NCBI RefSeq assembly: GCF_004348545.1
Contig: NZ_SMKL01000028.1
Location: 1-64,000, forward strand
Reading direction: 5' to 3'
DNA length: 64,000 nucleotides
Source of the DNA: Jiangella ureilytica
GTDB taxonomy: Bacteria > Actinomycetota > Actinomycetes > Jiangellales > Jiangellaceae
The notes beneath the pieces were generated by a model. That model did not search any database, had not been told where the DNA came from, and saw nothing but the letters and a program-made list of their open reading frames with translations. Numbering within the stretch: the first letter of the stretch is position 1; every line of letters begins with the position of its first letter. Shown in pieces: positions 1 through 64,000 of the stretch. Position numbers and translations under genes: made by a program.

Positions 1-618
1 GCGGCTGAACGCGTCGAGGTCGTTCCAGGGCGCGACGATCACATCGGCGGCCGCGCTCGCCTGCTGCCCGCCGCTGCCGGCCACCGGCACAGGCGCCTCG
101 CGCGGGCCGGCCGCGTCGACCGGCGGGTGCAGGCTCCACAGCGCGGCGTCGAGCCAGCCGTGGTAGTGCCCTTCGAACTTGAGGATCCTCTGCCGGCCGG
201 TGAGCCCGCGGGCCAGCCGCCAGGCGCCGATGACGGCCTCGGAGCCGACCGTGTTGAACCGCACCAGCTCCGCACCCGGCACCATGGCCTGGACCAGCTC
301 GGCCGCCTCGATCTCCAGCGCGTGCTGGCCCGCGTAGGCCTGGCCGCGCGCGACCTGGCGGGTCACGGCCTCGACCACCTCCGGCGCGCTGTGGCCGAGG
401 ATCATCGGGCCCTGGCCGAGCACGTAGTCGACGTAGTCGTTGCCGTCGACGTCGGTCAGGTGCGCCCCGGCGGCGTGGTCGACGTACACCGGCTCGGGCA
501 GGCCGCGCCGGGCGTCGCTGGACACGCCGGCGGGCAGCACCCGGCTCGCCCGGGCAGCCAGCTCGGCGCCGCGCCGCAGCGGTGTGCGGGCGCCCACGGC
601 GACGGTCGGGTTGGTCAT
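1..618 (-). CDS. Class III (PLP) aminotransferase, glutamate-1-semialdehyde aminomutase-like, C-terminal part outside window
   Basis: The N-terminal 206 codons are visible; the gene runs off the left edge. The start is an ATG at 618 with an AGGAGG ribosome site just upstream. The visible part has the class III aminotransferase look: a VDHAAGAHLTDVDGN-type beta element, then a GQGPMILGHSAPEV loop, a Gly/Ser PLP-phosphate region (NTVGSEAV) and GHYHGW near residue 150. The catalytic lysine would lie beyond the edge. Relatives are glutamate-1-semialdehyde 2,1-aminomutases and GSA-like transaminases in catabolic clusters. Because it diverges from a sugar-derivative catabolic operon, a role in amino-sugar or amino-acid side-chain metabolism is more likely than haem synthesis, but this is inference. 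Confidence 0.85.
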   Translation of the reverse strand, partial: MTNPTVAVGARTPLRRGAELAARASRVLPAGVSSDARRGLPEPVYVDHAAGAHLTDVDGNDYVDYVLGQGPMILGHSAPEVVEAVTRQVARGQAYAGQHALEIEAAELVQAMVPGAELVRFNTVGSEAVIGAWRLARGLTGRQRILKFEGHYHGWLDAALWSLHPPVDAAGPREAPVPVAGSGGQQASAAADVIVAPWNDLDAFSR

Positions 619-645
619 CGATCCTCCTCGATCAGCGGTGGTCCG

Positions 646-676
646 ACCGTAGAGTCCCTCGTCACGGGCGTGTCAA
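646..676 (-). promoter_or_regulatory. Candidate sigma70-type promoter for the aminotransferase
   Basis: On the - strand TTGACA (671-676) is followed by TCTACG (648-653, spacer 17) or TACGGT (646-651, spacer 19). The site lies about 30-60 bases before the aminotransferase start, inside the 210-base divergent region 619-828. A weaker + strand pair, TTGCTG at 738-743 and TAGCGT at 762-767 (spacer 18), could serve the dehydrogenase operon. Confidence 0.4.
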
Positions 677-828
677 CCGTGCCGCGCCGCACCGGCGGAA
701 GAGGACAACTACGGGCCCGGCACGACACGAACTGCGCTTGCTGGCGCCATCGTCCGGCCCCTAGCGTGGCGGCCTCGCCGCACTTCGCGGCCCGACTCGG
801 CACGACCCGACGGGGAGGACAGCGCACC

Positions 829-1863
829 GTGGACCAGCTCGGCATCGGCATCGTCGGGACGGGCATCATGGCCCGCCAGCACGCCGCCGTGCTCGCCGCC
901 TACCACCGCAGCCGCGTGGCCGGCTGGACCAGCCGCGACCCCGGAAGAGCCGAGGCCTCGGGGCTGGACGAGTTCGGCCCCGCGCCGATCCACGGCGACC
1001 TCGCCGCGCTTCTCGCCGACGACGGTGTGGGCGCGGTCCTCGTCGCCACCCCGGACCACGCGCACGCCCAGGCCGCCTTGGCCGCCGTCGAGGCCGGCCG
1101 ATCGGTGCTGATCGAGAAGCCGCTGGCGACCACCGTCGACGACGCCCGGCGCATCCGGGACGCGGCGCGATCCGCCGGGGTCACGGTGATGACGCTCTAC
1201 AACCATCGCTGGGTGCCGGCCTACTGGCAGGCGCACGAGCGGGCCGCCGGCGGCGCGCTCGGCCGGCCCGTGCTGGCCTACGCGCGCAAGAACGACACCC
1301 TCTTCGTCCCCACCGAGATGCTGGACTGGGCGGACCGCACGACGCCGTCGTTCTTCCTGTCCGGGCACGACCTCGACCTGATCCTGTGGTGCTTCGAGGA
1401 CCACGTGGTCGAGGTCTACGCGACCGCGGTGCACGGCGTGCTCCGCGACCGCGGCATCGACACCCCCGACGCCGTCCAGGCCCAGCTCCGGCTGTCCGGA
1501 GGCGCCGTCGTCACCCTCGAGGCCTGCTGGATCTACCCCGACACGTTCCCCACCATGACGGACTCGTTCCTCGAGCTCGTGTTCAGCGACGCGGTGATCC
1601 ACCTCGACCGCAAGCACGAGCAGATCGAGATCGCGACGCACGAGGCGTTCGCCTACCCGCGCAACCAACTGGCGGGGCGGGTGGGCGGCAAGCCGTCGGG
1701 CTCGATCGCGGGCGCCGTCGAACACTTCGTCGACGCCGTGCTCGACGGCCGCCCGCCGATCGTGTCGATCGACAGCTCGGTGCACGTCACCGAGGTCCTC
1801 GCCGCCATCGACCGGTCCTGGCGTTCGGGCCGGCCGGTCGACCTGACCGTGGAGACAGACTGA
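829..1863 (+). CDS. Gfo/Idh/MocA family NAD(P)-dependent oxidoreductase
   Basis: This is a 344-aa dehydrogenase of the glucose-fructose oxidoreductase/inositol dehydrogenase family. I chose the GTG at 829 because a GGGGAGG ribosome site lies about ten bases upstream and because the next ATG (868) would cut the Rossmann motif. The dinucleotide fold is GIVGTGIMARQH near residues 7-18. The family EKP motif, which carries the catalytic lysine, is at residues 96-98, and a GHDLDLILW helix near residue 180 supplies the substrate-site histidine. Such enzymes oxidise or isomerise sugars, inositols and uronates. It is the first gene of a unit that includes an ABC sugar importer, with a one-base stop/start overlap to the binding protein. 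The substrate cannot be read from the sequence. Confidence 0.9.
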   Translation: MDQLGIGIVGTGIMARQHAAVLAAYHRSRVAGWTSRDPGRAEASGLDEFGPAPIHGDLAALLADDGVGAVLVATPDHAHAQAALAAVEAGRSVLIEKPLATTVDDARRIRDAARSAGVTVMTLYNHRWVPAYWQAHERAAGGALGRPVLAYARKNDTLFVPTEMLDWADRTTPSFFLSGHDLDLILWCFEDHVVEVYATAVHGVLRDRGIDTPDAVQAQLRLSGGAVVTLEACWIYPDTFPTMTDSFLELVFSDAVIHLDRKHEQIEIATHEAFAYPRNQLAGRVGGKPSGSIAGAVEHFVDAVLDGRPPIVSIDSSVHVTEVLAAIDRSWRSGRPVDLTVETD

Positions 1864-3227
1864 TGAACCGACGATCCATCCTGCGCGGCACCGCCGTCGC
1901 GACCGCCGTCATGCTGAGCCTGACGGCGTGCATCACCAGCTCGGACGACGGCGACGAGCCGGAGACCGAGAGCTCCGGCGACGCCACCGGCGCCACCGGC
2001 GAAGAGCCGGCGGAGATCACCGGTGACCTCGAGGTGGTCAGCTTCTACCCCGAGGGCTCCCCCGACCACGAACGGCTCACCGGCCTGGCCGACGAGTTCG
2101 AGTCGCGGCACCCGGGCGTCACCGTCACGCTGACCTTCGGCGGGGGCCAGGACACCCCGCAGATCGAGGCGCGCTGGCGCGCCGGCGACCCGCCCGAGGT
2201 CAACTACGGCTTCATGGACGCCGCGGCGGCCGACGGCGGCCCGTGGGTGTCCGGCGGCCAGGTCATGTCGCTCAACGACGTCATGCAGGAGCCGCTCGAG
2301 GGCTACGACGGCACCTGGGAGGACGCGATCCTGCCCGGTGTGCGCCCGCTGATCAGCGTCGGCGACGAGATCTACGGCGCACCCGAGTCGGTGACCACGC
2401 TGCAGTTCTTCTACAACGCGGCCATCTTCGAGGAGCAGGGCATCGAGCCGCCGCAGACCTTCGAGGACCTCGTCGCCGCGGCCGACACGCTGAAGGCGGC
2501 CGGAATCGCGCCGTTCACCGTCACCGGCACGTTCCTGCCGTACCTGCAGATGTACTGGGACTACCTGGCGCTGCGCCACATCGGCCTCGACGGGCTGCAG
2601 CAGGCCATCGCCGGCGAGACGGAGCTGGCCACGCTGCCCGGCGCCGCCGAGGCCGCGGCCGACCTGCAGCGGCTGGTCGACGGCGGCTACTTCCTCGACG
2701 GCTTCCGCGGCGTCGACTTCACCTCGGCCCAGATGTCGTTCTTCCAGGGCGACGCGGCGATGATCCTCATGGGCTCCTGGCTGATCGGTGAGATGGCGGC
2801 CGCGATCCCGGCGGACTTCCAGGTCGGCACGTTCCCGTTCCCCACGGTCGACGGCGGCAGCGGCGACCAGGAGGGCCTCTTCGGCGGCACCAACGCGCAG
2901 GTCGTGGCGCAGGACTCCGAGAACACCGACGCGGCCGTCGCCTGGCTGCGGTTCATCGCCGAGCCGGAGAACCAGAACGCCTACGTCGAGGGCACCGGCG
3001 GCATCTCCGCCTACACCGGCATCGCGGCGCCCGAGGGCTTCGAGGACGTCACCGCGATGCTCGAGGAGGGCGCGGCGTTCGCGCCGTCGTACATGGGCAT
3101 CCTCGCGCTGAGTCAGGAGGTCCAGGCCGCCTACCAGCAGCCGATCGCGCAGCTGTTCTTCGGCGAGATCGACGGCGAGCAGATGCTGACACAGATGTCC
3201 GACGGCCTGCTCGCCGCCGCGGGCTGA
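1863..3227 (+). CDS. ABC transporter sugar-binding lipoprotein (family 1 solute-binding protein)
   Basis: This 454-aa protein begins with a lipoprotein signal: positively charged MNRR, a hydrophobic stretch, and the lipobox LTAC with Cys near residue 22. An Asp/Glu/Ser/Thr-rich tether follows. The mature part has the features of MalE/UgpB-like carbohydrate-binding proteins, including an NNAAIFEEQGIEPPQTFEDL-like segment (here YNAAIFEEQGIEPPQTF), a FFQGDAAMILMGSWL helix and a late FPFPTVDGG hinge element. It would sit on the outer face of the membrane and deliver an oligosaccharide to the two permeases encoded next. The ATG at 1863 overlaps the upstream stop by one base (TGATG). Confidence 0.92.
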   Translation: MNRRSILRGTAVATAVMLSLTACITSSDDGDEPETESSGDATGATGEEPAEITGDLEVVSFYPEGSPDHERLTGLADEFESRHPGVTVTLTFGGGQDTPQIEARWRAGDPPEVNYGFMDAAAADGGPWVSGGQVMSLNDVMQEPLEGYDGTWEDAILPGVRPLISVGDEIYGAPESVTTLQFFYNAAIFEEQGIEPPQTFEDLVAAADTLKAAGIAPFTVTGTFLPYLQMYWDYLALRHIGLDGLQQAIAGETELATLPGAAEAAADLQRLVDGGYFLDGFRGVDFTSAQMSFFQGDAAMILMGSWLIGEMAAAIPADFQVGTFPFPTVDGGSGDQEGLFGGTNAQVVAQDSENTDAAVAWLRFIAEPENQNAYVEGTGGISAYTGIAAPEGFEDVTAMLEEGAAFAPSYMGILALSQEVQAAYQQPIAQLFFGEIDGEQMLTQMSDGLLAAAG

Positions 3228-3243
3228 GCGGGGCCCGTAGGCG

Positions 3244-4164
3244 ATGACAGCGAAGGGAGCGACGGTGCCACGCAGACGGCCCACCCTGCTCGAGCGGCAG
3301 CGACGCCGTCTCGTGGTGCCGTTCCTCCTGCCCGCCCTGCTGCTCTACGGGCTGTTCATGCTCTACCCGGCGTTCACCACGTTCTACGTCGCGCTGACGG
3401 AGTGGGACGGGGTGAACGCGCCGGAGTGGGTCGGCGGCGGCAACTTCGGCCGCCTCCTCGACGACCCGCTGTTCACCAGCACCATCACCAACACGATCGT
3501 CTTCACCGTGCTCGGCGCGCTGGTGCTCTTCCCCGGTGCGATGTTCTTCGGCTACGTGACGCAGCGGCTGAGGTTCGGCCGGTTCTACCGCTTCCTCATC
3601 CTGGCGCCGGTCGCGCTGTCGGTGACGACCGCCGCGCTGCTGTGGAAGTTCCTGGTCGACCCGAACTTCGGTGCGCTGCAGAGCATCCTGCACGCGATCG
3701 GACTGGACTCGCTGGCGTCGATCGAGCTGCTGGGCCGGCCGTCGACGGCGATGCTCATGGTCGTGCTGGCCACGGTCTGGCACGGCATCGGGCTGTGGAT
3801 GACGTTCTTCGCCGCCGCCGTCGAGCGGGTGCCGGCGGAGCTGAAGGAGTCGGCCACGCTCGACGGCGCCACCTCGTTCCAGGTGTTCCGCTTCGTCGTG
3901 TGGCCGCTGATGTGGGAGGTCACCCGCACGTTGCTGGTGCTCTGGATGATCCAGGGCCTGCAGACGTTCGCGTTCATCATCGCGATGACCAACGGCGGCC
4001 CGCTGCGCGCCACCGAGGTCATCGGGACCTATCTCTACAAGGTCGCGTTCGCCTCGTCCGAGTTCGGCTACGGCGCCGCCATCGCCGTCGTCCTGTTCGC
4101 GGCCATCCTGGTGCTCACCCTGCTCTCCCAGCGACTCACCCGGCGCGAAAGCGAGCAGTACTGA
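3244..4164 (+). CDS. ABC sugar transporter permease, MalF/UgpA type
   Basis: This 306-aa integral membrane protein has about six hydrophobic segments. The first is at residues 20-45 (VPFLLPALLLYGLFMLYPAF). The cytoplasmic EAA loop that docks the ATPase is ELKESATLDGATSFQVF near residues 200-216. It forms a heterodimer with the next gene. The start at 3244 follows the binding-protein stop by 16 bases. No ATP-binding subunit is encoded nearby, so the importer probably uses a shared MsiK-type ATPase elsewhere, which is common for actinobacterial sugar importers. Confidence 0.93.
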   Translation: MTAKGATVPRRRPTLLERQRRRLVVPFLLPALLLYGLFMLYPAFTTFYVALTEWDGVNAPEWVGGGNFGRLLDDPLFTSTITNTIVFTVLGALVLFPGAMFFGYVTQRLRFGRFYRFLILAPVALSVTTAALLWKFLVDPNFGALQSILHAIGLDSLASIELLGRPSTAMLMVVLATVWHGIGLWMTFFAAAVERVPAELKESATLDGATSFQVFRFVVWPLMWEVTRTLLVLWMIQGLQTFAFIIAMTNGGPLRATEVIGTYLYKVAFASSEFGYGAAIAVVLFAAILVLTLLSQRLTRRESEQY

Positions 4165-5078
4165 TGACGACCCCGACCGCCATCCCGCCGGCCGCCGCCG
4201 TCACGCCGTCGCCGCCGGAGCCGCCCCGCTCGTCCCGGCCGCGCAGGCCGGTGCGGCCCGGCCGCGTCCTCACCCATCTCGCGCTCGCGTCGTACTGCCT
4301 GACCTCGGTCAGCGCGTTCGTCTGGTGCGTCATGGTGTCGCTGAAGACGAACCCCGAGTTCTTCTCGACCAGCCCGTGGTCCCTGCCGTCGGACCCGCAG
4401 TTCGGCAACTACGCCGAGGCCTGGAGCAGCGCGCAGATCAGCCGGTTCTTCATCAACAGCCTGTACGTGACGGTGACCAGCGTCGGCGTCAGCCTGCTGT
4501 TCGCGGTGATGGCGGCGTACGTGCTGGCCAGGGTCGACTTCCCCGGCCGGTCAGTGGTGCGGATGATCTTCCTCAGCGGCCTGATGATGCCGGCGTTCCT
4601 GGTGATCGTGCCGCTGTACTTCCTGCTGCGCAACCTCGGCCTGCTGGGCTCGCTGCACGGGCTGGTGCTGGTGTACATCGCCACCCAGATCCCGTTCAGC
4701 ATCTACCTGCTGAGCAGCTTCTTCCAGTCGCTGCCGAAGGAGCTCGAGGAGGCCGCCTGCGTCGACGGCGCCTCGCCGACGCGCACGTTCTTCTCCGTCG
4801 TCCTGCCGCAGGTCTCCCCCGCCGTCGCCAGTGTCGCGCTGCTCAACACGCTGACCATCTGGAACGAGTTCTTCTTCGCCCTGGTGTTCCTCACCGACCC
4901 GCAGCAGCAGACGATCCCCGTCGGCATCCTCGGGCTGTCGGTGAACGCGCAGTACAGCGCGAACTGGGTGCAACTGTTCGCGGGCCTGGTGATCACCATG
5001 ATCCCGATGCTCGTGCTCTTCGCCTTCGCGCAGGAACGCATCGCGCGGGGCGTCAGTGTCGGAGCGCTGAAGGGCTGA
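4164..5078 (+). CDS. ABC sugar transporter permease, MalG/UgpE type
   Basis: This is the 304-aa second permease. After a Pro/Arg-rich cytoplasmic N-terminus it has six predicted membrane segments. The periplasmic loop has the MalG-type pattern LKTNPEFFSTSPWSLP near residues 60-75, and the EAA loop is ELEEAACVDGASPTRTFF near residues 195-212. The start overlaps the preceding stop by one base, so the two subunits are probably made in equal amounts. Confidence 0.93.
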   Translation: MTTPTAIPPAAAVTPSPPEPPRSSRPRRPVRPGRVLTHLALASYCLTSVSAFVWCVMVSLKTNPEFFSTSPWSLPSDPQFGNYAEAWSSAQISRFFINSLYVTVTSVGVSLLFAVMAAYVLARVDFPGRSVVRMIFLSGLMMPAFLVIVPLYFLLRNLGLLGSLHGLVLVYIATQIPFSIYLLSSFFQSLPKELEEAACVDGASPTRTFFSVVLPQVSPAVASVALLNTLTIWNEFFFALVFLTDPQQQTIPVGILGLSVNAQYSANWVQLFAGLVITMIPMLVLFAFAQERIARGVSVGALKG

Positions 5079-5079
5079 G

Positions 5080-7242
5080 ATGACCGACGTGCGGCTGAGC
5101 GTCACCGAGGAGATCGGCGTGCCCCGGGCCGGTGAGGTTGTGCGCTGCGGCATTCCGCTTCCGACTCCGGCTGACGGGCCGCTGTCGGTGCTGGTGGAGG
5201 ACGTGCCGGTGCCGCACCAGGTGCTGTGGCGGCGGCCCGGATGGGTGGGGTTGGCGTTCCCCGTCTCCGTCGCGGCGCTGGGGTCGGTGCCGGTGGTGGT
5301 GCGCCCCTCGCAAGCCGGGGCTGCCGCCCTCGTTCCCCCGGTGGTCGCCTCGGCGTCGGCGTCGGGGATCTCGACGGGGGTGGTGTCGGCGGTCGTGGGG
5401 CTGGACCCGGTCACCGTCGCCGTGCCGTCGCTGGGACTGCCTGCGTCCGAGGTCGTGCTGGTGGGCGACGACGGTGTCCGGCACGCCGCAGTGGTGCCGG
5501 ACGACGGGGTCACCGTCACCTGTGAGGGGCCGCTGCTGGCACAGGTGGAACTGGCCGGGCGGTACGGGTCGTCGTGGGGCTTCCGGGCCCGGCTGACGGC
5601 GCGGGCCGGAGCGCCGTCGCTGGATCTGGAGGTGGCGATCGTCAACGATGACGACGCGCCGGAGAGCCAGGTCGCGGAGTGGACCGTCTCGCTGGACACC
5701 GGTCCGGTGGAGGCCGCCGTCTGCGGCGTGTTCGGGGCCGCCCACCGCGCGGCGCCGCCGTTCACCGTCAGCCATCGGGGCGAGGGGCACCCGCGCGGGA
5801 TCTTCGCGACGTCGCAGGTCGTGGGCGGGTCGGACTGGCAGGACGCGAGCGAGCCGGACTACGCGTCGCGCTGGGAGTGGGCCGAGCTGCACGGCCGGCA
5901 GGCGGTGAACTGGCTGGTGGCCGAGCGGCCCGCCGGAGCTGTCACCGTCGCCGTCCACCGGTTCGCCGAGAACCACCCGAGCGACCTGGCCGTCGGGCCG
6001 GCGGGCGTGACCGTGCGGTTCTGGCCGGCCGACGCGGGACCGCTGCGGCTCACCCAGGGTGCGGCGAAGACCCGGCTGCTGCGGCTGACCGGCGGCGACG
6101 ACCGCCGGGCCGGGCCGGCGCTGGACTCGCCCCTGGTGCCGGCGGTGGAGTCGCCGGTCGGCGGGTATCTGCCGTATCTGCCCGAGCGGTACCCGAACCT
6201 CGAGGCGCACATCCGCGAGGAGCTGTCCGGCTGGTACCAGGGCGGTCAGTCGCTGGGGTTCCATGACTTCGGCGACAGCGTCCAGGGCATCACGACCGGG
6301 CCGCGCACCGGCTACAGCGCGAACAACGAGCACGACGCGCTGCTGGCGCTGACGCTGCACTACCTGCGCTCCGGCGAACGGGCCTACTACGACTCCGCCC
6401 AGGCCTACGCCGACCACCTCTGCGACGTCGACCTCATCCACCACAGCGTGCACCCGCACGAAGTGGGCGGGCTGCGCGCGCACGGGCGGGCGCACGTGCA
6501 CTACGTGACGGCGCGGACGGCGTCGGGCACGGTGCGGACCTCGATCGACACCGGGCACCTGTGGACCGAGGGGCTGGTGCTGTTCGGTCAGGTGTCGGGT
6601 GACACGCGGTATCTGCAGGCCGCGGAGCGGGTGGCCGACTGCATCGCCGGGCTGGTCGACCTGGGCTGGACCCGGCCCGAGCCCGGGCCGCGCAACAGCG
6701 GCTGGCCCTTGATGGCGCTGACGGCGGTGGCTGCGGCCACCGGGTCGTCGCGGTACGTGGACGCGGCGGACCGGACGGCGAAGGCGGCGCTGGCCGCGCA
6801 GCACCCCGACGGGCGCTGGCTCATGCGGCTCGGGCTGGTCGACGACTACTGCGCCTGGCAGAACGCCGTGCTGCTGATCGGGCTGGCCCGGCTGCAGGCC
6901 TTGGCGCCGTCCGCGGAGGTGGCCGCGGCGTTCTCCGCCGGCGCCAGGGCACTGCTGACGCTGGGCCGCAACCGCGACGGCAGCTTCGTCTACCTGACGC
7001 GGTTCGACTACCGCTGGGCGAACCGGTCCGCGCTGATCCGCGAGGCGCTGGCGCTGGCGTTCGACGCGACCGGCGACGACGCGTTCCTGCGGGCCGGGCT
7101 GGCCGGCGGGTCGCGCTGGTACCGGCCCCGTGGGGTGGGCGTCGCGTTGAGCAACGACGTGGCCGAGTGGCGTGGTCACCTGCCGTTCCTGCTCCGGGCG
7201 CACGAGGCCGGGCTGCTCACCGACCTGCCGGAGGCGGGATGA
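5080..7242 (+). CDS. PcRGLX/YetA-like protein, candidate exo-rhamnogalacturonan lyase or related polysaccharide-active enzyme
   Basis: This 720-aa protein has no signal peptide. The first ~330 residues are beta-rich and resemble the RIFT-barrel N-terminal region of PcRGLX/YetA proteins. The rest looks like an alpha/alpha toroid: GFHDFGDSVQG near residue 390, NNEHDALLALTLHYLRSG, YADHLCDVDLIHHSVHPHEV, DTGHLWTEGLVLFG and GWPLMALTAVAAATG. The family includes a fungal exo-acting rhamnogalacturonan lyase and Bacillus YetA. The start is one base after the permease stop and the end overlaps the next start (ATGA), so import and processing are co-expressed. The absence of a secretion signal suggests it acts on imported oligosaccharides. 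Family placement is from remembered motifs and is moderately secure; the substrate is inferred. Confidence 0.6.
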   Translation: MTDVRLSVTEEIGVPRAGEVVRCGIPLPTPADGPLSVLVEDVPVPHQVLWRRPGWVGLAFPVSVAALGSVPVVVRPSQAGAAALVPPVVASASASGISTGVVSAVVGLDPVTVAVPSLGLPASEVVLVGDDGVRHAAVVPDDGVTVTCEGPLLAQVELAGRYGSSWGFRARLTARAGAPSLDLEVAIVNDDDAPESQVAEWTVSLDTGPVEAAVCGVFGAAHRAAPPFTVSHRGEGHPRGIFATSQVVGGSDWQDASEPDYASRWEWAELHGRQAVNWLVAERPAGAVTVAVHRFAENHPSDLAVGPAGVTVRFWPADAGPLRLTQGAAKTRLLRLTGGDDRRAGPALDSPLVPAVESPVGGYLPYLPERYPNLEAHIREELSGWYQGGQSLGFHDFGDSVQGITTGPRTGYSANNEHDALLALTLHYLRSGERAYYDSAQAYADHLCDVDLIHHSVHPHEVGGLRAHGRAHVHYVTARTASGTVRTSIDTGHLWTEGLVLFGQVSGDTRYLQAAERVADCIAGLVDLGWTRPEPGPRNSGWPLMALTAVAAATGSSRYVDAADRTAKAALAAQHPDGRWLMRLGLVDDYCAWQNAVLLIGLARLQALAPSAEVAAAFSAGARALLTLGRNRDGSFVYLTRFDYRWANRSALIREALALAFDATGDDAFLRAGLAGGSRWYRPRGVGVALSNDVAEWRGHLPFLLRAHEAGLLTDLPEAG

Positions 7243-8999
7243 CCGGGGTGGGCATCCGCGTCGACGCGAACGTGGTGGCCGGGCCGTGGCCGTCGGACGC
7301 ATCGGCGTCCTGGACCGCCGACGACGTGGAGCGACATCTGGACCGGTTCACGCTGTCGTGTGCGCTCGTGCGGTCCGCGCTCGCCGTGACGTACGACGCG
7401 CCGTCGGGGAACGCCTCGCTGCTGAAGGAGGTCGAGGGGCACCCGCGGCTGCTGCCGTCATTCGTGCTGGGACCGCTGGACTGCGGCGAGCACGGCGCCG
7501 ACCCGGTCGCCGGGGCGAGAGCGATCTGGCTGCTGCCGGCGCGGCACGGGTGGAGCATCACGGGACCGGAGGCCGGCTCGCTGCAAGACGTGCTGCGGCG
7601 GGCCGGTCTCCCCGTGTTCGTCGACCTCGAGGAGACCGACTGGGCGGGCATCGACGCCCTCTGCGAGGCACTCCCCTCGGTCGACGTCGTCGTCGCCGGC
7701 ATCGGGTACCGGACGCTGCGGCAGGCCTTCCCCGTGCTGGACCGCCACTCCCGCCTGCATGTGGACCTGTCGTACCTCGCGGCCCTGGACGGCCTGGAGC
7801 TGTTCGTGTCGCGGTACGGCGCGGGGCGGGTGCTGCTCGGGACGGGCGCGCCGGTGCGCGACGACGCCGCGCCGCTGTTCCTGCTGTCGCGGTCCGCGCT
7901 GTCGCCGTCCGAGCAGGCGGAGGTGGCCGGCGGCACAGCGGCCCGCCTGCTCGGCCTGGCCGGCGATCCCACCGGCGATCCCACCGGCGATCCCGCCGGC
8001 GATCCCGCTCGTGATGCCACCGGCGATCCCACCGGCGATTCTGCCGGCGACCCCGCCGGCGATCCCGCTCGTGATCCCACCGGCGACCCTGGCGGCGACC
8101 CCGGCGGCGATCCTGCCGGCGACGGCGCGTTGTCGGTGCCCGCCCTTAGGGTGGGGTCCCACCCGACCGGGCGGGGTCTGACCACGGCGCGACCACATGC
8201 CGACACCGTCGCCGATGACGTACCGGACATCGTCGACGCCCACGCGCACCTCGGCTCGTGGCCGTCGTCGTGGCTGCCGCACCCGGACGCGGACGCGCTG
8301 CTGACCGCGTACGACCGCACCGGCACCGGGCACGCCGTCATCTCGCACCTGTCGTCGATCTGGGGCGGCGACACCCCGGCCGGCAACGCCGCCGCACTCG
8401 CCGCCGCGACCGCGCACCCGGACCGGCTCTCGGTGTGGCTGGTGGCGAACCCGAACCGGCCGCAGGACGCCGCGCTCCTCGCGGAGCAGCTGGAGTCGCC
8501 GCTGGTGCGCGGGTTCAAGGTGCATCCCGACACCCACGACTGCCCGATGGACGACGCCCGGCTCGACTGGGTCTGGCGGCTCGCCGTCGACGCGGGAGTC
8601 CCGGTGCTGGCGCATGGGTTCGCCGGCACGGTGCACAGCGACCCGCTGCTCTTCGGCGCGGTCGCCGCGCGGTATCCGGACCTGACGCTGATCGTCGGGC
8701 ACTCCGGCGCCACCGTCGACGGCTTCCGCCGCACCATCGCCGTCGGGCAGCAGCACCCGTCGACCCTGGCCGAGACCTGCGGCTCCTGGATGACCGGCCG
8801 GTGGCTGCGCCGGCTCGTGGAGGCGCTGGGCGCGGACCGGGTGCTGCACGGCACCGACGCCTGCCTCATCGATCCGCGGTACGGCGTCGGGCGTGTGCTC
8901 GGCGCCGGCCTCTCCGCCGAGGACCAGGCCCTGGTGCTCGGCGGCAACGCCCGGCGGGTGCTCGGCCTGCCGGCTCCGTCCCCGCTTGGAGGTCACTGA
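7239..8999 (+). CDS. Double amidohydrolase: metal-ligand-less domain, tandem-repeat linker, intact amidohydrolase_2 domain
   Basis: This 586-aa protein has two TIM-barrel-like halves. Residues 1-241 have lost every usual metal ligand: DANVV replaces DxHxH, FVDLEE replaces the strand-4/5 His, VVVAGIG lacks the next His, and LLGTGAP has Gly where the final Asp should be. Residues 242-297 are a linker of fourteen four-residue units (GDPT/GDPA type). From about residue 320 a complete amidohydrolase_2 domain follows, with VDAHAHLG, VLAHGF, IVGHSG and HGTDACLIDP. The second half is therefore probably the hydrolase or decarboxylase, and the first a structural or regulatory partner. The start overlaps the upstream stop (ATGA) and the end overlaps the FAH gene by one base. 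Confidence 0.82.
   Translation: MTGVGIRVDANVVAGPWPSDASASWTADDVERHLDRFTLSCALVRSALAVTYDAPSGNASLLKEVEGHPRLLPSFVLGPLDCGEHGADPVAGARAIWLLPARHGWSITGPEAGSLQDVLRRAGLPVFVDLEETDWAGIDALCEALPSVDVVVAGIGYRTLRQAFPVLDRHSRLHVDLSYLAALDGLELFVSRYGAGRVLLGTGAPVRDDAAPLFLLSRSALSPSEQAEVAGGTAARLLGLAGDPTGDPTGDPAGDPARDATGDPTGDSAGDPAGDPARDPTGDPGGDPGGDPAGDGALSVPALRVGSHPTGRGLTTARPHADTVADDVPDIVDAHAHLGSWPSSWLPHPDADALLTAYDRTGTGHAVISHLSSIWGGDTPAGNAAALAAATAHPDRLSVWLVANPNRPQDAALLAEQLESPLVRGFKVHPDTHDCPMDDARLDWVWRLAVDAGVPVLAHGFAGTVHSDPLLFGAVAARYPDLTLIVGHSGATVDGFRRTIAVGQQHPSTLAETCGSWMTGRWLRRLVEALGADRVLHGTDACLIDPRYGVGRVLGAGLSAEDQALVLGGNARRVLGLPAPSPLGGH
7962..8129 (+). repeat. Coding 12-bp tandem repeat (14 units)
   Basis: Fourteen consecutive 12-base units of the form GGCGATCCCNCC lie in frame inside the amidohydrolase gene. 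They encode GDPT, GDPA, RDAT, GDSA and GDPG variants. The first units are nearly identical and the later ones have diverged. The unit length keeps the reading frame when copies are gained or lost. Confidence 0.95.
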
Positions 9000-9871
9000 T
9001 GTTCCTCTGCCGTCTCCGCACCGACGCCGGCACCGTCGCCGCCGTCCGCCTCGACGACGAGACGCTGCTCGACCTGTCGCCGATCGCCGGGGACGACCTG
9101 GTGGCGCTGCTGCAGGACCGCGGGGTCGACGGACTGGGTGCCGCGGTGGCCGCGCTCGCGGCGTCGTCCTCGGCCGTGCGGGTGCCGGTCGCGTCCGCGC
9201 GGTTCGACGTCCCCGTCCCCCGCCCGCAGAAGATCGTCTGCGTCGCCCTCAACTACGTCGCGCACGCCGAGGAGGGCGCCCAGGCGGTGCCCACCGAGCC
9301 GGTCATCTTCTTCAAGCCGCCGTCGTCGCTGCTCCCCCACGGCGAGACGGTCCGCAACCCGGCCCGGTCGTCGCGGCTGGACTTCGAGGTCGAGCTCGCC
9401 GTGGTCATCGGCGCCCGAGCGCGCGATGTCGCCGTCGACGGCTGGCGCGACATCGTGCTCGGCTACACCGTCCTCAACGACATGACGGCGCGCGACCTGC
9501 AACTGGTCGCGATCGAGAAGAACCAGCCGTGGGACCACAGCAAGGGCTTCGACACGTTCGCGCCCTGCGGCCCGTACCTGGTCACCGCCGACGAGATCGC
9601 CGACCCGGGCTCGCTCGACCTGTCGCTCACGGTCGACGGCGTGGTGCGGCAGTCGTCGAACACGCGGCACATGGTGTTCGGGGTGCCGGAGCTGATCTCG
9701 GTGATCTCGGCCGGCATGACGCTCGAGCCGGGCGACATCATCGCGACGGGCACCCCGTCGGGCATCGGCAAGGTCGAGGACGGCGGCACCATGGTCGCCA
9801 CCGTCGAGGGCGTGGGATCGCTGGTGAACACGGCCGCCTACGAGCGTTCGGTGGTGGGGGCGCCGGCCTGA
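8999..9871 (+). CDS. Fumarylacetoacetate hydrolase (FAH) family protein
   Basis: This 290-aa protein has a small N-terminal domain (residues 1-70) and the FAH beta-roll catalytic domain. Key features are NYVAHAEE at 85-92, EPVIFFKPPSSLLP at 100-113, the metal ligands Glu130 and Glu132 (LDFEVELAVVIG) with Asp161 (LNDMTARDL), KGFDTFAPCGPYLV, and the closing ATGTPSGIG. Members hydrolyse or decarboxylate 2-keto-diacids or dehydrate 2-keto-3-deoxy sugar acids with Mg2+. In this operon a 2,4-diketo or 2-keto-3-deoxy sugar-acid substrate is plausible. It shares a one-base overlap with genes on each side. Confidence 0.93.
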   Translation: MFLCRLRTDAGTVAAVRLDDETLLDLSPIAGDDLVALLQDRGVDGLGAAVAALAASSSAVRVPVASARFDVPVPRPQKIVCVALNYVAHAEEGAQAVPTEPVIFFKPPSSLLPHGETVRNPARSSRLDFEVELAVVIGARARDVAVDGWRDIVLGYTVLNDMTARDLQLVAIEKNQPWDHSKGFDTFAPCGPYLVTADEIADPGSLDLSLTVDGVVRQSSNTRHMVFGVPELISVISAGMTLEPGDIIATGTPSGIGKVEDGGTMVATVEGVGSLVNTAAYERSVVGAPA

Positions 9872-10686
9872 TGGACCTCACCGTCGCGTGCGCCCAGCCG
9901 GCACCCCGGCTGGGCGCGGTGGCCGCGAACCTCGCCGCCGTGCGGGCCGCGGCCACCTCCGCCGTCGAGTCGTCCGGCGCGTCCCTGGTCGTGTTCCCCG
10001 AGTGTGCGGTGACCGGCTACCCGTTCTCCCGCTCCGACGCGGAAGCCGTGGCCTCCCCGGCCGACGGTGAGGTTGCGTCCGCGCTCGGCTCGGTGGCCGC
10101 CGCACTGGGCGTGCATCTCGCCGTCGGTCTCATCGAGTCCGACGGCCCGGACCTGTACGACGCGCTCTCGCTGTTCGGCCCCGACGGCTCGCGATTGGCG
10201 ACCTATCGGAAGGCGCACCTGTTCAGCACCGAGCGCGCGGTCTACGCGCCGGGTCCCGGCCCCGTGGTGGTCTCCACTGATCTGGGGACCCTGGGGCTGA
10301 CGGTCTGCTACGACCTGATCTTCCCCGAATACGTCCGCGCGCTGGTCGACGCCGGCGCGACGATGATCGTCAACGCGACGAACTGGATCACCGACTCGTG
10401 GCAGACGGACATGGGCTGGGACGGGTCGATGGTGCGGTCGCTGGCGCGCGTGCGGGCGCTCGAGAACGGCGTGCCGGTGGTGATGGCGTGCCTCGCGGGT
10501 GCCGGCGGCGGCTTCACCAGCATCGGCCACTCGACCATCGCCTCGGCCTCCGGCCGAGTTCTGGCCTCCCTCGGGTCCGGGGAAGGCGTTGCCGCCGCCC
10601 GCGTCGTGACGGACGACGCGGATGCGCGCCGCTGGAGCGAGCTGGCCACCTACCGCGCCGACCGCCGTCCCGACCTCTATGGATGA
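9871..10686 (+). CDS. Carbon-nitrogen hydrolase (nitrilase superfamily amidase)
   Basis: This 271-aa protein shows the full Glu-Lys-Cys triad of the nitrilase superfamily: Glu44 in VVFPECAVTGYP, Lys114 in TYRKAHLF and Cys146 in LTVCYDLIFPE. Length and motif spacing fit aliphatic amidases, N-carbamoyl-hydrolases and omega-amidases rather than true nitrilases. It is the last gene of the operon that starts at 829 and ends just before a perfect inverted repeat. A role in removing an amide or carbamoyl group from the imported substrate is inference from context. Confidence 0.92.
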   Translation: MDLTVACAQPAPRLGAVAANLAAVRAAATSAVESSGASLVVFPECAVTGYPFSRSDAEAVASPADGEVASALGSVAAALGVHLAVGLIESDGPDLYDALSLFGPDGSRLATYRKAHLFSTERAVYAPGPGPVVVSTDLGTLGLTVCYDLIFPEYVRALVDAGATMIVNATNWITDSWQTDMGWDGSMVRSLARVRALENGVPVVMACLAGAGGGFTSIGHSTIASASGRVLASLGSGEGVAAARVVTDDADARRWSELATYRADRRPDLYG

Positions 10687-10712
10687 GGATCCGGTGACCG
10701 GCAGGACCGAAG

Positions 10713-10760
10713 ATGGTTGAGGGATTCGTGTCGCCAGGGCGACACGAATCCCTCAACCAT
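10713..10760. terminator. Perfect 22-bp inverted repeat between convergent genes (bidirectional terminator or mobile palindrome)
   Basis: Bases 10713-10734 and 10739-10760 are exact reverse complements with a 4-base loop (CAGG). The site lies between the stops of the amidase (+) and the beta-propeller gene (-). The stem is less GC-rich than its surroundings and has no T-tract. It would fold into a very stable hairpin in transcripts from either strand. Confidence 0.75.
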
Positions 10761-10768
10761 TCGGAGCG

Positions 10769-12790
10769 CTACGGGGTCCAGCGCATCACGTGGCTGCCGC
10801 TCCCCCAGTAGACCCGCCCGGAATCGTCGAAGGCGATGGTGCGGTAGTAGCCGCCACCCACCTCGGCGAGCGTCGTGACCGTATCCGTAGCCGGGTCGAT
10901 GCGGAACAGCGCGCTCCCCGACGTTCCGTAGACCAGGCCGTCCGGGCCGGTCGCCAGCGCCAGAGCCGAGCCGAGCGGGAACGAGCCCAACGCCGTCACC
11001 GTCCGCGACGCGGGATCGAAGCGGAACCAGTCCCCCTCGAGCGTCGACCCGTAGACGGCACCGTTCCCGGCGACGGCGAGCGAGGCGATCCATTCGGAGC
11101 CGGGCACCGGCACCACGGAATGGACGACGGCGGCGGACGCCTCGTCGAAGACCAACAAGCGCGCGTCCCCGGTCGCCGTCACGCCGTCGCCATGGGTGGT
11201 CGAGCCCACATAGATCTCGCCGGCACCCGCGGCCAGGGAGAAGAGATTGTGATCACCCGCGAGATGCCGCCACGACGACACCGCATGGGTGTCCCCGTCG
11301 ACCCGCGACAACGCCCCACCCAGCTGCCCGTACGCCGCACCCGACGCGACATACACGTCGCCGGACGAGCCCTGGACCATGTCCCACGGGCGGTACTGCT
11401 CGTCGCCCACGGGGCCGAGATCCACCGGGTTCGACGCCGGGTCCGCACCGGGCTGCCACGGCCGCGCGGGGTCGTAGACCGTCACCACGTTGTGCGTGTA
11501 CGAGCCCATGAACAGCTCGTCGTCCGTCGAGGCGAGGGACAGGATCTCCCCGCTCCGCCCGACGGCGACCCCGCCCAGCACCGTGGTCGCCCCCGTCGAG
11601 GGGTCGATCCGGAACAGCGCGTTGGTCTCGTAGGTGCCGCCGTAGACCGCGCCGTCCGGGCCGGTGCGCAAGGCCGTCACGTTGCTCCCCGACCCGGTGA
11701 ACAACAGCTGCGCCGTCACCACCTCGCCGGTCGCCGGGTTGAAGCGCCCGAACAGGCCCTTCTGGCCGATGCCGACCAGCCATTCAGATCCGTCGATGAC
11801 GGCGCTGGACAGCTGCCCCGACACCCACGACGCATCGGTGAGGCGCGTGCACCCATCGTCGCCGAAGGAGTATCGCACGATCCCGTACGACGCGCCCGGG
11901 CAGGTCCCGACGGCGTAGGCCTCGTCGTCGGAGATCGGCAGCACCCCCGTCCCCGTCAGCGCCGGCACCTCGCCGAGGAACTCGGTCCGAGTGCCGCGGA
12001 GCCCGAACCGCAGCACCCGCTGGTCCGGCACGACCATCTGCACCAGCAGGTCGTTGCCGACCACCGCCGCGTTGTAGGCGAACGAGTAGTCCGCGTACTG
12101 CGCCGGCAGGATCGAGGTCGCGACGCCGGTGCGGGTGTCGACGATGTTGGCCGAGGCCGGGGTGCCGCCGCCGACGAAGACGCGCCGGCCGTCCAGGGGC
12201 ACGATCGCCTTCGCGTACAGCCGGTCCTGCTGCACGACGCCGAGGTCGCGAAGCTCGGCAGTGCGCTGGTCGAACGAGAACAGCTTCCCCGACGGGTACG
12301 TGCCGAGATAGGTTTTTCCGGCCCGCCCGGCGCCCACGCCGAAGAAGAAGGTGTGACCGATGTCGGTCTCGTCGCTCGTCGCGACGATCCCCAGCTGCTC
12401 GGTCCGCGGGTCGTAACGCCACAGGTGCGCCAGGCCGTCGCCGTGCTGGGTGGCGAGGTACACGCGGCCGTCGGAGCCGAGCGAGGTGTGGTAGCCGCCC
12501 CACGAGTCCGGCATCGGCAGCTCCTTCACCAGCTCGCCGGTCTCGATGTCGATCGCGAAGAACGTGACACCGGGCGAGCTGGCCGCGTAGGTGCTGCCGT
12601 AGAGCATCGGGCGGCCGTCGCGGTCGACGCCGGTGACGCTGTCGAGGATCAGGAAGTTCGAGATCGGGACGCCGAGGTCCTCGACCGTGCCGATCGCGGC
12701 GGGAGCGACGGAAGCGGCGGGCGCGGCCGCGCCCGCCGTCGCCGTCGTCATGAGTACGGCGACGAGCAGAGCAGGGATCCATCTGGGCAT
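10769..12790 (-). CDS. Secreted beta-propeller protein of unknown function (PQQ/virginiamycin B lyase-like repeats)
   Basis: This 673-aa protein starts at the ATG at 12790, preceded by GGAGGAGG. It has a Sec signal peptide (MPRWIPALLVAVLMTTATAGAAA, cleaved around residues 23-30) and no anchor. The mature protein consists of short beta-blade repeats with recurring cues such as ALRTGPDGAVYGGTYE, LFRIDPSTG, LVYGTSGSALFRIDP and YDPRT, typical of 6-8-bladed propellers. The first mature segment is DLGVPISNFLILDSVTGVD. It is clearly paralogous to the protein at 17232-19571 but lacks that protein's C-terminal Ig-like domain. It may be a binding protein or a lyase; no catalytic set is evident. Confidence 0.75.
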   Translation of the reverse strand: MPRWIPALLVAVLMTTATAGAAAPAASVAPAAIGTVEDLGVPISNFLILDSVTGVDRDGRPMLYGSTYAASSPGVTFFAIDIETGELVKELPMPDSWGGYHTSLGSDGRVYLATQHGDGLAHLWRYDPRTEQLGIVATSDETDIGHTFFFGVGAGRAGKTYLGTYPSGKLFSFDQRTAELRDLGVVQQDRLYAKAIVPLDGRRVFVGGGTPASANIVDTRTGVATSILPAQYADYSFAYNAAVVGNDLLVQMVVPDQRVLRFGLRGTRTEFLGEVPALTGTGVLPISDDEAYAVGTCPGASYGIVRYSFGDDGCTRLTDASWVSGQLSSAVIDGSEWLVGIGQKGLFGRFNPATGEVVTAQLLFTGSGSNVTALRTGPDGAVYGGTYETNALFRIDPSTGATTVLGGVAVGRSGEILSLASTDDELFMGSYTHNVVTVYDPARPWQPGADPASNPVDLGPVGDEQYRPWDMVQGSSGDVYVASGAAYGQLGGALSRVDGDTHAVSSWRHLAGDHNLFSLAAGAGEIYVGSTTHGDGVTATGDARLLVFDEASAAVVHSVVPVPGSEWIASLAVAGNGAVYGSTLEGDWFRFDPASRTVTALGSFPLGSALALATGPDGLVYGTSGSALFRIDPATDTVTTLAEVGGGYYRTIAFDDSGRVYWGSGSHVMRWTP

Positions 12791-12925
12791 TCCGGGGGCC
12801 TCCTCCGATGGTGGTGCCCCGGACGCTAGACGCACCGGCGCGTCCCGCCCAGGCGCGTGTTTGCGCTCTTCAGAGGGCAAGAATCCGCCCTGTGCCCGGC
12901 CGCCGCGCGCCCTATCGTGGCCACG

Positions 12926-14650
12926 ATGATCCGGATCCTCACCGACCCGAAGCATGCCGACGCGGCCCGGCGCGAGGGGCGGGACGTCTGGTCGGCGCCG
13001 GCCGCTGCTGAGGCGCTCGCGATCCTCGGCGTCCCCGCCACCGTGCACGACGGGCTGCCCATGATCGACGACGGCCGCCGGCTGCCGCTTCTCGTCGTCG
13101 ACGAGCCGGACCCGGACACGGCCGCCGCCCTGCTCGATCACGCCGACAGCGGCGGCGCGTTCGTCGTCTGCGGTCATGATCCGAGCTGGACCGGCCTGAC
13201 GGCGACACCGGCGCCCGCCGAGGCGCTCGTCCACGTCGACGCGCAGCTCACGTCCGACGGCGAGCCGCTACGACTGCGCGCGTTCGGCGGCTGGGCCCTC
13301 ACCGTGCCCGGCGGCGACGTCGTCGGCGCCAGCTGGGAGCACGACCGGAGTCCCGCGATCGTGCGCGTCGCGCGCGGGCGCGGCACGGTCGCCGTCGTCG
13401 GGCCGGATCTGTGGCACACGCTGGTCCGCATCACGCAGGGCCACCGTGTCGACGGCGACGGTGTCGCGCCCGCGGACGGCTCCGCCCCGGTCGACGACGG
13501 GCTGTTGAAGTGCGACGACGGCATCGCGCTCTCGTGGACCGAGGACCGCACGACCGTCGACGGCGTCCCAGCGGACGAGACCTACGAGCACGTCCACCCG
13601 CCCACGCGCAGCCTGCCGTTCTTCGCCGCCGCCCAGGCCGACCAGTGGCGCGAGATCCTGCTGCACCTCCTTCTGGATCTGACCGGCGACGACGTCCTCC
13701 CGTTGGTCGCGCCGTGGCCGGACGGCGCACCTGCGGCGGCGCACGTGAGCCACGACTCCGACGCCAACGACGACCCGTCGGCGCGCGCCGCGCTGGACTG
13801 CTTCGCGGCCGCCGGCATCGCCGTCACCTGGTGTTTCCTCTACCCGGGCGGCTACTCGCAGGAGATCTACGACGAGGTGGTCGCGGCCGGGCACGAGCCG
13901 GCGCTGCACTACAACGCGATGCTCGACACGCCGGATTGCACGTGGGGCCTCGACCGGCTGCGCGAGCAACTGGCCTGGGCGACCCACCAGGTGCGCGGCG
14001 CGCCCATCGTCACGAACAAGAACCACTTCACCCGCTGGGAGGGATGGGACGAGTTCTTCCTGTGGTGCGAGGATCTCGGCCTGCGGGTCGACCAGAGCCA
14101 CGGGCCGAGCGTCCAGGGCGCGATCGGCTTCCCGTTCGGGACCTGCCACCCGCACCGTCCGCTGACGAGCGCCGCGCACGGCAACCGCCCGGTCGACGTG
14201 CTGGACCTGCCGCTGCAGACGCAGGACCTCTGGCTCACCTGCACGCTTGAGGTCCGCGACGCGTTCGTCGCCGAGGCGTTGCGCCGGCACGGCCTGGTGC
14301 ACCTGCTCTTCCACGGTCAGCACCTGCAGCACCACGTCGAGGTTCGCACCGCGCTGGCCGAGACCGTCCACCGGCTGCGCGCCGCCGGGGTCGCCTTCCA
14401 CACCAGCGCCGCGCTGGCCGACTGGTCGGAACGACGGCGGCAGCTGCGGCTGCGCACGACGACCACGGACGACGGCGCCGTGACGGTCACCGTCGAGGGC
14501 GGCCGCGACGTCGACGGCGTCGCACTGCTCGTCCCGGCGCACCTCCGGCCCTACGGCGACGGCGACCGGCACCAGCGGGTGGTCCGCTACGGCCGCACCT
14601 TCACCCAGGTGGTCCTCGACGGCCGCAGCGTCCGGCTGGTCCCGGCGTGA
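12926..14650 (+). CDS. Polysaccharide deacetylase-like (beta/alpha)7 protein with unusual metal motif
   Basis: This 574-aa protein starts at the ATG at 12926; a GTG at 12917 is an alternative. Residues 1-200 look like a Rossmann/glutamine-amidotransferase-like domain, with beta strands and VVCGHD and VVGPDLWH elements. From about residue 265 it resembles the glycoside hydrolase/deacetylase superfamily. HVSHDSDAND (near 273-282) sits where deacetylases have TFDDG, followed by ITWCFLYPGGYSQEI-type (here VTWCFLYPGGYS), HEPALHYN, NKNHFTRWEGWDEF and HLLFHGQHLQHH. A beta-rich C-terminal end follows. There is no signal peptide, so it is probably cytosolic. It overlaps the DegT-type aminotransferase gene by four bases. 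The substrate is unknown; an amino-sugar derivative is suggested by the partner. Confidence 0.65.
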   Translation: MIRILTDPKHADAARREGRDVWSAPAAAEALAILGVPATVHDGLPMIDDGRRLPLLVVDEPDPDTAAALLDHADSGGAFVVCGHDPSWTGLTATPAPAEALVHVDAQLTSDGEPLRLRAFGGWALTVPGGDVVGASWEHDRSPAIVRVARGRGTVAVVGPDLWHTLVRITQGHRVDGDGVAPADGSAPVDDGLLKCDDGIALSWTEDRTTVDGVPADETYEHVHPPTRSLPFFAAAQADQWREILLHLLLDLTGDDVLPLVAPWPDGAPAAAHVSHDSDANDDPSARAALDCFAAAGIAVTWCFLYPGGYSQEIYDEVVAAGHEPALHYNAMLDTPDCTWGLDRLREQLAWATHQVRGAPIVTNKNHFTRWEGWDEFFLWCEDLGLRVDQSHGPSVQGAIGFPFGTCHPHRPLTSAAHGNRPVDVLDLPLQTQDLWLTCTLEVRDAFVAEALRRHGLVHLLFHGQHLQHHVEVRTALAETVHRLRAAGVAFHTSAALADWSERRRQLRLRTTTTDDGAVTVTVEGGRDVDGVALLVPAHLRPYGDGDRHQRVVRYGRTFTQVVLDGRSVRLVPA

Positions 14651-15879
14651 CCCGGCTCGCCGTCGACGGCGGATCGCCGGTGCGCACCCAGCCGCTGCCC
14701 ACCGTCCTGGTCCCCGCCGGGCGCACGTTCGGCGCCGAGGAGCGGGCGGCCGTCCTCGAGGTGCTCGACAGCGGCGTCCTCAACGCATCGTGCGGAGGCC
14801 CGTGGCTGGCCGAGCTCGAGGCGACGATGGCCGGCCTGCACGGCATCGCCCACGCCGTCGCCAGCTCCTCCGGCACCGCGGCACTGCACCTCGCCGTCGC
14901 CGCGGTCGACCCGGAGCCGGGCGACGAGGTCATCACGACTCCCCTGACCGACTGGGGCACGATCGCCGCGATCCTCGCCCAGAACGCCGTCCCCGTCTTC
15001 GCCGACGTCGACCCGCTGACCGGCAACCTCGACCCGGCATCGGTCGAGGCCTGCCTCTCGCCGCGCACCCGGGCGATCCTCGTCGTCCACCTGTTCGGCG
15101 CTGCCGCGCCCGTGGCCGAGCTGCGCACACTGGCCGACCGCGCCGGCGTTCCGCTGATCGAGGACTGCGCCCAGGCCTACCTGGCCCGGCCCGCGCCCGC
15201 GGCGCCGCCCGTCGGCACCTACGGCGCCGTCGGCTGCTTCAGCCTGCAGCAGTACAAGCACGTCACCGCCGGCGACGGCGGCCTCTGCATCACCGCCGAC
15301 CCCGCACACGCCGAGCGGATGCGGCTCTTCGCCGACAAGGCCTGGCCGCGCGACGAAGGCCGGTTTCACCGCTTCCTCGCGCTGAACTACCGGATGACCA
15401 ACCTCACCGCGGCTGTCGCCGCCGTCCAGCTGCGCCGCCTGCCCGAGGTGGTGGCCCGACGGCGCCGGCTTGCGGCGCGGCTGCTGGCGGCGGTCGGCGA
15501 CCTCCCCGGCGTCGACCTGCCGGACCAGCCCGAGCTGCACGCCTGGTGGGTGCTGCCGCTCATCGTCGACGGCGGCAACGAGCGCTGGGCGACGGCGCTC
15601 AGCGCCGAGGGGATCCCGGCTGTCGCCGGCTGGCTGGAGTCGCCGGTCTACCTCTACCCGGCCCTGACCGAGCGGCGCACCTACGGACAGTCGGCGTTCC
15701 CGCTGACCAGCCCGCCGGCCCGGCGGGACTGGACCTACGGTCCCGGACTCTGCCCGCGGGCAGAGCGGCTGGTCGGCGACACCCTCGTGGTCCTGCCGTG
15801 GAACGAGAACTACACCGACGCCGACGTCGACGACATCGCCACCGCCCTCACGAAGGTGGCAGGCGCGCTGACGCCATGA
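14647..15879 (+). CDS. DegT/DnrJ/EryC1/StrS family sugar aminotransferase
   Basis: This 410-aa PLP enzyme starts at GTG 14647 and overlaps the upstream gene by GTGA. It has the conserved SSSGTAALHLAV segment (residues 73-84), PLTDWGTIAAIL, VFADVDPLTGNLDP, VHLFG, IEDCAQAYLA and the catalytic Lys204 in SLQQYKHVTAGDGG. The family transfers an amino group to keto-sugars, or acts as a PLP/PMP dehydratase. The C-terminal third retains the usual NYRMTNLTAAVAAVQL helix. Coupling with the deacetylase-like gene suggests the pair handles one amino-sugar-like substrate. Confidence 0.93.
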   Translation: MTRLAVDGGSPVRTQPLPTVLVPAGRTFGAEERAAVLEVLDSGVLNASCGGPWLAELEATMAGLHGIAHAVASSSGTAALHLAVAAVDPEPGDEVITTPLTDWGTIAAILAQNAVPVFADVDPLTGNLDPASVEACLSPRTRAILVVHLFGAAAPVAELRTLADRAGVPLIEDCAQAYLARPAPAAPPVGTYGAVGCFSLQQYKHVTAGDGGLCITADPAHAERMRLFADKAWPRDEGRFHRFLALNYRMTNLTAAVAAVQLRRLPEVVARRRRLAARLLAAVGDLPGVDLPDQPELHAWWVLPLIVDGGNERWATALSAEGIPAVAGWLESPVYLYPALTERRTYGQSAFPLTSPPARRDWTYGPGLCPRAERLVGDTLVVLPWNENYTDADVDDIATALTKVAGALTP

Positions 15880-15882
15880 TCC

Positions 15883-17208
15883 CTACGTCGGGGTGTAGGT
15901 GAGGTAGTCGAGCCGGCTGAAGGCCGACGAACCGGTGGGCCGGGTCGACAGCAGCATCCGGATCCCGGTGCCGGCGTCGGGGACCCACGAGCCGGTCTCC
16001 TTGCGCTCGAGGTTCGGCGAATACACCTGCGCCGCCCCGCTGACCGGGAACGTCTCCGTCGTCCAGCCCGTGCCGGTGGTCGAGCGCAACACATGCAGCG
16101 ACCCGGAGCCGGCCGCCGGCGTGCCGAGCACGAACCGCTCACCACTCGCCGCGACCGCCAGCTGGCTGTGGTTGTCGTACGCGCCGAGGTCGTGCGGGCT
16201 GCCCGGCAGCGTCACCGAGCCGGCGTTGCCGCGCCAATAGTGGAGGTGTTCGACGCCGGAGATCTTCGTGAAGAACAGCACGTGCGGCCGGTTCGACGAG
16301 TCCACCACCAGGTCGGCCGCGTCGCACCAGTTCGATACGCCGTCGGGCGACGGACAGGACGCGACCATGTAGCGCTGCCCGGACGGGAACGAGGCGCCGC
16401 CGTCGGTCGACCGCCACAGCTGCACGCCGTGGATCGTCGCGCTGCTGCCGGTGTTGAGGACGGTCTGGTTGAACAGCAGCCACACCTCGCCGCTGGTCGT
16501 GCCGGGCCGCACCCGCGGGTACAGGTACGCCTCGTTGACGCCGGGCGTACCCACGAGCGACGTCGTCTCGGTGTTCGTCCAGGTGTCGAACCGGCTGACG
16601 TTCAGGCTCCAGTCGGCCTTGCTGTACGCGTGGTAGATGTAGCGGCGATCGTTGTCGATCGCCATGCCGCCGTAGTACCGCTCCGCGCCGGCCGAGCGCA
16701 CCGAATGGTCGCTCCACGACCCGAGATCGAACGAGCCGTCCCCCAGCCGCGACGAGAACTGCAGCCGCACCAGGTAGACCCGTTCCATCGACGCACCGCT
16801 CGCGGCGGCGACGCCCGGGTAGCACTGCCCGCCGGTGTAGCACGGGACGGTCAGCCAGAGCCGGTTGCCGGAGTCCAGCAGCAGCGACGGCGGCTGGTAG
16901 ACCCACTGGTTCAGCGTGACGGCGAGGGTCCAGTTCACGCCGTCGGGCGACTTCCAGATCCGCGAGATCCACGGGTAGGAGGTGCCGGAGCCGTCCAGCG
17001 TCACCGCATAGCGCCAGCCGTTCGAGTCCTGGACGATCTTGGGCAGCTGCGGGCTGTGCATCGGGGTGACGTTGGTGGCGCCGATGGTGGACGAGATGGT
17101 CGAGACGGTGGTGGACGACGCGGCTGCGGGCGCGATAGGCCCGGCGACGGCGGTGGTGACGAGGGTCGTGACGGCGAACGCCGCGGCCAGTGGACGGGGC
17201 AGCCTCAT
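15883..17208 (-). CDS. Secreted BNR/sialidase-like beta-propeller protein
   Basis: This 441-aa protein has a signal peptide (MRLPRPLAAAFAVTTLVTTAVAGP, about 28 residues). The mature part carries BNR-type cues: SPDGVNWTLAVTLN, WRSTDGGASFPSG, RSTTGTGWTTE and YYGGMAIDNDRRYIYHAYSK. These match a five- or six-bladed sialidase-type propeller, but I do not see the Arg triad or the Tyr/Glu pair of true sialidases. It ends three bases from the convergent aminotransferase stop. A role in binding extracellular glycan is a guess. Confidence 0.6.
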   Translation of the reverse strand: MRLPRPLAAAFAVTTLVTTAVAGPIAPAAASSTTVSTISSTIGATNVTPMHSPQLPKIVQDSNGWRYAVTLDGSGTSYPWISRIWKSPDGVNWTLAVTLNQWVYQPPSLLLDSGNRLWLTVPCYTGGQCYPGVAAASGASMERVYLVRLQFSSRLGDGSFDLGSWSDHSVRSAGAERYYGGMAIDNDRRYIYHAYSKADWSLNVSRFDTWTNTETTSLVGTPGVNEAYLYPRVRPGTTSGEVWLLFNQTVLNTGSSATIHGVQLWRSTDGGASFPSGQRYMVASCPSPDGVSNWCDAADLVVDSSNRPHVLFFTKISGVEHLHYWRGNAGSVTLPGSPHDLGAYDNHSQLAVAASGERFVLGTPAAGSGSLHVLRSTTGTGWTTETFPVSGAAQVYSPNLERKETGSWVPDAGTGIRMLLSTRPTGSSAFSRLDYLTYTPT

Positions 17209-17231
17209 GACGGGCTCCTCACTTCGCTGGG

Positions 17232-19571
17232 CTACCGGCCGGGTCCGACGATGACCCGGACCGGGATGGAGGTGCTCGGTGCGTGGGCGAGGTCGCCGCC
17301 GTACACGGCGACCAGGGTGTACCGGCCCGGCCCACCCACGTCGGCGGCGCTGACGGTGACGACGGCGGCACCGTCGGCCAGGTCCCCCGTGGCGACGGCG
17401 GCGCCCGGCGCGCCGTCCGGCCCGATCCGGTGCAGGGTGACGGTGCCCTGCGGTTCCCCGGGCGGGCTGTCCACCCGCACGGTGACCGCCGCCGGGCCGC
17501 CGGGTGAGGCGGGCCGCAGCCCCGTCGACGCCGTGGTCGAGGTCGGCGCCGGCGCGATGTCCGGCTCGACCCGCAGCAGCGCCCCGCCGCTGCCCCAGTA
17601 CGCGCGGTCCGACCCGTCGAAGGCGAGCGTCCGGTAGTAGCCGCTGCCCGGCGTCGCCACCGTCTCGACGGTGTCGGTACCGGCCGGGATGCGGACGATC
17701 GCGCTGCCGGTGTGGCCGTACAGGTCGCCGCCCGGCCCGTCGATCAGGCCCAGCAGCTGGCCGCCCGGGAACGCACCCAGCACGGTCACCGCCCCCGAGA
17801 CGGGGTTCATCCGGAACCAGGTCCCGTCCGCCGACCCGTACAAGGTCCCGTCGGCGGCGGTCTCCAGCGTGAGGATCCGGGTGGCGCCGGGCACCGGCAC
17901 GACGGAGGCGAGCACCGTCCCGTCGTCCGGGTCGACGGTGAGCACCCGCGCGTCGCCGCCGGCGTCGGTGTCGTCCCCGTAGCGGGTCGTGCCGCCGTAG
18001 ATGACGCCGTCGCCGGCCGCGACCGCGAAGAAGTGCTGGTCACCGGCGAGTCCGCGGAACGACTCGACCGCGTACGTCACCGGGTCGATCGCCGTCAGCG
18101 CACCCCGCAGCGCGCCGTAGGCGGCCGACGACGCGACCCAGACCCGCCCGTCGGGACCGACCTCCATGTCCCAGGGCCGGTACTGGTTGTCGCCGACGGG
18201 GCCCAGGTCGCGCGGGTTGGACGTCGCCGAGCTGCCCGGGTTCCACGGCTGCGCGGGATCGAACACGGTGACCACGTTGCTGATGTACGAGCCGATGAAG
18301 ATCTTGCCGCCGGTCGTCGCCATCGACAGGATCTCGCCGGTGCGGCCGGGCGCGACGTTGCCGTAGACGGTGGTGTCGCCGCTGTCGGGGTCGTAGCCGA
18401 ACAGCGCGTTCGTCTCGTACGTGCCGCCATAGATCGACCCGTCCGGCCCGTCGACCAGGGCCGTGATGTTCGTCGGGTTCCCGGGCAGCCCGAGCTGGTG
18501 GGTCCAGACCTCGCCGGTCGCCGGGTTCCAGCGCCCGAGCAGCCCGTTGCTGCCGACGCTGGTGAACCACTGCTGCCCGCCGATGGTCACCGGCCACATC
18601 CGCGCCGCGGAGACGAACGACGGCGGCGTCCCGGTGTCGGTGGTGGCGAGCGTGTCGCCGTCGACGGCGATGATGCTGGTGCCGCCCGCTCCGGTCCCGG
18701 TCGCGTAGAAGTCGTCCGGGTCGGCACCGCCCTGCGGCGCGAAGCCCATGCCGGTGATGCCCGGCACCTCGGCGTCGAACGTCATGGTGGCGGCGTCGAA
18801 CCGGATGATCCGCGAGTCCGGCGTCACCAGCTGCACGTACACCCAGTCGCCGATGCGCAGCGAGTTGTAGGCGAACGAGTAGTGCTGGTACTGCGTCGGC
18901 AGCACCTCCTGCGCCGCGCCGGTGGCGATGTCGACGACGAGCACGCTCGCGTCGGTGCCCTGCGCGACGACCAGCCGGTTCGCATCGAGCACCGTCAGGC
19001 CCTTGGGGTAGGTGCGGGTGGCGACGACGAGCCGGACGGCGCCGGTGACGGGGTCGTACTCGTAGACGCCGGCGCCCGAGTGCACGCCGCAGTAGACCTT
19101 GCCGGTGTACTCCGAGACCGTGATGCCGAAGCACATGATGCCGGTCGGCATCGTCGCCACCAGCGACACGGTGTCGGCGACGGGGTCGTACTCCCAGAGC
19201 TGCGACGCGCTGGAGGAGTTGAGCGGGCCGAGGAAGACGTGCCCGTTCGGCGCCGCGGCGACGTGGTAGCCGCCCCACGCGCCGGGCATCGGCAGCTCGG
19301 TCCGGACGTCGCCGGTCTCGGGGTCGACGCCGAAGAAGGTGACGGCGTCGCTGGGCGCGTTGTAGGTGCTGCCGTAGAGCGTCGGGTCGCCGTTGGCGTC
19401 GTCGGCGAGGACGGTGTCGAGGACGAGGTAGGTGGAGATCGGGATGCCGAGGTTCTCGACCACGCCGGGATCGACGGTGTCCGCATGCGGCGCCGCCGCG
19501 GCGGGCGCGAGCAACGCCGCCGAGGCGGTCGCCACGAGGGCGGAGAGGAATCGTGCGCGCAGGAAGGGCAT
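17232..19571 (-). CDS. Secreted beta-propeller protein with C-terminal Ig-like domain
   Basis: This 779-aa protein has a signal peptide (MPFLRARFLSALVATASAALLAP). Its propeller core is parallel along its whole length to the 673-aa protein at 10769-12790: both start NLGIPIS/DLGVPIS, have LYGSTY, TFFGVDPETG, PMPGAWGGYH, and end with a YYRTLAFDGS and YWGSG blade. Residues ~680-779 add a Big_3-type Ig-like domain (TVTLHRIGPDGAPG, RYTLVAVYGGDLAHAPS). A candidate promoter on the - strand is TTGCCG (19648-19653) and TAGGTT (19626-19631) with a 16-base spacer. The gene lies 23 bases from the BNR-like gene and probably heads a shared transcript. The enzymatic role is unknown. Confidence 0.75.
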   Translation of the reverse strand: MPFLRARFLSALVATASAALLAPAAAAPHADTVDPGVVENLGIPISTYLVLDTVLADDANGDPTLYGSTYNAPSDAVTFFGVDPETGDVRTELPMPGAWGGYHVAAAPNGHVFLGPLNSSSASQLWEYDPVADTVSLVATMPTGIMCFGITVSEYTGKVYCGVHSGAGVYEYDPVTGAVRLVVATRTYPKGLTVLDANRLVVAQGTDASVLVVDIATGAAQEVLPTQYQHYSFAYNSLRIGDWVYVQLVTPDSRIIRFDAATMTFDAEVPGITGMGFAPQGGADPDDFYATGTGAGGTSIIAVDGDTLATTDTGTPPSFVSAARMWPVTIGGQQWFTSVGSNGLLGRWNPATGEVWTHQLGLPGNPTNITALVDGPDGSIYGGTYETNALFGYDPDSGDTTVYGNVAPGRTGEILSMATTGGKIFIGSYISNVVTVFDPAQPWNPGSSATSNPRDLGPVGDNQYRPWDMEVGPDGRVWVASSAAYGALRGALTAIDPVTYAVESFRGLAGDQHFFAVAAGDGVIYGGTTRYGDDTDAGGDARVLTVDPDDGTVLASVVPVPGATRILTLETAADGTLYGSADGTWFRMNPVSGAVTVLGAFPGGQLLGLIDGPGGDLYGHTGSAIVRIPAGTDTVETVATPGSGYYRTLAFDGSDRAYWGSGGALLRVEPDIAPAPTSTTASTGLRPASPGGPAAVTVRVDSPPGEPQGTVTLHRIGPDGAPGAAVATGDLADGAAVVTVSAADVGGPGRYTLVAVYGGDLAHAPSTSIPVRVIVGPGR

Positions 19572-19698
19572 GAGTGCTCCTGACGGCCGGGGGACGATTC
19601 GGATGAAGCCAGGACGCTTGCCGCGAACCTAGGCGCGCGGCCGGCGGCGGCAACAGCCGGATAGTTGCCCGGCGGACCGGAGACTTGCCCCGTTGGTC

Positions 19699-20589
19699 TC
19701 AGGACGTGCCGAAGAACCGCGTCCAGTTCTCGTGCACGATCCGGTCCTGCTCGTCGACGGGCAGTGTCGGCAGCGGCGTGCCGGCCACGACGTCGTTCAC
19801 CCGGCGCAGCCCTTCCAGCGTCTGCGCGACGGTCGCGCTCGGGAAGTCCGACGCGAACAGCAGCTTGCCCGTCACCCCGTACTCGAACGCCGTCGTCATC
19901 GCGTGCCAGAACCGGTACGGCCGGTAGTGCAGCGCGGAGATGTCGGCATAGACGTTCGGCGCCTTGCGCATCAGCGCGACGACGTCCTCCTCCCACGGGT
20001 GCCCGAGGTGCGCAATGATCACCCGCAGCGACGGGAACCGCATGACCAGGCGCTCCAGCAGCAGTGGCTGCGCGTACTCCAGCCGCGCCGTCGTCGGGAA
20101 CGTGGTGCCCTGGTGCACGATCACCGGCAGGTCGTGGCGCTCGCAGTACTCGAACACGCCCCACAGCGACGGGTCGCGCGGATCCCAGTGCTGGTAGGTC
20201 GGGCCGACCTTGAGCCCGCGCAGGCCGAGGTCCTCGACGCAGCGGACCAGCTCGTCCAGCGCCCCGGCCTCCCCCGGGTTGACCGACGCCCATCCCTCCA
20301 GCCGGTCCGGATGCTCCCGGACATAGCCGGCGATGACGTCGTTGGGCACGTCGAAGCCGGTCGGCCGGGCGGCGAGCCCGAAGACGACGACGCGGTCGGC
20401 CTGCTGGGCGGCCTCCCAGTGCTCGGCCGGCGTGGAGTCGTAGCAGTGCAGGTCGAGGTGGGCGGCGTTGGTGAGCCCGCCGCTGCGCTCGAGCTTGACC
20501 AGCTTCGCCGCCAGCGCCTCGCCCGCCGTCTGCTCGCTGATGTGGTCGGGGTACCACATGACGTGCGTGTGGACGTCGACGACGGACAT
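19699..20589 (-). CDS. Amidohydrolase_2 family metal-dependent hydrolase
   Basis: This 296-aa TIM-barrel hydrolase has an intact ligand set: Asp5, His7 and His9 (VVDVHTHV), HQGTTFP around residue 160, IIAHLGHPWEED around residue 200, and ASDFPSA around residue 245. These match ACMSD/gamma-resorcylate decarboxylase-type enzymes and sugar-lactone hydrolases. The ATG at 20589 overlaps the stop of the upstream AraC regulator by one base, so regulator and enzyme are one unit. Confidence 0.88.
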   Translation of the reverse strand: MSVVDVHTHVMWYPDHISEQTAGEALAAKLVKLERSGGLTNAAHLDLHCYDSTPAEHWEAAQQADRVVVFGLAARPTGFDVPNDVIAGYVREHPDRLEGWASVNPGEAGALDELVRCVEDLGLRGLKVGPTYQHWDPRDPSLWGVFEYCERHDLPVIVHQGTTFPTTARLEYAQPLLLERLVMRFPSLRVIIAHLGHPWEEDVVALMRKAPNVYADISALHYRPYRFWHAMTTAFEYGVTGKLLFASDFPSATVAQTLEGLRRVNDVVAGTPLPTLPVDEQDRIVHENWTRFFGTS

Positions 20590-21782
20590 CAGCCCACCGC
20601 TCGCAGCACCGGCGTCGTGACCTGCCGCCGGTACTCGCTGGGCGTCACGTGGAAGGTGCGCTTGAACAGCTCGCGGAACCGCTTGGGCGCCTGGTAGCCG
20701 ACCTGCTCGGCGACCAGCTCGACCGGCAGCTCGGTCTCGGCGAGCAGCCGCCGCCCGTGCCGCATGCGCACCGCCGTCAGGTACTTGAGGAAGGTCGTCC
20801 CGAGCTCGCGCTGGAACAGGTGGCTGATGTAGTACGGGCTGACGAAGACCGCCTCGCTGACGGTGACCAGCCGCAGGTCGTCTGCGTAGTGGTCCTGGAT
20901 GTAGCGCTCGACGACGGCGAGCACGTGCCGGGCCGGCGACGGCGCCGCGTGCGACGCGACGATGCGCGGCAGCAGCTGCTCGAGCCAGAGCACCAGGTAC
21001 GAGCGGTCGTGGATGTCGTACATCTCGACCACCTCGTTGAGCGGAAGCCGCGCGCAAGCCGCGATCCAGTCGGTGGACCCGTCGGACAGCCGCCGCTGGC
21101 CGGCCACCTCCAGCGCGTACAGCACCTCGGCGGCCAGCCACTCGCGCAGCACGTCGGGGGTGACGCCGTCGACGGCGCTGACCCGGTCGATCCACGAGCG
21201 CAGCGTGGCGACCGCGCCGGCCGCGTCGCCGCGCCGGATGCACTGCGCCAGCCGCTCCTCGACGCGGTCGGGCACCGGCACCGGCCCGGCCGCGCCGCCA
21301 CGCGCGGACCGCACCTCGGCCAGGTCGTACACCGCGTCGCCGCCGCTGACGAGCTTGTGGTCCAGCGCCGACACCGCCTCGGCCGTCGCCGCCTCGACCC
21401 TGGCCGTCCCCGCGTGCGGCCGGCTGATGCCCACCGTCACGGCCACCCCGCAGGCGGCCGTGACGCGGTCGCGCACGAGCGCGGCGAACCGGCGCCCGGT
21501 GGCCCGCAGCTCGGTCGCGTCGGCCCCGTGGAAGGTCACCATCCACGCGTCCGGCGGGACGGCGACGACCGGGCCGTGCTGGTCCGGCGCATAGCTCGCG
21601 GCGCACCGTTCGACGGCGGCCGCCGCGCTCTCGAGCATGCCCTCGGCCCACTCGTCGCTCCGGGCCAGCCGGCTGACCTCGAAGTCGTCGACGTCGGCCA
21701 GGACGACGAGCACGTGGCCCTCGTCGCTGTCCTGCTCCTGCACGGCGATCGGCTGGCCGAGAACGGTCGCACGGTGTCGCAT
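20589..21782 (-). CDS. AraC family transcriptional regulator with GGDEF-like N-terminal region
   Basis: This 397-aa protein starts at ATG 21782, with AGGAG just upstream; a longer in-frame reading lacks a good ribosome site. The N-terminal ~140 residues have the pattern LVVLADVDDFEVSRL and CGVAVTVGISRPHAG, similar to the degenerate cyclase-like modules of YesN-type regulators. The metal/GTP signature itself is absent. A helical middle region follows. The last ~100 residues form the double helix-turn-helix, with FVSPYYISHLFQRELGTTF and AEQVGYQAPKRFRELFKRTF. It probably controls its own operon and the divergent operon starting at 21901, separated by 118 bases. Confidence 0.88.
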   Translation of the reverse strand: MRHRATVLGQPIAVQEQDSDEGHVLVVLADVDDFEVSRLARSDEWAEGMLESAAAAVERCAASYAPDQHGPVVAVPPDAWMVTFHGADATELRATGRRFAALVRDRVTAACGVAVTVGISRPHAGTARVEAATAEAVSALDHKLVSGGDAVYDLAEVRSARGGAAGPVPVPDRVEERLAQCIRRGDAAGAVATLRSWIDRVSAVDGVTPDVLREWLAAEVLYALEVAGQRRLSDGSTDWIAACARLPLNEVVEMYDIHDRSYLVLWLEQLLPRIVASHAAPSPARHVLAVVERYIQDHYADDLRLVTVSEAVFVSPYYISHLFQRELGTTFLKYLTAVRMRHGRRLLAETELPVELVAEQVGYQAPKRFRELFKRTFHVTPSEYRRQVTTPVLRAVG

Positions 21783-21847
21783 GGCTCCTCCAGTGATCGG
21801 CTCGCCCCGCGGGGCCGGCCGTGGCCGACGCGAAGCAGGCTGTTCAG

Positions 21848-21873
21848 TACCAGCTGATGTCTGATATACCAGA
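21848..21873. promoter_or_regulatory. Candidate operator for the GntR/FCD or AraC regulator
   Basis: TCTGATATACCAGA (21860-21873) is a near-palindrome of the CTGGTATACCAG type seen for FadR-subfamily GntR repressors. TACCAG also occurs as a direct repeat at 21848-21853 and 21867-21872. The site is 28 bases before the GTG of the aldolase gene, where a repressor would block the operon promoter. The operon's own GntR/FCD protein (25332) is the likely binder. Confidence 0.5.
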
Positions 21874-21900
21874 GCTCTCCCTCCGTGGAAAGGCCAATCC

Positions 21901-22818
21901 GTGGACCTGCAGACCTTGCGCACCTCGCTGCGCGGCGTCCTCGCCTTCACCCCGACGTGCCTGCGCGACGACGGCTCCCTCGACCTCGACAGCCAGCGCG
22001 GCCACGCGGCCTTCCTCGCCGGTAGCGGCGTCGGGGCGGTCGTGGTCTGCGGCGGTGTCGGCGAGTTCTACGCCGTCGACGAGTCCGAGTACGCCGACCT
22101 GGTCCGCGAGACCGTCGACGCGGTCGGTGGCCGGATCCCGGTGCTGGCCGGTGTCGGGCACGCCACCGCCATCGCGACCCGGCTGGCCCGCATCGCGGCC
22201 GCCGCCGGGGCCGACGGGCTCATGGTCAACCCGCTGTACTTCGTGACGCCCGACGCCGACGGCATGGTCCGCCACTACCGCGAGATCGGCGCGGCGTCCG
22301 GGCTCGGGCTCATCGTGTTCAGCACCGACGGCACCGTGTACGACGAGGCCGACCTCGAGCGGCTGGCCGAGGTCGAGGCCGCCGTCGCCGTCAAGGACGA
22401 GGCCGGTGACCAGGCGCTGTTCGCCCGATGCGTCGACCGCCTCGGCGACCGGTACGTGTGGATCAACGGCATGGCCGAGCTGCCCGCCGTCGACTACGCC
22501 CGCATGGGTGCCGTCGCGATGACCTCAGGCTTGGTCAACCTGGACCCGAACGTGGCGCTGGACGTGTGGGCGGCCGCCCTGGCCGGCGACGCCGACCGGC
22601 ACGCGGCGCTGGTGCGCGAGCGGATCGCCCCGATCGCCGCCCTGCGCACCGCCAGGCCCGGCTACCACATCACCGTCATCAAAGAGGCCATGCACCTGCT
22701 CGGCCGGTGCGGGCCTGTGGTCCGGCTGCCGCTGCTGCCGCTGCGTCCCGAGGAGCGCGCCGCGCTGGCCGAGCACCTGGACCGCTGCGGCTACCGGCGT
22801 CCGGAACCCGTCGGCTGA
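21901..22818 (+). CDS. Dihydrodipicolinate synthase/N-acetylneuraminate lyase superfamily aldolase or dehydratase (KdgD-like)
   Basis: This 305-aa class I aldolase-fold protein has the phosphate/carboxylate loop CGGVGEFYAVDESEY (residues 50-64) and the Schiff-base Lys165 in AVAVKDEAGD. The GVGEF loop is closest to 5-dehydro-4-deoxyglucarate dehydratase (KdgD) and to 2-keto-3-deoxy-sugar-acid aldolases. The conserved catalytic Tyr of the IVYN motif appears as Phe140 in GLIVFSTDG, which is unusual. It is the first gene of a six-gene operon. A role in splitting or dehydrating a deoxy-keto sugar acid is likely; the exact reaction is open. Confidence 0.85.
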   Translation: MDLQTLRTSLRGVLAFTPTCLRDDGSLDLDSQRGHAAFLAGSGVGAVVVCGGVGEFYAVDESEYADLVRETVDAVGGRIPVLAGVGHATAIATRLARIAAAAGADGLMVNPLYFVTPDADGMVRHYREIGAASGLGLIVFSTDGTVYDEADLERLAEVEAAVAVKDEAGDQALFARCVDRLGDRYVWINGMAELPAVDYARMGAVAMTSGLVNLDPNVALDVWAAALAGDADRHAALVRERIAPIAALRTARPGYHITVIKEAMHLLGRCGPVVRLPLLPLRPEERAALAEHLDRCGYRRPEPVG

Positions 22819-22820
22819 CG

Positions 22821-23561
22821 ATGAGCGTGATCGACGCGCATGTCGCTGCCGGGGACCTGCCGGACCTGCCCACCCTGGGCGTGGACGACCTGCTGCGCAC
22901 GCTGGACGACGTCGGCGTCGAGCGCGCCGTCGTGGGCCCGGTGGGCCGCTGGGTCGCCGTCGACAACGAGGACGGCAACCGGACGCTGGCCGGCTGGGTC
23001 GGCGCGCACCCGCACCGGCTCGCGTGGTGGGCGACGGTGAACCCGTGGTACGGCCGCGACCGCGCCGGCGCCGAGCTGCGCCGGGCGTTCGCCGACGGCG
23101 CGTGCGGGCTGAAGCTGGTCCCGTCGGTGCAGGGGTTCGGGCTGCTGTCGCCGCTGCTCGAGCCGGTCCTCGACGTCGTCGAGGAGCACGGCCGGCCGGT
23201 CTACGTCGTCACCGGCGTGCCGGTCGCGAGCGAGCCCCTGCAGCTGGCCGAGCTGGCGCTGCGCCGGCCCGGGCTGAGGTTCGTGATGGGCCGGTCCGGG
23301 CGCACCGACTTCTCCCTCGACCTGTTGCCGGCGCTGACGACCGGGCCGAACCTGGTCGCCGAGACGGCGTACAACGGCGCCGCGCTGATCACCCGCCTGG
23401 TCGCCGAGCTCGGGCCCGGGCGGGTGCTGTTCAGCACCGACGCGCCGTTCAACGACGCGCGGCTGGAGCTGGAGCGGGTCGGCCGCGCCGGGCTGACCGA
23501 CGCTGATCGGGCGGCCGTGCTGGGCGGTTCGGCCACGGCGGTGCTGGGGGCGACGTGGTGA
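22821..23561 (+). CDS. Amidohydrolase-like TIM-barrel protein lacking metal ligands
   Basis: This 246-aa protein starts at ATG 22821, two bases after the aldolase stop. It follows the amidohydrolase_2 plan but has lost ligands: IDAHVAAGD keeps only the first His of DxHxH, VVTGVPV has no His at the end of strand 5, and FVMGRSG replaces the usual AHLG. The final Asp remains (FSTDAPF). It overlaps the next, intact amidohydrolase by GTGA. A pseudo-enzyme that pairs with the next protein is a reasonable reading; a different metal-independent chemistry is also possible. Confidence 0.78.
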   Translation: MSVIDAHVAAGDLPDLPTLGVDDLLRTLDDVGVERAVVGPVGRWVAVDNEDGNRTLAGWVGAHPHRLAWWATVNPWYGRDRAGAELRRAFADGACGLKLVPSVQGFGLLSPLLEPVLDVVEEHGRPVYVVTGVPVASEPLQLAELALRRPGLRFVMGRSGRTDFSLDLLPALTTGPNLVAETAYNGAALITRLVAELGPGRVLFSTDAPFNDARLELERVGRAGLTDADRAAVLGGSATAVLGATW

Positions 23562-24310
23562 GGTTCGTCGACATGCACACGCACCTGCCGGCCCTGGCGT
23601 CGCCGGAGTGGGCCTCCTGGCGGCAGGCCGGCGTGCTGGCCGCCATGGACCGCCACGGCGTCAGCCGGGCCGCGGTGATGACGCTGGACGGGCTCGGGTA
23701 CGACGCGCCGGCCGGCAACGACGTGGTCGCGCAGGCGTGCGCGGGGTCGGGCGGACGGCTGATCCCGCTCGGCACCGTCGACCCGCGCCGCCCGGACGCC
23801 GCCGCCGAGGTGCACCGCTGCGCCGATCGCGGCTTCCGCGCGCTCAAGCTGCACCCGTGGATGCAGGGGTTCTCGCCGCTGGAGCCGTACATGGACCCGG
23901 TCGCCGAGGCGGCCATCGAGCACGGGCTGCCGCTCGTCGTCCACGACGGCACCCCTCCGTACGCGTCGCCGCTGCAGATCGCCCGGCTGGCCGGCCGGTT
24001 CCCCGAGCTGAGGGTGGTGCTGGCGCACGGCGGGCTGTTCGACCTGTGGGAGGACGCCGTGGCCGCGGCGCTGCGGTACCCGAACGTGCACGTCACGATG
24101 TGCGGCACGGCGCCGGGCGCGATCTTCCGCCGGATCGTCGCGCAGGTGCCGGTCGAGAAGCTGAGCCTGGGCACCGACAGCGGCTTCGGCGACCCGGACC
24201 TCCCTCGCCACCGACTGTCCGTCCACCGTGCGATCCTGGCGGAGCTGCCCGGCGACGACGCCGCCGCGCTGGCCCACCGCAATGCCGAACGACTCCTGGG
24301 GCTGCCGTGA
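23558..24310 (+). CDS. Amidohydrolase_2 family metal-dependent hydrolase
   Basis: I chose GTG 23558, which gives the GTGA overlap and 250 aa; GTG 23555 would add one residue. The ligand set is complete: VDMHTH at residues 4-9, LVVHDGTPPYASP, VVLAHGGLFDLWEDA and LGTDSGFGDP. The protein resembles TatD-like and ACMSD-like hydrolases. Its position directly after a ligand-less paralogue and before a Gfo/Idh/MocA dehydrogenase suggests lactone or amide hydrolysis in one pathway. Confidence 0.87.
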   Translation: MRFVDMHTHLPALASPEWASWRQAGVLAAMDRHGVSRAAVMTLDGLGYDAPAGNDVVAQACAGSGGRLIPLGTVDPRRPDAAAEVHRCADRGFRALKLHPWMQGFSPLEPYMDPVAEAAIEHGLPLVVHDGTPPYASPLQIARLAGRFPELRVVLAHGGLFDLWEDAVAAALRYPNVHVTMCGTAPGAIFRRIVAQVPVEKLSLGTDSGFGDPDLPRHRLSVHRAILAELPGDDAAALAHRNAERLLGLP

Positions 24311-25335
24311 CCGATTCCGCCCGACCCTTGCGCGTGGTCCAGGTGGGCTGCGGCGACATCGCGACGACCGGGCACCTGCCGGCGCTGGACCGCTCCCCCG
24401 ACGTCGAGCTGGTCGCCGTCGTCGACGTGGCCGCGCCGCACCGCGAGGCCGCCGCCGCGACCTACGGCGTCCCCGCATGGCCGTCGCTCGAGCCGGCGCC
24501 GGCCGCCGCCGCGGGCGCCGAGGCCGCCGTCGTCGCCGTCCCCCCGCATGTCGCGCCGTCGCTGACGGTGGCCGCGATCGAGGCCGGGCTGGACGTGCTC
24601 TGCGAGAAGCCCATGGCCGTCGACCTCGCGTCGGCGCAACGGGTGCACGATGCCGGACGACGGGCCGGGCGGATCGTCCAGATCGGGTTCAAGAACCGGT
24701 TCTCGCCGCTGGTCAGAGCCGCGCGGCGGTGGCTCGACGACGGCCTGATCGGCTCGCCCGTCGTCTACACGCTCGGCGGGTTCGACGAGCGCTACGACGC
24801 CGCCGACTCCGTCCACGTCGGGCGCATCCAGGAGTTCCTCGCGCACGGCCCGTCATACCTGCACGAGGGCGCGCACCTGGCCGACTATCTCGCCTACCTG
24901 ACCGGGGCCGCGCCGGTGTCGGTGCGGGCCGCGGGCGTACGCTCGCAGCCCTCGTTCCACGGCGAGAACTTCGTGTCCGCGCTGGTCGACTACGACAACG
25001 GCGACGTCGCCCGCATGGAGGTGGGCTGGTTCTTCCCCACCTCGCCGGCGGGCGAGTTCCGCATTCTCGGCCCGCGCGGCGTCGCGCTGATCGACCGCCC
25101 GGAGCAGGTCGCGACGCTCACGACCCGCACCGAGGACGGGACGCTGCGGACCGAGGAGGTCCGGTTCGAGCGGCCGTGGAACGACGAGTGCTTCGACCGG
25201 CAACTGGCGCACTTCGTCTCGTGCGTGCGCACCCGGACGGAGCCGGAGACGTCGACGGCGGCGGGCCTGGCCTCGCTGCGGCTCGGGGCCGCCGTCACCG
25301 AGGCACTGCGCGAAAGGGCGGTGGTCCGGTGGTGA
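24307..25335 (+). CDS. Gfo/Idh/MocA family oxidoreductase
   Basis: This 342-aa protein has a GTG start overlapping the upstream stop by four bases. The Rossmann motif is VVQVGCGDIATTGHLPAL (residues 10-27), EKP is at 100-102, and the substrate-side helix is HEGAHLADYLAYLTG near residue 195. It is only distantly similar to the family member at 829-1863, so the two probably act on different intermediates. It overlaps the GntR gene by GTGA. Confidence 0.92.
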   Translation: MTDSARPLRVVQVGCGDIATTGHLPALDRSPDVELVAVVDVAAPHREAAAATYGVPAWPSLEPAPAAAAGAEAAVVAVPPHVAPSLTVAAIEAGLDVLCEKPMAVDLASAQRVHDAGRRAGRIVQIGFKNRFSPLVRAARRWLDDGLIGSPVVYTLGGFDERYDAADSVHVGRIQEFLAHGPSYLHEGAHLADYLAYLTGAAPVSVRAAGVRSQPSFHGENFVSALVDYDNGDVARMEVGWFFPTSPAGEFRILGPRGVALIDRPEQVATLTTRTEDGTLRTEEVRFERPWNDECFDRQLAHFVSCVRTRTEPETSTAAGLASLRLGAAVTEALRERAVVRW

Positions 25336-26027
25336 CCGACCAGCAGCCGCGGCTGCCGCTGATCCGCGAGGCGCCGCTGATCCGCGACCAGGTGTACCAG
25401 GTGCTGCTCACGAAGATCATCAGCGGCGACCTGGCGCCCGGCGACAAGATCACCGAACGGGTGACGGCCGGCGAGCTGGGCATCAGCACCACGCCGGTCA
25501 AGGAGGCGCTGCGCCGGCTCGAGAACGAGGGCTTCGTGCGCACCATCCCGCGCCGCGGCATCGTCGTGGGTGAGAACGCCCTCACCTCGTTCGAGCAGGT
25601 CATCACCGTGCGGGCCTGGCTGGAAGGACTGGCCGCGCGGCTGTGCGCCGTCCGGGTCGCCGCCGGCGAGCTCGACGACGTCAGCGCGCTGACCGGCCCG
25701 CTGGCACTGATGAAGGACCCGATCCTGCGGCCGGTCGACGAGATCGTCGAGATCAACGCGAACTTCCACGACGCCATCCGCGAGTTGTCCGGCAACCGGG
25801 TGATCGTGCAGTTCGTGGGGACGCTGCTGGGCGTCGACGCCGCCGTGCGCAAGCGCGCCCTCTCCGATCCCGACGAGCTGCAGCGCGGCAACGCCGAGCA
25901 CATCGACGTCGGCGACGCGATCCTCGACGGCGACGCCGATCGCGCCGAGGCGCTGATGCGCAGCCACGTGCTGCGGTCGGGCGACCACACGCTGCACGCC
26001 CACCCGGCCGAAGGGCCGGTCTCGTGA
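25332..26027 (+). CDS. GntR family transcriptional regulator, FadR/FCD type
   Basis: This 231-aa protein has an N-terminal winged helix (LRDQVYQVLLTKIISGDLAPG-like, with LGISTTPVKEALRRLENEG as recognition helix, residues ~50-68). An all-helical FCD effector domain follows, with the metal-site residues in NANFHDAIRELSGN (Asp/His) and HIDVGDAILDGDADRAEALMRSHV. Effectors of this class are usually carboxylated sugar acids or organic acids, which fits an operon for sugar-acid breakdown. It is encoded inside the operon it probably controls, overlapping both neighbours by four bases. Confidence 0.92.
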   Translation: MTDQQPRLPLIREAPLIRDQVYQVLLTKIISGDLAPGDKITERVTAGELGISTTPVKEALRRLENEGFVRTIPRRGIVVGENALTSFEQVITVRAWLEGLAARLCAVRVAAGELDDVSALTGPLALMKDPILRPVDEIVEINANFHDAIRELSGNRVIVQFVGTLLGVDAAVRKRALSDPDELQRGNAEHIDVGDAILDGDADRAEALMRSHVLRSGDHTLHAHPAEGPVS

Positions 26028-26773
26028 CTCTCCTGTCGGAGCTGACCCGAACCGCCGTCGCCGAGCGCGCGCCGGACGCCGTCGCCGTCGTCCCCGTCGG
26101 CGCCTGCGAGCAGCACGGGCCGCACCTGCCGCTGGGCACCGATCTCATGGTGGCCGAGCACGTCGCCGTGGCGACAGCCGCCCGGCTGGCGGGTGAGATC
26201 GACGTCGTCGTGGCGCCGAGCGTCGCCGTCGGCTACTCGCCGCACCACGTGCCGATCGGTGCGACGCTCACCGCCGGCGTCGGCACGCTACTCGCACAGC
26301 TGCGCGACACGTGCGCCGGGCTGGCGGCGGCCGGGTTCCGCCGGATCTTCCTGCTCAACGGGCACGGCGGCAATGCCGAGCTGGTCGTCGTCGCGGCTCG
26401 TGAGGCCGGGCAGGCGCTGCGGGTGCGGGTGGGCGCGGGCTCGTACTGGGTCATGGCCTGGACCGAGCTGGTCGCGGCCGGCGCCCAGGACCGCGGCCGG
26501 CTGCCCGGGCACGCCGGCGCGTTCGAGACGTCGCTGGCGCTGGCGCTGCGGCCCGACCTCGTCGTCGACCCGCCGCACCGGCCGGGCACCGCGTTCGCAC
26601 GCAACCCGGCCGGCTACTTCGGCCGGTATCACGTCGAGGAACCCGACGCGATGGCCGCCGGCGACGGGTTCTCCGACGACCCCTCGGCCGGCACCGCCGA
26701 CGACGGCCGCCGCTACCTCGTCGCCGTCGTCACCGCCGTCGCGGCCGGGCTGCGCAAGTTCGCTCGCGCGTGA
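26024..26773 (+). CDS. Creatininase family protein (metal-dependent amidohydrolase)
   Basis: This 249-aa protein matches the creatininase/creatinine amidohydrolase fold. GACEQHGPHLPLGTD (residues 27-40) provides Glu29, His31 and Asp40; FLLNGHGGN and GHAGAFETSLAL supply the remaining His and Glu ligands. Relatives include creatininase, ArfB and MftE. Context favours hydrolysis of a cyclic amide or lactam in the pathway. It ends the coupled operon; 90 bases separate it from the next gene. Confidence 0.9.
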   Translation: MTLLSELTRTAVAERAPDAVAVVPVGACEQHGPHLPLGTDLMVAEHVAVATAARLAGEIDVVVAPSVAVGYSPHHVPIGATLTAGVGTLLAQLRDTCAGLAAAGFRRIFLLNGHGGNAELVVVAAREAGQALRVRVGAGSYWVMAWTELVAAGAQDRGRLPGHAGAFETSLALALRPDLVVDPPHRPGTAFARNPAGYFGRYHVEEPDAMAAGDGFSDDPSAGTADDGRRYLVAVVTAVAAGLRKFARA

Positions 26774-26863
26774 GGACGGGCGGCAGGACAAGTCTGGGCC
26801 TGTCACCGCCGGCCCCTGGTCCGTAGCCTCGTTCCGACACGACGTCGCCCCCAGGAGGACACC

Positions 26864-28243
26864 GTGCAGGAGCACGCCGACTACCGCACGCTGGACGAAC
26901 GGCTCGCCGAGTGGCGCACCGAGATCCTCACCCGCATGGACCGGCTCGACGAGCTGCCCGTGCTGCCGACGTTCCCGCGGGTGAACCTGGCCCGCGAGGC
27001 CGGCACGACCGTGCGGGTCGACAGCTTCCTCGGGACCGCCAACGCCCACGCCGTCGGCGACGTCTACTACGACCTCACCGCGCCCGGCCCCACCGCGCTG
27101 CCGTTCACGTCCGAGGACCCCGACCACCCGGTGCTCACCGAGTTGCGCGAGCGGTTCCGGCTCGAGGAGGTGGCCGGCGAGGGCACCGACGTCGAGAAGG
27201 CGATCCGGCTGCGCGACTGGATCAAGTCGCTGTTCCCGCACCACATCCCCTACCGCATGCCGGAGTGGAACGCGCTGCTGATCCTCGACCGCGGCTCCCG
27301 CGGCGTCGAGCACTTCATCTGCGTGCACTACTCGGTGTCGCTGGTGCAGTGCTGCCTGGCGCTCGGGCTGCCGGCCCGGATGATCAACCTGCACCGCGGC
27401 CTCTCCGACCACTACCGCATCGGCGACGAGGCCGTCGCCGACCCGCCCGTCGACGAGCACGTCGTCGCCGAGGTCTGGTCGTCCGACCTCGACAGGTGGG
27501 TCATGATGGACACCGACTTCGACGTCCACTACCAGCGCGACGGCGTCCCGTTGTCGGCCTGGGAGATCCACGAGGCCCTCGCCGCGGACGAGCTGGCCAA
27601 GATCGAGCCCCAGCGCGGCCCGCACTCGCTGTCGTTCAACGCCTACGGCGAGCAGCTCCCCGACGAGGACGACTTCTTCGCCACCGGCCTACCGGCCTAC
27701 TACGCGCATGTGACCGTGCTGATGCGCAACGACTTCCTCAGTGACACCGACGGCCCCGTCACCATGGCGCACCTGGTCGACGACACCGCGACGCCGCTGC
27801 TGTGGCACCGCGGGTCCGACAACCGGCTGCAGCCGCACCTCATGGGCCCGGTCGTCGTCGCCCAGCCGTACACGGACGTGACGCCGGTGCTGACGGACGG
27901 GAACCGGCGCACCGGCTGGGCCTCTTCCGATGCGCCGGCGGAGCACACGGTGGAGATCGCGCTGGCCGGGCCGCGGCTGCTCGGCCGTGCCGTCCTGCAC
28001 TGGCCCGAGTACCGGCTCGACTACCACAGCAGCGGCACCTACCGGGTCGAGACCCGCGACGGCGACGACGGCGCCTGGGAGCCCTGGGTGGAGGTGACGT
28101 CCGGGCCGGAGACGCCCTACTCGGTGCACGACGCTCCGGCCCGGCGTGCGACGCACGTGCGTCTCGTGCAGCCTGAGGGCGGCGGCTCGGACGAGTTCCC
28201 GCAGCGGCTCTGGCTGACCCAGGTCGAGCTCTATGCCCCTTGA
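26864..28243 (+). CDS. Transglutaminase-like cysteine protein with C-terminal carbohydrate-binding-like beta-sandwich
   Basis: This 459-aa protein has a GTG start 5-10 bases after AGGAGG. A transglutaminase/peptide-N-glycanase-type core lies at residues ~100-225: Cys153 in HFICVHYS, the GLPARMINLHRG helix, His199 in DEHVVAEVW and Asp216 in VMMDTDFD form the triad. Residues ~310-459 form a beta-sandwich resembling F5/8-type or galactose-binding domains (NRRTGWASS, HTVEIALAG, THVRLVQPE). No signal peptide is seen. It could cleave or deamidate an amide-linked substrate; it may be transcribed with the preceding operon or from its own promoter (TAGCCT at 26824-26829). Confidence 0.7.
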   Translation: MQEHADYRTLDERLAEWRTEILTRMDRLDELPVLPTFPRVNLAREAGTTVRVDSFLGTANAHAVGDVYYDLTAPGPTALPFTSEDPDHPVLTELRERFRLEEVAGEGTDVEKAIRLRDWIKSLFPHHIPYRMPEWNALLILDRGSRGVEHFICVHYSVSLVQCCLALGLPARMINLHRGLSDHYRIGDEAVADPPVDEHVVAEVWSSDLDRWVMMDTDFDVHYQRDGVPLSAWEIHEALAADELAKIEPQRGPHSLSFNAYGEQLPDEDDFFATGLPAYYAHVTVLMRNDFLSDTDGPVTMAHLVDDTATPLLWHRGSDNRLQPHLMGPVVVAQPYTDVTPVLTDGNRRTGWASSDAPAEHTVEIALAGPRLLGRAVLHWPEYRLDYHSSGTYRVETRDGDDGAWEPWVEVTSGPETPYSVHDAPARRATHVRLVQPEGGGSDEFPQRLWLTQVELYAP

Positions 28244-28278
28244 CGCCCCCATCGATCGCTTCCGTCGGGGAGTCATGG

Positions 28279-29190
28279 TCAGCCGAAGGTGAACGCGTAG
28301 GCCTCGGCGCCCGCGTCGAGGAAGGTGACCTCGACGGTGCGCTCGCGGACGCCGTCGTGCACGCGGACGAGCTGGTACATGCGCCCGTCGTCGAGGATGC
28401 CGTGGCCGTCGGCGTCGACGTCGGCGCCGTGCGACGGGCCGGGCGGCGCACCGTCGAGCAGCACCCGGAAGGGGATGGGGTCACCCTCGCCGGGCGAGAG
28501 GACCAGGTGCGCGTCGCGGGCGTGGAACCGCATCAGAACGCTGCCACCGGGCGAGCCGAGCACGGCGCACTCGCCGCCGACGGTCCACTCGCCGCGCAGC
28601 GCCCACTGCTGGTGGCGCAGCCGCTCTGACGGCACGTCGGCCCGGTGCTCGCCGCGCCAGGAGCCGAGGTACGTCTCGCCGGTGCGCAGCTGGTTCCAGT
28701 CGGCCTCGGCCTCGTCGCCCTCCCCCTCGACGGTGACCAGCTCGCGCTGCACGCCCAGCAGCCGTTGCAGCAGCCGCTCCGACCACGCGTAGCGGCCCTC
28801 GCCGAAGTGGTGGTCGCGGACGATGCCCCGGTGGTCGGCGAAGTAGAGCGCGGGCCAGTAGTGGTTGTCGAAGGCGGTCCAGATCCGATAGTCGCTGTCC
28901 AGCGCGACGGGGTAGACGATCGCCCGCCGCGCCGTCGCGCGCCGCACCCGGTCGCCGTCGTGCTCGAAGGAGAACTCCGGCGTGTGGACGCCGACGACGA
29001 CCAGCCCGTCGTCGCGGTACGCCCTGGCCCAGGCGCGGACATACGGCGCGGTGCGCAGCCAGTTGATGCAGGTCAGCGTCCAGAAGTTCACCAGGACCAC
29101 GTGATCGCGCAGGTCGGCGGAGTGGATCGGCTCGGTGCCGATCCACTCCACAGCGCCGTCGAGCGAGGGCAGCTGCCGTCGTGCCGACAT
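28279..29190 (-). CDS. Thioredoxin-fold (DipZ/TlpA-like) protein lacking the second active-site cysteine
   Basis: This 303-aa protein starts at ATG 29190 after GGGAGGGG. Residues 1-150 are a redoxin domain: LVNFWTLTCINWLRTAPYVRAW has Cys41 but Trp44 where DipZ-type proteins have the second Cys of CxxC. The rest (VGVHTPEFSFEHD, YPVALDSDYRIWTAF, NHYWPALYFAD) matches AhpC/TlpA folds of DipZ C-terminal domains. A beta-rich domain (residues ~190-303) follows, as in the NHL/DipZ C-terminal region. There is no signal peptide. It may act as a one-Cys peroxidase or holdase. Its ATG overlaps the stop of the small upstream gene. Confidence 0.8.
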   Translation of the reverse strand: MSARRQLPSLDGAVEWIGTEPIHSADLRDHVVLVNFWTLTCINWLRTAPYVRAWARAYRDDGLVVVGVHTPEFSFEHDGDRVRRATARRAIVYPVALDSDYRIWTAFDNHYWPALYFADHRGIVRDHHFGEGRYAWSERLLQRLLGVQRELVTVEGEGDEAEADWNQLRTGETYLGSWRGEHRADVPSERLRHQQWALRGEWTVGGECAVLGSPGGSVLMRFHARDAHLVLSPGEGDPIPFRVLLDGAPPGPSHGADVDADGHGILDDGRMYQLVRVHDGVRERTVEVTFLDAGAEAYAFTFG

Positions 29191-29534
29191 CAGGACTCCC
29201 CTCCCGCGGTGCGGGCTTGCAGGGCCCCGAGCCGGAGCTCCCCCGCCGCCTCCGTGGCGACGGCTGTGTGCCGATGGCGGCGCCACCCTCGGCAGCGCAC
29301 GACCACGGCGACCTGCCAGTCATGCGACCAGCCGGCCCGCCGCATCGACAGCCGCGGACCGTCGAGGGCCGCCCCGCACCGGACACACGGCGACACCGTC
29401 ACCGCCACCTCGTACGCGACCCGGATCAGCCGCAGGTCGAGCTCACCCGGCGACGGAGCCGGCGTATCGGGCGCCGCCGGGTGGGGGCAGGGGCCGAACG
29501 GAGCCCAGCAGGTCATCGTCATCAGCCATTCCAT
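29190..29534 (-). CDS. Small cysteine-rich protein, possible zinc ribbon
   Basis: This predicted 114-aa protein begins at ATG 29534 or at ATG 29522. It contains TMTCWAPFGPCPH and CVRCGAALDGP, so four to five Cys could bind metal, and a basic CRGWRRHRH segment. No known family is recognised. Support comes from its stop overlapping the redoxin start by one base and from codon bias like its neighbours. It could be a partner of the redoxin protein. Confidence 0.5.
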   Translation of the reverse strand: MEWLMTMTCWAPFGPCPHPAAPDTPAPSPGELDLRLIRVAYEVAVTVSPCVRCGAALDGPRLSMRRAGWSHDWQVAVVVRCRGWRRHRHTAVATEAAGELRLGALQARTAGGES

Positions 29535-29601
29535 GCCGCCAGCGTCGCGGTGACGACGCCCACTCGCGCCCGTGGGAATGCCTGGTCACTCCCCGGGTCG
29601 C

Positions 29602-31752
29602 TCAGCTGCTCGTGAGGATCACCAGCCGCTGGGTCGCGCGGGTCATGGCCACGTACCGGTCGACCGCGCCCTCGATGCCGGTGCCGAAGTCCTCGGGGTC
29701 GACGAGGACGACGAGGTCGAACTCGAGCCCCTTCGCCAGCTCCGGGGTGAGCGAGCGGACCCGGGTCGTCGGGGCGAAGCCGGGGTCACCGATGACGCAG
29801 GCGATGCCGTCGACGTGCTCGGCGAGCCAGGTGCCGAGGATCGGCCGCAGTTCCGCGACGGACCCGCGCGTGACGGGGACGCCGGTGCTGCGGATCGACG
29901 TGGGCACGTTGGCGTCGGGCAGCGCGGCCCGGATGACCGGCTCTGCCTCGGTCATGACCTCTTCCGGCGTGCGGTAGTTGATGCTCAGCGCGGCGATCTC
30001 GACGCGGTCGAGGCCGATGCGCGCGAGCCGTTCCTCCCACGACTCCGTGAACCCGTGCCGGGCCTGGGCGCGGTCACCGACGATGGTGAAGCTGCGCGAC
30101 GGGCAGCGCAGCAGCAGCATCTGCCACTCGGCGTCGGTCAGCTCCTGCGCCTCGTCGACGACGACGTGCGCGAACGGGCCGGCGAGCTGGTCGGGCTCGA
30201 AGTCGGGGCGGACGGCGTCGTCGACCAGGGCGCCCTGCAGGTCGCTGCCGCGCAGCATCGACATCAGCGCCATCTCCGAGTCGTCTGACTCGATCAGGTG
30301 GTCGACGACGTCGGCCATGTTCGCGCGGCGGGCGGCCACCTCGGCCTCGCGCCGCTGCTGCCGCCGCGACGTCCCCGGGTCGCCGAGCCGCTGCCGGGCG
30401 GCGTCGAGCAGCGGCAGGTCCGACACCGTCCACGCCTGCGCGTCGGCGCGCTGCAGCGCCCGGACCTCGTCGGCGCTGAGCCACGGGGCGCACAGGCGCA
30501 GGTAGGCGGGCACGGACCACAGGTCGCCGACGACATCGGCCGCCTCGAGCACGGGCCAGGCTCGGTTGAACGTCGTGAGCAGCGGCCGGTTCTGCCGCAT
30601 CGACGCGGCGAACCGGTCGGCGGGGACGTCCTCGGTCTGCCGGTCCAGCAGGATCGCGACCAGCTCGGCCCAGATCTCCTCGCGCGCGACGTTGTGCGGC
30701 GTGCCGGGGTCGGCCGCCTCGAACGCCTCGGCCCAGTCGTCGGCGGTGAGCCGGACGTCGTCCCAGAGCGTCGACACCGTCATGGCCTCGGCCGGCGGCT
30801 CCTCGTAGAACCGGACCGCCTTCTCGATCGCCTTCACCATGTCCGCGGACGACTTCAGCCGGGCCACCTCGGGGTCGGTCTCGGCGGCCGCCTTGGCGCC
30901 CTCGGGGACGAGGTCGCGCAGCGTGCAGGTGCGCACGCCCTCTTCTCCGAGGCTCGGCAGCACGTCGGACACGTAGGCGAGGTAGGGCTGGTGCGGGCCG
31001 ACGAACAGCACGCCGCCGCGCCGGTGCCCGAGCCGCGGGTCGGAGTAGAGCAGGTACGCCGTGCGGTGCAGCGCGACGACCGTCTTCCCCGTGCCGGGTC
31101 CGCCGTCGACGACCAGGGCGCCGCGGGACCCCGCCCGGATGATGGCGTCCTGGTCGGCCTGGATGGTGCCCAGCACGTCGCGCATGCGCCCGGACCGGGT
31201 GCCGCCGAGGCTGGCGATGAACGCGGACTGGTCGTCGAGGGCCGCGGCGTGCCCGTCGAACTCGTCGGCGGCGAACACCTCGTCCCAGTAGTCGCCGACG
31301 CGGCCACGGGTCCAGCGGTACCGGCGGCGGCTGACCAGGCCCATGGGGTTGGCGTGCGTCGCGCCGAAGAACGGCTCGGCCGCCGGGGCGCGCCAGTCGA
31401 GCAGCAGCCGCCGGCCCGCGCTGTCGGTGAGGCCGAGGCGACCGACGTAGACGGGCTCGGCGTCGTCGGCGGTGACCATGTGCCCGAGGCAGAGGTCGAG
31501 CCCGAAGCGGCGCAGGGTACGCAGCCGGGAGGTGAGCCGGTGGACCTCGAGGTCGCGGTCCATGGCCGCCTGGCCCGAGCCGCCGGGCTTCTTCAGCTCG
31601 GCGTCGAGCCGCTCCGAGAGCTCCGCGATGGTCTGCTCGAGGCTCTCGCCGATGGCGGCGAAGTGCCGCTCGTCAGCGGCGATCAGGGCCGGGTCGGCCT
31701 TGTGAGCGAGGTGGTCGGGAAGGTCGAATGCGCTGGTGGTCAAGGGATTCAC
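29602..31752 (-). CDS. helR: HelR/HelD-like superfamily 1 helicase that acts on RNA polymerase
   Basis: This 716-aa protein has the HelD arrangement: an N-terminal coiled-coil arm (residues ~20-85, with a basic/acidic heptad pattern), a segment with LLLDWRAPAAEPFF, Walker A GGPGTGKT near residue 220, and C-terminal UvrD-like motifs (VVVDEAQELTDAEW, GDRAQARHG, INYRTPEEV, VDRYVAMTRATQRLVIL). HelR of Streptomyces venezuelae (about 709 aa) displaces rifamycins from RNA polymerase; HelD recycles stalled polymerase. The size fits HelR. The start is GTG 31752. It diverges from a GH114-type gene through a region holding a pair of palindromes. No rifamycin-associated element was recognised. Confidence 0.85.
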   Translation of the reverse strand: MNPLTTSAFDLPDHLAHKADPALIAADERHFAAIGESLEQTIAELSERLDAELKKPGGSGQAAMDRDLEVHRLTSRLRTLRRFGLDLCLGHMVTADDAEPVYVGRLGLTDSAGRRLLLDWRAPAAEPFFGATHANPMGLVSRRRYRWTRGRVGDYWDEVFAADEFDGHAAALDDQSAFIASLGGTRSGRMRDVLGTIQADQDAIIRAGSRGALVVDGGPGTGKTVVALHRTAYLLYSDPRLGHRRGGVLFVGPHQPYLAYVSDVLPSLGEEGVRTCTLRDLVPEGAKAAAETDPEVARLKSSADMVKAIEKAVRFYEEPPAEAMTVSTLWDDVRLTADDWAEAFEAADPGTPHNVAREEIWAELVAILLDRQTEDVPADRFAASMRQNRPLLTTFNRAWPVLEAADVVGDLWSVPAYLRLCAPWLSADEVRALQRADAQAWTVSDLPLLDAARQRLGDPGTSRRQQRREAEVAARRANMADVVDHLIESDDSEMALMSMLRGSDLQGALVDDAVRPDFEPDQLAGPFAHVVVDEAQELTDAEWQMLLLRCPSRSFTIVGDRAQARHGFTESWEERLARIGLDRVEIAALSINYRTPEEVMTEAEPVIRAALPDANVPTSIRSTGVPVTRGSVAELRPILGTWLAEHVDGIACVIGDPGFAPTTRVRSLTPELAKGLEFDLVVLVDPEDFGTGIEGAVDRYVAMTRATQRLVILTSS

Positions 31753-31811
31753 CTCATGAGCTTCGTTCCGAGGTACGCCACCTTAGATCCAAATTTTCTG
31801 GCTCATGAGGT
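31751..31811. promoter_or_regulatory. Divergent promoter region flanked by an 11-bp inverted pair of CTCATGAG palindromes
   Basis: ACCTCATGAGC (31751-31761) and GCTCATGAGGT (31801-31811) are exact reverse complements, and each contains the palindrome CTCATGAG. Between them lies the AT-richest stretch around (TAGATCCAAATTTTCTG at 31784-31800). The first copy overlaps the helicase start codon region. A TATAAA at 31826-31831 could be a -10 element for the lipoprotein gene. The layout suits a dimeric repressor controlling both genes. Confidence 0.6.
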
Positions 31812-31853
31812 CGCCGGAACTCTGCTATAAAAGAATGGGAGGACAGGGTCATC

Positions 31854-32681
31854 TTGCGCGCCGTGGTGGTGGTCGCCGCAGCGCTGACGGCGCTGGCCGG
31901 CTGTACGGCCGGCGACGATCCCCAGGTCGAGCTTCCGCCCGCCGGCGGACGGTTCGACTACCAGCTCGGCGGCCCCCATCCCCCGGCGCCCGGCGTGGTC
32001 GTCGTGGCCCGCGACGTGACCGCCGAACCGGCTCCTGGTCTGTACAACGTCTGCTACGTCAACGCGTTCCAGACCCAGCCCGGCGACCTCGACGCCTGGA
32101 CGACGGACCACCCGGACCTGCTGCTCCGGCACGACGGCGGCGACGACGGCGACGGCGGCCTGGTCACCGATCCGGACTGGCCGGGCGAGGTGCTGCTCGA
32201 CACGTCGACGGCGGCGAACCGGGCCGCGCTCGCCGAGATCGCCGGCCGCGACCTCCAGCGCTGCGCCGAGGCCGGGTTCGACGCGGTGGAGCCGGACAAC
32301 CTCGACTCCTGGACCCGGTCGCGCGGGCTGCTGGACCGGGCCGACAACCTCGCGTTCGCGGCGCTGCTGGCCGACGCCGCGCACGACCTCGGCCTGGCGA
32401 TCGCCCAGAAGAACGCCGCCGAGCTCGGCACCGCCGGCCGCGACACCGCGCACCTCGACTTCGCCATCGCCGAGGAGTGCGAGGTGCACGCCGAGTGCGA
32501 CGACTACCTCGCCGTGTACGGGCCGCACGTCATCGAGATCGAGTACACCGGCGACGGGCGGGCCGCGTTCGCCGCCGCCTGCGCCGCCCGGGGCGAGCGG
32601 TTCTCCGTCCAGCTCCGCGACCGCGCCGTCACGCCGGCCGGCGCCGACGGCCACGTCTCCGAGTGGTGCCCCGGCGGCTAG
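31854..32681 (+). CDS. GH114-type lipoprotein (endo-alpha-1,4-polygalactosaminidase-like)
   Basis: This protein of about 275 aa has a TTG start at 31854, with GGGAGG at 31837-31842; GTG codons at 31863-31869 are alternatives. The N-terminus is a lipoprotein signal with lipobox LAGC. The mature part matches glycoside hydrolase family 114: NVCYVNAFQTQPGD, a region of acidic linkers, then GFDAVEPDNLDSW carrying the conserved acidic pair, LAIAQKNAAEL, and a FAIAEECEVHAECDDY region. The family cleaves galactosamine-containing polymers such as Pel. It is the right length for a single GH114 domain. Confidence 0.85.
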   Translation: MRAVVVVAAALTALAGCTAGDDPQVELPPAGGRFDYQLGGPHPPAPGVVVVARDVTAEPAPGLYNVCYVNAFQTQPGDLDAWTTDHPDLLLRHDGGDDGDGGLVTDPDWPGEVLLDTSTAANRAALAEIAGRDLQRCAEAGFDAVEPDNLDSWTRSRGLLDRADNLAFAALLADAAHDLGLAIAQKNAAELGTAGRDTAHLDFAIAEECEVHAECDDYLAVYGPHVIEIEYTGDGRAAFAAACAARGERFSVQLRDRAVTPAGADGHVSEWCPGG

Positions 32682-32686
32682 GGTGC

Positions 32687-33298
32687 TCAACGCGACTGCA
32701 GCGCGTCGAGCGCGACGGCCATGGCCGCGCCCAGCCGCCAGTCCAGCCGTTCCCCGCCGGGCAGCTGCGGCAGCTCGACGTCGTAGGCGTCGCGCAGCGT
32801 CCGCCGCCGCTCCGACGACATGACCAGGACGCCGTCGTCGGTGCGGAAGTCGAAGTGGAACCGCCACGGGCCGGGAACGTCCTCGAGCACGACGTTCCAG
32901 ATGCGGCGGACGATCGCTACGCCCTGGCTGCGCTCGGTGCCGACCGCCTCCAGCCCGAGCGCCGGACAGCCCAGTGTCCAGGTCGAGCGGGTCAGCGACC
33001 TGCGGAACTGCTTCGTGAACCAGCCGATCTGCTCGCCGCCGGGACCGGTGACGTCGTGCCCTGCGCTGACGTCGAGACGCGTGCGCGCCTTGAACGCGAA
33101 CAGCGGCGGCTCCGAGCGGTCCTCGCCGGCGTAGAAGGTGATCTCCTCCTTGAGCGCCATGCGCTTCTGCTGCGCGAACGCGATCAGCGCACCCTCCTGG
33201 CCGCCGGCGCCGAGGGCGTGGACGGCGTACCGGTTGACCATCGGCGTGATCCGCTGGTGCACGGAGAGACGCTCGTACATTCCACCAGCATCGGCCAT
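32687..33298 (-). CDS. LURP-one-related/scramblase-fold protein
   Basis: This 203-aa protein is rich in beta strands with the LURP-one pattern: KEEITFYAGED, LFAFKARTRLDVSAGHDVTGPGGEQIGWFTKQFRRSLTRSTW (seen as separate short motifs), and a closing helix GAAMAVALDAL. Tubby/LURP-one-like proteins may bind phospholipids. The start is ATG 33298; ATG 33280 is an alternative. It lies 9 bases after the VOC gene and 5 bases from the convergent GH114 stop. Confidence 0.72.
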   Translation of the reverse strand: MADAGGMYERLSVHQRITPMVNRYAVHALGAGGQEGALIAFAQQKRMALKEEITFYAGEDRSEPPLFAFKARTRLDVSAGHDVTGPGGEQIGWFTKQFRRSLTRSTWTLGCPALGLEAVGTERSQGVAIVRRIWNVVLEDVPGPWRFHFDFRTDDGVLVMSSERRRTLRDAYDVELPQLPGGERLDWRLGAAMAVALDALQSR

Positions 33299-33307
33299 GG
33301 GTGCCGC

Positions 33308-33730
33308 TCAGTACCAGAACACCTCGGGCGGGATCATCCGCGGGACGTCCTGCTCGCCGTCGTGGTGGACGAAGACGACCCGCTGCCCGTCGGGGTCCCA
33401 GGTGCTGACCAGGGTGGTCGGGTCCTCGGCGAGCACGTGCCGGGTCGACTTGGCGCCCAGGCCGGCGAGCTGCTGCTCGACCCGGTCCAGCCGGTCGAGG
33501 GTGGCGACGCGCCACACCAGCGCCTGCACCGTCCGGTCGGTGACCCGGCGGACCGGACGCTGCCGCAGGGCCAGCGAGAACGCGCCGGCCCTGGTGGCGA
33601 GGATGGCGGCGTCGGCCGTGCGGCGGGCCACCTCGACGCCCATCAGGTCCGTGTAGAAGGCGATCGACCGCTCCAGGTCGCTGACGTGCAGGACAGCGCC
33701 CTGGATGCGCGGTTCGGTGTCGTTGGTCAT
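33308..33730 (-). CDS. VOC (glyoxalase/bleomycin resistance) family protein
   Basis: This 140-aa single-unit vicinal-oxygen-chelate protein shows AVLHVSDLERSIAFYTDLMGVEV (beta-alpha-beta start, split here as AVLHVSDLERSIAFYTDL and MGVEV) and a second module ending DPDGQRVVFVHHDG. The ribosome site GGGTGAGG precedes the ATG. It would work as a dimer. The substrate is unknown; antibiotic binding or dioxygenase activity are both found in this family. It is probably co-transcribed with the LURP-one gene. Confidence 0.85.
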   Translation of the reverse strand: MTNDTEPRIQGAVLHVSDLERSIAFYTDLMGVEVARRTADAAILATRAGAFSLALRQRPVRRVTDRTVQALVWRVATLDRLDRVEQQLAGLGAKSTRHVLAEDPTTLVSTWDPDGQRVVFVHHDGEQDVPRMIPPEVFWY

Positions 33731-33932
33731 GGCCTCACCCTTCCAGCCGGTGCGCCGGCGGCGGGTGGGACCAGCCGCGCTCTGCTTGACGCCTACCCCG
33801 GGACGTCCACCGCTCGGACCCGAAGCCGTCTGAAACCCGGTCTCCCGCTCTTACCTCGCGACTCGGCCAGTGCACACGGATGCACTACTGACCGACCATG
33901 GCCGCGGAACGTGACAACGGGCGCGGACGGCG
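33731..33932. other. 202-base intergenic region without a recognised gene
   Basis: This region lies upstream of the VOC gene and downstream of doxX. I see a small 6-bp inverted repeat, AGTGCA (33869-33874) and TGCACT (33881-33886), and a TTGACG at 33787-33792 on the + strand with no matching gene. No RNA gene or protein-coding segment is supported. Confidence 0.4.
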
Positions 33933-34352
33933 TCAGCTGCCGCCGCGGTCGCGATGCGCCTCGGCGAGCTGGGCCAACGCGAGGGCGCCGATCAGCAGGC
34001 CGAAGTCGCGCAGGGCGATGTCGTAGTAGTCCGGGATGGTCAGCAGGTTCACGATGATGCCGGCCAGCCACAGCGCCACGACGTAGCCGCCGATGCGGGG
34101 CGCGACGGCGACCAGCAGTCCGGCCACGACCTCGACGACGCCGACGATCCTCATCGCGTCGGCCGCGCTCCCCGGAACGATGTCGTCGACCCAGGGCGCC
34201 AGGTAGACCGGCCAGTCGACCATCCAGTTGGTGAACTTGTCGAGGCCGAACAGGATCGGTGCGACGGTGAAGGCCGTGCGGAGCAGGAGGAAGGCGCGGC
34301 CGGCCGGGGTGCTCCACGTCCGGGACCGGGCGGTTCCGCTCGTCTGGGTCAT
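33933..34352 (-). CDS. DoxX family membrane protein
   Basis: This 139-aa protein has four hydrophobic segments (about residues 20-38, 66-84, 88-106 and 112-130) with TAFTVAPILFGLDKF and VGVVEVVAGLLVAVAP, as in DoxX/DUF417-like proteins. These are linked to membrane redox and stress responses, including SodA-SseA-DoxX complexes in mycobacteria. An AGAAGGAGA ribosome site is part of a strong dyad sequence, so translation start and operator overlap. It diverges from a COG2345-type regulator. Confidence 0.85.
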   Translation of the reverse strand: MTQTSGTARSRTWSTPAGRAFLLLRTAFTVAPILFGLDKFTNWMVDWPVYLAPWVDDIVPGSAADAMRIVGVVEVVAGLLVAVAPRIGGYVVALWLAGIIVNLLTIPDYYDIALRDFGLLIGALALAQLAEAHRDRGGS

Positions 34353-34361
34353 GACGTCTCC

Positions 34362-34391
34362 TTCTAACGAATGGATTTCTCTACGTTAGAA
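34362..34391. promoter_or_regulatory. 8-bp perfect dyad in the doxX/regulator divergent region
   Basis: TTCTAACG (34362-34369) and CGTTAGAA (34384-34391) are exact reverse complements separated by 14 bases. The left arm overlaps the doxX ribosome site, and the whole lies in the 91-base gap between doxX and the winged-helix regulator at 34444. This is the expected operator position for autoregulation by that protein. Confidence 0.7.
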
Positions 34392-34443
34392 TCACGCTGG
34401 TCTATCGTCAAGGGATCCGTTCGATACGACGCGAGGAGCGCCC

Positions 34444-35169
34444 GTGGCCGAGTTCGAGGATCACGTCGCCGGCATCGGCGCCCTGGCCGACGACACCCGG
34501 CGCGCGCTCTACCTCTACGTCTGCGCCCAGCCGGAGGCCGTCGGCCGCGACCAGGCCGCCGCTGCGCTGGAGCTCCCCCGCCACCAGGCCAAGTTCCACC
34601 TCGACCGGCTCGAGGAGGCCGGCCTGCTCGACGTCGAGTACGCCCGGCTGACCGGCCGCACGGGTCCGGGCGCGGGCCGGCCGGCGAAGCTCTACCGGCG
34701 CGCGGCCGCACGGGTCGCCGTCTCGCTGCCGGACCGGCGCTACGAGCTGGCCGCGGAGCTCATGGCCCGCGCGATCAGCGACTCCGCGGCCACCGGCACC
34801 CCCGTCGAGAACGCCCTGACCAGCGCCGCCCGCGAGCACGGCCGTCGCCTCGCCGAGGCGACGACGGCGGCTGCGACGGCGACGCTGTCGCCGAAGCCCG
34901 CGGATCCGGACCGGGCGCTACGCCTGGCCGCCGACACGCTGGGCCGGCACGGGTACGAACCCCGCCGGCACGATCACACCGTCGAGCTGGCCAACTGCCC
35001 GTTCCATCCGCTGGCGCAGACGCACACCGCCCTGATCTGCGGCATGAACCATGCACTGCTCGCCGCGCTGGCGGAGGAGCTGGCGCCCGGCACCCTCGAG
35101 GCCCGCCTCGAGCCCGCCGCGGGCCGCTGCTGCGTCCTGCTCACTGCAGGCCGGCGCGGACCGACGTGA
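34444..35169 (+). CDS. COG2345-type winged-helix regulator (SufR-like) with Cys-containing C-terminal domain
   Basis: This 241-aa protein starts at GTG 34444. Residues 10-90 form an ArsR-type winged helix (ADDTRRALYLYVCAQ, LPRHQAKFHLDRLEEAGLLDVEY). The C-terminal domain has ELANCPFHPLAQTH, LICGMNHALLAAL and AAGRCCVLL, with Cys spacing reminiscent of SufR-like [Fe-S] regulators, although the exact ligand set differs. It probably represses the divergent doxX gene. Its last 29 bases overlap the 3' end of the opposing CoA-binding gene (35141-35169). Confidence 0.8.
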   Translation: MAEFEDHVAGIGALADDTRRALYLYVCAQPEAVGRDQAAAALELPRHQAKFHLDRLEEAGLLDVEYARLTGRTGPGAGRPAKLYRRAAARVAVSLPDRRYELAAELMARAISDSAATGTPVENALTSAAREHGRRLAEATTAAATATLSPKPADPDRALRLAADTLGRHGYEPRRHDHTVELANCPFHPLAQTHTALICGMNHALLAALAEELAPGTLEARLEPAAGRCCVLLTAGRRGPT

Positions 35170-35635
35170 TGCGGTGCGTGTTGAACCCGAGCCAGTGCAT
35201 GCGGCCGACGTAGCGGGCGTGCTCGACCTTGAGACAGCGGTCGACCACGACCGTGAGGCCGCCGTCCTCGGCGATCTGCGCACCCTCGGCGTTGATGACG
35301 CCGAACTGGCACCACAGCGCCTTGGCCCCGATGGACACGGCCTCGCGGGCGATGCCCGGCACCGCGTCGGGCGCGCGGAAGACGTTGACGATGTCGACCG
35401 GCTCCGGGACGTCGAGGAGGCTCGGATGGCTCGTCTCACCGAGGATCGACGTCTCGCGCGGGTTCACCGGGACGACGCGGTAGCCGTGGCGCTTCAGGTA
35501 GTAGCCGACGAAGTAGCTGGCCCGCAGCTCGTTGCTGGACAGTCCGACGACGGCGATGGTCTTCGCGCCGTGGAGGACCCGCTGGATCGTCAGCGGGTCC
35601 TGGTACCTCGTGAGGTCGAGATCGAGGCCGGTCAC
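35141..35635 (-). CDS. CoA-binding domain protein (YccU type)
   Basis: This 164-aa protein has a Rossmann-like CoA-binding fold: TIAVVGLSSNELRASYFVGYYLKRHG, VPVNPRETSILGETSHPSL, and WCQFGVINAEGAQIAEDGGLTVVVDRCLKVEH (given here as separate parts WCQFGVINAEGAQIAE and VVVDRCLKVEH). It starts at GTG 35635, overlapping the metY stop by four bases. Linkage of this family to metX-metY operons is frequent in actinobacteria; the biochemical role is unclear, possibly CoA or acyl-CoA sensing. Confidence 0.88.
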   Translation of the reverse strand: MTGLDLDLTRYQDPLTIQRVLHGAKTIAVVGLSSNELRASYFVGYYLKRHGYRVVPVNPRETSILGETSHPSLLDVPEPVDIVNVFRAPDAVPGIAREAVSIGAKALWCQFGVINAEGAQIAEDGGLTVVVDRCLKVEHARYVGRMHWLGFNTHRITSVRAGLQ

Positions 35636-36945
35636 GCGCCCGCCACCTTCCGCACGCCGGTGAAGCCCTGTTCGAGGTCCCAGATCAGGTCGTCGGCCGA
35701 CTCGGTGCCGACCGACAGCCGCACCGTCCCCGGCGCCACGCCGGCCGCCGTCAGCTCGTCGTCGCTCAGCTGCCGATGGGTGGTACTGGCGGGATGGATG
35801 ACCAGGCTCTTCGCATCGCCGACGTTGGCCAGGTGGGACCAGAGCGACACCCCGCGGATCAGCTCCTGCCCGCCGTCGCGGCCGCCGGCGCAGTCGAACG
35901 AGAACACCGCGCCCGCGCCCAGCGGCAGGTACTTCTCGACCAGCGGCCGGTAGGAGCTCGACGGCAGCCCGGCGTAGGTGACGTTCGACGCCAGGTCGTG
36001 CGCCTCGAGGTAGGCCGCGACCGCCCGAGCGTTGCCGACGTGGCGCTCCATGCGCAACGACAGCGTCTCGAGCCCCTGCAGGAACAGGAACGCGTTGAAC
36101 GGCGACATCGCGCCGCCGAGGTCGCGCAGGGTCTCGGCGCGCAGCTTCATCAGGTAGCCGTACATGCCGAAGGTCTCGTGGAACTTCAGCCCGTGGTAGG
36201 CCGGCGAGGGCTCGGCCACCACCGGGTAGCGCCCGTTGGACCAGTCGAACGTGCCGGCCTCGACGACCACGCCGCCGATGCTGGTGCCGTGGCCGCCGAT
36301 GAACTTGGTGGCGGAGTGGACGACGATGTCGGCGTCCCACTCGATGGGGCGGCACAGGTACGGCGTCGCGAAGGTGTTGTCGACGATCAGCGGCAGCTCG
36401 TGCTCGTGCGCGATGGCCGCCACGGTCTCGATGTCGAGCACGTTGCCGGCCGGGTTGCCGATGGTCTCGGCGAAGAACGCCTTGGTGTTCGGGCGGACGG
36501 CCGCGCGCCAGGCGCCGGCGTCGTCGGGGTCGACCCAGGTCAGCTCGACGTTCATCTTCCGCAGCAGGTGCTTGAGCTGGTTCACCGTGCCGCCGTAGAG
36601 CGCCGAGGACGAGACGACGTGGTCGCCGGGCTCGAGCAGCGTGAAGAGCGCCGCGGCCTGGGCGGCGATGCCGCTGGCGAACGCGACCGCGCCGGCACCG
36701 CCCTCGAGGTTGGCGACGCGCTCCTCGAACACCGCCACCGTCGGGTTCATGATGCGGGAGTAGGTGTTGCCGTACTCCTGCAGGTTGAAGTACGCCGCCG
36801 CCGACTCCGGATCCTCGAACACGTAGCTGGTGGTCTGGAAGATCGGCACGGCGCGGGCGCCGGTGTTGGGGTCGGGCCGCTGCCCGGCGTGCAGCTGCCG
36901 GGTCTCGAACCCGAACACGCGGTCCTGCTCGACGCGGTCGGTCAC
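35632..36945 (-). CDS. metY: O-acetylhomoserine aminocarboxypropyltransferase (O-acetylhomoserine sulfhydrylase)
   Basis: This 437-aa PLP enzyme of the Cys/Met metabolism family makes homocysteine from O-acetylhomoserine and sulfide. It has [52 protein letters not shown] (in parts), [20 protein letters not shown] (in parts) and Lys214 in [16 protein letters not shown]. The long form (about 430 aa) distinguishes it from the shorter cystathionine enzymes. The GTG start overlaps metX by four bases, giving a metX-metY-CoA-binding operon. Confidence 0.96.
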
Positions 36946-38153
36946 TGTCCCTCCAGGAACTGCTGGATGATCGGGGTCTGGCGGGCTTCCTCGAGCAGGA
37001 AGCAGTCGTGCCCGTACGGCGCGTCGATGACGTGCAGCTCGACCGCCTTGCCCAGTTCGGTGAGTGCGCCGGCCAGCTCCTCGGACGCGACGGGCGGGTA
37101 GAGCCAGTCGGAGCTGAACGCGATGAGCAGCGTGCGCGCGGCGACGCCGTCGAGGGCGCGGGTGAGGGAGCCGTCGCCATGTTGGCGGGCCAGGTCGAAG
37201 TAGGTGAGCGCCCGCGACATGGTCAGGTAGGTGTTGGCGTCGAAGCGCTGCACGAACGACGCGGCCTGGTGGCGCAGGTAGTTCTCGACCTCGAACTCCG
37301 GCTCGGTGAGGGTGTAGCGGACGTCGTCGGCGAACTGCAGCCGCCGGCCGAACTTGTCCTCGAGCGCCCGCGCCGAGAGGTACGTGATGTGGCCGACCAT
37401 GCGGGCGACGCCCATGCCGGCGTCGGGCGCGCGGCCGGTGCCGTGGTAGCGGCCGCCCTGCCAGGCGGGATCGCGCATGATCGCCTCGCGGGCGATGGCG
37501 TTCCAGGCCACGCCCTGCGGGTGCAGCGCGTGCGTGCTGGCGATCGCGATGACGGCGTCGACGGCGTCCGGGTACAGCACCGCCCACTCCAGCGCCTGCA
37601 TGCCACCGAGCGAGCCGCCCGCGACCGCGGCCAGCCGCTCGATGCCGAGGACGTCGAGGAACGCGCGCTGGGTGCGGACCATGTCGGCGACCGTGACGAC
37701 CGGGAAGTCCGGCCCGTACGGCTCCCCCGTCGCCGGGTCGGTGGACGACGGACCCGTCGTGCCGCGGCAGCCGCCGAGCAGGTTGGTCGAGACGACGAAC
37801 CACTGGTCGGTGTCGAACGCCTTGCCCGGGCCGATCATGCCGTCCCACCAGCCCAGCGCCTTTCCGGCCGCGCCGTCGCGGTCGTCGGCCCCGAAGCCGT
37901 CGCGCGTGCTGGCCGCTGCCGCCGACGCCGAGTAGCCGGCCGCGTGGGCGTCGCCGCTGAGCGCGTGGCAGACCAGGACGACGTTGTCGCGCGCGGGGGC
38001 GAGCGTGCCGTAGGTCTCGTAGGCGACCCGGACCGGGTGCAGCTCGCCGCCGGAGTCGAGCCGCACAGGCGCCGGCAGGTCGAGGTAGTGGGTCTGGACG
38101 GTGCCGGCCGAGCCGGCCGCGAGGGTCGAAGCCGGCGCCATGCGTCCGATCAT
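36942..38153 (-). CDS. metX: Homoserine O-acetyltransferase
   Basis: This 403-aa alpha/beta hydrolase-fold acyltransferase activates homoserine with acetyl-CoA for methionine synthesis. I chose ATG 38153 because AAAGGGGG lies at good distance; an upstream start would run into the operator. Key elements are ALSGDAHAAGY, TNLLGGCRGTTGPSS, the nucleophile Ser181 in VAGGSLGGMQALEW, the acid in SSDWLYPP near residue 352, and the base in GHDCFLLE near residue 385. It diverges from osmC. Confidence 0.96.
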   Translation of the reverse strand: MIGRMAPASTLAAGSAGTVQTHYLDLPAPVRLDSGGELHPVRVAYETYGTLAPARDNVVLVCHALSGDAHAAGYSASAAAASTRDGFGADDRDGAAGKALGWWDGMIGPGKAFDTDQWFVVSTNLLGGCRGTTGPSSTDPATGEPYGPDFPVVTVADMVRTQRAFLDVLGIERLAAVAGGSLGGMQALEWAVLYPDAVDAVIAIASTHALHPQGVAWNAIAREAIMRDPAWQGGRYHGTGRAPDAGMGVARMVGHITYLSARALEDKFGRRLQFADDVRYTLTEPEFEVENYLRHQAASFVQRFDANTYLTMSRALTYFDLARQHGDGSLTRALDGVAARTLLIAFSSDWLYPPVASEELAGALTELGKAVELHVIDAPYGHDCFLLEEARQTPIIQQFLEGQ

Positions 38154-38178
38154 AAGCAGTCCCCCTTTCGCCGCGCTC

Positions 38179-38200
38179 GGTGTATTGTCCAGCAATACCG
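38179..38200. promoter_or_regulatory. Dyad in the metX/osmC divergent region
   Basis: TATTG (38183-38187) and CAATA (38193-38197) are exact reverse complements with a 5-base centre; flanking CGGT and ACCG extend the symmetry with one base offset. The site lies in the 86-base gap between metX and osmC. A dimeric repressor responding to sulfur or redox state, for example an Rrf2-type protein, would fit, but none is encoded nearby. No SAM riboswitch fits in the short leader. Confidence 0.5.
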
Positions 38201-38239
38201 TAGGGAATCTCGGGTACCGGCGAGAGGGGCATCGGCGAG

Positions 38240-38785
38240 ATGACGATCGACAACGGGGTCAACGTGCAGGCGCTGCTCGACGCGCGCGACGTGCTGAAGG
38301 GTGCGCCCGAGGCCGCCCAGTTCACGTGGCGGGCGCAGTCGACGTGGAGCAACGGCGTGCACAGCCAGACGCGGATCCAGAACTTCTTCGGCCTCGGCGC
38401 GGAGCAGACGCACAAGAGCGAGGCGGTGTTCGACGCCGACCACCCGGAGGTCTTCGCCGCCCAGGACAACGGCATCACGCCCATCGAGTACCTCCTCGTC
38501 GGCCTCGCCGGCTGCCTGACCGCCGGCGTGGCCTCCGTGGCGCAGAACCGCGGCATCCAGCTGCGCTCCGTCGAGGCGACCGTCGAGGGCAACCACGACA
38601 TCCGCGGCATCCTCGGCGCCGACAGCGACGTCCGCAACGGCTTCAACGACGTCCGCGTGACCTTCACGATCGACGCCGACGCCTCCAAGGAGGAGATCGA
38701 GGCGCTGGTGGCGCAGTCGCAGAAGCGCTCCGCCGTCTTCGACGCGCTCACGAACCCCACGGACGTGTCCGTCACGGTCGCCTGA
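38240..38785 (+). CDS. OsmC family protein with a single cysteine
   Basis: This 181-aa protein shows the OsmC fold: a long N-terminal beta sheet (FTWRAQSTWSNGVHSQTR), the helix NGITPIEYLLVGLAGCLTAG with Cys92, and a C-terminal VRVTFTIDADASKEEIEALV element. The usual second Cys of OsmC/Ohr peroxidases is missing, since QKRSAVFD stands where it would be. Thiol peroxidase activity is therefore doubtful unless another thiol resolves Cys92. It is followed without a gap by a flavoprotein gene. Confidence 0.88.
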   Translation: MTIDNGVNVQALLDARDVLKGAPEAAQFTWRAQSTWSNGVHSQTRIQNFFGLGAEQTHKSEAVFDADHPEVFAAQDNGITPIEYLLVGLAGCLTAGVASVAQNRGIQLRSVEATVEGNHDIRGILGADSDVRNGFNDVRVTFTIDADASKEEIEALVAQSQKRSAVFDALTNPTDVSVTVA

Positions 38786-40018
38786 GTGGCCGGTCGCGTC
38801 ACGACGGTCGTCATCGGCGCGGGCCACGCGGGACTCGCCGCCAGCCACTTCCTGAGCGAGCGGTCGATCGACCACGTCGTGCTCGAGCGCGGCGACGTGG
38901 CGAACTCCTGGCGGCACGAGCGCTGGGACTCGCTGCGGCTGCTCACGCCGAACTGGCAGAGCCGCCTGCCCGGGCTGCCCTACGACGGCCCGGACCCGGA
39001 CGGCTACCTCTCGATGGGCGAGGTGGTCGGGCTCCTCGACCGCTTCGCGTCGATGTCGCGCGCGCCCGTCCAGGCGGGGACGACGGTGACGTCGGTGCGC
39101 CGGTCCGGCGACGGCTACCGGGTGGTGACGAACCAGGGCTCGCTCGACGCCCGGACGGTGGTCGTCGCCAGCGGCGCCTGCAACCTGCCGGCCGTGCCGG
39201 CGTTCGCGGCCGCCGTCCCCAAGGAGATCGAGCAGCTCACGCCATTCGACTACCGCGACCCTTCGACGCTGGCCGACGGCGGCGTGCTGGTCGTGGGCGC
39301 GTCGGCGACCGGCGTCCAGCTGGCGGCGGAGATCCGCCGCTCGGGCCGGCCGGTCACGCTGTCGGTGGGCGAGCACGTCCGGCTGCCGCGCACCTACCGC
39401 GGCCGCGACGTGCTCTGGTGGATGGACGCGTCGGGCGTCTGGGACCAGCGCCACGACGAGATCGACGACCTCTCTCGGGCCCGGCGGCTGCCGTCGCCGC
39501 AGCTCGTCGGGACCCCGGAGCGGGTGACGCTGGACCTCAACGCGCTGAGCGCCATGGGCGTCGAGCTGGTCGGCCGGTGGGCGGCGGTGCGCGACGGCCG
39601 CGCCCTGTTCTCCGGCGGGCTGCGCAACGTGTTCGCGCTGGCAGACCTCAAGATGGACCGGCTGCTCGCGACGTTCGACCAGTGGGCCGGCACAGGGACC
39701 GAGGCCGGTCCGTCCGAGCGGTTCGAGCCGACCCGCGTGCCGTCGTCGCCGCGGCTGCAGCTGGACCTGCGCGGCGGCGAGATCCGCACCGTCCTGTGGG
39801 CGACGGGGTACCGGCCCGACTACTCGTGGCTGGACGTCCCCGTGGTCGACGAGAAGGGCCGCCTCCGCCACGCCGGCGGGGTCGTCGGCAGCCCCGGCCT
39901 GTACGCCCTCGGCCTGCCGGTGCTACGCCGCCGCCGGTCGACCTTCATCCACGGCATCGAGGACGACGCCCGCGAGGTCATCGCCCACCTCGCGCACCAC
40001 CTCGCGACCTCCCCATGA
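38786..40018 (+). CDS. FAD-dependent NAD(P)-binding oxidoreductase (flavin monooxygenase/CzcO-like)
   Basis: This 410-aa flavoprotein starts at GTG 38786, directly after the osmC stop. The FAD motif is VIGAGHAGLAASHFL near residues 8-22, and the second nucleotide motif is VVGASATGVQLAAEI near residues 170-184. An ATGYRPDYSWL element lies near residue 335, followed by GSPGLYALGLPVLRRRRSTF and a C-terminal helix. It resembles the CzcO-type monooxygenases found with OsmC proteins in sulfur-compound oxidation clusters. Confidence 0.9.
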   Translation: MAGRVTTVVIGAGHAGLAASHFLSERSIDHVVLERGDVANSWRHERWDSLRLLTPNWQSRLPGLPYDGPDPDGYLSMGEVVGLLDRFASMSRAPVQAGTTVTSVRRSGDGYRVVTNQGSLDARTVVVASGACNLPAVPAFAAAVPKEIEQLTPFDYRDPSTLADGGVLVVGASATGVQLAAEIRRSGRPVTLSVGEHVRLPRTYRGRDVLWWMDASGVWDQRHDEIDDLSRARRLPSPQLVGTPERVTLDLNALSAMGVELVGRWAAVRDGRALFSGGLRNVFALADLKMDRLLATFDQWAGTGTEAGPSERFEPTRVPSSPRLQLDLRGGEIRTVLWATGYRPDYSWLDVPVVDEKGRLRHAGGVVGSPGLYALGLPVLRRRRSTFIHGIEDDAREVIAHLAHHLATSP

Positions 40019-40194
40019 GGCGCCGCCGAGCCCGGCGCCCGTGACAACTATCCGCACTAGTAGTCGCCACCGTGGTTCTCGTGGGCGATTTCCAGCGTTC
40101 TCGATCTCGTCGGTAGGAATTCAGCCCTGTCGGGAAGAGTCGTTCGGGCCGGTCACCCCCGGCCGGCACCCGACGACAACAGGGAGAAGCCTGC

Positions 40195-42057
40195 ATGTCT
40201 TCGAGAAAGCGCGTCCTCGTAGCGGTGGCGACCATCGCCGCCGTCGGCGCGGCCGTCGCGGCGCCCGGCGCCGCCGCGTCCGGGCGGCACCAGGACTGGG
40301 ACCGGACCGCCTACCGAGGCCAGATCGAGGTCGTCCGCAGTGACGACGGCCCCGCCGACCCGACGGTGCTGAACGGCACCGTCTTCGTCGACCGCGACCG
40401 CGACAGCCGCCACGACCGGAACGAGCGCGGTCTCGCCGGCGTCGAGGTCTCCAACGGCCGCGACATCGCCACCACCGACTCGCGCGGCCGCTACCGGCTC
40501 CCCGTCTTCGACAACATGACCGTCTTCGTCACGCAGCCCGCGGGCTACCAGGTGCCGGTCGACGAGTCCAACGTCGCGCAGTTCCACTACAACCATCTTC
40601 CCGCCGGCTCGCCCGCCCTGCGCTACGGCGGCATCGCCCCCACCGGCCCGCTCCCCGACGCGGTGAACTTCCCGCTGGTGGAGAGCCGGCTCACCGACGA
40701 CCGCCAGCTGAGCTGCATCATGGCCGGCGACCTGCAGACGTACAACATCACCGAGGTCGAGTACGCCCGCAAGGGCGCCATCCGCGACCTCGCGCGGCGC
40801 AACGACTACCAGGGCTGCGGCAGCCTCTTCCTCGGCGACGTGGTCGGCGACGACCTCTCGCTGTACGACGAGGTGAAGGAGCTGACCGCCCAGACCAACG
40901 GGCCGGCCCGGTTCCTTCCCGGCAACCACGACCTCGACTTCGACGCCACCACGCCGGAGCACTCGTTCGACACCTTCCGGGCCCAGCTCGCGCCGGCGTA
41001 CTTCTCCTACGACGTGGGCGAGGCGCACATCATCGCGCTGAACACCGTCCGGTACCCGTGCACCCCGGACGTCGACAACGCCGACGGCCGGCACCCGGAG
41101 TGCAACAACCCGGCCACGCGGCCGCGCTACAACGGCCGCATCGACGACACCCAGATGGAGTGGCTGCGCCGCGACCTGGCCAAGGTCGACCGCGACAAGC
41201 TCATCGTGATCGCCGGCCACATCGGGCTGATGAACTACGCCGACGAGGGCAGCATGATCCACCAGGTCGACCAGGCCCGCGAGGTGTACGCGCTGCTGCA
41301 CGGCCGCAAGGCGGTCGCGCTGGCCGGGCACAGCCACTCGATCGAGAACATGCGCACCGGCGACCTCATGAAGGGGTGGAAGGACCTGTTCGGCATCGAC
41401 GGCCTGCCCTTCCCGCACCTGACCGCGGGCGCGATCGCGGGCGACTGGTTCTCCGGCCGGGTCACCGAGGACGGCTACCCCACCGCGCTGCAGCGTGACG
41501 GCGGCCGGCCGGGCGTCCTCACCCTCGACCTGAACGACGCCGCCTTCCAGGAGCGGTTCACGGTGACCGGCGAGAGCGACCGGGAGCAGACCCAGCTCGG
41601 CCTCAACAGCCCCACCTACCGGGAGTGGTACGTCGCCCGTGACGCGTGGAACGACGAGGACGAGCCCACGACGCCGGCGCCCGAACTGGGTGACCCGCTG
41701 GTCGTCGACCGGGCCGACCTGGCCGGCAAGACCTGGCTCACCACCAACTTCTTCATGGGCTCCACCGGCTCCACGGTGAGCGTCCGCCTCGACCACGGCC
41801 GGCCGGCTCAGGCCGTCCGCACCCAGCCGATGCGCGGCGAGGACCAGTTGGTCGGCCCGGAGTACTCCGACCCGGCCGCCATCGCCGAGCAGCTCGTGCA
41901 CGGCGGAAGTCTCGCCGACCGGACCATGCACCTGTGGCGCTACGAGCTCCCCGCCGACCTGCGCGCCGGGACGCACCGGGCGCACGTCACCGCGACCGAC
42001 GTGTACGGCCGCACGTTCACCGACACCATGACCTTCCGCGTGGTCGAGCAGCGCTGA
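40195..42057 (+). CDS. Secreted calcineurin-like metallophosphoesterase
   Basis: This 620-aa protein has a signal peptide (MSSRKRVLVAVATIAAVGAAVAAPG). Residues ~55-115 form an SdrD_B/transthyretin-like domain (VLNGTVFVDRDRDSRHDRNERGLAGVEVS in parts). The phosphoesterase core carries the five motifs: GDLQTY, LGDVVGDDLS, GNHDLDF, IAGHIG and LAGHSHS. A C-terminal Metallophos_C-like domain follows. It is probably an exported phosphatase or nucleotidase; the ribosome site is GGGAGAAG. The upstream gap (40019-40194) contains only a small GGCCGG/CCGGCC hairpin at 40147-40164. Confidence 0.88.
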   Translation: MSSRKRVLVAVATIAAVGAAVAAPGAAASGRHQDWDRTAYRGQIEVVRSDDGPADPTVLNGTVFVDRDRDSRHDRNERGLAGVEVSNGRDIATTDSRGRYRLPVFDNMTVFVTQPAGYQVPVDESNVAQFHYNHLPAGSPALRYGGIAPTGPLPDAVNFPLVESRLTDDRQLSCIMAGDLQTYNITEVEYARKGAIRDLARRNDYQGCGSLFLGDVVGDDLSLYDEVKELTAQTNGPARFLPGNHDLDFDATTPEHSFDTFRAQLAPAYFSYDVGEAHIIALNTVRYPCTPDVDNADGRHPECNNPATRPRYNGRIDDTQMEWLRRDLAKVDRDKLIVIAGHIGLMNYADEGSMIHQVDQAREVYALLHGRKAVALAGHSHSIENMRTGDLMKGWKDLFGIDGLPFPHLTAGAIAGDWFSGRVTEDGYPTALQRDGGRPGVLTLDLNDAAFQERFTVTGESDREQTQLGLNSPTYREWYVARDAWNDEDEPTTPAPELGDPLVVDRADLAGKTWLTTNFFMGSTGSTVSVRLDHGRPAQAVRTQPMRGEDQLVGPEYSDPAAIAEQLVHGGSLADRTMHLWRYELPADLRAGTHRAHVTATDVYGRTFTDTMTFRVVEQR

Positions 42058-42068
42058 CCCCACCGGGA

Positions 42069-42100
42069 CGGGGCCGCCGCGGTGCCGGGCGGCGGCCCCG
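42069..42100 (+). terminator. 12-bp GC hairpin after the phosphoesterase gene
   Basis: Bases 42069-42080 and 42089-42100 are fully complementary with an 8-base loop, starting 12 bases after the stop. There is no T-tract, as usual for very GC-rich actinobacterial terminators. Confidence 0.65.
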
Positions 42101-42190
42101 CCCCACGCTCACGCGACCGCCGTCGAGCCCGCCGAGGGCAGCTGCATCCCGCCGCCGTCGCACGCGGTGCGGGTGACGCCGCTCACCCGC

Positions 42191-42220
42191 TGTCACGCTT
42201 CGGCGGGCTGTCCGGTCGTC
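42191..42220 (+). promoter_or_regulatory. Candidate ECF41-type promoter for the NmrA-like gene
   Basis: TGTCACG (42191-42197) and CGTC (42217-42220) match the published ECF41 promoter elements (TGTCACA in the -35 and CGTC in the -10 region). They lie upstream of the oxidoreductase that neighbours an ECF41-like sigma gene. The 19-base gap is longer than the roughly 16-17 expected, so the call is tentative. Confidence 0.4.
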
Positions 42221-42271
42221 TTGGCGTAGGGCGGTCACCGACCGCCGCAGACCCTCGCGAAAGGCAGCACC

Positions 42272-43024
42272 ATGAAGATCGTCGTCATCGGCGGCACCGG
42301 CCTGATCGGCTCCAAGGTCGTCTCGATCCTCGCCGAACAGGGCCACGAGGCCGTGCCGGCCGCACCCGACACCGGCGTCAACACGCTCACCGGTGAGGGG
42401 CTGGCCGAGGCGCTCGACGGCGCCGACGTCGTCGTCGACGTGTCGAACTCGCCGTCGTTCGAGGCCGAGCCGGCGCTGGAGTTCTTCCGGACCGCGACCG
42501 GCAACGTCCTCGCCGCGGAGGAGAAGGCCGGCGTCGGGCACCACGTCGCGCTGTCCGTCGTCGGCACCCAGCGGCTGGCCGAGAGCGGCTACATGCGGGC
42601 GAAGATCGTCCAGGAGCAGCTGATCACCGAGTCCGCCGTGCCGTACTCGATCGTCCACGCGACGCAGTTCTTCGAGTTCATCGCGGGCATCACCGACGAC
42701 GCCACCCACGACGGCGTCGTCCGGCTCGCGCCGGCCGACATCCAGCCGATCGCCGCCCAGGACGTCTCGGCCGCGGTCGCCCGGGTCGCCGTCGGCAGCC
42801 CGCTGAACGGGATCGAGGAGATCGCCGGGCCGGAGCGGTTCCGGCTCGACGAGCTCGTCCGCACCACGCTCGCGGCCCGTCAGGACCCGCGCGAGGTGCG
42901 TACCGACCCGTCGGCGCGCTACTTCGGCGCCACGCTGGAGGAGACCACGCTGGTCCCCGCCGGCGAGGCACAGCTCGGCGCCACCCGGCTCGCGGACTGG
43001 CAGGCCGCCCAGCCCGCGAGGTAG
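42272..43024 (+). CDS. NmrA-like NAD(P)-binding protein/atypical SDR
   Basis: This 250-aa protein has the Rossmann start KIVVIGGTGLIGSKVVSIL (residues 2-20), VVVDVSNSPSFE, HHVALSVVGTQRLAESGYMRAK (in parts) and YSIVHATQFFEFI, typical of NmrA/TMR-type atypical SDRs. Oxidoreductases of this class are the usual neighbours and targets of ECF41 sigma factors. The sigma gene begins 29 bases downstream, so both are probably co-transcribed. Confidence 0.9.
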   Translation: MKIVVIGGTGLIGSKVVSILAEQGHEAVPAAPDTGVNTLTGEGLAEALDGADVVVDVSNSPSFEAEPALEFFRTATGNVLAAEEKAGVGHHVALSVVGTQRLAESGYMRAKIVQEQLITESAVPYSIVHATQFFEFIAGITDDATHDGVVRLAPADIQPIAAQDVSAAVARVAVGSPLNGIEEIAGPERFRLDELVRTTLAARQDPREVRTDPSARYFGATLEETTLVPAGEAQLGATRLADWQAAQPAR

Positions 43025-43053
43025 CCGCCGCCGGTCGCGTATATCGTGAGCGG

Positions 43054-43947
43054 GTGGCCGGGGACGAGGACGAGGTCCGCGACTCCGACGTCGCGGACTT
43101 CCTCCAGGTGCGCCCGCAGCTGTTCGGCATCGCCTACCGCATGCTGGGCAGCGTCGCCGCGGCCGAGGACATCGTCCAGGACGCCTGGATCCGCTGGCAG
43201 GGCGCCAACCGCCGCGAGGTGCAGAACCCGGCCGCGTTCCTCACCACCACGACGACCCGGCTGGCGCTGACGGCGGCGACGTCGGCACGCGCGCGCCGCG
43301 AGACCTACGTCGGGCCGTGGCTGCCCGAGCCCGTCGACACCAGCGACGACCCCGCGCTGGGCGCGGAGCGGGCCGAGGCGCTCGACCTCGCCGTGCTGCT
43401 GCTCCTCGAGAAGCTCAGCCCGGCCGAGCGGGCGGTGTACGTCCTGCACGAGGCGTTCGACTACTCCTACCGGCACATCGGCGAGATCCTCGAGATCACC
43501 GAGGTCAACGCCCGGCAGCTGGCCCGGCGGGCGCGGCAGGCACTGGAGTCCGGCCGGTCCGCGCCCGCGCCGCCGGCGGTGCGCCGTCAGCTGGTCGAGA
43601 CCTTCGTCGCGGCGGCGCGCAACGGCGATCTCGAGGAACTGGAGCGGCTCTTCACCCACGACGCGGTCGCCCGGGCCGACGGCGGGGGCAAGGTGCACGC
43701 GTCGAAGGTCGAGCTGCACGGCTCCGAGCGGGTGGTCCTGTTCCTCGACAACATCCTGCGCAAGTACTGGCACGCTGCCACGTTCACCGTCGTCGACATC
43801 AACGGCGGAGCCGGCGTGCTCGTGGCCGACGGCGCGGGCGCGCCGTTGGCGATCCTCGCCCTCGACGCCACGGAGCGCGGGGTCGAGCGGGTCTTCTTCG
43901 TCGTCAACCCGGACAAGATGCGGCGCTTCGCCCCGCCCGCCCGCTGA
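43054..43947 (+). CDS. ECF41-type RNA polymerase sigma factor (SigJ-like) with SnoaL-like C-terminal domain
   Basis: This 297-aa protein starts at GTG 43054. Region 2 is RPQLFGIAYRMLGSVAAAEDIVQDAWIRW (in parts, residues 20-50), and region 4 is LSPAERAVYVLHEAFDYSYRHIGEILEITEVNARQLARRAR (in parts, near residues 125-165). A SnoaL/NTF2-like domain (residues ~180-290) replaces an anti-sigma partner, as in the ECF41 group. The C-terminal NPDKMRRF matches the conserved NPDKL-type tail of the family. It probably regulates the upstream NmrA-like gene. Confidence 0.92.
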   Translation: MAGDEDEVRDSDVADFLQVRPQLFGIAYRMLGSVAAAEDIVQDAWIRWQGANRREVQNPAAFLTTTTTRLALTAATSARARRETYVGPWLPEPVDTSDDPALGAERAEALDLAVLLLLEKLSPAERAVYVLHEAFDYSYRHIGEILEITEVNARQLARRARQALESGRSAPAPPAVRRQLVETFVAAARNGDLEELERLFTHDAVARADGGGKVHASKVELHGSERVVLFLDNILRKYWHAATFTVVDINGGAGVLVADGAGAPLAILALDATERGVERVFFVVNPDKMRRFAPPAR

Positions 43948-44013
43948 CCCCGGGCGACGCGCCGGTCGCGCAGCACCTCGCGGTACGACCGGTTCGCCGG
44001 CATGCCGGTCGGG

Positions 44014-44180
44014 CTAGGGTGTGTCTCCCAAGTCTCGGCCGTAGCGAGCGGCGTCCAGGCGGATGCCTCGCAAGGCCGAGGAGGGAGTCATAGCGGGGTT
44101 CTATGACGACCGACGAGAACGCAGCGAGGCGGCGCCTGGGCGTCGCGCAGTAGGCCATGGACTTGGGAGACACACCCTAG
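44014..44180. mobile_element. MITE-like element: 159 bp with 17-bp terminal inverted repeats flanked by CTAG
   Basis: Bases 44014-44034 and 44160-44180 are a perfect 21-bp inverted repeat. As CTAG is itself palindromic, the element is best read as 44018-44176 with 17-bp ends (GGTGTGTCTCCCAAGTC) flanked by a CTAG target duplication, as seen with IS5-group elements. The inside has no gene but carries two more hairpins: CTCGGCC (44034-44040) with GGCCGAG (44074-44080), and GTCATAG (44087-44093) with CTATGAC (44101-44107). The right CTAG provides the TAG stop of the DUF3817 gene. Confidence 0.8.
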
Positions 44181-44485
44181 GGAGCCTCTGCGGCCGCCGC
44201 TGCTCGATTCATGACCCGGCGCTCGAACCACACCGTCATGAACGGCGGGATCGCCGACGCGAGGCCGAGCATGGTGGTCTCGAAGCTCCACCGCTCGGCC
44301 CGCCAGGCGATGAGCACCGTGCCGACGTAGGCCAGGAAGACCACGCCGTGGATCGGCCCGAAGACCTGCACGCCGATCTCGTTCTCGACCACGACGTACT
44401 TGAAGAACATCCCCACGAGCAGGCCGGCCCAGGACACGGCCTCGGCGATCGCAGCGATCCGGAACCACCGAAGAGCAGCACTCAC
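44177..44485 (-). CDS. DUF3817 family small membrane protein
   Basis: This 102-aa protein starts at GTG 44485. It has three hydrophobic segments: IAAIAEAVSWAGLLVGMFF, PIHGVVFLAYVGTVLIAW and TMLGLASAIPPFMTVWF. The EAVSW and GPIHGVVFLAY signatures are those of DUF3817 (YdzA-type) proteins. Its stop codon TAG (44177-44179) lies in the CTAG next to the mobile-element-like repeat, so the original C-terminus may have been altered by the insertion. It precedes no operon partner. Confidence 0.88.
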   Translation of the reverse strand: MSAALRWFRIAAIAEAVSWAGLLVGMFFKYVVVENEIGVQVFGPIHGVVFLAYVGTVLIAWRAERWSFETTMLGLASAIPPFMTVWFERRVMNRAAAAAEAP

Positions 44486-44494
44486 CCCGTCACC

Positions 44495-47400
44495 CTACGG
44501 TCCCGGCACCGGCACCACGACCTGGGCCCGCTCGCCGTCCGGGGCGGCGAGGGTGAGGGTGACGAGCAGCGGCGGGGCGAGCTGCACGAACACCTGGTAC
44601 TCGTGCGGCTCGTCCGTGGTGACGCGGACGGCCTGGATGACGGTGCCGGAGGGGAAGCCGCCGGGCCGGGTCGGGATGTCGTCGAGCTCGAAGCGGGCGC
44701 GGACGGGCGGCGGCAGCGGCGCGATCGGGAACGGACGGCGGGTCCGCTGGGCCTGGACGAGCAGGACGTACGGCGGCTCGGCCTCGATGTCGGCGTCGGA
44801 GCGGATGCGGAGCACCACACCGCGGCCCACGATCGTCACCACGTCGATCAGCTCGAGCGACGGCGGCGAGTCGGCGACCGGCGGGACGGTGACGCGTTGC
44901 TCGGTGAGCCGGCTCAGCGGGTCGGCCAGCCGCACGACGACGTCGAGGGGCTGGTGCGGGTCGGGGCGGGTGAGCCAGACGGCGAGCGGCGTCCGGCCGC
45001 CCGACCGCGCACCGGCGACGAGGACGGCGCCGGGGTCGGCGCCGGCGGGCGGGCCGCCGGCGCCGTCGGCGACCGGCCCGATCGGCACCGCCTCCAGCGG
45101 GACCGGCGCGACATCGGTCACACCGCCCGCGCCCGGGCCCGAGACCGCCACGGACACGCGATGGCTGCCCAGCCCCACCGGCCGCGAAGGCGCCGCCGTC
45201 GACGTGGTCACCAGCACCAGCGAGCCGGCACCCAGCGGCAGGGCCACCAGCGGCGCCAGATCGGGCCCGGCCGCCGGCAGGACGGTGACGAGCACCGGCT
45301 CGCAGGCGGGCGACGGGCGGCCGCGGACCGCTTCGACCGGGACGGCGTCGACGGGCACGGCGACCGCGCGGACGAACCAGTCGTCCCAGGACGCGTCGAA
45401 CGGCCCGGACCATTCCGCGGCGTACGCCAGTGAGCCGGACGGCGCCGCCGGGACGACGGCGAACGGCGGGCCCATCGACTCGAACGACCGTGCCGCCACG
45501 GCCGACCGGGTCCGGAACACCCGGAACTCCCGCACCGGGATCCGGCTCGAGGACGACAGCGACAACGTCACCGTCCCGCCGGCACCGAGCACCGACGCGA
45601 CCCTCGGCTCCGACGGCGCCCTCAGGCGCGGTGCGGCGACCGCCTGCAGATGGTCGTGCGCGTCCTGGCCCGCCGACGGCGCCGGCCACGGCGACTCGAC
45701 GCCGGAGCGGGACAGCGTCGTGACGGTGAACAGGTGGATGTCCGTCGACCCCTTCGGCAGGGGCACGTCGGTCTCGCGCGCGGAGCCCGGCAGCACCGTC
45801 AGCCGGCGGAACAGCGCCCGCCGCCGGTCCGGCGCCAGCGCGTCGTAGGCGTCCCAGAGCTGCTGCAGCCGCACGCCGGGCAGCGTTCCCTCGGGCGCCC
45901 GCGGCGCCAGCCCGACGGTCTGGCGCAGCGACGTCTCGGCGACCTCCCACACGATCACGCCGCGCGACGGGTCCAGATCGGCCCCGCCGGGCACGGACCA
46001 GTGCACCCGCGCGTGCGACCGGCCCTGCGCGTCCGGCGCGCTGCCCATCGGCACGCCCGGCGGCAGCGGCGGCGGGATCGGCGCGACCGGCACCGGGCTG
46101 GCCGCGCTGGTCAGCGCCGGGGTCCCGGCCGACGGCGACAGCCCCGACGGGATGCCGATCAGCAGCTGGGTCCGGGTCCACAGCGCGATCCCCCAGCGAG
46201 ACGTCGTGGCGTAGTCCAGCACGGGGACGGCGAACCGCAGCCGGTACCGCCGCCCCTCCTCACCCTGTGCCGGACCCGGCGCCACGACGTTCTCGCCGGC
46301 GGAGTCGAGGTGCTCGACGGTGAGGCCCGGCCCGCCGACCAGCTGAGCGCCACTGAACGACAGGATGGCGTCGCGCCGGAAGCACCCCGGCGGCGCCGCA
46401 CCGAAGGGCGTCACGCCGGCCGGCGGCGAGGTCGTCGACGACAGCATCGGGAACAGCACCGCCCGCACCTCGAGCGCCGACGGCGTCCGCTCCTCCCAGC
46501 CGACGGCGAGCTCGAGCTCCAGCGTCGCCGGACACAGCGACGAACCGGCGAACACCGACGTCAGCGCCATCGCGATGACTCGCGGCCGCGGCGGGTCCGG
46601 CTCGGTCCCGGCGTACAGCGCGTCCTGCCAGCGCGACCACACGCCGAACACGTCCTGCCAGGCGACCGGGTAGCCGGGCTGCCGCCCGCCGCTGCCGATC
46701 GGGATCGCCGCGACCGCGTCGACCATGCCGGTGCGGCGGAACGCCGGGTCGTCGGGCGGGCCGTCCGGCACCGGCAGCAGCGGCCGGAAGTCGCCGGCCG
46801 CGCGGACCGGCAGCAGGCACTCCGCCTCGACCTCCGACAGCGACGCGAACCGGGCCAGCGCCGCGCCGGTCCCCTGGCCGAGCGCGGCCGTCGGCTCCGG
46901 GCGGTCCCACGAGACCCGGATCGTCTCGCGCCACGGCCCGTCGACGGTCTCGGGCGCGCCCAGCCCGTCGCGCACCGCCGTCACCGTCGTCGGCGTCGCG
47001 GTCGAGACGTGCCGGGGCGCCGACGGCACGTACGCCGCCATCGTCGCCGGTCCGCTGCGGTCGGGCAGGTCGGTGTAGTCGGCGGTCACCATGAGGTCGT
47101 CGCCGCCCACGGCGGGCAGCCCCTCACGCGGCTCCTGCAGGTACGACGTGCCGAACCCGAGCGCCAGCGCGAGGAACGGGTCGCCGGCCGCGGGCAGCGT
47201 GAGCAGCGACAACGGCGGCAGCTGTGCGGTCGCGGGGAGCGAGGACCCCTCCGGCCCGTCGACCGGCCCGGTGTCGAGCACGAGGTGCTGCTGATGCGGT
47301 GGCATCGCCGGCCGGTAGATGCGCTCGATCCGCGGCAGCGTCTCGCCGCGGACCTCCTTGAGCAGCCGCTCGTAGTCCGGCGGCACCCAGAGCGGCGCGG

Positions 47401-48136
47401 TCCGCGCGGTGCTGGTGACGGGGTACCAGCCGAGTGGCGGCCCGCCGCGCTGCAGCCGTCGCATCGCCGCCTCGACCGGGTCGACGGGGTCGTCGGCCAG
47501 CCCCTGTTCGCGGGTGTCGTACGACGTGCCGGGCCAGGGGTCGTCGACCGGCAGGCCGACGCGCTCGAACGCCTTCCAGGCGTCGTCCTCGAGCACGCGC
47601 TGCAGCGTAATGATCCGGACGCTCGGGTTGAACCCGTTGACCAGCAGCGCCCGGGTGCCGCCGGAGCAGCGCACCGTCAGCGTGACCCGCGGCCCGCCGC
47701 CGGACGGGACGGCGTCGGCGCCGACGGTCTCGCGCAGCCCGATGCCGCCGCGGGTGACCAGCAGCCCGACCGCACGGGTCGGGTCGACGACGTCGCACTC
47801 GACCTCGACGTACGCGGCGACCCGGCCCCACGACAGCGCCAGCCCGCCGTGCGCACGACGCTGCCGGACGTCGACCTCGCGCGGCTCGTCGTGGCGCTGC
47901 CGGCGCCAGACGACGAACGGCTCGGCCGGAACGCCCAGCTCCTTCGCGCAGGCCCAGCGCAGCTGGATCTCGGTGGGCCGCAGCTCGCGGATGGTCTTCA
48001 GCCGCTCCAGGACGCGCGGCCGGACGTCGACGCCGTGCTGGCGGATCTGGGCCAGCTGCTGATCGGCGATGACCGGCCAGACCAGCGTGGCCGACTCGGC
48101 CCGGAACCAATAGGGCCAGGCGATGCGACGGGCCAT
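44495..48136 (-). CDS. Giant beta-rich protein with FnIII-like modules, second gene of an unassigned two-gene module
   Basis: This 1213-aa protein starts at ATG 48136, whose first base is shared with the stop of the 2262-aa gene (TGATG), with GGAGG upstream. It has no signal peptide or membrane segment. The N-terminus (MARRIAWPYWFRAES, then a helix ERLKTIRELRPTEIQLRWACAKELG in parts) is distinctive. Residues ~700-960 contain FnIII-like units: HARVHWSVPGGADLDPSRG near 716, SRSGVESPWPAPS near 810 and REFRVFRTRSAV near 870. The rest is beta-rich with many Pro/Val/Ala loops. No catalytic motif is visible. I cannot name a family. Codon use is like the surrounding genome. Confidence 0.7.
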   Translation of the reverse strand: MARRIAWPYWFRAESATLVWPVIADQQLAQIRQHGVDVRPRVLERLKTIRELRPTEIQLRWACAKELGVPAEPFVVWRRQRHDEPREVDVRQRRAHGGLALSWGRVAAYVEVECDVVDPTRAVGLLVTRGGIGLRETVGADAVPSGGGPRVTLTVRCSGGTRALLVNGFNPSVRIITLQRVLEDDAWKAFERVGLPVDDPWPGTSYDTREQGLADDPVDPVEAAMRRLQRGGPPLGWYPVTSTARTAPLWVPPDYERLLKEVRGETLPRIERIYRPAMPPHQQHLVLDTGPVDGPEGSSLPATAQLPPLSLLTLPAAGDPFLALALGFGTSYLQEPREGLPAVGGDDLMVTADYTDLPDRSGPATMAAYVPSAPRHVSTATPTTVTAVRDGLGAPETVDGPWRETIRVSWDRPEPTAALGQGTGAALARFASLSEVEAECLLPVRAAGDFRPLLPVPDGPPDDPAFRRTGMVDAVAAIPIGSGGRQPGYPVAWQDVFGVWSRWQDALYAGTEPDPPRPRVIAMALTSVFAGSSLCPATLELELAVGWEERTPSALEVRAVLFPMLSSTTSPPAGVTPFGAAPPGCFRRDAILSFSGAQLVGGPGLTVEHLDSAGENVVAPGPAQGEEGRRYRLRFAVPVLDYATTSRWGIALWTRTQLLIGIPSGLSPSAGTPALTSAASPVPVAPIPPPLPPGVPMGSAPDAQGRSHARVHWSVPGGADLDPSRGVIVWEVAETSLRQTVGLAPRAPEGTLPGVRLQQLWDAYDALAPDRRRALFRRLTVLPGSARETDVPLPKGSTDIHLFTVTTLSRSGVESPWPAPSAGQDAHDHLQAVAAPRLRAPSEPRVASVLGAGGTVTLSLSSSSRIPVREFRVFRTRSAVAARSFESMGPPFAVVPAAPSGSLAYAAEWSGPFDASWDDWFVRAVAVPVDAVPVEAVRGRPSPACEPVLVTVLPAAGPDLAPLVALPLGAGSLVLVTTSTAAPSRPVGLGSHRVSVAVSGPGAGGVTDVAPVPLEAVPIGPVADGAGGPPAGADPGAVLVAGARSGGRTPLAVWLTRPDPHQPLDVVVRLADPLSRLTEQRVTVPPVADSPPSLELIDVVTIVGRGVVLRIRSDADIEAEPPYVLLVQAQRTRRPFPIAPLPPPVRARFELDDIPTRPGGFPSGTVIQAVRVTTDEPHEYQVFVQLAPPLLVTLTLAAPDGERAQVVVPVPGP

Positions 48137-51100
48137 CAGTCCTCCACCTCCCACGGTGCCGCGTCCAGCACGATCCGCAGGGCCTCGGCCCGCTGCTCGG
48201 CGCTGCCGGCCAGCGCATCGCCGGGGACGACGAGGTCCAGCCGCAGCTCCGCGCCGCGCGACCCGGGCGCGAGCAGCACGACCGCCCGCGTCCCGCCCGG
48301 CCCGCGGACCAGCCGGGTGATGCCGGCCCGCGGCGGATCACCGCCCGCCGGCACCGCGGTGCTCGGCTGCAGCGACAGCCAGTCGGCCTCGACCGCGGCC
48401 CACCACTGGTGTCCCGGGCCGGCGGACGGATCGGGCGGCCCGGCGACGACGGTCGGCACCGGGCGCGACCGCCACATCGCCTCGCTGCTCTCGACGACGA
48501 CGGCGACCGGCTGCGGCACCGCGTCGCCCGACCAGAGCACGTGCACGACCGGGTAGCGCGGCACCTCCGGCACGGCCAGCCCGGCCGCCTGGTAGGCGGC
48601 GTCGAGCACGTCGCCGGCCGGCGCGACCGGCAGCGTGCCCAGGGCCGCCGGCGACGGCACCAGCCGCTGCTCGCGGGGCGCCAGCCGGACCAGCTGCGCC
48701 AGCTCCCCCACCGTGCCGAACCGCGACGTCGTGAAGCCGACGCGGTGCACGCGCCGGCCTGTGGCCCCGGCCGGCGCGTTCTTCGGCACGGCCTCGATGT
48801 CGAGGAGGTAGTCGGTCAGCGGCTGCAGGTCGTACGGCAGCGTGACGATGGTGCCGTACGCGCTGCTACCGCTGGACGACGTGCACGGCAGCTCGTCGAG
48901 CAGCTCGGTGACGGCCTGCTGCCACGGCGTCATCACCCCGGCCAGCGCCGGCGTCAACGACCCCAGCACCCCGCCGAGGCCCGTCGGCAACGTCAGCGCC
49001 CCGCCGGCCGGCCCGCCGCCCGGCGGTTCGGGATGGTGGCCGGACGCCGCCTGCACGCCGACCCGCAGCTCCTCGCCGTAGGCGTCGAACAGCGCGGTGA
49101 CGTTCTGGGTGGCCAGCGCGATGCGGATCGGCTCGGCGCACAGCACGCCGGTCTCGTTCATCGACGGCGCACTGGCCAGCAGCCAGCCACCGAGGTCGGC
49201 CGGCGCCTCGTCCGGCCCGTCGGCGCCGAAGCGGAAGTCCTGGACCTGCTCCGCGCCCCAGTTCTCCTGAGCGGTGGCCGACGGCTTGGCCTCCTGCTGT
49301 ACCGACTCCGCACGCCAGCCGACCCGCACGGTGTACTGCCGCGACGGCACCAGGAGGGCGACGTCGGTGGGGTCCTGGCTGACGGTGGACTCCAGCAGGT
49401 CGCGCTCGGTGGTGACGACGCGGCTGTCGTAGTCGTAGCGGAACCGCTCGGCGCCGGTGAGGCCGACGGCGGCGATCAGCCAGTACGGCGTGGCGACGAG
49501 GTCCTCCTCACCGCGGCCGGCGCCGATCTCGACCGCCGTGACCTGGCCCGGCACGTCGACGATCACACGGCAGAGCAGCAGGTCGCGCTGGTTGGCGACG
49601 ACGCGGGCGGCGAGCCGGCCGGCCCGCTCGATCGGGTCGGCCCACGGCCCGTCCGGGTCGGTCCAGTCGGCGGGCAGCGGGTTCGACGACGTGACCATCG
49701 AGTCCGGCGTGACCGGCTGCCGTCCGACCTCCGTGCCGTCGGCGTCGCGGCAGACGACGCTCAGGCCCTCGTTGAGCATCCGCTCGGAGACGAGCAGCAG
49801 CAGCTCGAGCGCCTCTACGCCGTCGTCGCAGCGCAGCCGCAGGCAGTTGGCGAGCTCCGACGGGCTGAAGCCGGTCTCGTCCCACACTCTCTTAACCAGC
49901 TCGCGCTCGTCCTCGGGCGCGTCCGGTGCGGGCTCGGGCTCGTCGCCCGACGGCGAACGCAACACCCGGCCCTGGCAGCGCAGCGGCGTGCGCGAGAACT
50001 CCTTGTCCCAGGCGGTGTCGACCCAGGTGGCGGCGAGGTCGGCCAGCGACGCGCCGGCCGCCATCAGCTCGACGACGTCGCCCAGCGCGTCGCCGCTGGT
50101 GGGCAGGGCGGCGTTGCCGTACTCGAGCGGGTTGCCGGCGTCCCAGTCGTGCACGGACTCGACCAGCCGGATCCGCCCCTGAGGGCACGGCACGGCGTCG
50201 CCGACGACGATCGCCGGGTCGGTGCCCTGCAGCAGGTCGGCGACGGCGTCGCCGGTGCGCCAGGCCTCGGTGACGCCGAGCGCGGCCCGCACGTCCGCCG
50301 TCCGGAAGGCGCCGTCGGGGTCCGGCCAGGCGACGCCGTCGAGCCGCCAGCCGGCCGGGTTCGGGCCCGGCGGCTTGCCGTCGAACGTCCACAGCACGAA
50401 GGCGGGCGGCGCGACCTCGGCGCAGACGTGCCCCCAGCGCTCGCGGACGCTGGTCGTCAGGCTCTCGCCGTAGGGCACGGCCCGCGGGGTCGGCGTCGGC
50501 AGCCAGGACAGCAGCGCGAGCGCCGGGCCCAACTGGCTCTGACCGGGCGCGTCGCGGGCCCACCACGTCGCCGGGGTCTTGCCGGCGGGCGGGTCCGGCT
50601 GCAGGTCGCCGAGCAGTTCGACGCGCGTGACCTGGTAGCGCCACCAGCGGTCGGCGCGGCGCACCCACGGGTCGGCGCCGGCGCCGGACTCGCCGCGCGC
50701 CTGCCCGCCGAGCACGACGTCGCCGGCCGCCACCATGGGCGGGACGTCGAACAGCACCACCGGCACGGCGTCGAGCGGCACCGTCGGCACCGGACCGGCG
50801 TCGTCCTCGTCCAGCGCGTCGGCGAGCCTGCCGTCGACGGCGCGGTCGGTGGCGCTGCCCTCGACCAGCGCGGGCGAGCGGCTGACCAGCGAGACGCCGG
50901 CGACCAGCGGCGGCGCGGGCGGCGGCGACGGCTCGGACTCGCCGATGGTCAGCTCGATGCAGCCCTCGATGTCGAAGAAGAACAGGTCGACCTTGCCGCA
51001 CACCTCGCCGTGGATGTAGGTCCGCTCGACCTCGACGCCGTTCTCGAGCTGGCGGCCGACCAGCACCGTCAGCTCCGCCTTCGCGGACACGCCGACGACC

Positions 51101-54100
51101 CACAGCCGCAGCTCGCCGCGGGCGTAGATCGTGCCGCCGATGGCGAACGGCTCGAACAAGACCAGCGCGTCGAACCCGGCCGCGACCTCGAAGTACAGCC
51201 CGACGGCCTTGCTGCCCATGAGGACGCACTGCAGGTGGAAGCCGACGGCGATGGCGAGACCGCTGGTGACGATCGGCAGCTCAGGGTTGGCGAGCGTGGT
51301 GCCGTCGCCGTGGATCATCAGGTAGCCCGTGCCCTTGAAGGCGTCGAGCACCCGCACGGTGACCGGGTCGGTGTAGCTGCCGAGGTCGATGAACCAGTTC
51401 CGCGACTGCTGCAGGTCGAAGAACGCCGTCACCGGGACCCGGATGTGCAGCAGGTCGACCACGTCGTACTCGGCGACGATGCCGATGGTGATGGTGCCGC
51501 GGCCCAAGTCGAGGTCGAGGACGGCGAGGAAGGTCGCGCTGCTCTGCGACTTCAGCACCGGGGGCAGGCTCAGCACGTCGGCCTTCATCATCAGCAGCAG
51601 CCGCGGCCCCGGCACCTCGACCAGCACGATGCCCTTGAGGTGCAGCAGGAACCCGCCCTCGGCCGTGCCGAGCATGACGCCCGCCGCGATCGCGAACGAG
51701 CCCCCGGACAGCTCCCAGCCGGCCGGGTGCATGACGTTGAACCCGCGCGCCGGAGTGAGCTGCGCCTCCAGCCACCGAAGCGCCGGCGCCTGCACGCCCG
51801 GCGGCTCCAGCCGGCGGTAGTTCACGCCGACGCCGCCGAGGAAGCCGAAGATGCCCAGGCCGGAGTTGCCCAGTGGCAGCGGCACCGGGAACTCCACCTC
51901 GGCACCGACCAGCACGCCGGTCGTCCCGGCCCGGCTCTCCAGAGCCAGGATCGCCGCCGCACGCAGCCCGACCGAGGGGAAGGTCAGGTCGAACGCGCCC
52001 TTGAAGCCGAACTCGGTGATCTCCAGGTACCCGGTGCCGTGGATGGCGCCGGGGATGTCCAGCGTCGCGCCGAGCTTGGTCAGCTGCGGCGCCTCGGCGG
52101 CGTCGAGCCGCAGCCGGACCCGGACGGTGTCGACCTCGACGATCCCGAGGTCGACACCGAGCCCGACCTCGACCTCGAGGTAGGTCGGGTTGAGCCGGCT
52201 GACCTTCACCCCGAGCACCCGCAGCAACGAGTCCAGCGGCGGCGTGGCGGCCAGCGACCCGGCCGGAACGTCGACGGTGTAGCCGCGGCTGGGGTCGAAG
52301 ACCGGGAGCGGTACGTACTCGACCGTCCCGTCACCGTCGGTCTCGGTGTCCCACGAGCTGCGGACGCCGACGGCCTTGTAGCGGGTGACGATCGGCTTGG
52401 CCGGGTCGACGCGGATGAAGCCGAGGTCGAACGAGAACGCGGTCTCGAGGTCCAGCAGCACGCTGACCTGCGTCGTCGTCGGTCCGCTGCCGGTCGCCGG
52501 GTCGACCAGGCCGTCGGTGACGACCAGCTCGCCGCCGCGCAGGATCACCGACTGGGTCTGGATCCGCCCGGCGGCGCCGAGCCCGACCGCCGCGCTGCCC
52601 AGCACCACGAGCGGCACCAGCTCACCCGCCGTCGGGCTCGGCGGGGTCGCGGCGGCCAGCAGCGGCGACAGGGCGGCGACGGCGCCCAGGACGTCGAGCG
52701 CGGTGTTCGAGCCGGTCGCCGACCGCTCGACCTTCGCCAGCCCGTCGAGGTCGCCCTCGATCGCCCGGAATTCCGCGCCGGCCAGCCAGGACGATCGGTC
52801 CTCGGCGATCCGGAGCCGGACCAGGAAGGTGCAGATGCCGTCGCTGGGGTTGGTCCGGGCCGGCAGTTCGTCGCTGGTGTGCTCGTCGAGCCGGGCCTCG
52901 GCGGCGGTGCGGACGTCGAACTCGCCGTAGACCTCGGCGCGGACGAACGTGCCGCGGATCAGCTCGACCCGGATGCCGATCTTGCGGAAGCAGTCCGGCA
53001 CGAGCGGTCGCTGCGGCTCCGGGTCGACGTCGGTGACGTCGGGCGCGGGCGGGCGCTTCAGCTCTGCGGTGATGGTCTCGGTGGTGTCGGCGGCCGACGC
53101 CGGAGTGGCGGTCGCGCGCCACCAGTCCGACGCGCCGGGCGCGGGCGCCGTCGACCCTTGCGCCGTCCCGTGGCCGTGCGCGGTGCCGGCGCTGACGGCG
53201 GTGAAGCTCAGGTCCGGGTGGGTCTCCAGCAGGTGGATCAGGGCGTCGCGACGGCGCTCGCTCAGCTCCTGGTTGTGCTCGACGGTGCCGGCGTCGTCCT
53301 TGTTCTCGTAGGACGCGAAGCCCTCGACCGTGATCGGGGTGTTCTTCGGCAGCTGCCCGAGCCGGGCCAGCGAGTCCGCGCTCAGGAACGACGGCACGCT
53401 CCCCCAGCCGGTCCGCGACGACGCCGCCGCGGTCCCGACGTTCAGCGGGTTGCGGGTCCAGTCGTTGGCCGGCGGCGAGGGGAACTCCGTCGCCGCCGGG
53501 TGGTTGAACAGCGTGTACATGCTGAACGGCGCGACCGTCGCCGCCGTCACCGTCCTCGTGGCCGTCACGGTCACCGTCGCGCCGGCCGCCACCGGGATCT
53601 GCGCCGTCGGCCCGCCGGCGCTGCCGCCGGGCCAGCTCCACGCGACGGTGCCGCCGTCGTCGGGCTCGAGCGCGACGGTGGCATGGGTCACGGTCTGTGA
53701 CCTGACGACGACCCGGTGGCCGGTGCTGGTGACGGTCCGCGGCACCACCTGGTCCGACGGCGGCGAGGTGGGTGCGCCGCCGCCGGACGGGGTGGCCCTT
53801 CGGACGGTGATGGTGCGGGTGTACTCGTGCAGGCCGGCGTCGCTGACCCGGACGTCCAGCGTCATGGTGTCCGTCGCCGGCAGCAGGATGGTGCGCCGGT
53901 CCAGCGTGGTCGGGTCGGCGCCGTCGACCAGCACGCGGTAGGCGTACGGCGCCAGCCCGCCGCCGGCGGAGACGTACAGCGTCGCGGAGTCCGGCAGCTC
54001 GACCGGGTTCAGCACCGGGTCGCCGTCCTGGACCGGATACCACTCCCCCGCCGGCCCCTGGAACGCCAGCCGCACCGTCGGCGACTGCCCGCGGTTGACG

Positions 54101-54924
54101 ACCTCGGCCTCGAACAGGCCGGTGACGCCGGCGTGCCGGCCGACGCCGATCCACAGGTCGCGCACGCCGGCGTTGGCGGCCAGGCCCTCCAGCCCGCTCG
54201 GCGCGACGAACAGCCGCACCTCGGGCAGGTACAGGCCCTGCCACTCGTCGGGCTGGGTGCGCGCGTTCGCCGGCACCCCGGCCGGCCCGGCCTCGCCGGT
54301 CAGGTCGAGGGTGGCGCTGCGGAACGCGAACCCGACCACCTCGCCGGGGCCGATCAGCGCGTGCCGCGGCTCCATGCGGATGAAGTCGAAGATCTGGTCC
54401 TGGGGCGAAGTGCCGCCGATGGTGCTGCTCAGCAGGTCGACCTTCATGCCCCCGCCCGCCGGGCGCAGCAGCCGGACCCGCAGCGCGGGCAACGTGAAAC
54501 GCACGTCCGGGTTGTCGGGGTCGGCCCGCAGCTGGCCCTGCGCGTCCAGCTTCGCGCCGCGCAGGAACGGCACCCGCACGAACGGGCCCGGCGTGTCGAT
54601 GACGAGCCGGACGGTACCGTCGGGATCGCCGCCCGGCCCGGTGAGCCGCAGGCCGAGCTCGAGGCCGACCCTCGGGTCCGGGAAGACGATCGGCGTCCCG
54701 GTGCTGATGGCCGCGCTCGGGCTGTGGCTGAACGACCCGGTCGCGGGATCCACACTGAGCGGCTGGTCACCGCCGGCGGTGGTCGTCCAGATCCGCCAGG
54801 TGAACCCGTCGTCCTCGGCGCGCTCGGACTCGACCGGCGTGTCGACGCTGTCGAGCACGGGCTCCAGAGAGTCCAGCTTGCCGCCGCTCTTCAGCGACGA
54901 CGGCATGTCGTCCCACAGGCTCAT
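48136..54924 (-). CDS. Giant multidomain protein with OmpA-like segment and DUF6603-like hydrophobic beta core, first gene of the module
   Basis: This 2262-aa protein starts at ATG 54924 behind a GGGGGGG run. It begins MSLWDDMPSSLKSGGKLDSL, without a signal peptide. Residues ~40-330 are beta-sandwich, including EWQGLYLPEVRLFVAPSG and WIGVGRHAGVTGLFE. Ig-like parts occupy ~330-470. Residues ~470-625 contain an OmpA-like pattern (ITVEGFASYENKDD, ELSERRRDALIHLL). Residues ~845-1325 are long alternating hydrophobic strands (LGIFGFLGGVGVNYRR, FLLHLKGIVLVEVPGPRLLLM, FDALVLFEPFAIGGTIYARG) that recall DUF6603 proteins. The C-terminal ~900 residues are acidic and beta-rich. It may form a large scaffold or a lipid-handling groove; these roles are speculative. 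Confidence 0.7.
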   Translation of the reverse strand: MSLWDDMPSSLKSGGKLDSLEPVLDSVDTPVESERAEDDGFTWRIWTTTAGGDQPLSVDPATGSFSHSPSAAISTGTPIVFPDPRVGLELGLRLTGPGGDPDGTVRLVIDTPGPFVRVPFLRGAKLDAQGQLRADPDNPDVRFTLPALRVRLLRPAGGGMKVDLLSSTIGGTSPQDQIFDFIRMEPRHALIGPGEVVGFAFRSATLDLTGEAGPAGVPANARTQPDEWQGLYLPEVRLFVAPSGLEGLAANAGVRDLWIGVGRHAGVTGLFEAEVVNRGQSPTVRLAFQGPAGEWYPVQDGDPVLNPVELPDSATLYVSAGGGLAPYAYRVLVDGADPTTLDRRTILLPATDTMTLDVRVSDAGLHEYTRTITVRRATPSGGGAPTSPPSDQVVPRTVTSTGHRVVVRSQTVTHATVALEPDDGGTVAWSWPGGSAGGPTAQIPVAAGATVTVTATRTVTAATVAPFSMYTLFNHPAATEFPSPPANDWTRNPLNVGTAAASSRTGWGSVPSFLSADSLARLGQLPKNTPITVEGFASYENKDDAGTVEHNQELSERRRDALIHLLETHPDLSFTAVSAGTAHGHGTAQGSTAPAPGASDWWRATATPASAADTTETITAELKRPPAPDVTDVDPEPQRPLVPDCFRKIGIRVELIRGTFVRAEVYGEFDVRTAAEARLDEHTSDELPARTNPSDGICTFLVRLRIAEDRSSWLAGAEFRAIEGDLDGLAKVERSATGSNTALDVLGAVAALSPLLAAATPPSPTAGELVPLVVLGSAAVGLGAAGRIQTQSVILRGGELVVTDGLVDPATGSGPTTTQVSVLLDLETAFSFDLGFIRVDPAKPIVTRYKAVGVRSSWDTETDGDGTVEYVPLPVFDPSRGYTVDVPAGSLAATPPLDSLLRVLGVKVSRLNPTYLEVEVGLGVDLGIVEVDTVRVRLRLDAAEAPQLTKLGATLDIPGAIHGTGYLEITEFGFKGAFDLTFPSVGLRAAAILALESRAGTTGVLVGAEVEFPVPLPLGNSGLGIFGFLGGVGVNYRRLEPPGVQAPALRWLEAQLTPARGFNVMHPAGWELSGGSFAIAAGVMLGTAEGGFLLHLKGIVLVEVPGPRLLLMMKADVLSLPPVLKSQSSATFLAVLDLDLGRGTITIGIVAEYDVVDLLHIRVPVTAFFDLQQSRNWFIDLGSYTDPVTVRVLDAFKGTGYLMIHGDGTTLANPELPIVTSGLAIAVGFHLQCVLMGSKAVGLYFEVAAGFDALVLFEPFAIGGTIYARGELRLWVVGVSAKAELTVLVGRQLENGVEVERTYIHGEVCGKVDLFFFDIEGCIELTIGESEPSPPPAPPLVAGVSLVSRSPALVEGSATDRAVDGRLADALDEDDAGPVPTVPLDAVPVVLFDVPPMVAAGDVVLGGQARGESGAGADPWVRRADRWWRYQVTRVELLGDLQPDPPAGKTPATWWARDAPGQSQLGPALALLSWLPTPTPRAVPYGESLTTSVRERWGHVCAEVAPPAFVLWTFDGKPPGPNPAGWRLDGVAWPDPDGAFRTADVRAALGVTEAWRTGDAVADLLQGTDPAIVVGDAVPCPQGRIRLVESVHDWDAGNPLEYGNAALPTSGDALGDVVELMAAGASLADLAATWVDTAWDKEFSRTPLRCQGRVLRSPSGDEPEPAPDAPEDERELVKRVWDETGFSPSELANCLRLRCDDGVEALELLLLVSERMLNEGLSVVCRDADGTEVGRQPVTPDSMVTSSNPLPADWTDPDGPWADPIERAGRLAARVVANQRDLLLCRVIVDVPGQVTAVEIGAGRGEEDLVATPYWLIAAVGLTGAERFRYDYDSRVVTTERDLLESTVSQDPTDVALLVPSRQYTVRVGWRAESVQQEAKPSATAQENWGAEQVQDFRFGADGPDEAPADLGGWLLASAPSMNETGVLCAEPIRIALATQNVTALFDAYGEELRVGVQAASGHHPEPPGGGPAGGALTLPTGLGGVLGSLTPALAGVMTPWQQAVTELLDELPCTSSSGSSAYGTIVTLPYDLQPLTDYLLDIEAVPKNAPAGATGRRVHRVGFTTSRFGTVGELAQLVRLAPREQRLVPSPAALGTLPVAPAGDVLDAAYQAAGLAVPEVPRYPVVHVLWSGDAVPQPVAVVVESSEAMWRSRPVPTVVAGPPDPSAGPGHQWWAAVEADWLSLQPSTAVPAGGDPPRAGITRLVRGPGGTRAVVLLAPGSRGAELRLDLVVPGDALAGSAEQRAEALRIVLDAAPWEVED

Positions 54925-54961
54925 ACCTGCCCCCCCGAAGGTTTCGCCTTGCCGGGTGATC

Positions 54962-54985
54962 TACCAGAAAACGGGCGACCTGGTA
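54962..54985. promoter_or_regulatory. Dyad upstream of the giant gene pair
   Basis: TACCAG (54962-54967) and CTGGTA (54980-54985) are exact reverse complements with a 12-base spacer, 38-61 bases before the ATG of the 2262-aa gene. Position and symmetry fit an operator or activator site for a dimeric protein. The inner part is AT-richer (GAAAACGGG). Confidence 0.5.
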
Positions 54986-55073
54986 ACCCCATGGCGACCA
55001 CCTGTTCCGGAACGGGGGACGACACGCCGGTCCGCGAGCGGTGGCCGGTACGTCGCCGCAGCGCGGTGAACCT

Positions 55074-55991
55074 CTATGGGGCGGTGAGCGCGACGCTGCC
55101 GTGCCAGAGCTCGGCCGCCGCGACCCGGTCGTAGGACTGCTCCGACGAACGGGCCTCGTGCCGGCCGCGGAAGTACCGTCCGCTCACGCCGTCGAGCGCG
55201 GGGTCGTCGATCAGGCGGGCGAGCGCCGCGCCGGACGTGCGCGTGGTGTGGACGTTGCGCGGCAGCACGGTCGCCGCCGGCATGAGGTAGCGCCAGGCGA
55301 ACCGGAACACCGGGTGGTAGTCGCGGGCCAGCCCGGTGCCGGGCATGAGTCCCGGGTCGAACGCGTTCACCGTCGTGCCCGGGTCGTCCAGTCGCCGGTC
55401 CAGCTCATAGGCGAGCAGCACGGCGCACAGCTTCGACGTCGTGTAGCGGCGACGGCCCTCCTCACGCGGATCGGTCCCGTCCCCGTCACCGGGCGCCGCG
55501 GCGAGAGCGGACACACTGGCCAGGCGCGGCGGCGGGAAGCCGTGCCGCCGCGCCGGGTCGTGCGTGTCGCTGGCGACCATGACGATGCGCGCGGGCGCCA
55601 CGAGGTGCGGCCGCAGCAGCTCCACCAGCAGGAAGTGCGCCAGGTGGTTGACCGCGAACGTCACCTCGTGCCCGTCGGCGGTGCGCCGTGTCCCGGTGAC
55701 CACCATGGTTCCGGCGTTGCAGACCACCGCGTGCAACGGCGGCAGCTCGCGTCCGGGCCACTCGCGGGCGAAGGCCCGGACCGCGTCCAGCGACTCCAGG
55801 TTCAGCACCAGCGGCGTCACCGGCAGCCCGGACCGGTCCGCGAGCGCCGCGGCCCGCGCCGCCGTCCGGGCCCGGTCGCGGCCCGTGACGACGGCGTGCC
55901 AGCCGCTCGCGCGGCGGCCCAGGGCGCGGACGGTCGCCGTGCCGAGGCTGCCGGTGCCGCCGGTGATCAGCACGGTCCGGGCGGGACTCAT
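55074..55991 (-). CDS. Short-chain dehydrogenase/reductase (SDR)
   Basis: This 305-aa protein has the SDR cofactor motif TGGTGSLGTATVRAL (residues 10-24), NAG in HAVVCNAGTM near residue 92, the catalytic Ser region VMVASDTHD, and YTTSK (Tyr-x3-Lys) near residue 185. It resembles protochlorophyllide-reductase/retinol-dehydrogenase-like SDRs that act on small molecules. The ATG overlaps the stop of the NmrA-like gene by four bases. Confidence 0.92.
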   Translation of the reverse strand: MSPARTVLITGGTGSLGTATVRALGRRASGWHAVVTGRDRARTAARAAALADRSGLPVTPLVLNLESLDAVRAFAREWPGRELPPLHAVVCNAGTMVVTGTRRTADGHEVTFAVNHLAHFLLVELLRPHLVAPARIVMVASDTHDPARRHGFPPPRLASVSALAAAPGDGDGTDPREEGRRRYTTSKLCAVLLAYELDRRLDDPGTTVNAFDPGLMPGTGLARDYHPVFRFAWRYLMPAATVLPRNVHTTRTSGAALARLIDDPALDGVSGRYFRGRHEARSSEQSYDRVAAAELWHGSVALTAP

Positions 55992-56866
55992 GGCCGGCCG
56001 GCCGGGAGCGGCGCGGCGACCAGGTCGCGCAGCGTCGTCTCGATCGGCGTGGTGCAGCGGTGGGCCCGGTCGCCGCGCGGCACCAGCAGGCCACGGCCGG
56101 TGGCGTCGTAGAGCGCGACCAGCTCGGCCGCCAGCTCCGGCGGCAGGCCGGCGCCGAGCAGCGCGTCGGTCCAGGCCGGCCGCGGCAGGACGGCCACCTC
56201 GACGTGCCGGCCCAGCAACCCGGCCAGCGCCTCGGCCACCTGCCGCTCGGTGTACTGGGGCGCGTCGAGGTCGACGACCTCGGAGGCGAGCGGCGGGTCC
56301 GCCAGGGACGCCGCGACCGCCGCGCCGACGTCGCGGGTCGCGGCCATCGGGACCGGGACGTCGGCGGATTCGCCGAACACCGGATAGACGCCCTCGGCGA
56401 GCACGGCGGGGAGCACGTCACCGGCCTTCTCCTGGAAGTGCGGCGAGCGGATCGCCGTCACCACCGCGCCGGTGCCGCGCAGGCCGTTCTCGAGGTGGTG
56501 CAGCCAGCGGACCGGCCCGGTCCCGTCGGGCAGGTCGGCGCCGTACGACGACAGCGCGACCACGTGCAGGACGCCGCTGCCGGCGACGCCCGCGGCGATC
56601 GTGTCGGCCAGCCGCCGGTGGTCGGCGTCGGTGCCGGTGGCGATGGTCGGCAGCAGGACGAACGCGCCGCGGCAGCCGGCCAGCGCCGTGGCCAGCGCGG
56701 CCGGGTCGGTGAGGTCGGCGACGGCCACCTCCGCGGCGCCCGCGCGCCGCCATGACTCGCCCTGGGCCGGATCGCGGACGACGGCCCGGACCTGCTCACC
56801 GGCGGCGAGCAGGGCGCGGGCGGCGGCGCCGCCGACGTGGCCGGTGATCCCGGTGATGGCGTACAT
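55988..56866 (-). CDS. NmrA family NAD(P)-binding protein
   Basis: This 292-aa protein starts at ATG 56866 after GGAAGGAG. It has YAITGITGHVGGAAARALL (residues 2-20), VRAVVRDPAQG, FVLLPTIATGTDADH, VVALSSYGADLPDGTG and SPHFQEKAGDVLPA, as in NmrA/QOR2-type atypical SDRs. The first gene of a two-gene unit with the SDR, it diverges from an AraC regulator that probably controls it. Confidence 0.9.
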   Translation of the reverse strand: MYAITGITGHVGGAAARALLAAGEQVRAVVRDPAQGESWRRAGAAEVAVADLTDPAALATALAGCRGAFVLLPTIATGTDADHRRLADTIAAGVAGSGVLHVVALSSYGADLPDGTGPVRWLHHLENGLRGTGAVVTAIRSPHFQEKAGDVLPAVLAEGVYPVFGESADVPVPMAATRDVGAAVAASLADPPLASEVVDLDAPQYTERQVAEALAGLLGRHVEVAVLPRPAWTDALLGAGLPPELAAELVALYDATGRGLLVPRGDRAHRCTTPIETTLRDLVAAPLPAGRP

Positions 56867-56931
56867 GGGCCTCTCCTTCCAGTGGGGATCCGGTGCTGGA
56901 CCCGTTGCTCCCAGTAGAGCGGCGGCAAGCG

Positions 56932-56975
56932 AGACGATCCATATCTGCTCTGGTCGATTGCATGTCTGATCGTCT
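56932..56975. promoter_or_regulatory. 8-bp inverted repeat in the NmrA/AraC divergent region
   Basis: AGACGATC (56932-56939) and GATCGTCT (56968-56975) are exact reverse complements 28 bases apart. Inside, ATCCATATCTG and ATTGCATGTCTG form an imperfect direct repeat of the kind bound by AraC proteins. The region lies in the 121-base gap and is the AT-richest part of it. Confidence 0.5.
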
Positions 56976-56987
56976 AGGCTGCGGGTC

Positions 56988-57971
56988 ATGGATGCTCTCG
57001 CCGACGTGCTCGACGGCGTCCGGGCGCGCTCGGCGGACTTCTGCCGGGCGGTGCTCGAGCCGCCGTGGGCGCTGCGCATCATCGACGGCGCCGCCCTCGC
57101 CCTGGCGACGGTGCTGCGCGGGCAGGCATGGGTGGTTCCCGACGACGGCGAGCCCGTGCTCATCCGGGCCGGCGAGGTCGCCGTCATCCGCGGGCCGCAG
57201 CCGTACACCGTCGGCGACGATCCCTCGACCCCGCCGATGCTGCAGGTCCTGGCCGGCAATGCGCTGCGCACCATGGACGGCGTCGACGTGTCGACGGCCG
57301 AGGCCCTCGATCTCATCGGCCAGGCCGGGCCCGACCAGGCCGAACCCGAAGGCGCCACCGTCGTCGCCAGCGGCACCTACCAGGTCGGCGGCGACATCGG
57401 GGCGCGCCTGCTCAGCGCACTGCCCGGCATCGTGCACGTCCCCCGCGACCCCGACGTCGCGCCCGTCCTGGCGCTGCTCGGCGCCGAGCTCGACCGCGAC
57501 GACCCCGGCCAGCAGGTGGTGCTCGACCGGCTGCTCGACCTCGCGCTCATCGCGACCCTGCGAGCCTGGTTCGCCCGCCCCGAGGCGCAGGCGCCGGGCT
57601 GGTACCGCGCCCTCAGCGACCCCGTCGTCGGCCCGACCCTGCGCCTGATCCACGACGACCCCGCGCACCCGTGGACGCTCGCCGAGCTGGCCGAGCGCGC
57701 CGGCGCCTCCCGGGCCGCCTTCGCCCGCCGCTTCTCGTCGCTGGTCGGCGTGCCGCCCATGACCTACGTGACGGGGTGGCGGCTCACCATGGCCGCCGAC
57801 CTGCTGCGCCAGACCGACGCCACCGTCGAGACCATCGCGCGGCGGGTCGGCTACGCCAACGCGTTCGCCCTCAGCGTCGCGTTCAAGCGGGTGCGCGGCA
57901 CCACCCCGCGCCACCACCGGCTCGGCTCCGGCGGGCCCGGCCACCTGACGCTGGCCGGCAGTCCCGTCTGA
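56988..57971 (+). CDS. AraC family regulator with cupin-type sensor domain
   Basis: This 327-aa protein has an N-terminal cupin_6-like domain (PPWALRIIDGAALALATVLRG-like beta strands, VLIRAGEVAVIRGPQPY near residue 70) that binds small molecules. The C-terminal double helix-turn-helix has LAELAERAGASRAAFARRFSSLVG (in parts) and ETIARRVGYANAFALSVAFKRVRG (in parts), with TPRHHR at the end. It probably activates the divergent NmrA-SDR pair. Confidence 0.92.
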   Translation: MDALADVLDGVRARSADFCRAVLEPPWALRIIDGAALALATVLRGQAWVVPDDGEPVLIRAGEVAVIRGPQPYTVGDDPSTPPMLQVLAGNALRTMDGVDVSTAEALDLIGQAGPDQAEPEGATVVASGTYQVGGDIGARLLSALPGIVHVPRDPDVAPVLALLGAELDRDDPGQQVVLDRLLDLALIATLRAWFARPEAQAPGWYRALSDPVVGPTLRLIHDDPAHPWTLAELAERAGASRAAFARRFSSLVGVPPMTYVTGWRLTMAADLLRQTDATVETIARRVGYANAFALSVAFKRVRGTTPRHHRLGSGGPGHLTLAGSPV

Positions 57972-58070
57972 CCCTTGGCGCGCTGAGAGCAACCTCGTGC
58001 GCCCCGTATGCCCCGTGTGTGGAACGCTTCAGCGTGCCAGGGGCTCGGCCTGCGAGGCCGCTGCCGAGGA

Positions 58071-58985
58071 CTAGAGGCCCAGCTTCTCCAGGCGGGCGAT
58101 GTACTCGTCCTCCTGCTCCTCCTCGTCGGCGTCGGAGTCCCAGGGCTCGAGCAGCCAGGCCTGCGTCTTCTCGTCCAGCTCGGCGAGCCGGCGGTTGTAC
58201 TCCTCGCCGTTGTCGGTCCAGTAGCCGACCACCTTGTAGGCCGACGGCGGCAGCTTCAGCTCATGCCGGAGGTAGCGGCGAGCGTCGCGCAGGACGGCGG
58301 TCTCGCCAGCCACCCACACGTAGCCGGCGCCGTCGGGCAGCCCGGCCGGGAGGTCGGCGGCGCGCAGGACGTCGGCGAGCCGGCTGGGGCCGTGGCCGTT
58401 GCCGCCGTGCATCCAGGCGACGTCGACGCCGTCGCGCGCGGGCAGCGCCACCTGATGGTCCGGCGAGGCCACCTCGAAGACCGCCCGGGTGCGCACGCCG
58501 GCCGGGCAGTTCTCCACGATGCGGGTGGCAGCCGGCAGCGCGGCGGAGTCGGCCAGCAGCAGCTGCCAGGCCAGGCCGGCCGGCGGGTCGTACATGCCGG
58601 TCGGGGTGTTGAGGGTGACGACGTCGCCCGGCGCGGCCCGCTGCGCCCAGGCCGCCGCGACGCCGCCGTCGTGCACCACGAAGTCGATGACCACCTCGCC
58701 GCGCTCGGGGCGGTGGTCGCGGACGGTGTAGGTGCGCATGGGCGACGGCTCGGCGCCGTCGGGGTAGGTCCAGCGGCCGTTGCCGTGGATGACCGGCAGC
58801 ACCGGCTCGGCACCGCCCTCGGGCGGGAAGAAGACCCGCAGGTACTCGTCGCCCACGCCGGTCGAGGCGAACTCGGCCAGGCCGGGACCGCCGAAGACCA
58901 CGCGCATCATGTCGGCGCACACGGGCCGCGCGTCGATGACCTCGGCGCGGAAGAACCGCATGGGCAGGTCGGCACCGATGGACAT
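58071..58985 (-). CDS. Siderophore-interacting protein (NADPH- or ferredoxin-dependent ferric-siderophore reductase)
   Basis: This 304-aa protein starts at ATG 58985, with AGGAG upstream. The FAD-binding barrel has MRTYTVRDH (RTYT at 84-87) and VVIDFVVHDGGVAAAWAQRAAPGD (in parts). The C-terminal SIP domain has LLLADSAALPAATRI, VWVAGETAVLRDARRYLRHE (in parts) and KVVGYWTDNGEEYNRR, which bind NAD(P)H. An acidic tail (DADEEEQEDE) follows. It releases iron from imported siderophores. A 19-bp iron box lies just upstream. Confidence 0.95.
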   Translation of the reverse strand: MSIGADLPMRFFRAEVIDARPVCADMMRVVFGGPGLAEFASTGVGDEYLRVFFPPEGGAEPVLPVIHGNGRWTYPDGAEPSPMRTYTVRDHRPERGEVVIDFVVHDGGVAAAWAQRAAPGDVVTLNTPTGMYDPPAGLAWQLLLADSAALPAATRIVENCPAGVRTRAVFEVASPDHQVALPARDGVDVAWMHGGNGHGPSRLADVLRAADLPAGLPDGAGYVWVAGETAVLRDARRYLRHELKLPPSAYKVVGYWTDNGEEYNRRLAELDEKTQAWLLEPWDSDADEEEQEDEYIARLEKLGL

Positions 58986-59012
58986 CCACGCTCCTCGCAA
59001 GCGACGGCAGGG

Positions 59013-59031
59013 TAAGGAAAGCCTAACCTGT
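59013..59031 (-). promoter_or_regulatory. Iron box (IdeR/DmdR1-type operator)
   Basis: On the - strand the 19 bases ACAGGTTAGGCTTTCCTTA match TTAGGTTAGGCTAACCTAA at 14 positions. The site ends 28 bases before the siderophore-interacting protein start. Repression under iron sufficiency is expected. Confidence 0.85.
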
Positions 59032-59135
59032 TCGGTCCGATGACCGCAGCGAGCTCGCTGGGCTGTTCACCGTGACGCGCAGATCGCCATGATCGACCTG
59101 GCGACCGTCTTCGTCGAATGACCGACGGCCGAGCG

Positions 59136-60098
59136 TCACGTCGTGGATGCGCCCCCCGCCGCGCGACGGAACCTCGTCGCGAGGCGATCGAACGCCGCCG
59201 CGAGCCCGTCTCCCTCGATCACCTCGATGTCGACGTCGAGCTGCGCCATCCACAGCGCGAGCCGGTCCGGGTCGTCGGACCCCAGCTCGACCCGGCAGGT
59301 GGACTCGTCGACCACCTCGACATCGACCGGGATGAGGATCTTCGCGGCGACCTCGGCGGCAGGGGCGTGCACGAGTATCCGGGCACGGTACGTCCAGGCC
59401 CCCTTGCTGACGCGTCCGACGACGTACTCGACGACACCGTCCTCCGGGATCACGCGCGGCCGGAACCGCGCACCCGTCGGTGCGTGCGGAACCATGCGGT
59501 CGACACGGAAGACCCGCCAGTCGGCACGGTCGAGATCCCACGCGAGCAGATACCAGAGCGGCCCCCAGGTCACCAGCCGCTGCGGTTCGGCGTGGCGCGC
59601 CTCTTCGCTGCCACCGGGCTTCGTGTACCCGAACCGCAGCCGTTCGTGGCCGCGGATCGCGGCGGCGACCGTGCCGAGCACCGAGAGATCCAGTGGCGGG
59701 TCAGCTCCTGGAACGACGCTCGTCGCCTCGCGCACCGCCTCCACGCGCCGACGCAGCCGCGAGGGCAGCACCTGCTCCAGCTTCGCGAGCGCGGTGAGCG
59801 ATGTCTCTTCGACTCCGAGCCTCTGGGTCGCGACCGCACCCAGTCCGACCGCGACGGCGACGGCCTCGTCGTCGTCGAGCAGCAGCGGGGGCATCGCCGT
59901 CCCGGCGGCCAACCGGTACCCGCCCGCAACGCCGGGGCGCGCATCCACGGGATACCCGAGCGACCGCAGCTTGCCGATGTCGGCGCGCACAGTCCTCGTG
60001 CTCACATCGAGCCGGCCGGCGAGCTCGGAGCTCGTCCAGTCGCGCTTGAGCTGGAGCAACGACAGCAGTTCGAGCAGGCGGGCCGAGGTCTCCAACAT
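59136..60098 (-). CDS. HTH/WYL-domain transcriptional regulator (YafY-like)
   Basis: This 320-aa protein is given the usual family start MLETSARLLELLSLLQL at ATG 60098; an ATG at 60110 is possible. The N-terminal winged helix has WTSSELAGRLDVSTRTVRADIGKLRSLGYPV (in parts, residues 20-52). The WYL domain contains LRFGYTKPGG, LVTWGPLWYLLAWDLDR and WRVFRVDRM, followed by a WCX-like C-terminal region. WYL domains bind nucleic acids or small ligands. It diverges from the epoxide hydrolase gene by 63 bases and probably controls it. Confidence 0.92.
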   Translation of the reverse strand: MLETSARLLELLSLLQLKRDWTSSELAGRLDVSTRTVRADIGKLRSLGYPVDARPGVAGGYRLAAGTAMPPLLLDDDEAVAVAVGLGAVATQRLGVEETSLTALAKLEQVLPSRLRRRVEAVREATSVVPGADPPLDLSVLGTVAAAIRGHERLRFGYTKPGGSEEARHAEPQRLVTWGPLWYLLAWDLDRADWRVFRVDRMVPHAPTGARFRPRVIPEDGVVEYVVGRVSKGAWTYRARILVHAPAAEVAAKILIPVDVEVVDESTCRVELGSDDPDRLALWMAQLDVDIEVIEGDGLAAAFDRLATRFRRAAGGASTT

Positions 60099-60161
60099 GT
60101 TCCCGATCATCTCAGCAATTGCGGAAGCCAACCTGCCGCATTACCTGGAAACGTGGACGTC

Positions 60162-61307
60162 ATGACCGAGAACAACGCACTCACACCCTTCCGCATCGAC
60201 ATCCCGCAGGCCGACATCGACGACCTGCGCAACCGGCTGGCGCACACGCGCTGGCCGATCCCCGTGCCGGGCCGAGACGATCGCACCGACTTCAGCCGCG
60301 GCATCCCGCTGGTGTACCTGAAGGAGCTCGCCGAGTACTGGCGCGACGGATTCGACTGGCGTGCGCAGGAGGCGAAGCTCAACGAGTACGAACAGTTCAC
60401 GACGGTCGTCGACGGCCAGACGTTCCACGTCGTCCACGCGCGATCGGCGAACCCGGATGCCATCCCGCTGATCCTGAACCACGGCTGGCCGGGCTCGTTC
60501 GTCGACTACCAGCGACTCGTCCCGCTGCTGACCGGCGAGTTCCACCTGATCATCCCGTCGCTGCCCGGCTTCGGGTTCTCCACCCCGCTGTCAGGGACCG
60601 GCTGGGAGCTGGCGCGGACGACGGAGGCCTATGCCGAGATCATGACGCGTCTCGGCTACGAGAGGTTCGCGGCCCACGGCACCGACGTCGGTGCGGGCAC
60701 CACCGGCCGCCTCGCGGCGGCCCACCCGGAGCGCGTCATCGGCACGCACCTCGGCTGCGACCGCCCGTTGCTCGGCCTGCTCGGCGACAAGTTCCCCTAC
60801 CCCGACGGCCTGTCCGACGACGAGATCGCCCAGATCGACGCGGTGCGTACCGAGAATGCGGGCGAACGCGGGTATCTCGAGATGCAGGACCACCGTCCCG
60901 ACACGATCGGCGCGGCGCTCACCGACTCGCCGGTCGGTCAGCTCGCGTGGATCGCCGAGAAGTTCAAGACCAGAACCGGTGGCGCCTACCGGACGCCGGA
61001 CGAGACGGTCGACCGCGACCAGCTCCTCACGAACGTCAGCCTGTACTGGTTCACCCGCAGCGGCGCGTCGAGCGCGCAGTTCTACTACGAGTCCGAGCAC
61101 TCCGGACTCGACCTGGTCATGGTGGCCCCCGGTGTGCCGTCCGGCTGGGCCGTGTTCGACACCCATCCGCTCATGCGCCGCGCGATGGACCCGTGGAAGG
61201 CGGCCGGCCACTGGAGCGAGTTCACCGAAGGCGGTCACTTCCCCGCCATGGAGGAGCCGCACCTGCTCGCGGACGACATCCGCACCTTCGTCCGCGGCAT
61301 TCCCTGA
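60162..61307 (+). CDS. Epoxide hydrolase (EHN-domain, microsomal type)
   Basis: This 381-aa protein has the N-terminal EHN lid (residues 1-110: FRIDIPQADIDDLRNRLAHTRWP in parts) and an alpha/beta hydrolase domain with the oxyanion loop NHGWPGSF, nucleophile Asp175 in AAHGTDVGAGT, and the His in EGGHFPAMEEP near residue 360. It opens epoxides by water through an ester intermediate. Its length and the HGWPG motif are typical. Confidence 0.94.
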   Translation: MTENNALTPFRIDIPQADIDDLRNRLAHTRWPIPVPGRDDRTDFSRGIPLVYLKELAEYWRDGFDWRAQEAKLNEYEQFTTVVDGQTFHVVHARSANPDAIPLILNHGWPGSFVDYQRLVPLLTGEFHLIIPSLPGFGFSTPLSGTGWELARTTEAYAEIMTRLGYERFAAHGTDVGAGTTGRLAAAHPERVIGTHLGCDRPLLGLLGDKFPYPDGLSDDEIAQIDAVRTENAGERGYLEMQDHRPDTIGAALTDSPVGQLAWIAEKFKTRTGGAYRTPDETVDRDQLLTNVSLYWFTRSGASSAQFYYESEHSGLDLVMVAPGVPSGWAVFDTHPLMRRAMDPWKAAGHWSEFTEGGHFPAMEEPHLLADDIRTFVRGIP

Positions 61308-61314
61308 CCCCGCG

Positions 61315-61410
61315 TCAGGGCCGGCGGGCCACGAAGACCCACTCGAGGCCCGGCCGGTCCGGCGCGTCCAGGACTGGATCACACGGCGCTGACCACTTCC
61401 GGAACTCGCC
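61315..61410 (-). pseudogene. 3' remnant of a gene, probably methyltransferase-like
   Basis: On the - strand an open stretch of 31 codons reads EFRKWSAPCDPVLD ... GLEWVFVARRP then TGA (61317-61315). It continues in frame right after the stop of the alcohol dehydrogenase. The tail LEWVFVARRP is typical of the last strand of SAM-dependent methyltransferases. No start or upstream part exists, so it looks like a leftover of a deleted gene. The family name is tentative. Confidence 0.4.
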
Positions 61411-62430
61411 CTAGAGCAGCCGCGGGTCGACGTGCACCTTGGGGGCGGGTCCCGAAGGGTGCGAGCCGGCCAGGACGGCGCCGACCTGGTCGAGGGCGAC
61501 GGTGACGCCCACCAGGGGCCGCGGGTCGACGGCGCCGGAGGCGTAGGCGTCGATGGTGGCGGCCAGGCCCGGCGAGGCGGACAGGATGCCGACCGCCGTC
61601 ACGTCCTTGAACACCAGCGTCCGGGTGTCGACCATGCTCGGCGTGGCGGACAGGCCGATGTAGACGATCCGGCCGCCGGGCTCGACCACGTCGGCGGCGT
61701 ACGCGGGCAGCTGCGCGGCGGTGGCGGCGTCGACGACGGCGTCGAAGGGCAGGTCGGGGACGGCGCCGTCGGGCCAGACGTGCGCGAAGCCGAGGTCGCG
61801 GGCGAAGGCCAGCGACTCCTCGGTGCGGCCCATGAGGTGCACCTCGGCGCCGGCGGCGCGGGCGAACATCGCCACCAGCAGCCCGATGGTGCCGGGCCCG
61901 AACACCAGCAGCCGGTCGCCGTCGCCCACGCCGGCCGCCCGGGCCGCGCGGAGTGCGTTCCCGCCCGGCTCGACCAGCGCGCCCAGCACGTCGTCGACGG
62001 AGTCGGGCAAGGCGTGCAGCGACGACACCGGCACCGCGATCTGCTCGGCCAGCGCCCCGGGCCGGCCGCCGCGGATGCCGACCTCGCTGCGCCGCTCGCA
62101 CAGGTGCTGCGTGCCGCGGCGGCACCGCCGGCACACGCCGTCGCCGATCATCGTGTCGCCCATGACCCGCATTCCCACCCAGCCCGGCTCGACGCCGTCG
62201 CCGACCGCCGAGACGACGCCGCACCACTCGTGGCCGGGCCGCAACGGGTATGTGGTGTGGCCGGTGTGCAGGTAGGCCATGTGGCCGTTGAACAGCTCCG
62301 CGTCGGTGCCGCACACGCCGGCCCGCTCGACGTCGACGACGGCCTCGCCGGGCGCCGCGACCGGCCGCGGGACCTCCTGGACGACGCACTCCCCCGGACC
62401 GGTCAGCACGACGGCGCGCATGGTGCTCAT
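61411..62430 (-). CDS. Zinc-dependent alcohol/polyol dehydrogenase (MDR family)
   Basis: This 339-aa protein belongs to the threonine/sorbitol dehydrogenase branch. Catalytic zinc ligands are Cys40 (GVCGTD), His67 and Glu68 (RPGHEWCG). The structural zinc loop VCRRCRRGTQHLC has an Asp where the first of four Cys usually sits. The coenzyme motif is LLVFGPGTIGLLVAMFARAAG (in parts). It overlaps the IclR gene by ATGA and is probably its target. Confidence 0.93.
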   Translation of the reverse strand: MSTMRAVVLTGPGECVVQEVPRPVAAPGEAVVDVERAGVCGTDAELFNGHMAYLHTGHTTYPLRPGHEWCGVVSAVGDGVEPGWVGMRVMGDTMIGDGVCRRCRRGTQHLCERRSEVGIRGGRPGALAEQIAVPVSSLHALPDSVDDVLGALVEPGGNALRAARAAGVGDGDRLLVFGPGTIGLLVAMFARAAGAEVHLMGRTEESLAFARDLGFAHVWPDGAVPDLPFDAVVDAATAAQLPAYAADVVEPGGRIVYIGLSATPSMVDTRTLVFKDVTAVGILSASPGLAATIDAYASGAVDPRPLVGVTVALDQVGAVLAGSHPSGPAPKVHVDPRLL

Positions 62431-63230
62431 GTGCGGGACCCGGCCTCGCCCAGCGGACCCAGCACCGCGCGGACCTCGTCGACGGCGGCGACCAGCGTGG
62501 ACAGCGGGGTGCGGTAGGTCAGCGCGCTGACGCTCAGCGCGCCCGACGGCACCGACGGCGACAGCGCGTAGACCGCCAGCGCCAGGCAGCCGACGCCCGC
62601 CTCGTTCTCCTCCTCGTCCAGCGCATAGCCCCGCTCGCGGATCAGCTCCAGCGAACGGTGCAGCGCCGCGGCCGTGACGACGGTGTGAGCGGTGCGGCGC
62701 TCCAACGGGGTGTCGCCGACCCAGGCGTCGACGGCGTCGCGCGTGGTCAGCTGGTGGGCGAGCAGCAGCTTCCCGACCCCGGTGGCGTGGGCCGGGTTGC
62801 GCCCGCCGATGGTCGACGTCAGCCGGGCCGCGCCCGTGGGCGGGTCGACCTTCGCGCGGTACACGACCTCGCGGCCGTCGAGCACCGCGTAGTGGGCGGT
62901 CTCGCCGAACCGCCCGGCCAGCGCCTCGAGCACCGGCCGGATGCGCACGTGCTCGGGGCGGGCCTCGTGGTGGGCGAAGGCCATGCGCAGGAACTCGTCG
63001 CCCAGCAGGTAGTGGCCGCGGGCGTCCTGGGCGGCCAGGCCGGCCCTGCGCAGCGAGCGCAGCGCCCGGTGCACCGTCGGCTTGGGGCTGCCGATCGCGC
63101 GGGTCAGCTCGTCGAGCGTGACGCCGTCGGGATGTCCGGCCAGCTCCTTGAGCACCGCCAGCACGCGGTCCGAGCCGACCAGGCGGTCGTCCGCCTGATC
63201 CGGGGCGGCTGCCCCGCCCGCCATCTCCAT
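62427..63230 (-). CDS. IclR family transcriptional regulator
   Basis: This 267-aa protein has the winged helix GVTLDELTRAIGSPKPTVHRALRSLRRAGL (in parts, residues 38-68) and the IclR effector domain (ETAHYAVLDGREVVYRAKVD in parts, GRNPAHATGVGKLLLAH, ERGYALDEEENEAGVGCLA in parts). The start is ATG 63230; ATG 63224 is an alternative. It heads the regulator-dehydrogenase pair; an operator is likely in the AT-richer stretch before it (63231-63270). Confidence 0.94.
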   Translation of the reverse strand: MEMAGGAAAPDQADDRLVGSDRVLAVLKELAGHPDGVTLDELTRAIGSPKPTVHRALRSLRRAGLAAQDARGHYLLGDEFLRMAFAHHEARPEHVRIRPVLEALAGRFGETAHYAVLDGREVVYRAKVDPPTGAARLTSTIGGRNPAHATGVGKLLLAHQLTTRDAVDAWVGDTPLERRTAHTVVTAAALHRSLELIRERGYALDEEENEAGVGCLALAVYALSPSVPSGALSVSALTYRTPLSTLVAAVDEVRAVLGPLGEAGSRT

Positions 63231-63283
63231 GTTCCAGACATTAGACCGTGGTGTCGATAATCGGAAGGACGAGGCACGAGCGT

Positions 63284-63320
63284 GGGACGACGGCGGCCCG
63301 GGCCCGGCCGCCGTCGTCCC
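63284..63320 (-). terminator. Perfect 15-bp hairpin terminator of the sugar dehydrogenase gene
   Basis: Bases 63284-63298 and 63306-63320 are exact reverse complements with a 7-base loop. The hairpin lies 20 bases after the stop of the dehydrogenase gene on the - strand and upstream of the IclR gene, so it would stop transcription from the former. Confidence 0.8.
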
Positions 63321-63340
63321 CCGGCCCCCGCTGGTGCCCG

Positions 63341-64000
63341 CTACGGAGCGGTCTCGGCGAAGGTGAGCCGGTGGATCTGGCCGGTGCCGCCCGCCACGTT
63401 GTCGGTGACGAACCAGACCTCGCCCTCGGCGTCGAGACCGAACGACGTGACCCGCGGCGGCAGCGAGCCGACGGCGTCGTTGACCGAGTGCCGCCCGCGG
63501 CGCTCCTGGACCGCGAACGCCTGGCCGGTGCAGTAGTCGGCTGCCACGTAGGTGCCGTCGGCGAGGTCCTCGAACTCCTCACCGCGGTAGACGACGCCGC
63601 CCATGATCGCGCAGCGGTCGTTGTCGGCCAGCCCGTACGCGTAGACCGGGTCCTCGTAGTCGGCGCGCGGGTTGCAGCGGATGTCGATGAACGGGTCGGG
63701 CGCCTCGCCGGCCGACGCGGGGACGCGGTGGATGTCGTCGCCCTCGCGGCAGGACCAGCCGAAGTTCCAGCCGTCGCGCGGCTGGTCGTCGTCGTCGACG
63801 GAGACGTGGTTGATCTCCTCCCACCGGTTCTGGCCGACGTCGCCGATCCAGATCGACTCGCTCTGCTCGTCGATGGAGAACCGCCACGGGTTGCGCAGGC
63901 CGTACGCCCAGATCTCCGGCCGGCCGATCGCGCTGCGGGCGAACGGGTTGTCCTTCGGGATGCAGTAGGGCCGCCCGTCGCACTCGCGCATGGCGTCGAT
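63341..64000 (-). CDS. PQQ-dependent sugar dehydrogenase (glucose/sorbosone dehydrogenase family), N-terminal part outside window
   Basis: The visible C-terminal 219 residues read IDAMRECDGRPYCIPKDNPF at the edge, then YGLRNPWRFSIDE, SIWIGDVGQNRWEEIN, GWNFGWSCREG, DPVYAYGLADND, IMGGVVYRGEEF, YVAADYCTGQ and SFGLDAEGEVWFVTD. These are blade motifs of the soluble aldose sugar dehydrogenase/GSDH beta-propeller. Cys pairs suggest disulfides and an extracellular location. The product oxidises sugars with a quinone cofactor. Confidence 0.9.
   Translation of the reverse strand: MDAMRECDGRPYCIPKDNPFARSAIGRPEIWAYGLRNPWRFSIDEQSESIWIGDVGQNRWEEINHVSVDDDDQPRDGWNFGWSCREGDDIHRVPASAGEAPDPFIDIRCNPRADYEDPVYAYGLADNDRCAIMGGVVYRGEEFEDLADGTYVAADYCTGQAFAVQERRGRHSVNDAVGSLPPRVTSFGLDAEGEVWFVTDNVAGGTGQIHRLTFAETAP

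Follow-up and report, generated by a model that had tools for sequence, protein, structure and literature searches.

Two very large reading frames lie side by side in a 64,000-nucleotide stretch of Jiangella ureilytica DNA (contig NZ_SMKL01000028.1, positions 1 to 64,000), here called the window, and they raise the question of whether their products act together and, if so, as what. A first-pass annotation of the sequence had proposed that the two proteins form one large cytosolic or injected complex.

Two giant genes joined by a stop/start overlap

Gene A occupies 48136..54924 on the minus strand and encodes 2262 amino acids. Gene B follows on the same strand at 44495..48136, with 1213 amino acids counted from the ATG at 48136. 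The uninterrupted runs of 2262 and 1213 codons that had been reported were found at these coordinates, and the GC content at their codon positions is typical of genes: in DNA of about 73% GC, third-position GC (GC3) is 0.97 in A and 0.96 in B, and second-position GC is 0.53 and 0.57, respectively. A and B carry the codon signature of genuine genes in the window DNA. Besides the open frame and codon bias, A is defined by a match to PF20248 and a seven-member alignment, and B by a six-member alignment.

The reported one-base overlap is readily seen in the sequence, where the stop codon of A and the start codon of B share TGATG (48134..48138, minus strand). Among the seven loci that carry the pair, the overlap is one base in five, TGATG or TAATG being found also in L040, L041, L002 and L003. 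A four-base ATGA overlap occurs in L042 (genome G040), and the Paracoccus locus (L004) has a one-base gap. The C-terminus of A at this junction ends in a similar [AP/AI]WE-type tail in six of the seven loci, and the Paracoccus protein is without it.

A dyad upstream of A, proposed as the pair's own, did not withstand inspection: its 6-bp arms (54962-54967 and 54980-54985) are one of seven inverted pairs within 181 bases and have no counterpart in the related genome G012 when compared by eye. It had also been stated that no phage, eCIS or secretion gene lies beside the pair, and this agrees with our scan of ten neighbouring proteins, all from commonplace metabolic and regulatory families (a short-chain dehydrogenase, DUF3817, a cupin/AraC regulator, an NAD(P)H-binding protein, a sigma factor, a metallophosphoesterase, a siderophore-interacting protein, an FAD oxidoreductase, an alcohol dehydrogenase and a WYL regulator). 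Between the sigma-factor and DUF3817 genes we noticed a 163-base element (44016-44178) whose ends are perfect 19-base inverted repeats (AGGGTGTGTCTCCCAAGTC); no such match is expected by chance in the window, and the element resembles a miniature inverted-repeat transposable element.

A is a divergent DUF6603 protein

Judged by its sequence, A is a divergent member of the DUF6603 family. It matches the Pfam model PF20248 with 43.7 bits (E 1.9e-11, cut-off 27) over residues 906-1140 (51505-52209), the best stretch covering profile positions 8-247 of 502 rather than the full length. Around this match, residues 836-1334 (50923..52419, minus strand) form a DUF6603-like core of amphipathic beta strands. 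The first-pass annotation had placed such a strand run at about residues 845-1325, and the calculation bears it out: the beta-type moment of residues 836-1334 is 5.1 s.d. above that of shuffled sequences, and the helix-type moment is 3.2 s.d. below.

An OmpA-like segment had been suggested at about residues 470-625 of A. When the profile of seven A proteins was compared with PDB sequences, it matched the OprF C-terminal domain 5u1h with an E-value of 2.5e-6 over profile positions 506-604, along with further OmpA-type chains, which upholds the suggestion and places the domain at about residues 505-605 (53110..53412, minus strand; limits approximate). The Pfam OmpA model does not match A of the window (P0001) itself, and in two homologues it scored 18.8 and 13.8 bits, under the cut-off of 27.2.

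For B, scans of Pfam and NCBIfam gave no match. The FnIII-like units proposed for it are weakly supported: Pfam gave no hit, and Foldseek with a low-confidence model of B (whole-model pLDDT 32.5) returned immunoglobulin-like chains alone, the best with an E-value of 2.5e-3. Solely at about residues 520-655 is the pLDDT of this model mostly 50-70, so that a weakly indicated Ig/FnIII-like sandwich may lie there (46172..46579, minus strand). The model of the DUF6603 core of A reached a pLDDT of 29.1. Predictions for A and B were each made from two-row alignments, and the low confidence of both models is due to this small alignment depth.

In line with the first-pass annotation, which recognised no system, the profile searches tied neither protein to a characterised family. 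Against PDB sequences, A and B as single sequences gave no match at a useful level, and the best match of the six-member B profile had an E-value of 0.21. No PHROG of known function matches A or B; the matches of 32 residues of A to phrog_25293 (function unknown, E 0.00079) and of B to phrog_37356 (E 0.46) were set aside as uninformative. PADLOC found nothing for A, B or the protein P0005, and its DrmC-type PLD matches for P0009 were taken as general similarity to phospholipase D (PLD). A search by name for DUF6603 or PF20248 found no paper in the library searched.

The two genes occur together

In the window's class, 36 of the 393 genomes searched have a match to PF20248. Four of these 36 carry the subfamily of A, as judged by similarity to P0001: the window's own genome, G012 (92% identity to A of the window), G040 (54%) and G312 (48%). 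A profile of B matches four of the 393 genomes, and these are the same four. With profile A5, made from the A core, a search of 396 genomes of the phylum returned the window gene and a single 20-bit match; core-type DUF6603 proteins present among those genomes were not recovered by it.

Outside this class, the pair occurs in a Granulosicoccus MAG (A 53% and B 37% identity) and on plasmid pRtrCIAT899c of Rhizobium tropici (32% and 25%). On plasmid pAMI4 of Paracoccus aminophilus, A has 23% identity and the adjacent partner is only weakly similar to B (hhalign probability 88). If most homologues of A had stood alone, the proposed coupling would have been in doubt; an adjacent large partner was in fact present at all seven subfamily loci examined, six with a clear B (the window included) and one with the weak partner. 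Six of 72,556 plasmid records matched A, and viral contigs yielded no relative of A or B. These results support the view that A and B are a co-inherited, coupled pair without a characterised relative. A comparison of the A and B trees was too weak to be used (six or seven tips, internal bootstrap values of 37-100).

Within the genus of the window, the gene is present in two of 12 genomes. Sequences corresponding to window positions ~44,49x and ~56,01x lie directly next to each other or are separated by 58 bases in G006 (L082) and G014 (L084), and A, B and the short-chain dehydrogenase gene (55074-55991) are therefore missing from the same site in these two genomes as one segment, 44495..56010. 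By eye, no flanking repeat was seen at this segment. In G012 the pair has the same left border and about 14 kb of other DNA on its right side; in G015, G011 and G008 the right flank alone was found. The GC3 of the pair genes falls in or close to the range of the genes around them in each host, so a recent acquisition from GC-rich donors is not supported.

The ratio dN/dS between the window and G012, a single genome pair with no control gene, was 0.242 for A and 0.208 for B, showing that both are under similar purifying selection. Along A it was lowest at residues 751-1000 (0.08) and highest at residues 251-750 (0.48-0.50).

Third genes and other DUF6603 loci

In Rhizobium tropici (L003, 30453-33716) a third gene of 1087 amino acids follows B. 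Its C-terminus is PLD-like (BLASTP E-value of 1e-6 to the Mycetohabitans PLD, hhalign 94.7) but lacks both His and Lys at the aligned motif, which we take to be the second HKD motif of PLD; the N-terminal part has no Pfam match. Mycetohabitans has a PLD gene (PLDc_2, 61.5 bits) flanked by a DUF6603 gene and a B-like partner, and the Mycetohabitans relative contains a LamG-like stretch and a lectin-like C-terminus. The Mycetohabitans-type order is seen again on contig C614 of G028 (L056), in addition to the core-type DUF6603 locus of that genome. From reading frames and annotations, no PLD-like gene stands next to the pair in the window, L040, L041, L042, L002 or L004, and across the four carrier genomes no Rhizobium-type PLD was found, apart from ordinary-looking PLDs in G040.

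Sixteen of the other 32 class genomes with PF20248 were compared at their DUF6603 loci (L043-L055 and L057-L059); for the remaining 16 the core type was assigned from strong PF20248 scores alone. At all 16 compared loci the core DUF6603 proteins form a similarity cluster separate from A. According to crude gene calls in the stretches compared, they have other giant neighbours, namely family F1 at 12 loci and family F2 at nine, both without a Pfam match, and it follows that B is not required throughout the family. Kinship of B with F1 found no support (hhalign probability 0.1), nor did profile comparison tie it to F2. LamG-like and metallo-beta-lactamase-like neighbours occur at two loci; among ten core-locus neighbours scanned, one has Laminin_G_3 and another a weak metallo-beta-lactamase match, and in a Pfam scan of 81 core-locus neighbours there was no phage or secretion family among the 25 of 122 families listed.

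Some members of B, of the Mycetohabitans partner and of F1 have an N-terminal motif in common, [DT][GE][IV]xL[RHQSD]W. It occurs in eight of 167 proteins of at least 300 amino acids, seven of them partner proteins and one unrelated. As the motif was written post hoc and is missing in several partner proteins, we regard it as a lead only. Tentatively, the pair might be one branch of widespread, undescribed giant two-protein machines, each with a DUF6603 scaffold, a partner of 1100-1300 amino acids bearing this motif and variable third proteins (PLD-like, lectin-like or metallo-beta-lactamase-like); we think this possible rather than probable. If true, such machines would be present in about a tenth of the sampled class genomes and on symbiont plasmids.

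A possible two-subunit complex

Given that A and B stand side by side in distantly related bacteria, they probably form one big joint complex, which seems to be new to study. That they are obligate partners is the best-supported part of the mechanism. From the coupling, the co-occurrence, the selection and the conservation of residues we infer a single non-enzymatic scaffold; the fuller proposal, in which one large, beta-rich complex without enzymatic activity is built from A and B as its two obligate subunits, we consider about evenly balanced.

The earlier statement that the proteins have no catalytic motif fits the alignments, in which no His and no Lys occur among the invariant columns, 188 in A (counted with up to two gaps allowed) and 112 in B; the invariant residues of both are mostly Gly, Pro, Leu and aromatic. 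Coupled translation would set a fixed ratio of A to B and let the chains fold onto each other. In A, the DUF6603 core would fold into a long beta structure that is hydrophobic on one side, and our guess is that this side either lies against B or takes up a non-polar ligand. Docking surfaces could be provided by the OmpA-like domain of A and the Ig/FnIII-like part of B. An enzyme would be an optional addition to the complex, because some relatives have a PLD-like third gene and the window has none. The pattern of presence and absence suggests an accessory function in interaction or conflict rather than a housekeeping one.

The coupled overlap conserved across phyla counts in favour of a two-subunit complex, and the low confidence of the separate models of the A core and of B (pLDDT 29 and 32.5) counts against it. 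The weak Paracoccus partner and the different giant neighbours of core DUF6603 proteins also count against it. Two further observations weigh against our preferred explanation, namely the presence of a contractile tube family in three of the four carriers and paired cysteines, which are more in keeping with an oxidising site than with the cytosol.

Alternative explanations

The cysteines lead to the first alternative, a large surface-located or released complex for adhesion or antagonism, stabilised by disulfides, which would get out of the cell through lysis or by an unknown route. In A, eight Cys columns are well conserved and group into four pairs, each with an identical pattern of loss among seven homologues: 1309/1322 are lost in Rhizobium, 1580/1650 in Paracoccus, 645/1929 in both, and 1501/2014 are present in all seven. 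These paired losses suggest that A, which lacks a signal peptide, contains disulfides, and they argue mildly against a purely cytosolic site. The LamG-like stretch of the Mycetohabitans relative, the presence/absence pattern and the plasmid locations point the same way. However, only seven A sequences underlie the pairs, the one from L042 is missing residue 645, just one Cys is invariant in B, no secretion gene was among the ten neighbours scanned, and no signal peptide is apparent. On the latter point the earlier description held: in ten proteins (A, B and eight relatives, P0011 being without its true N-terminus) no N-terminal stretch reached a mean Kyte-Doolittle value of 1.6, the highest being 1.58 in the Paracoccus partner (P0007), and single internal 19-residue peaks slightly above 1.8 were seen in P0001 (1218), P0002 (966) and P0010 (598). 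We regard this explanation as doubtful.

In a second alternative, the strands of DUF6603 would form a lipid-carrying hydrophobic groove of the bridge-like or AsmA-like kind, and the PLD-like gene of the relatives would act on lipid. The strong beta amphipathicity of residues 836-1334 of A speaks for it, as do the PLD genes beside DUF6603 in Mycetohabitans and G028 and the PLD-like C-terminus in Rhizobium. Yet the A1 profile matched 28 PDB sequences with no AsmA, TamB or VPS13 chain among them, A and B lack a membrane anchor and a signal, the six loci listed above have no adjoining PLD-like gene, and the Rhizobium copy lacks the two residues named above. Lipid handling of this kind appears unlikely.

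The suggested link to contractile systems found no support, and it is highly improbable that A and B serve a contractile injection system as cargo or as a structural component: both are giant proteins without a signal and three of four carriers have genes of the tube family PF06841 elsewhere, but so do four of ten non-carriers, carrier G040 has none, the ten neighbours scanned include no sheath, tube or baseplate gene, and A matched none of 50,697 phage records. Elsewhere in the G012 genome, two tube-like genes stand in tandem. In the window's genome (G000), the single PF06841 match over the cut-off is a frame elsewhere that starts with a signal-like stretch and sits, by eye, beside pyruvate-dehydrogenase-like and fatty-acid-synthesis-like genes.

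Comparison with known systems

More than 10 kb is kept as a coupled, selected pair across phyla, although neither protein has a known function, and the pair offers a concrete, testable way into DUF6603. A resembles this family in scoring over its cut-off and in aligning with core DUF6603 proteins of the class (hhalign 95.7 over 374 columns), but it matches half of the profile, and the core members have other giant neighbours. The likeness to the OmpA C-terminal domain is a fold-level match of one segment of A, which differs in being signal-less and below the Pfam OmpA cut-off. In the Mycetohabitans operon (NZ_CP132742.1 and NZ_CP062177.1, plasmids) the DUF6603 giant is a homologue of A (hhalign 99.8) and its large partner resembles part of B (hhalign 91.7), whereas the gene order is reversed, an intact PLD gene stands between the two (partner, PLD, DUF6603) and a lectin-like C-terminus is present.
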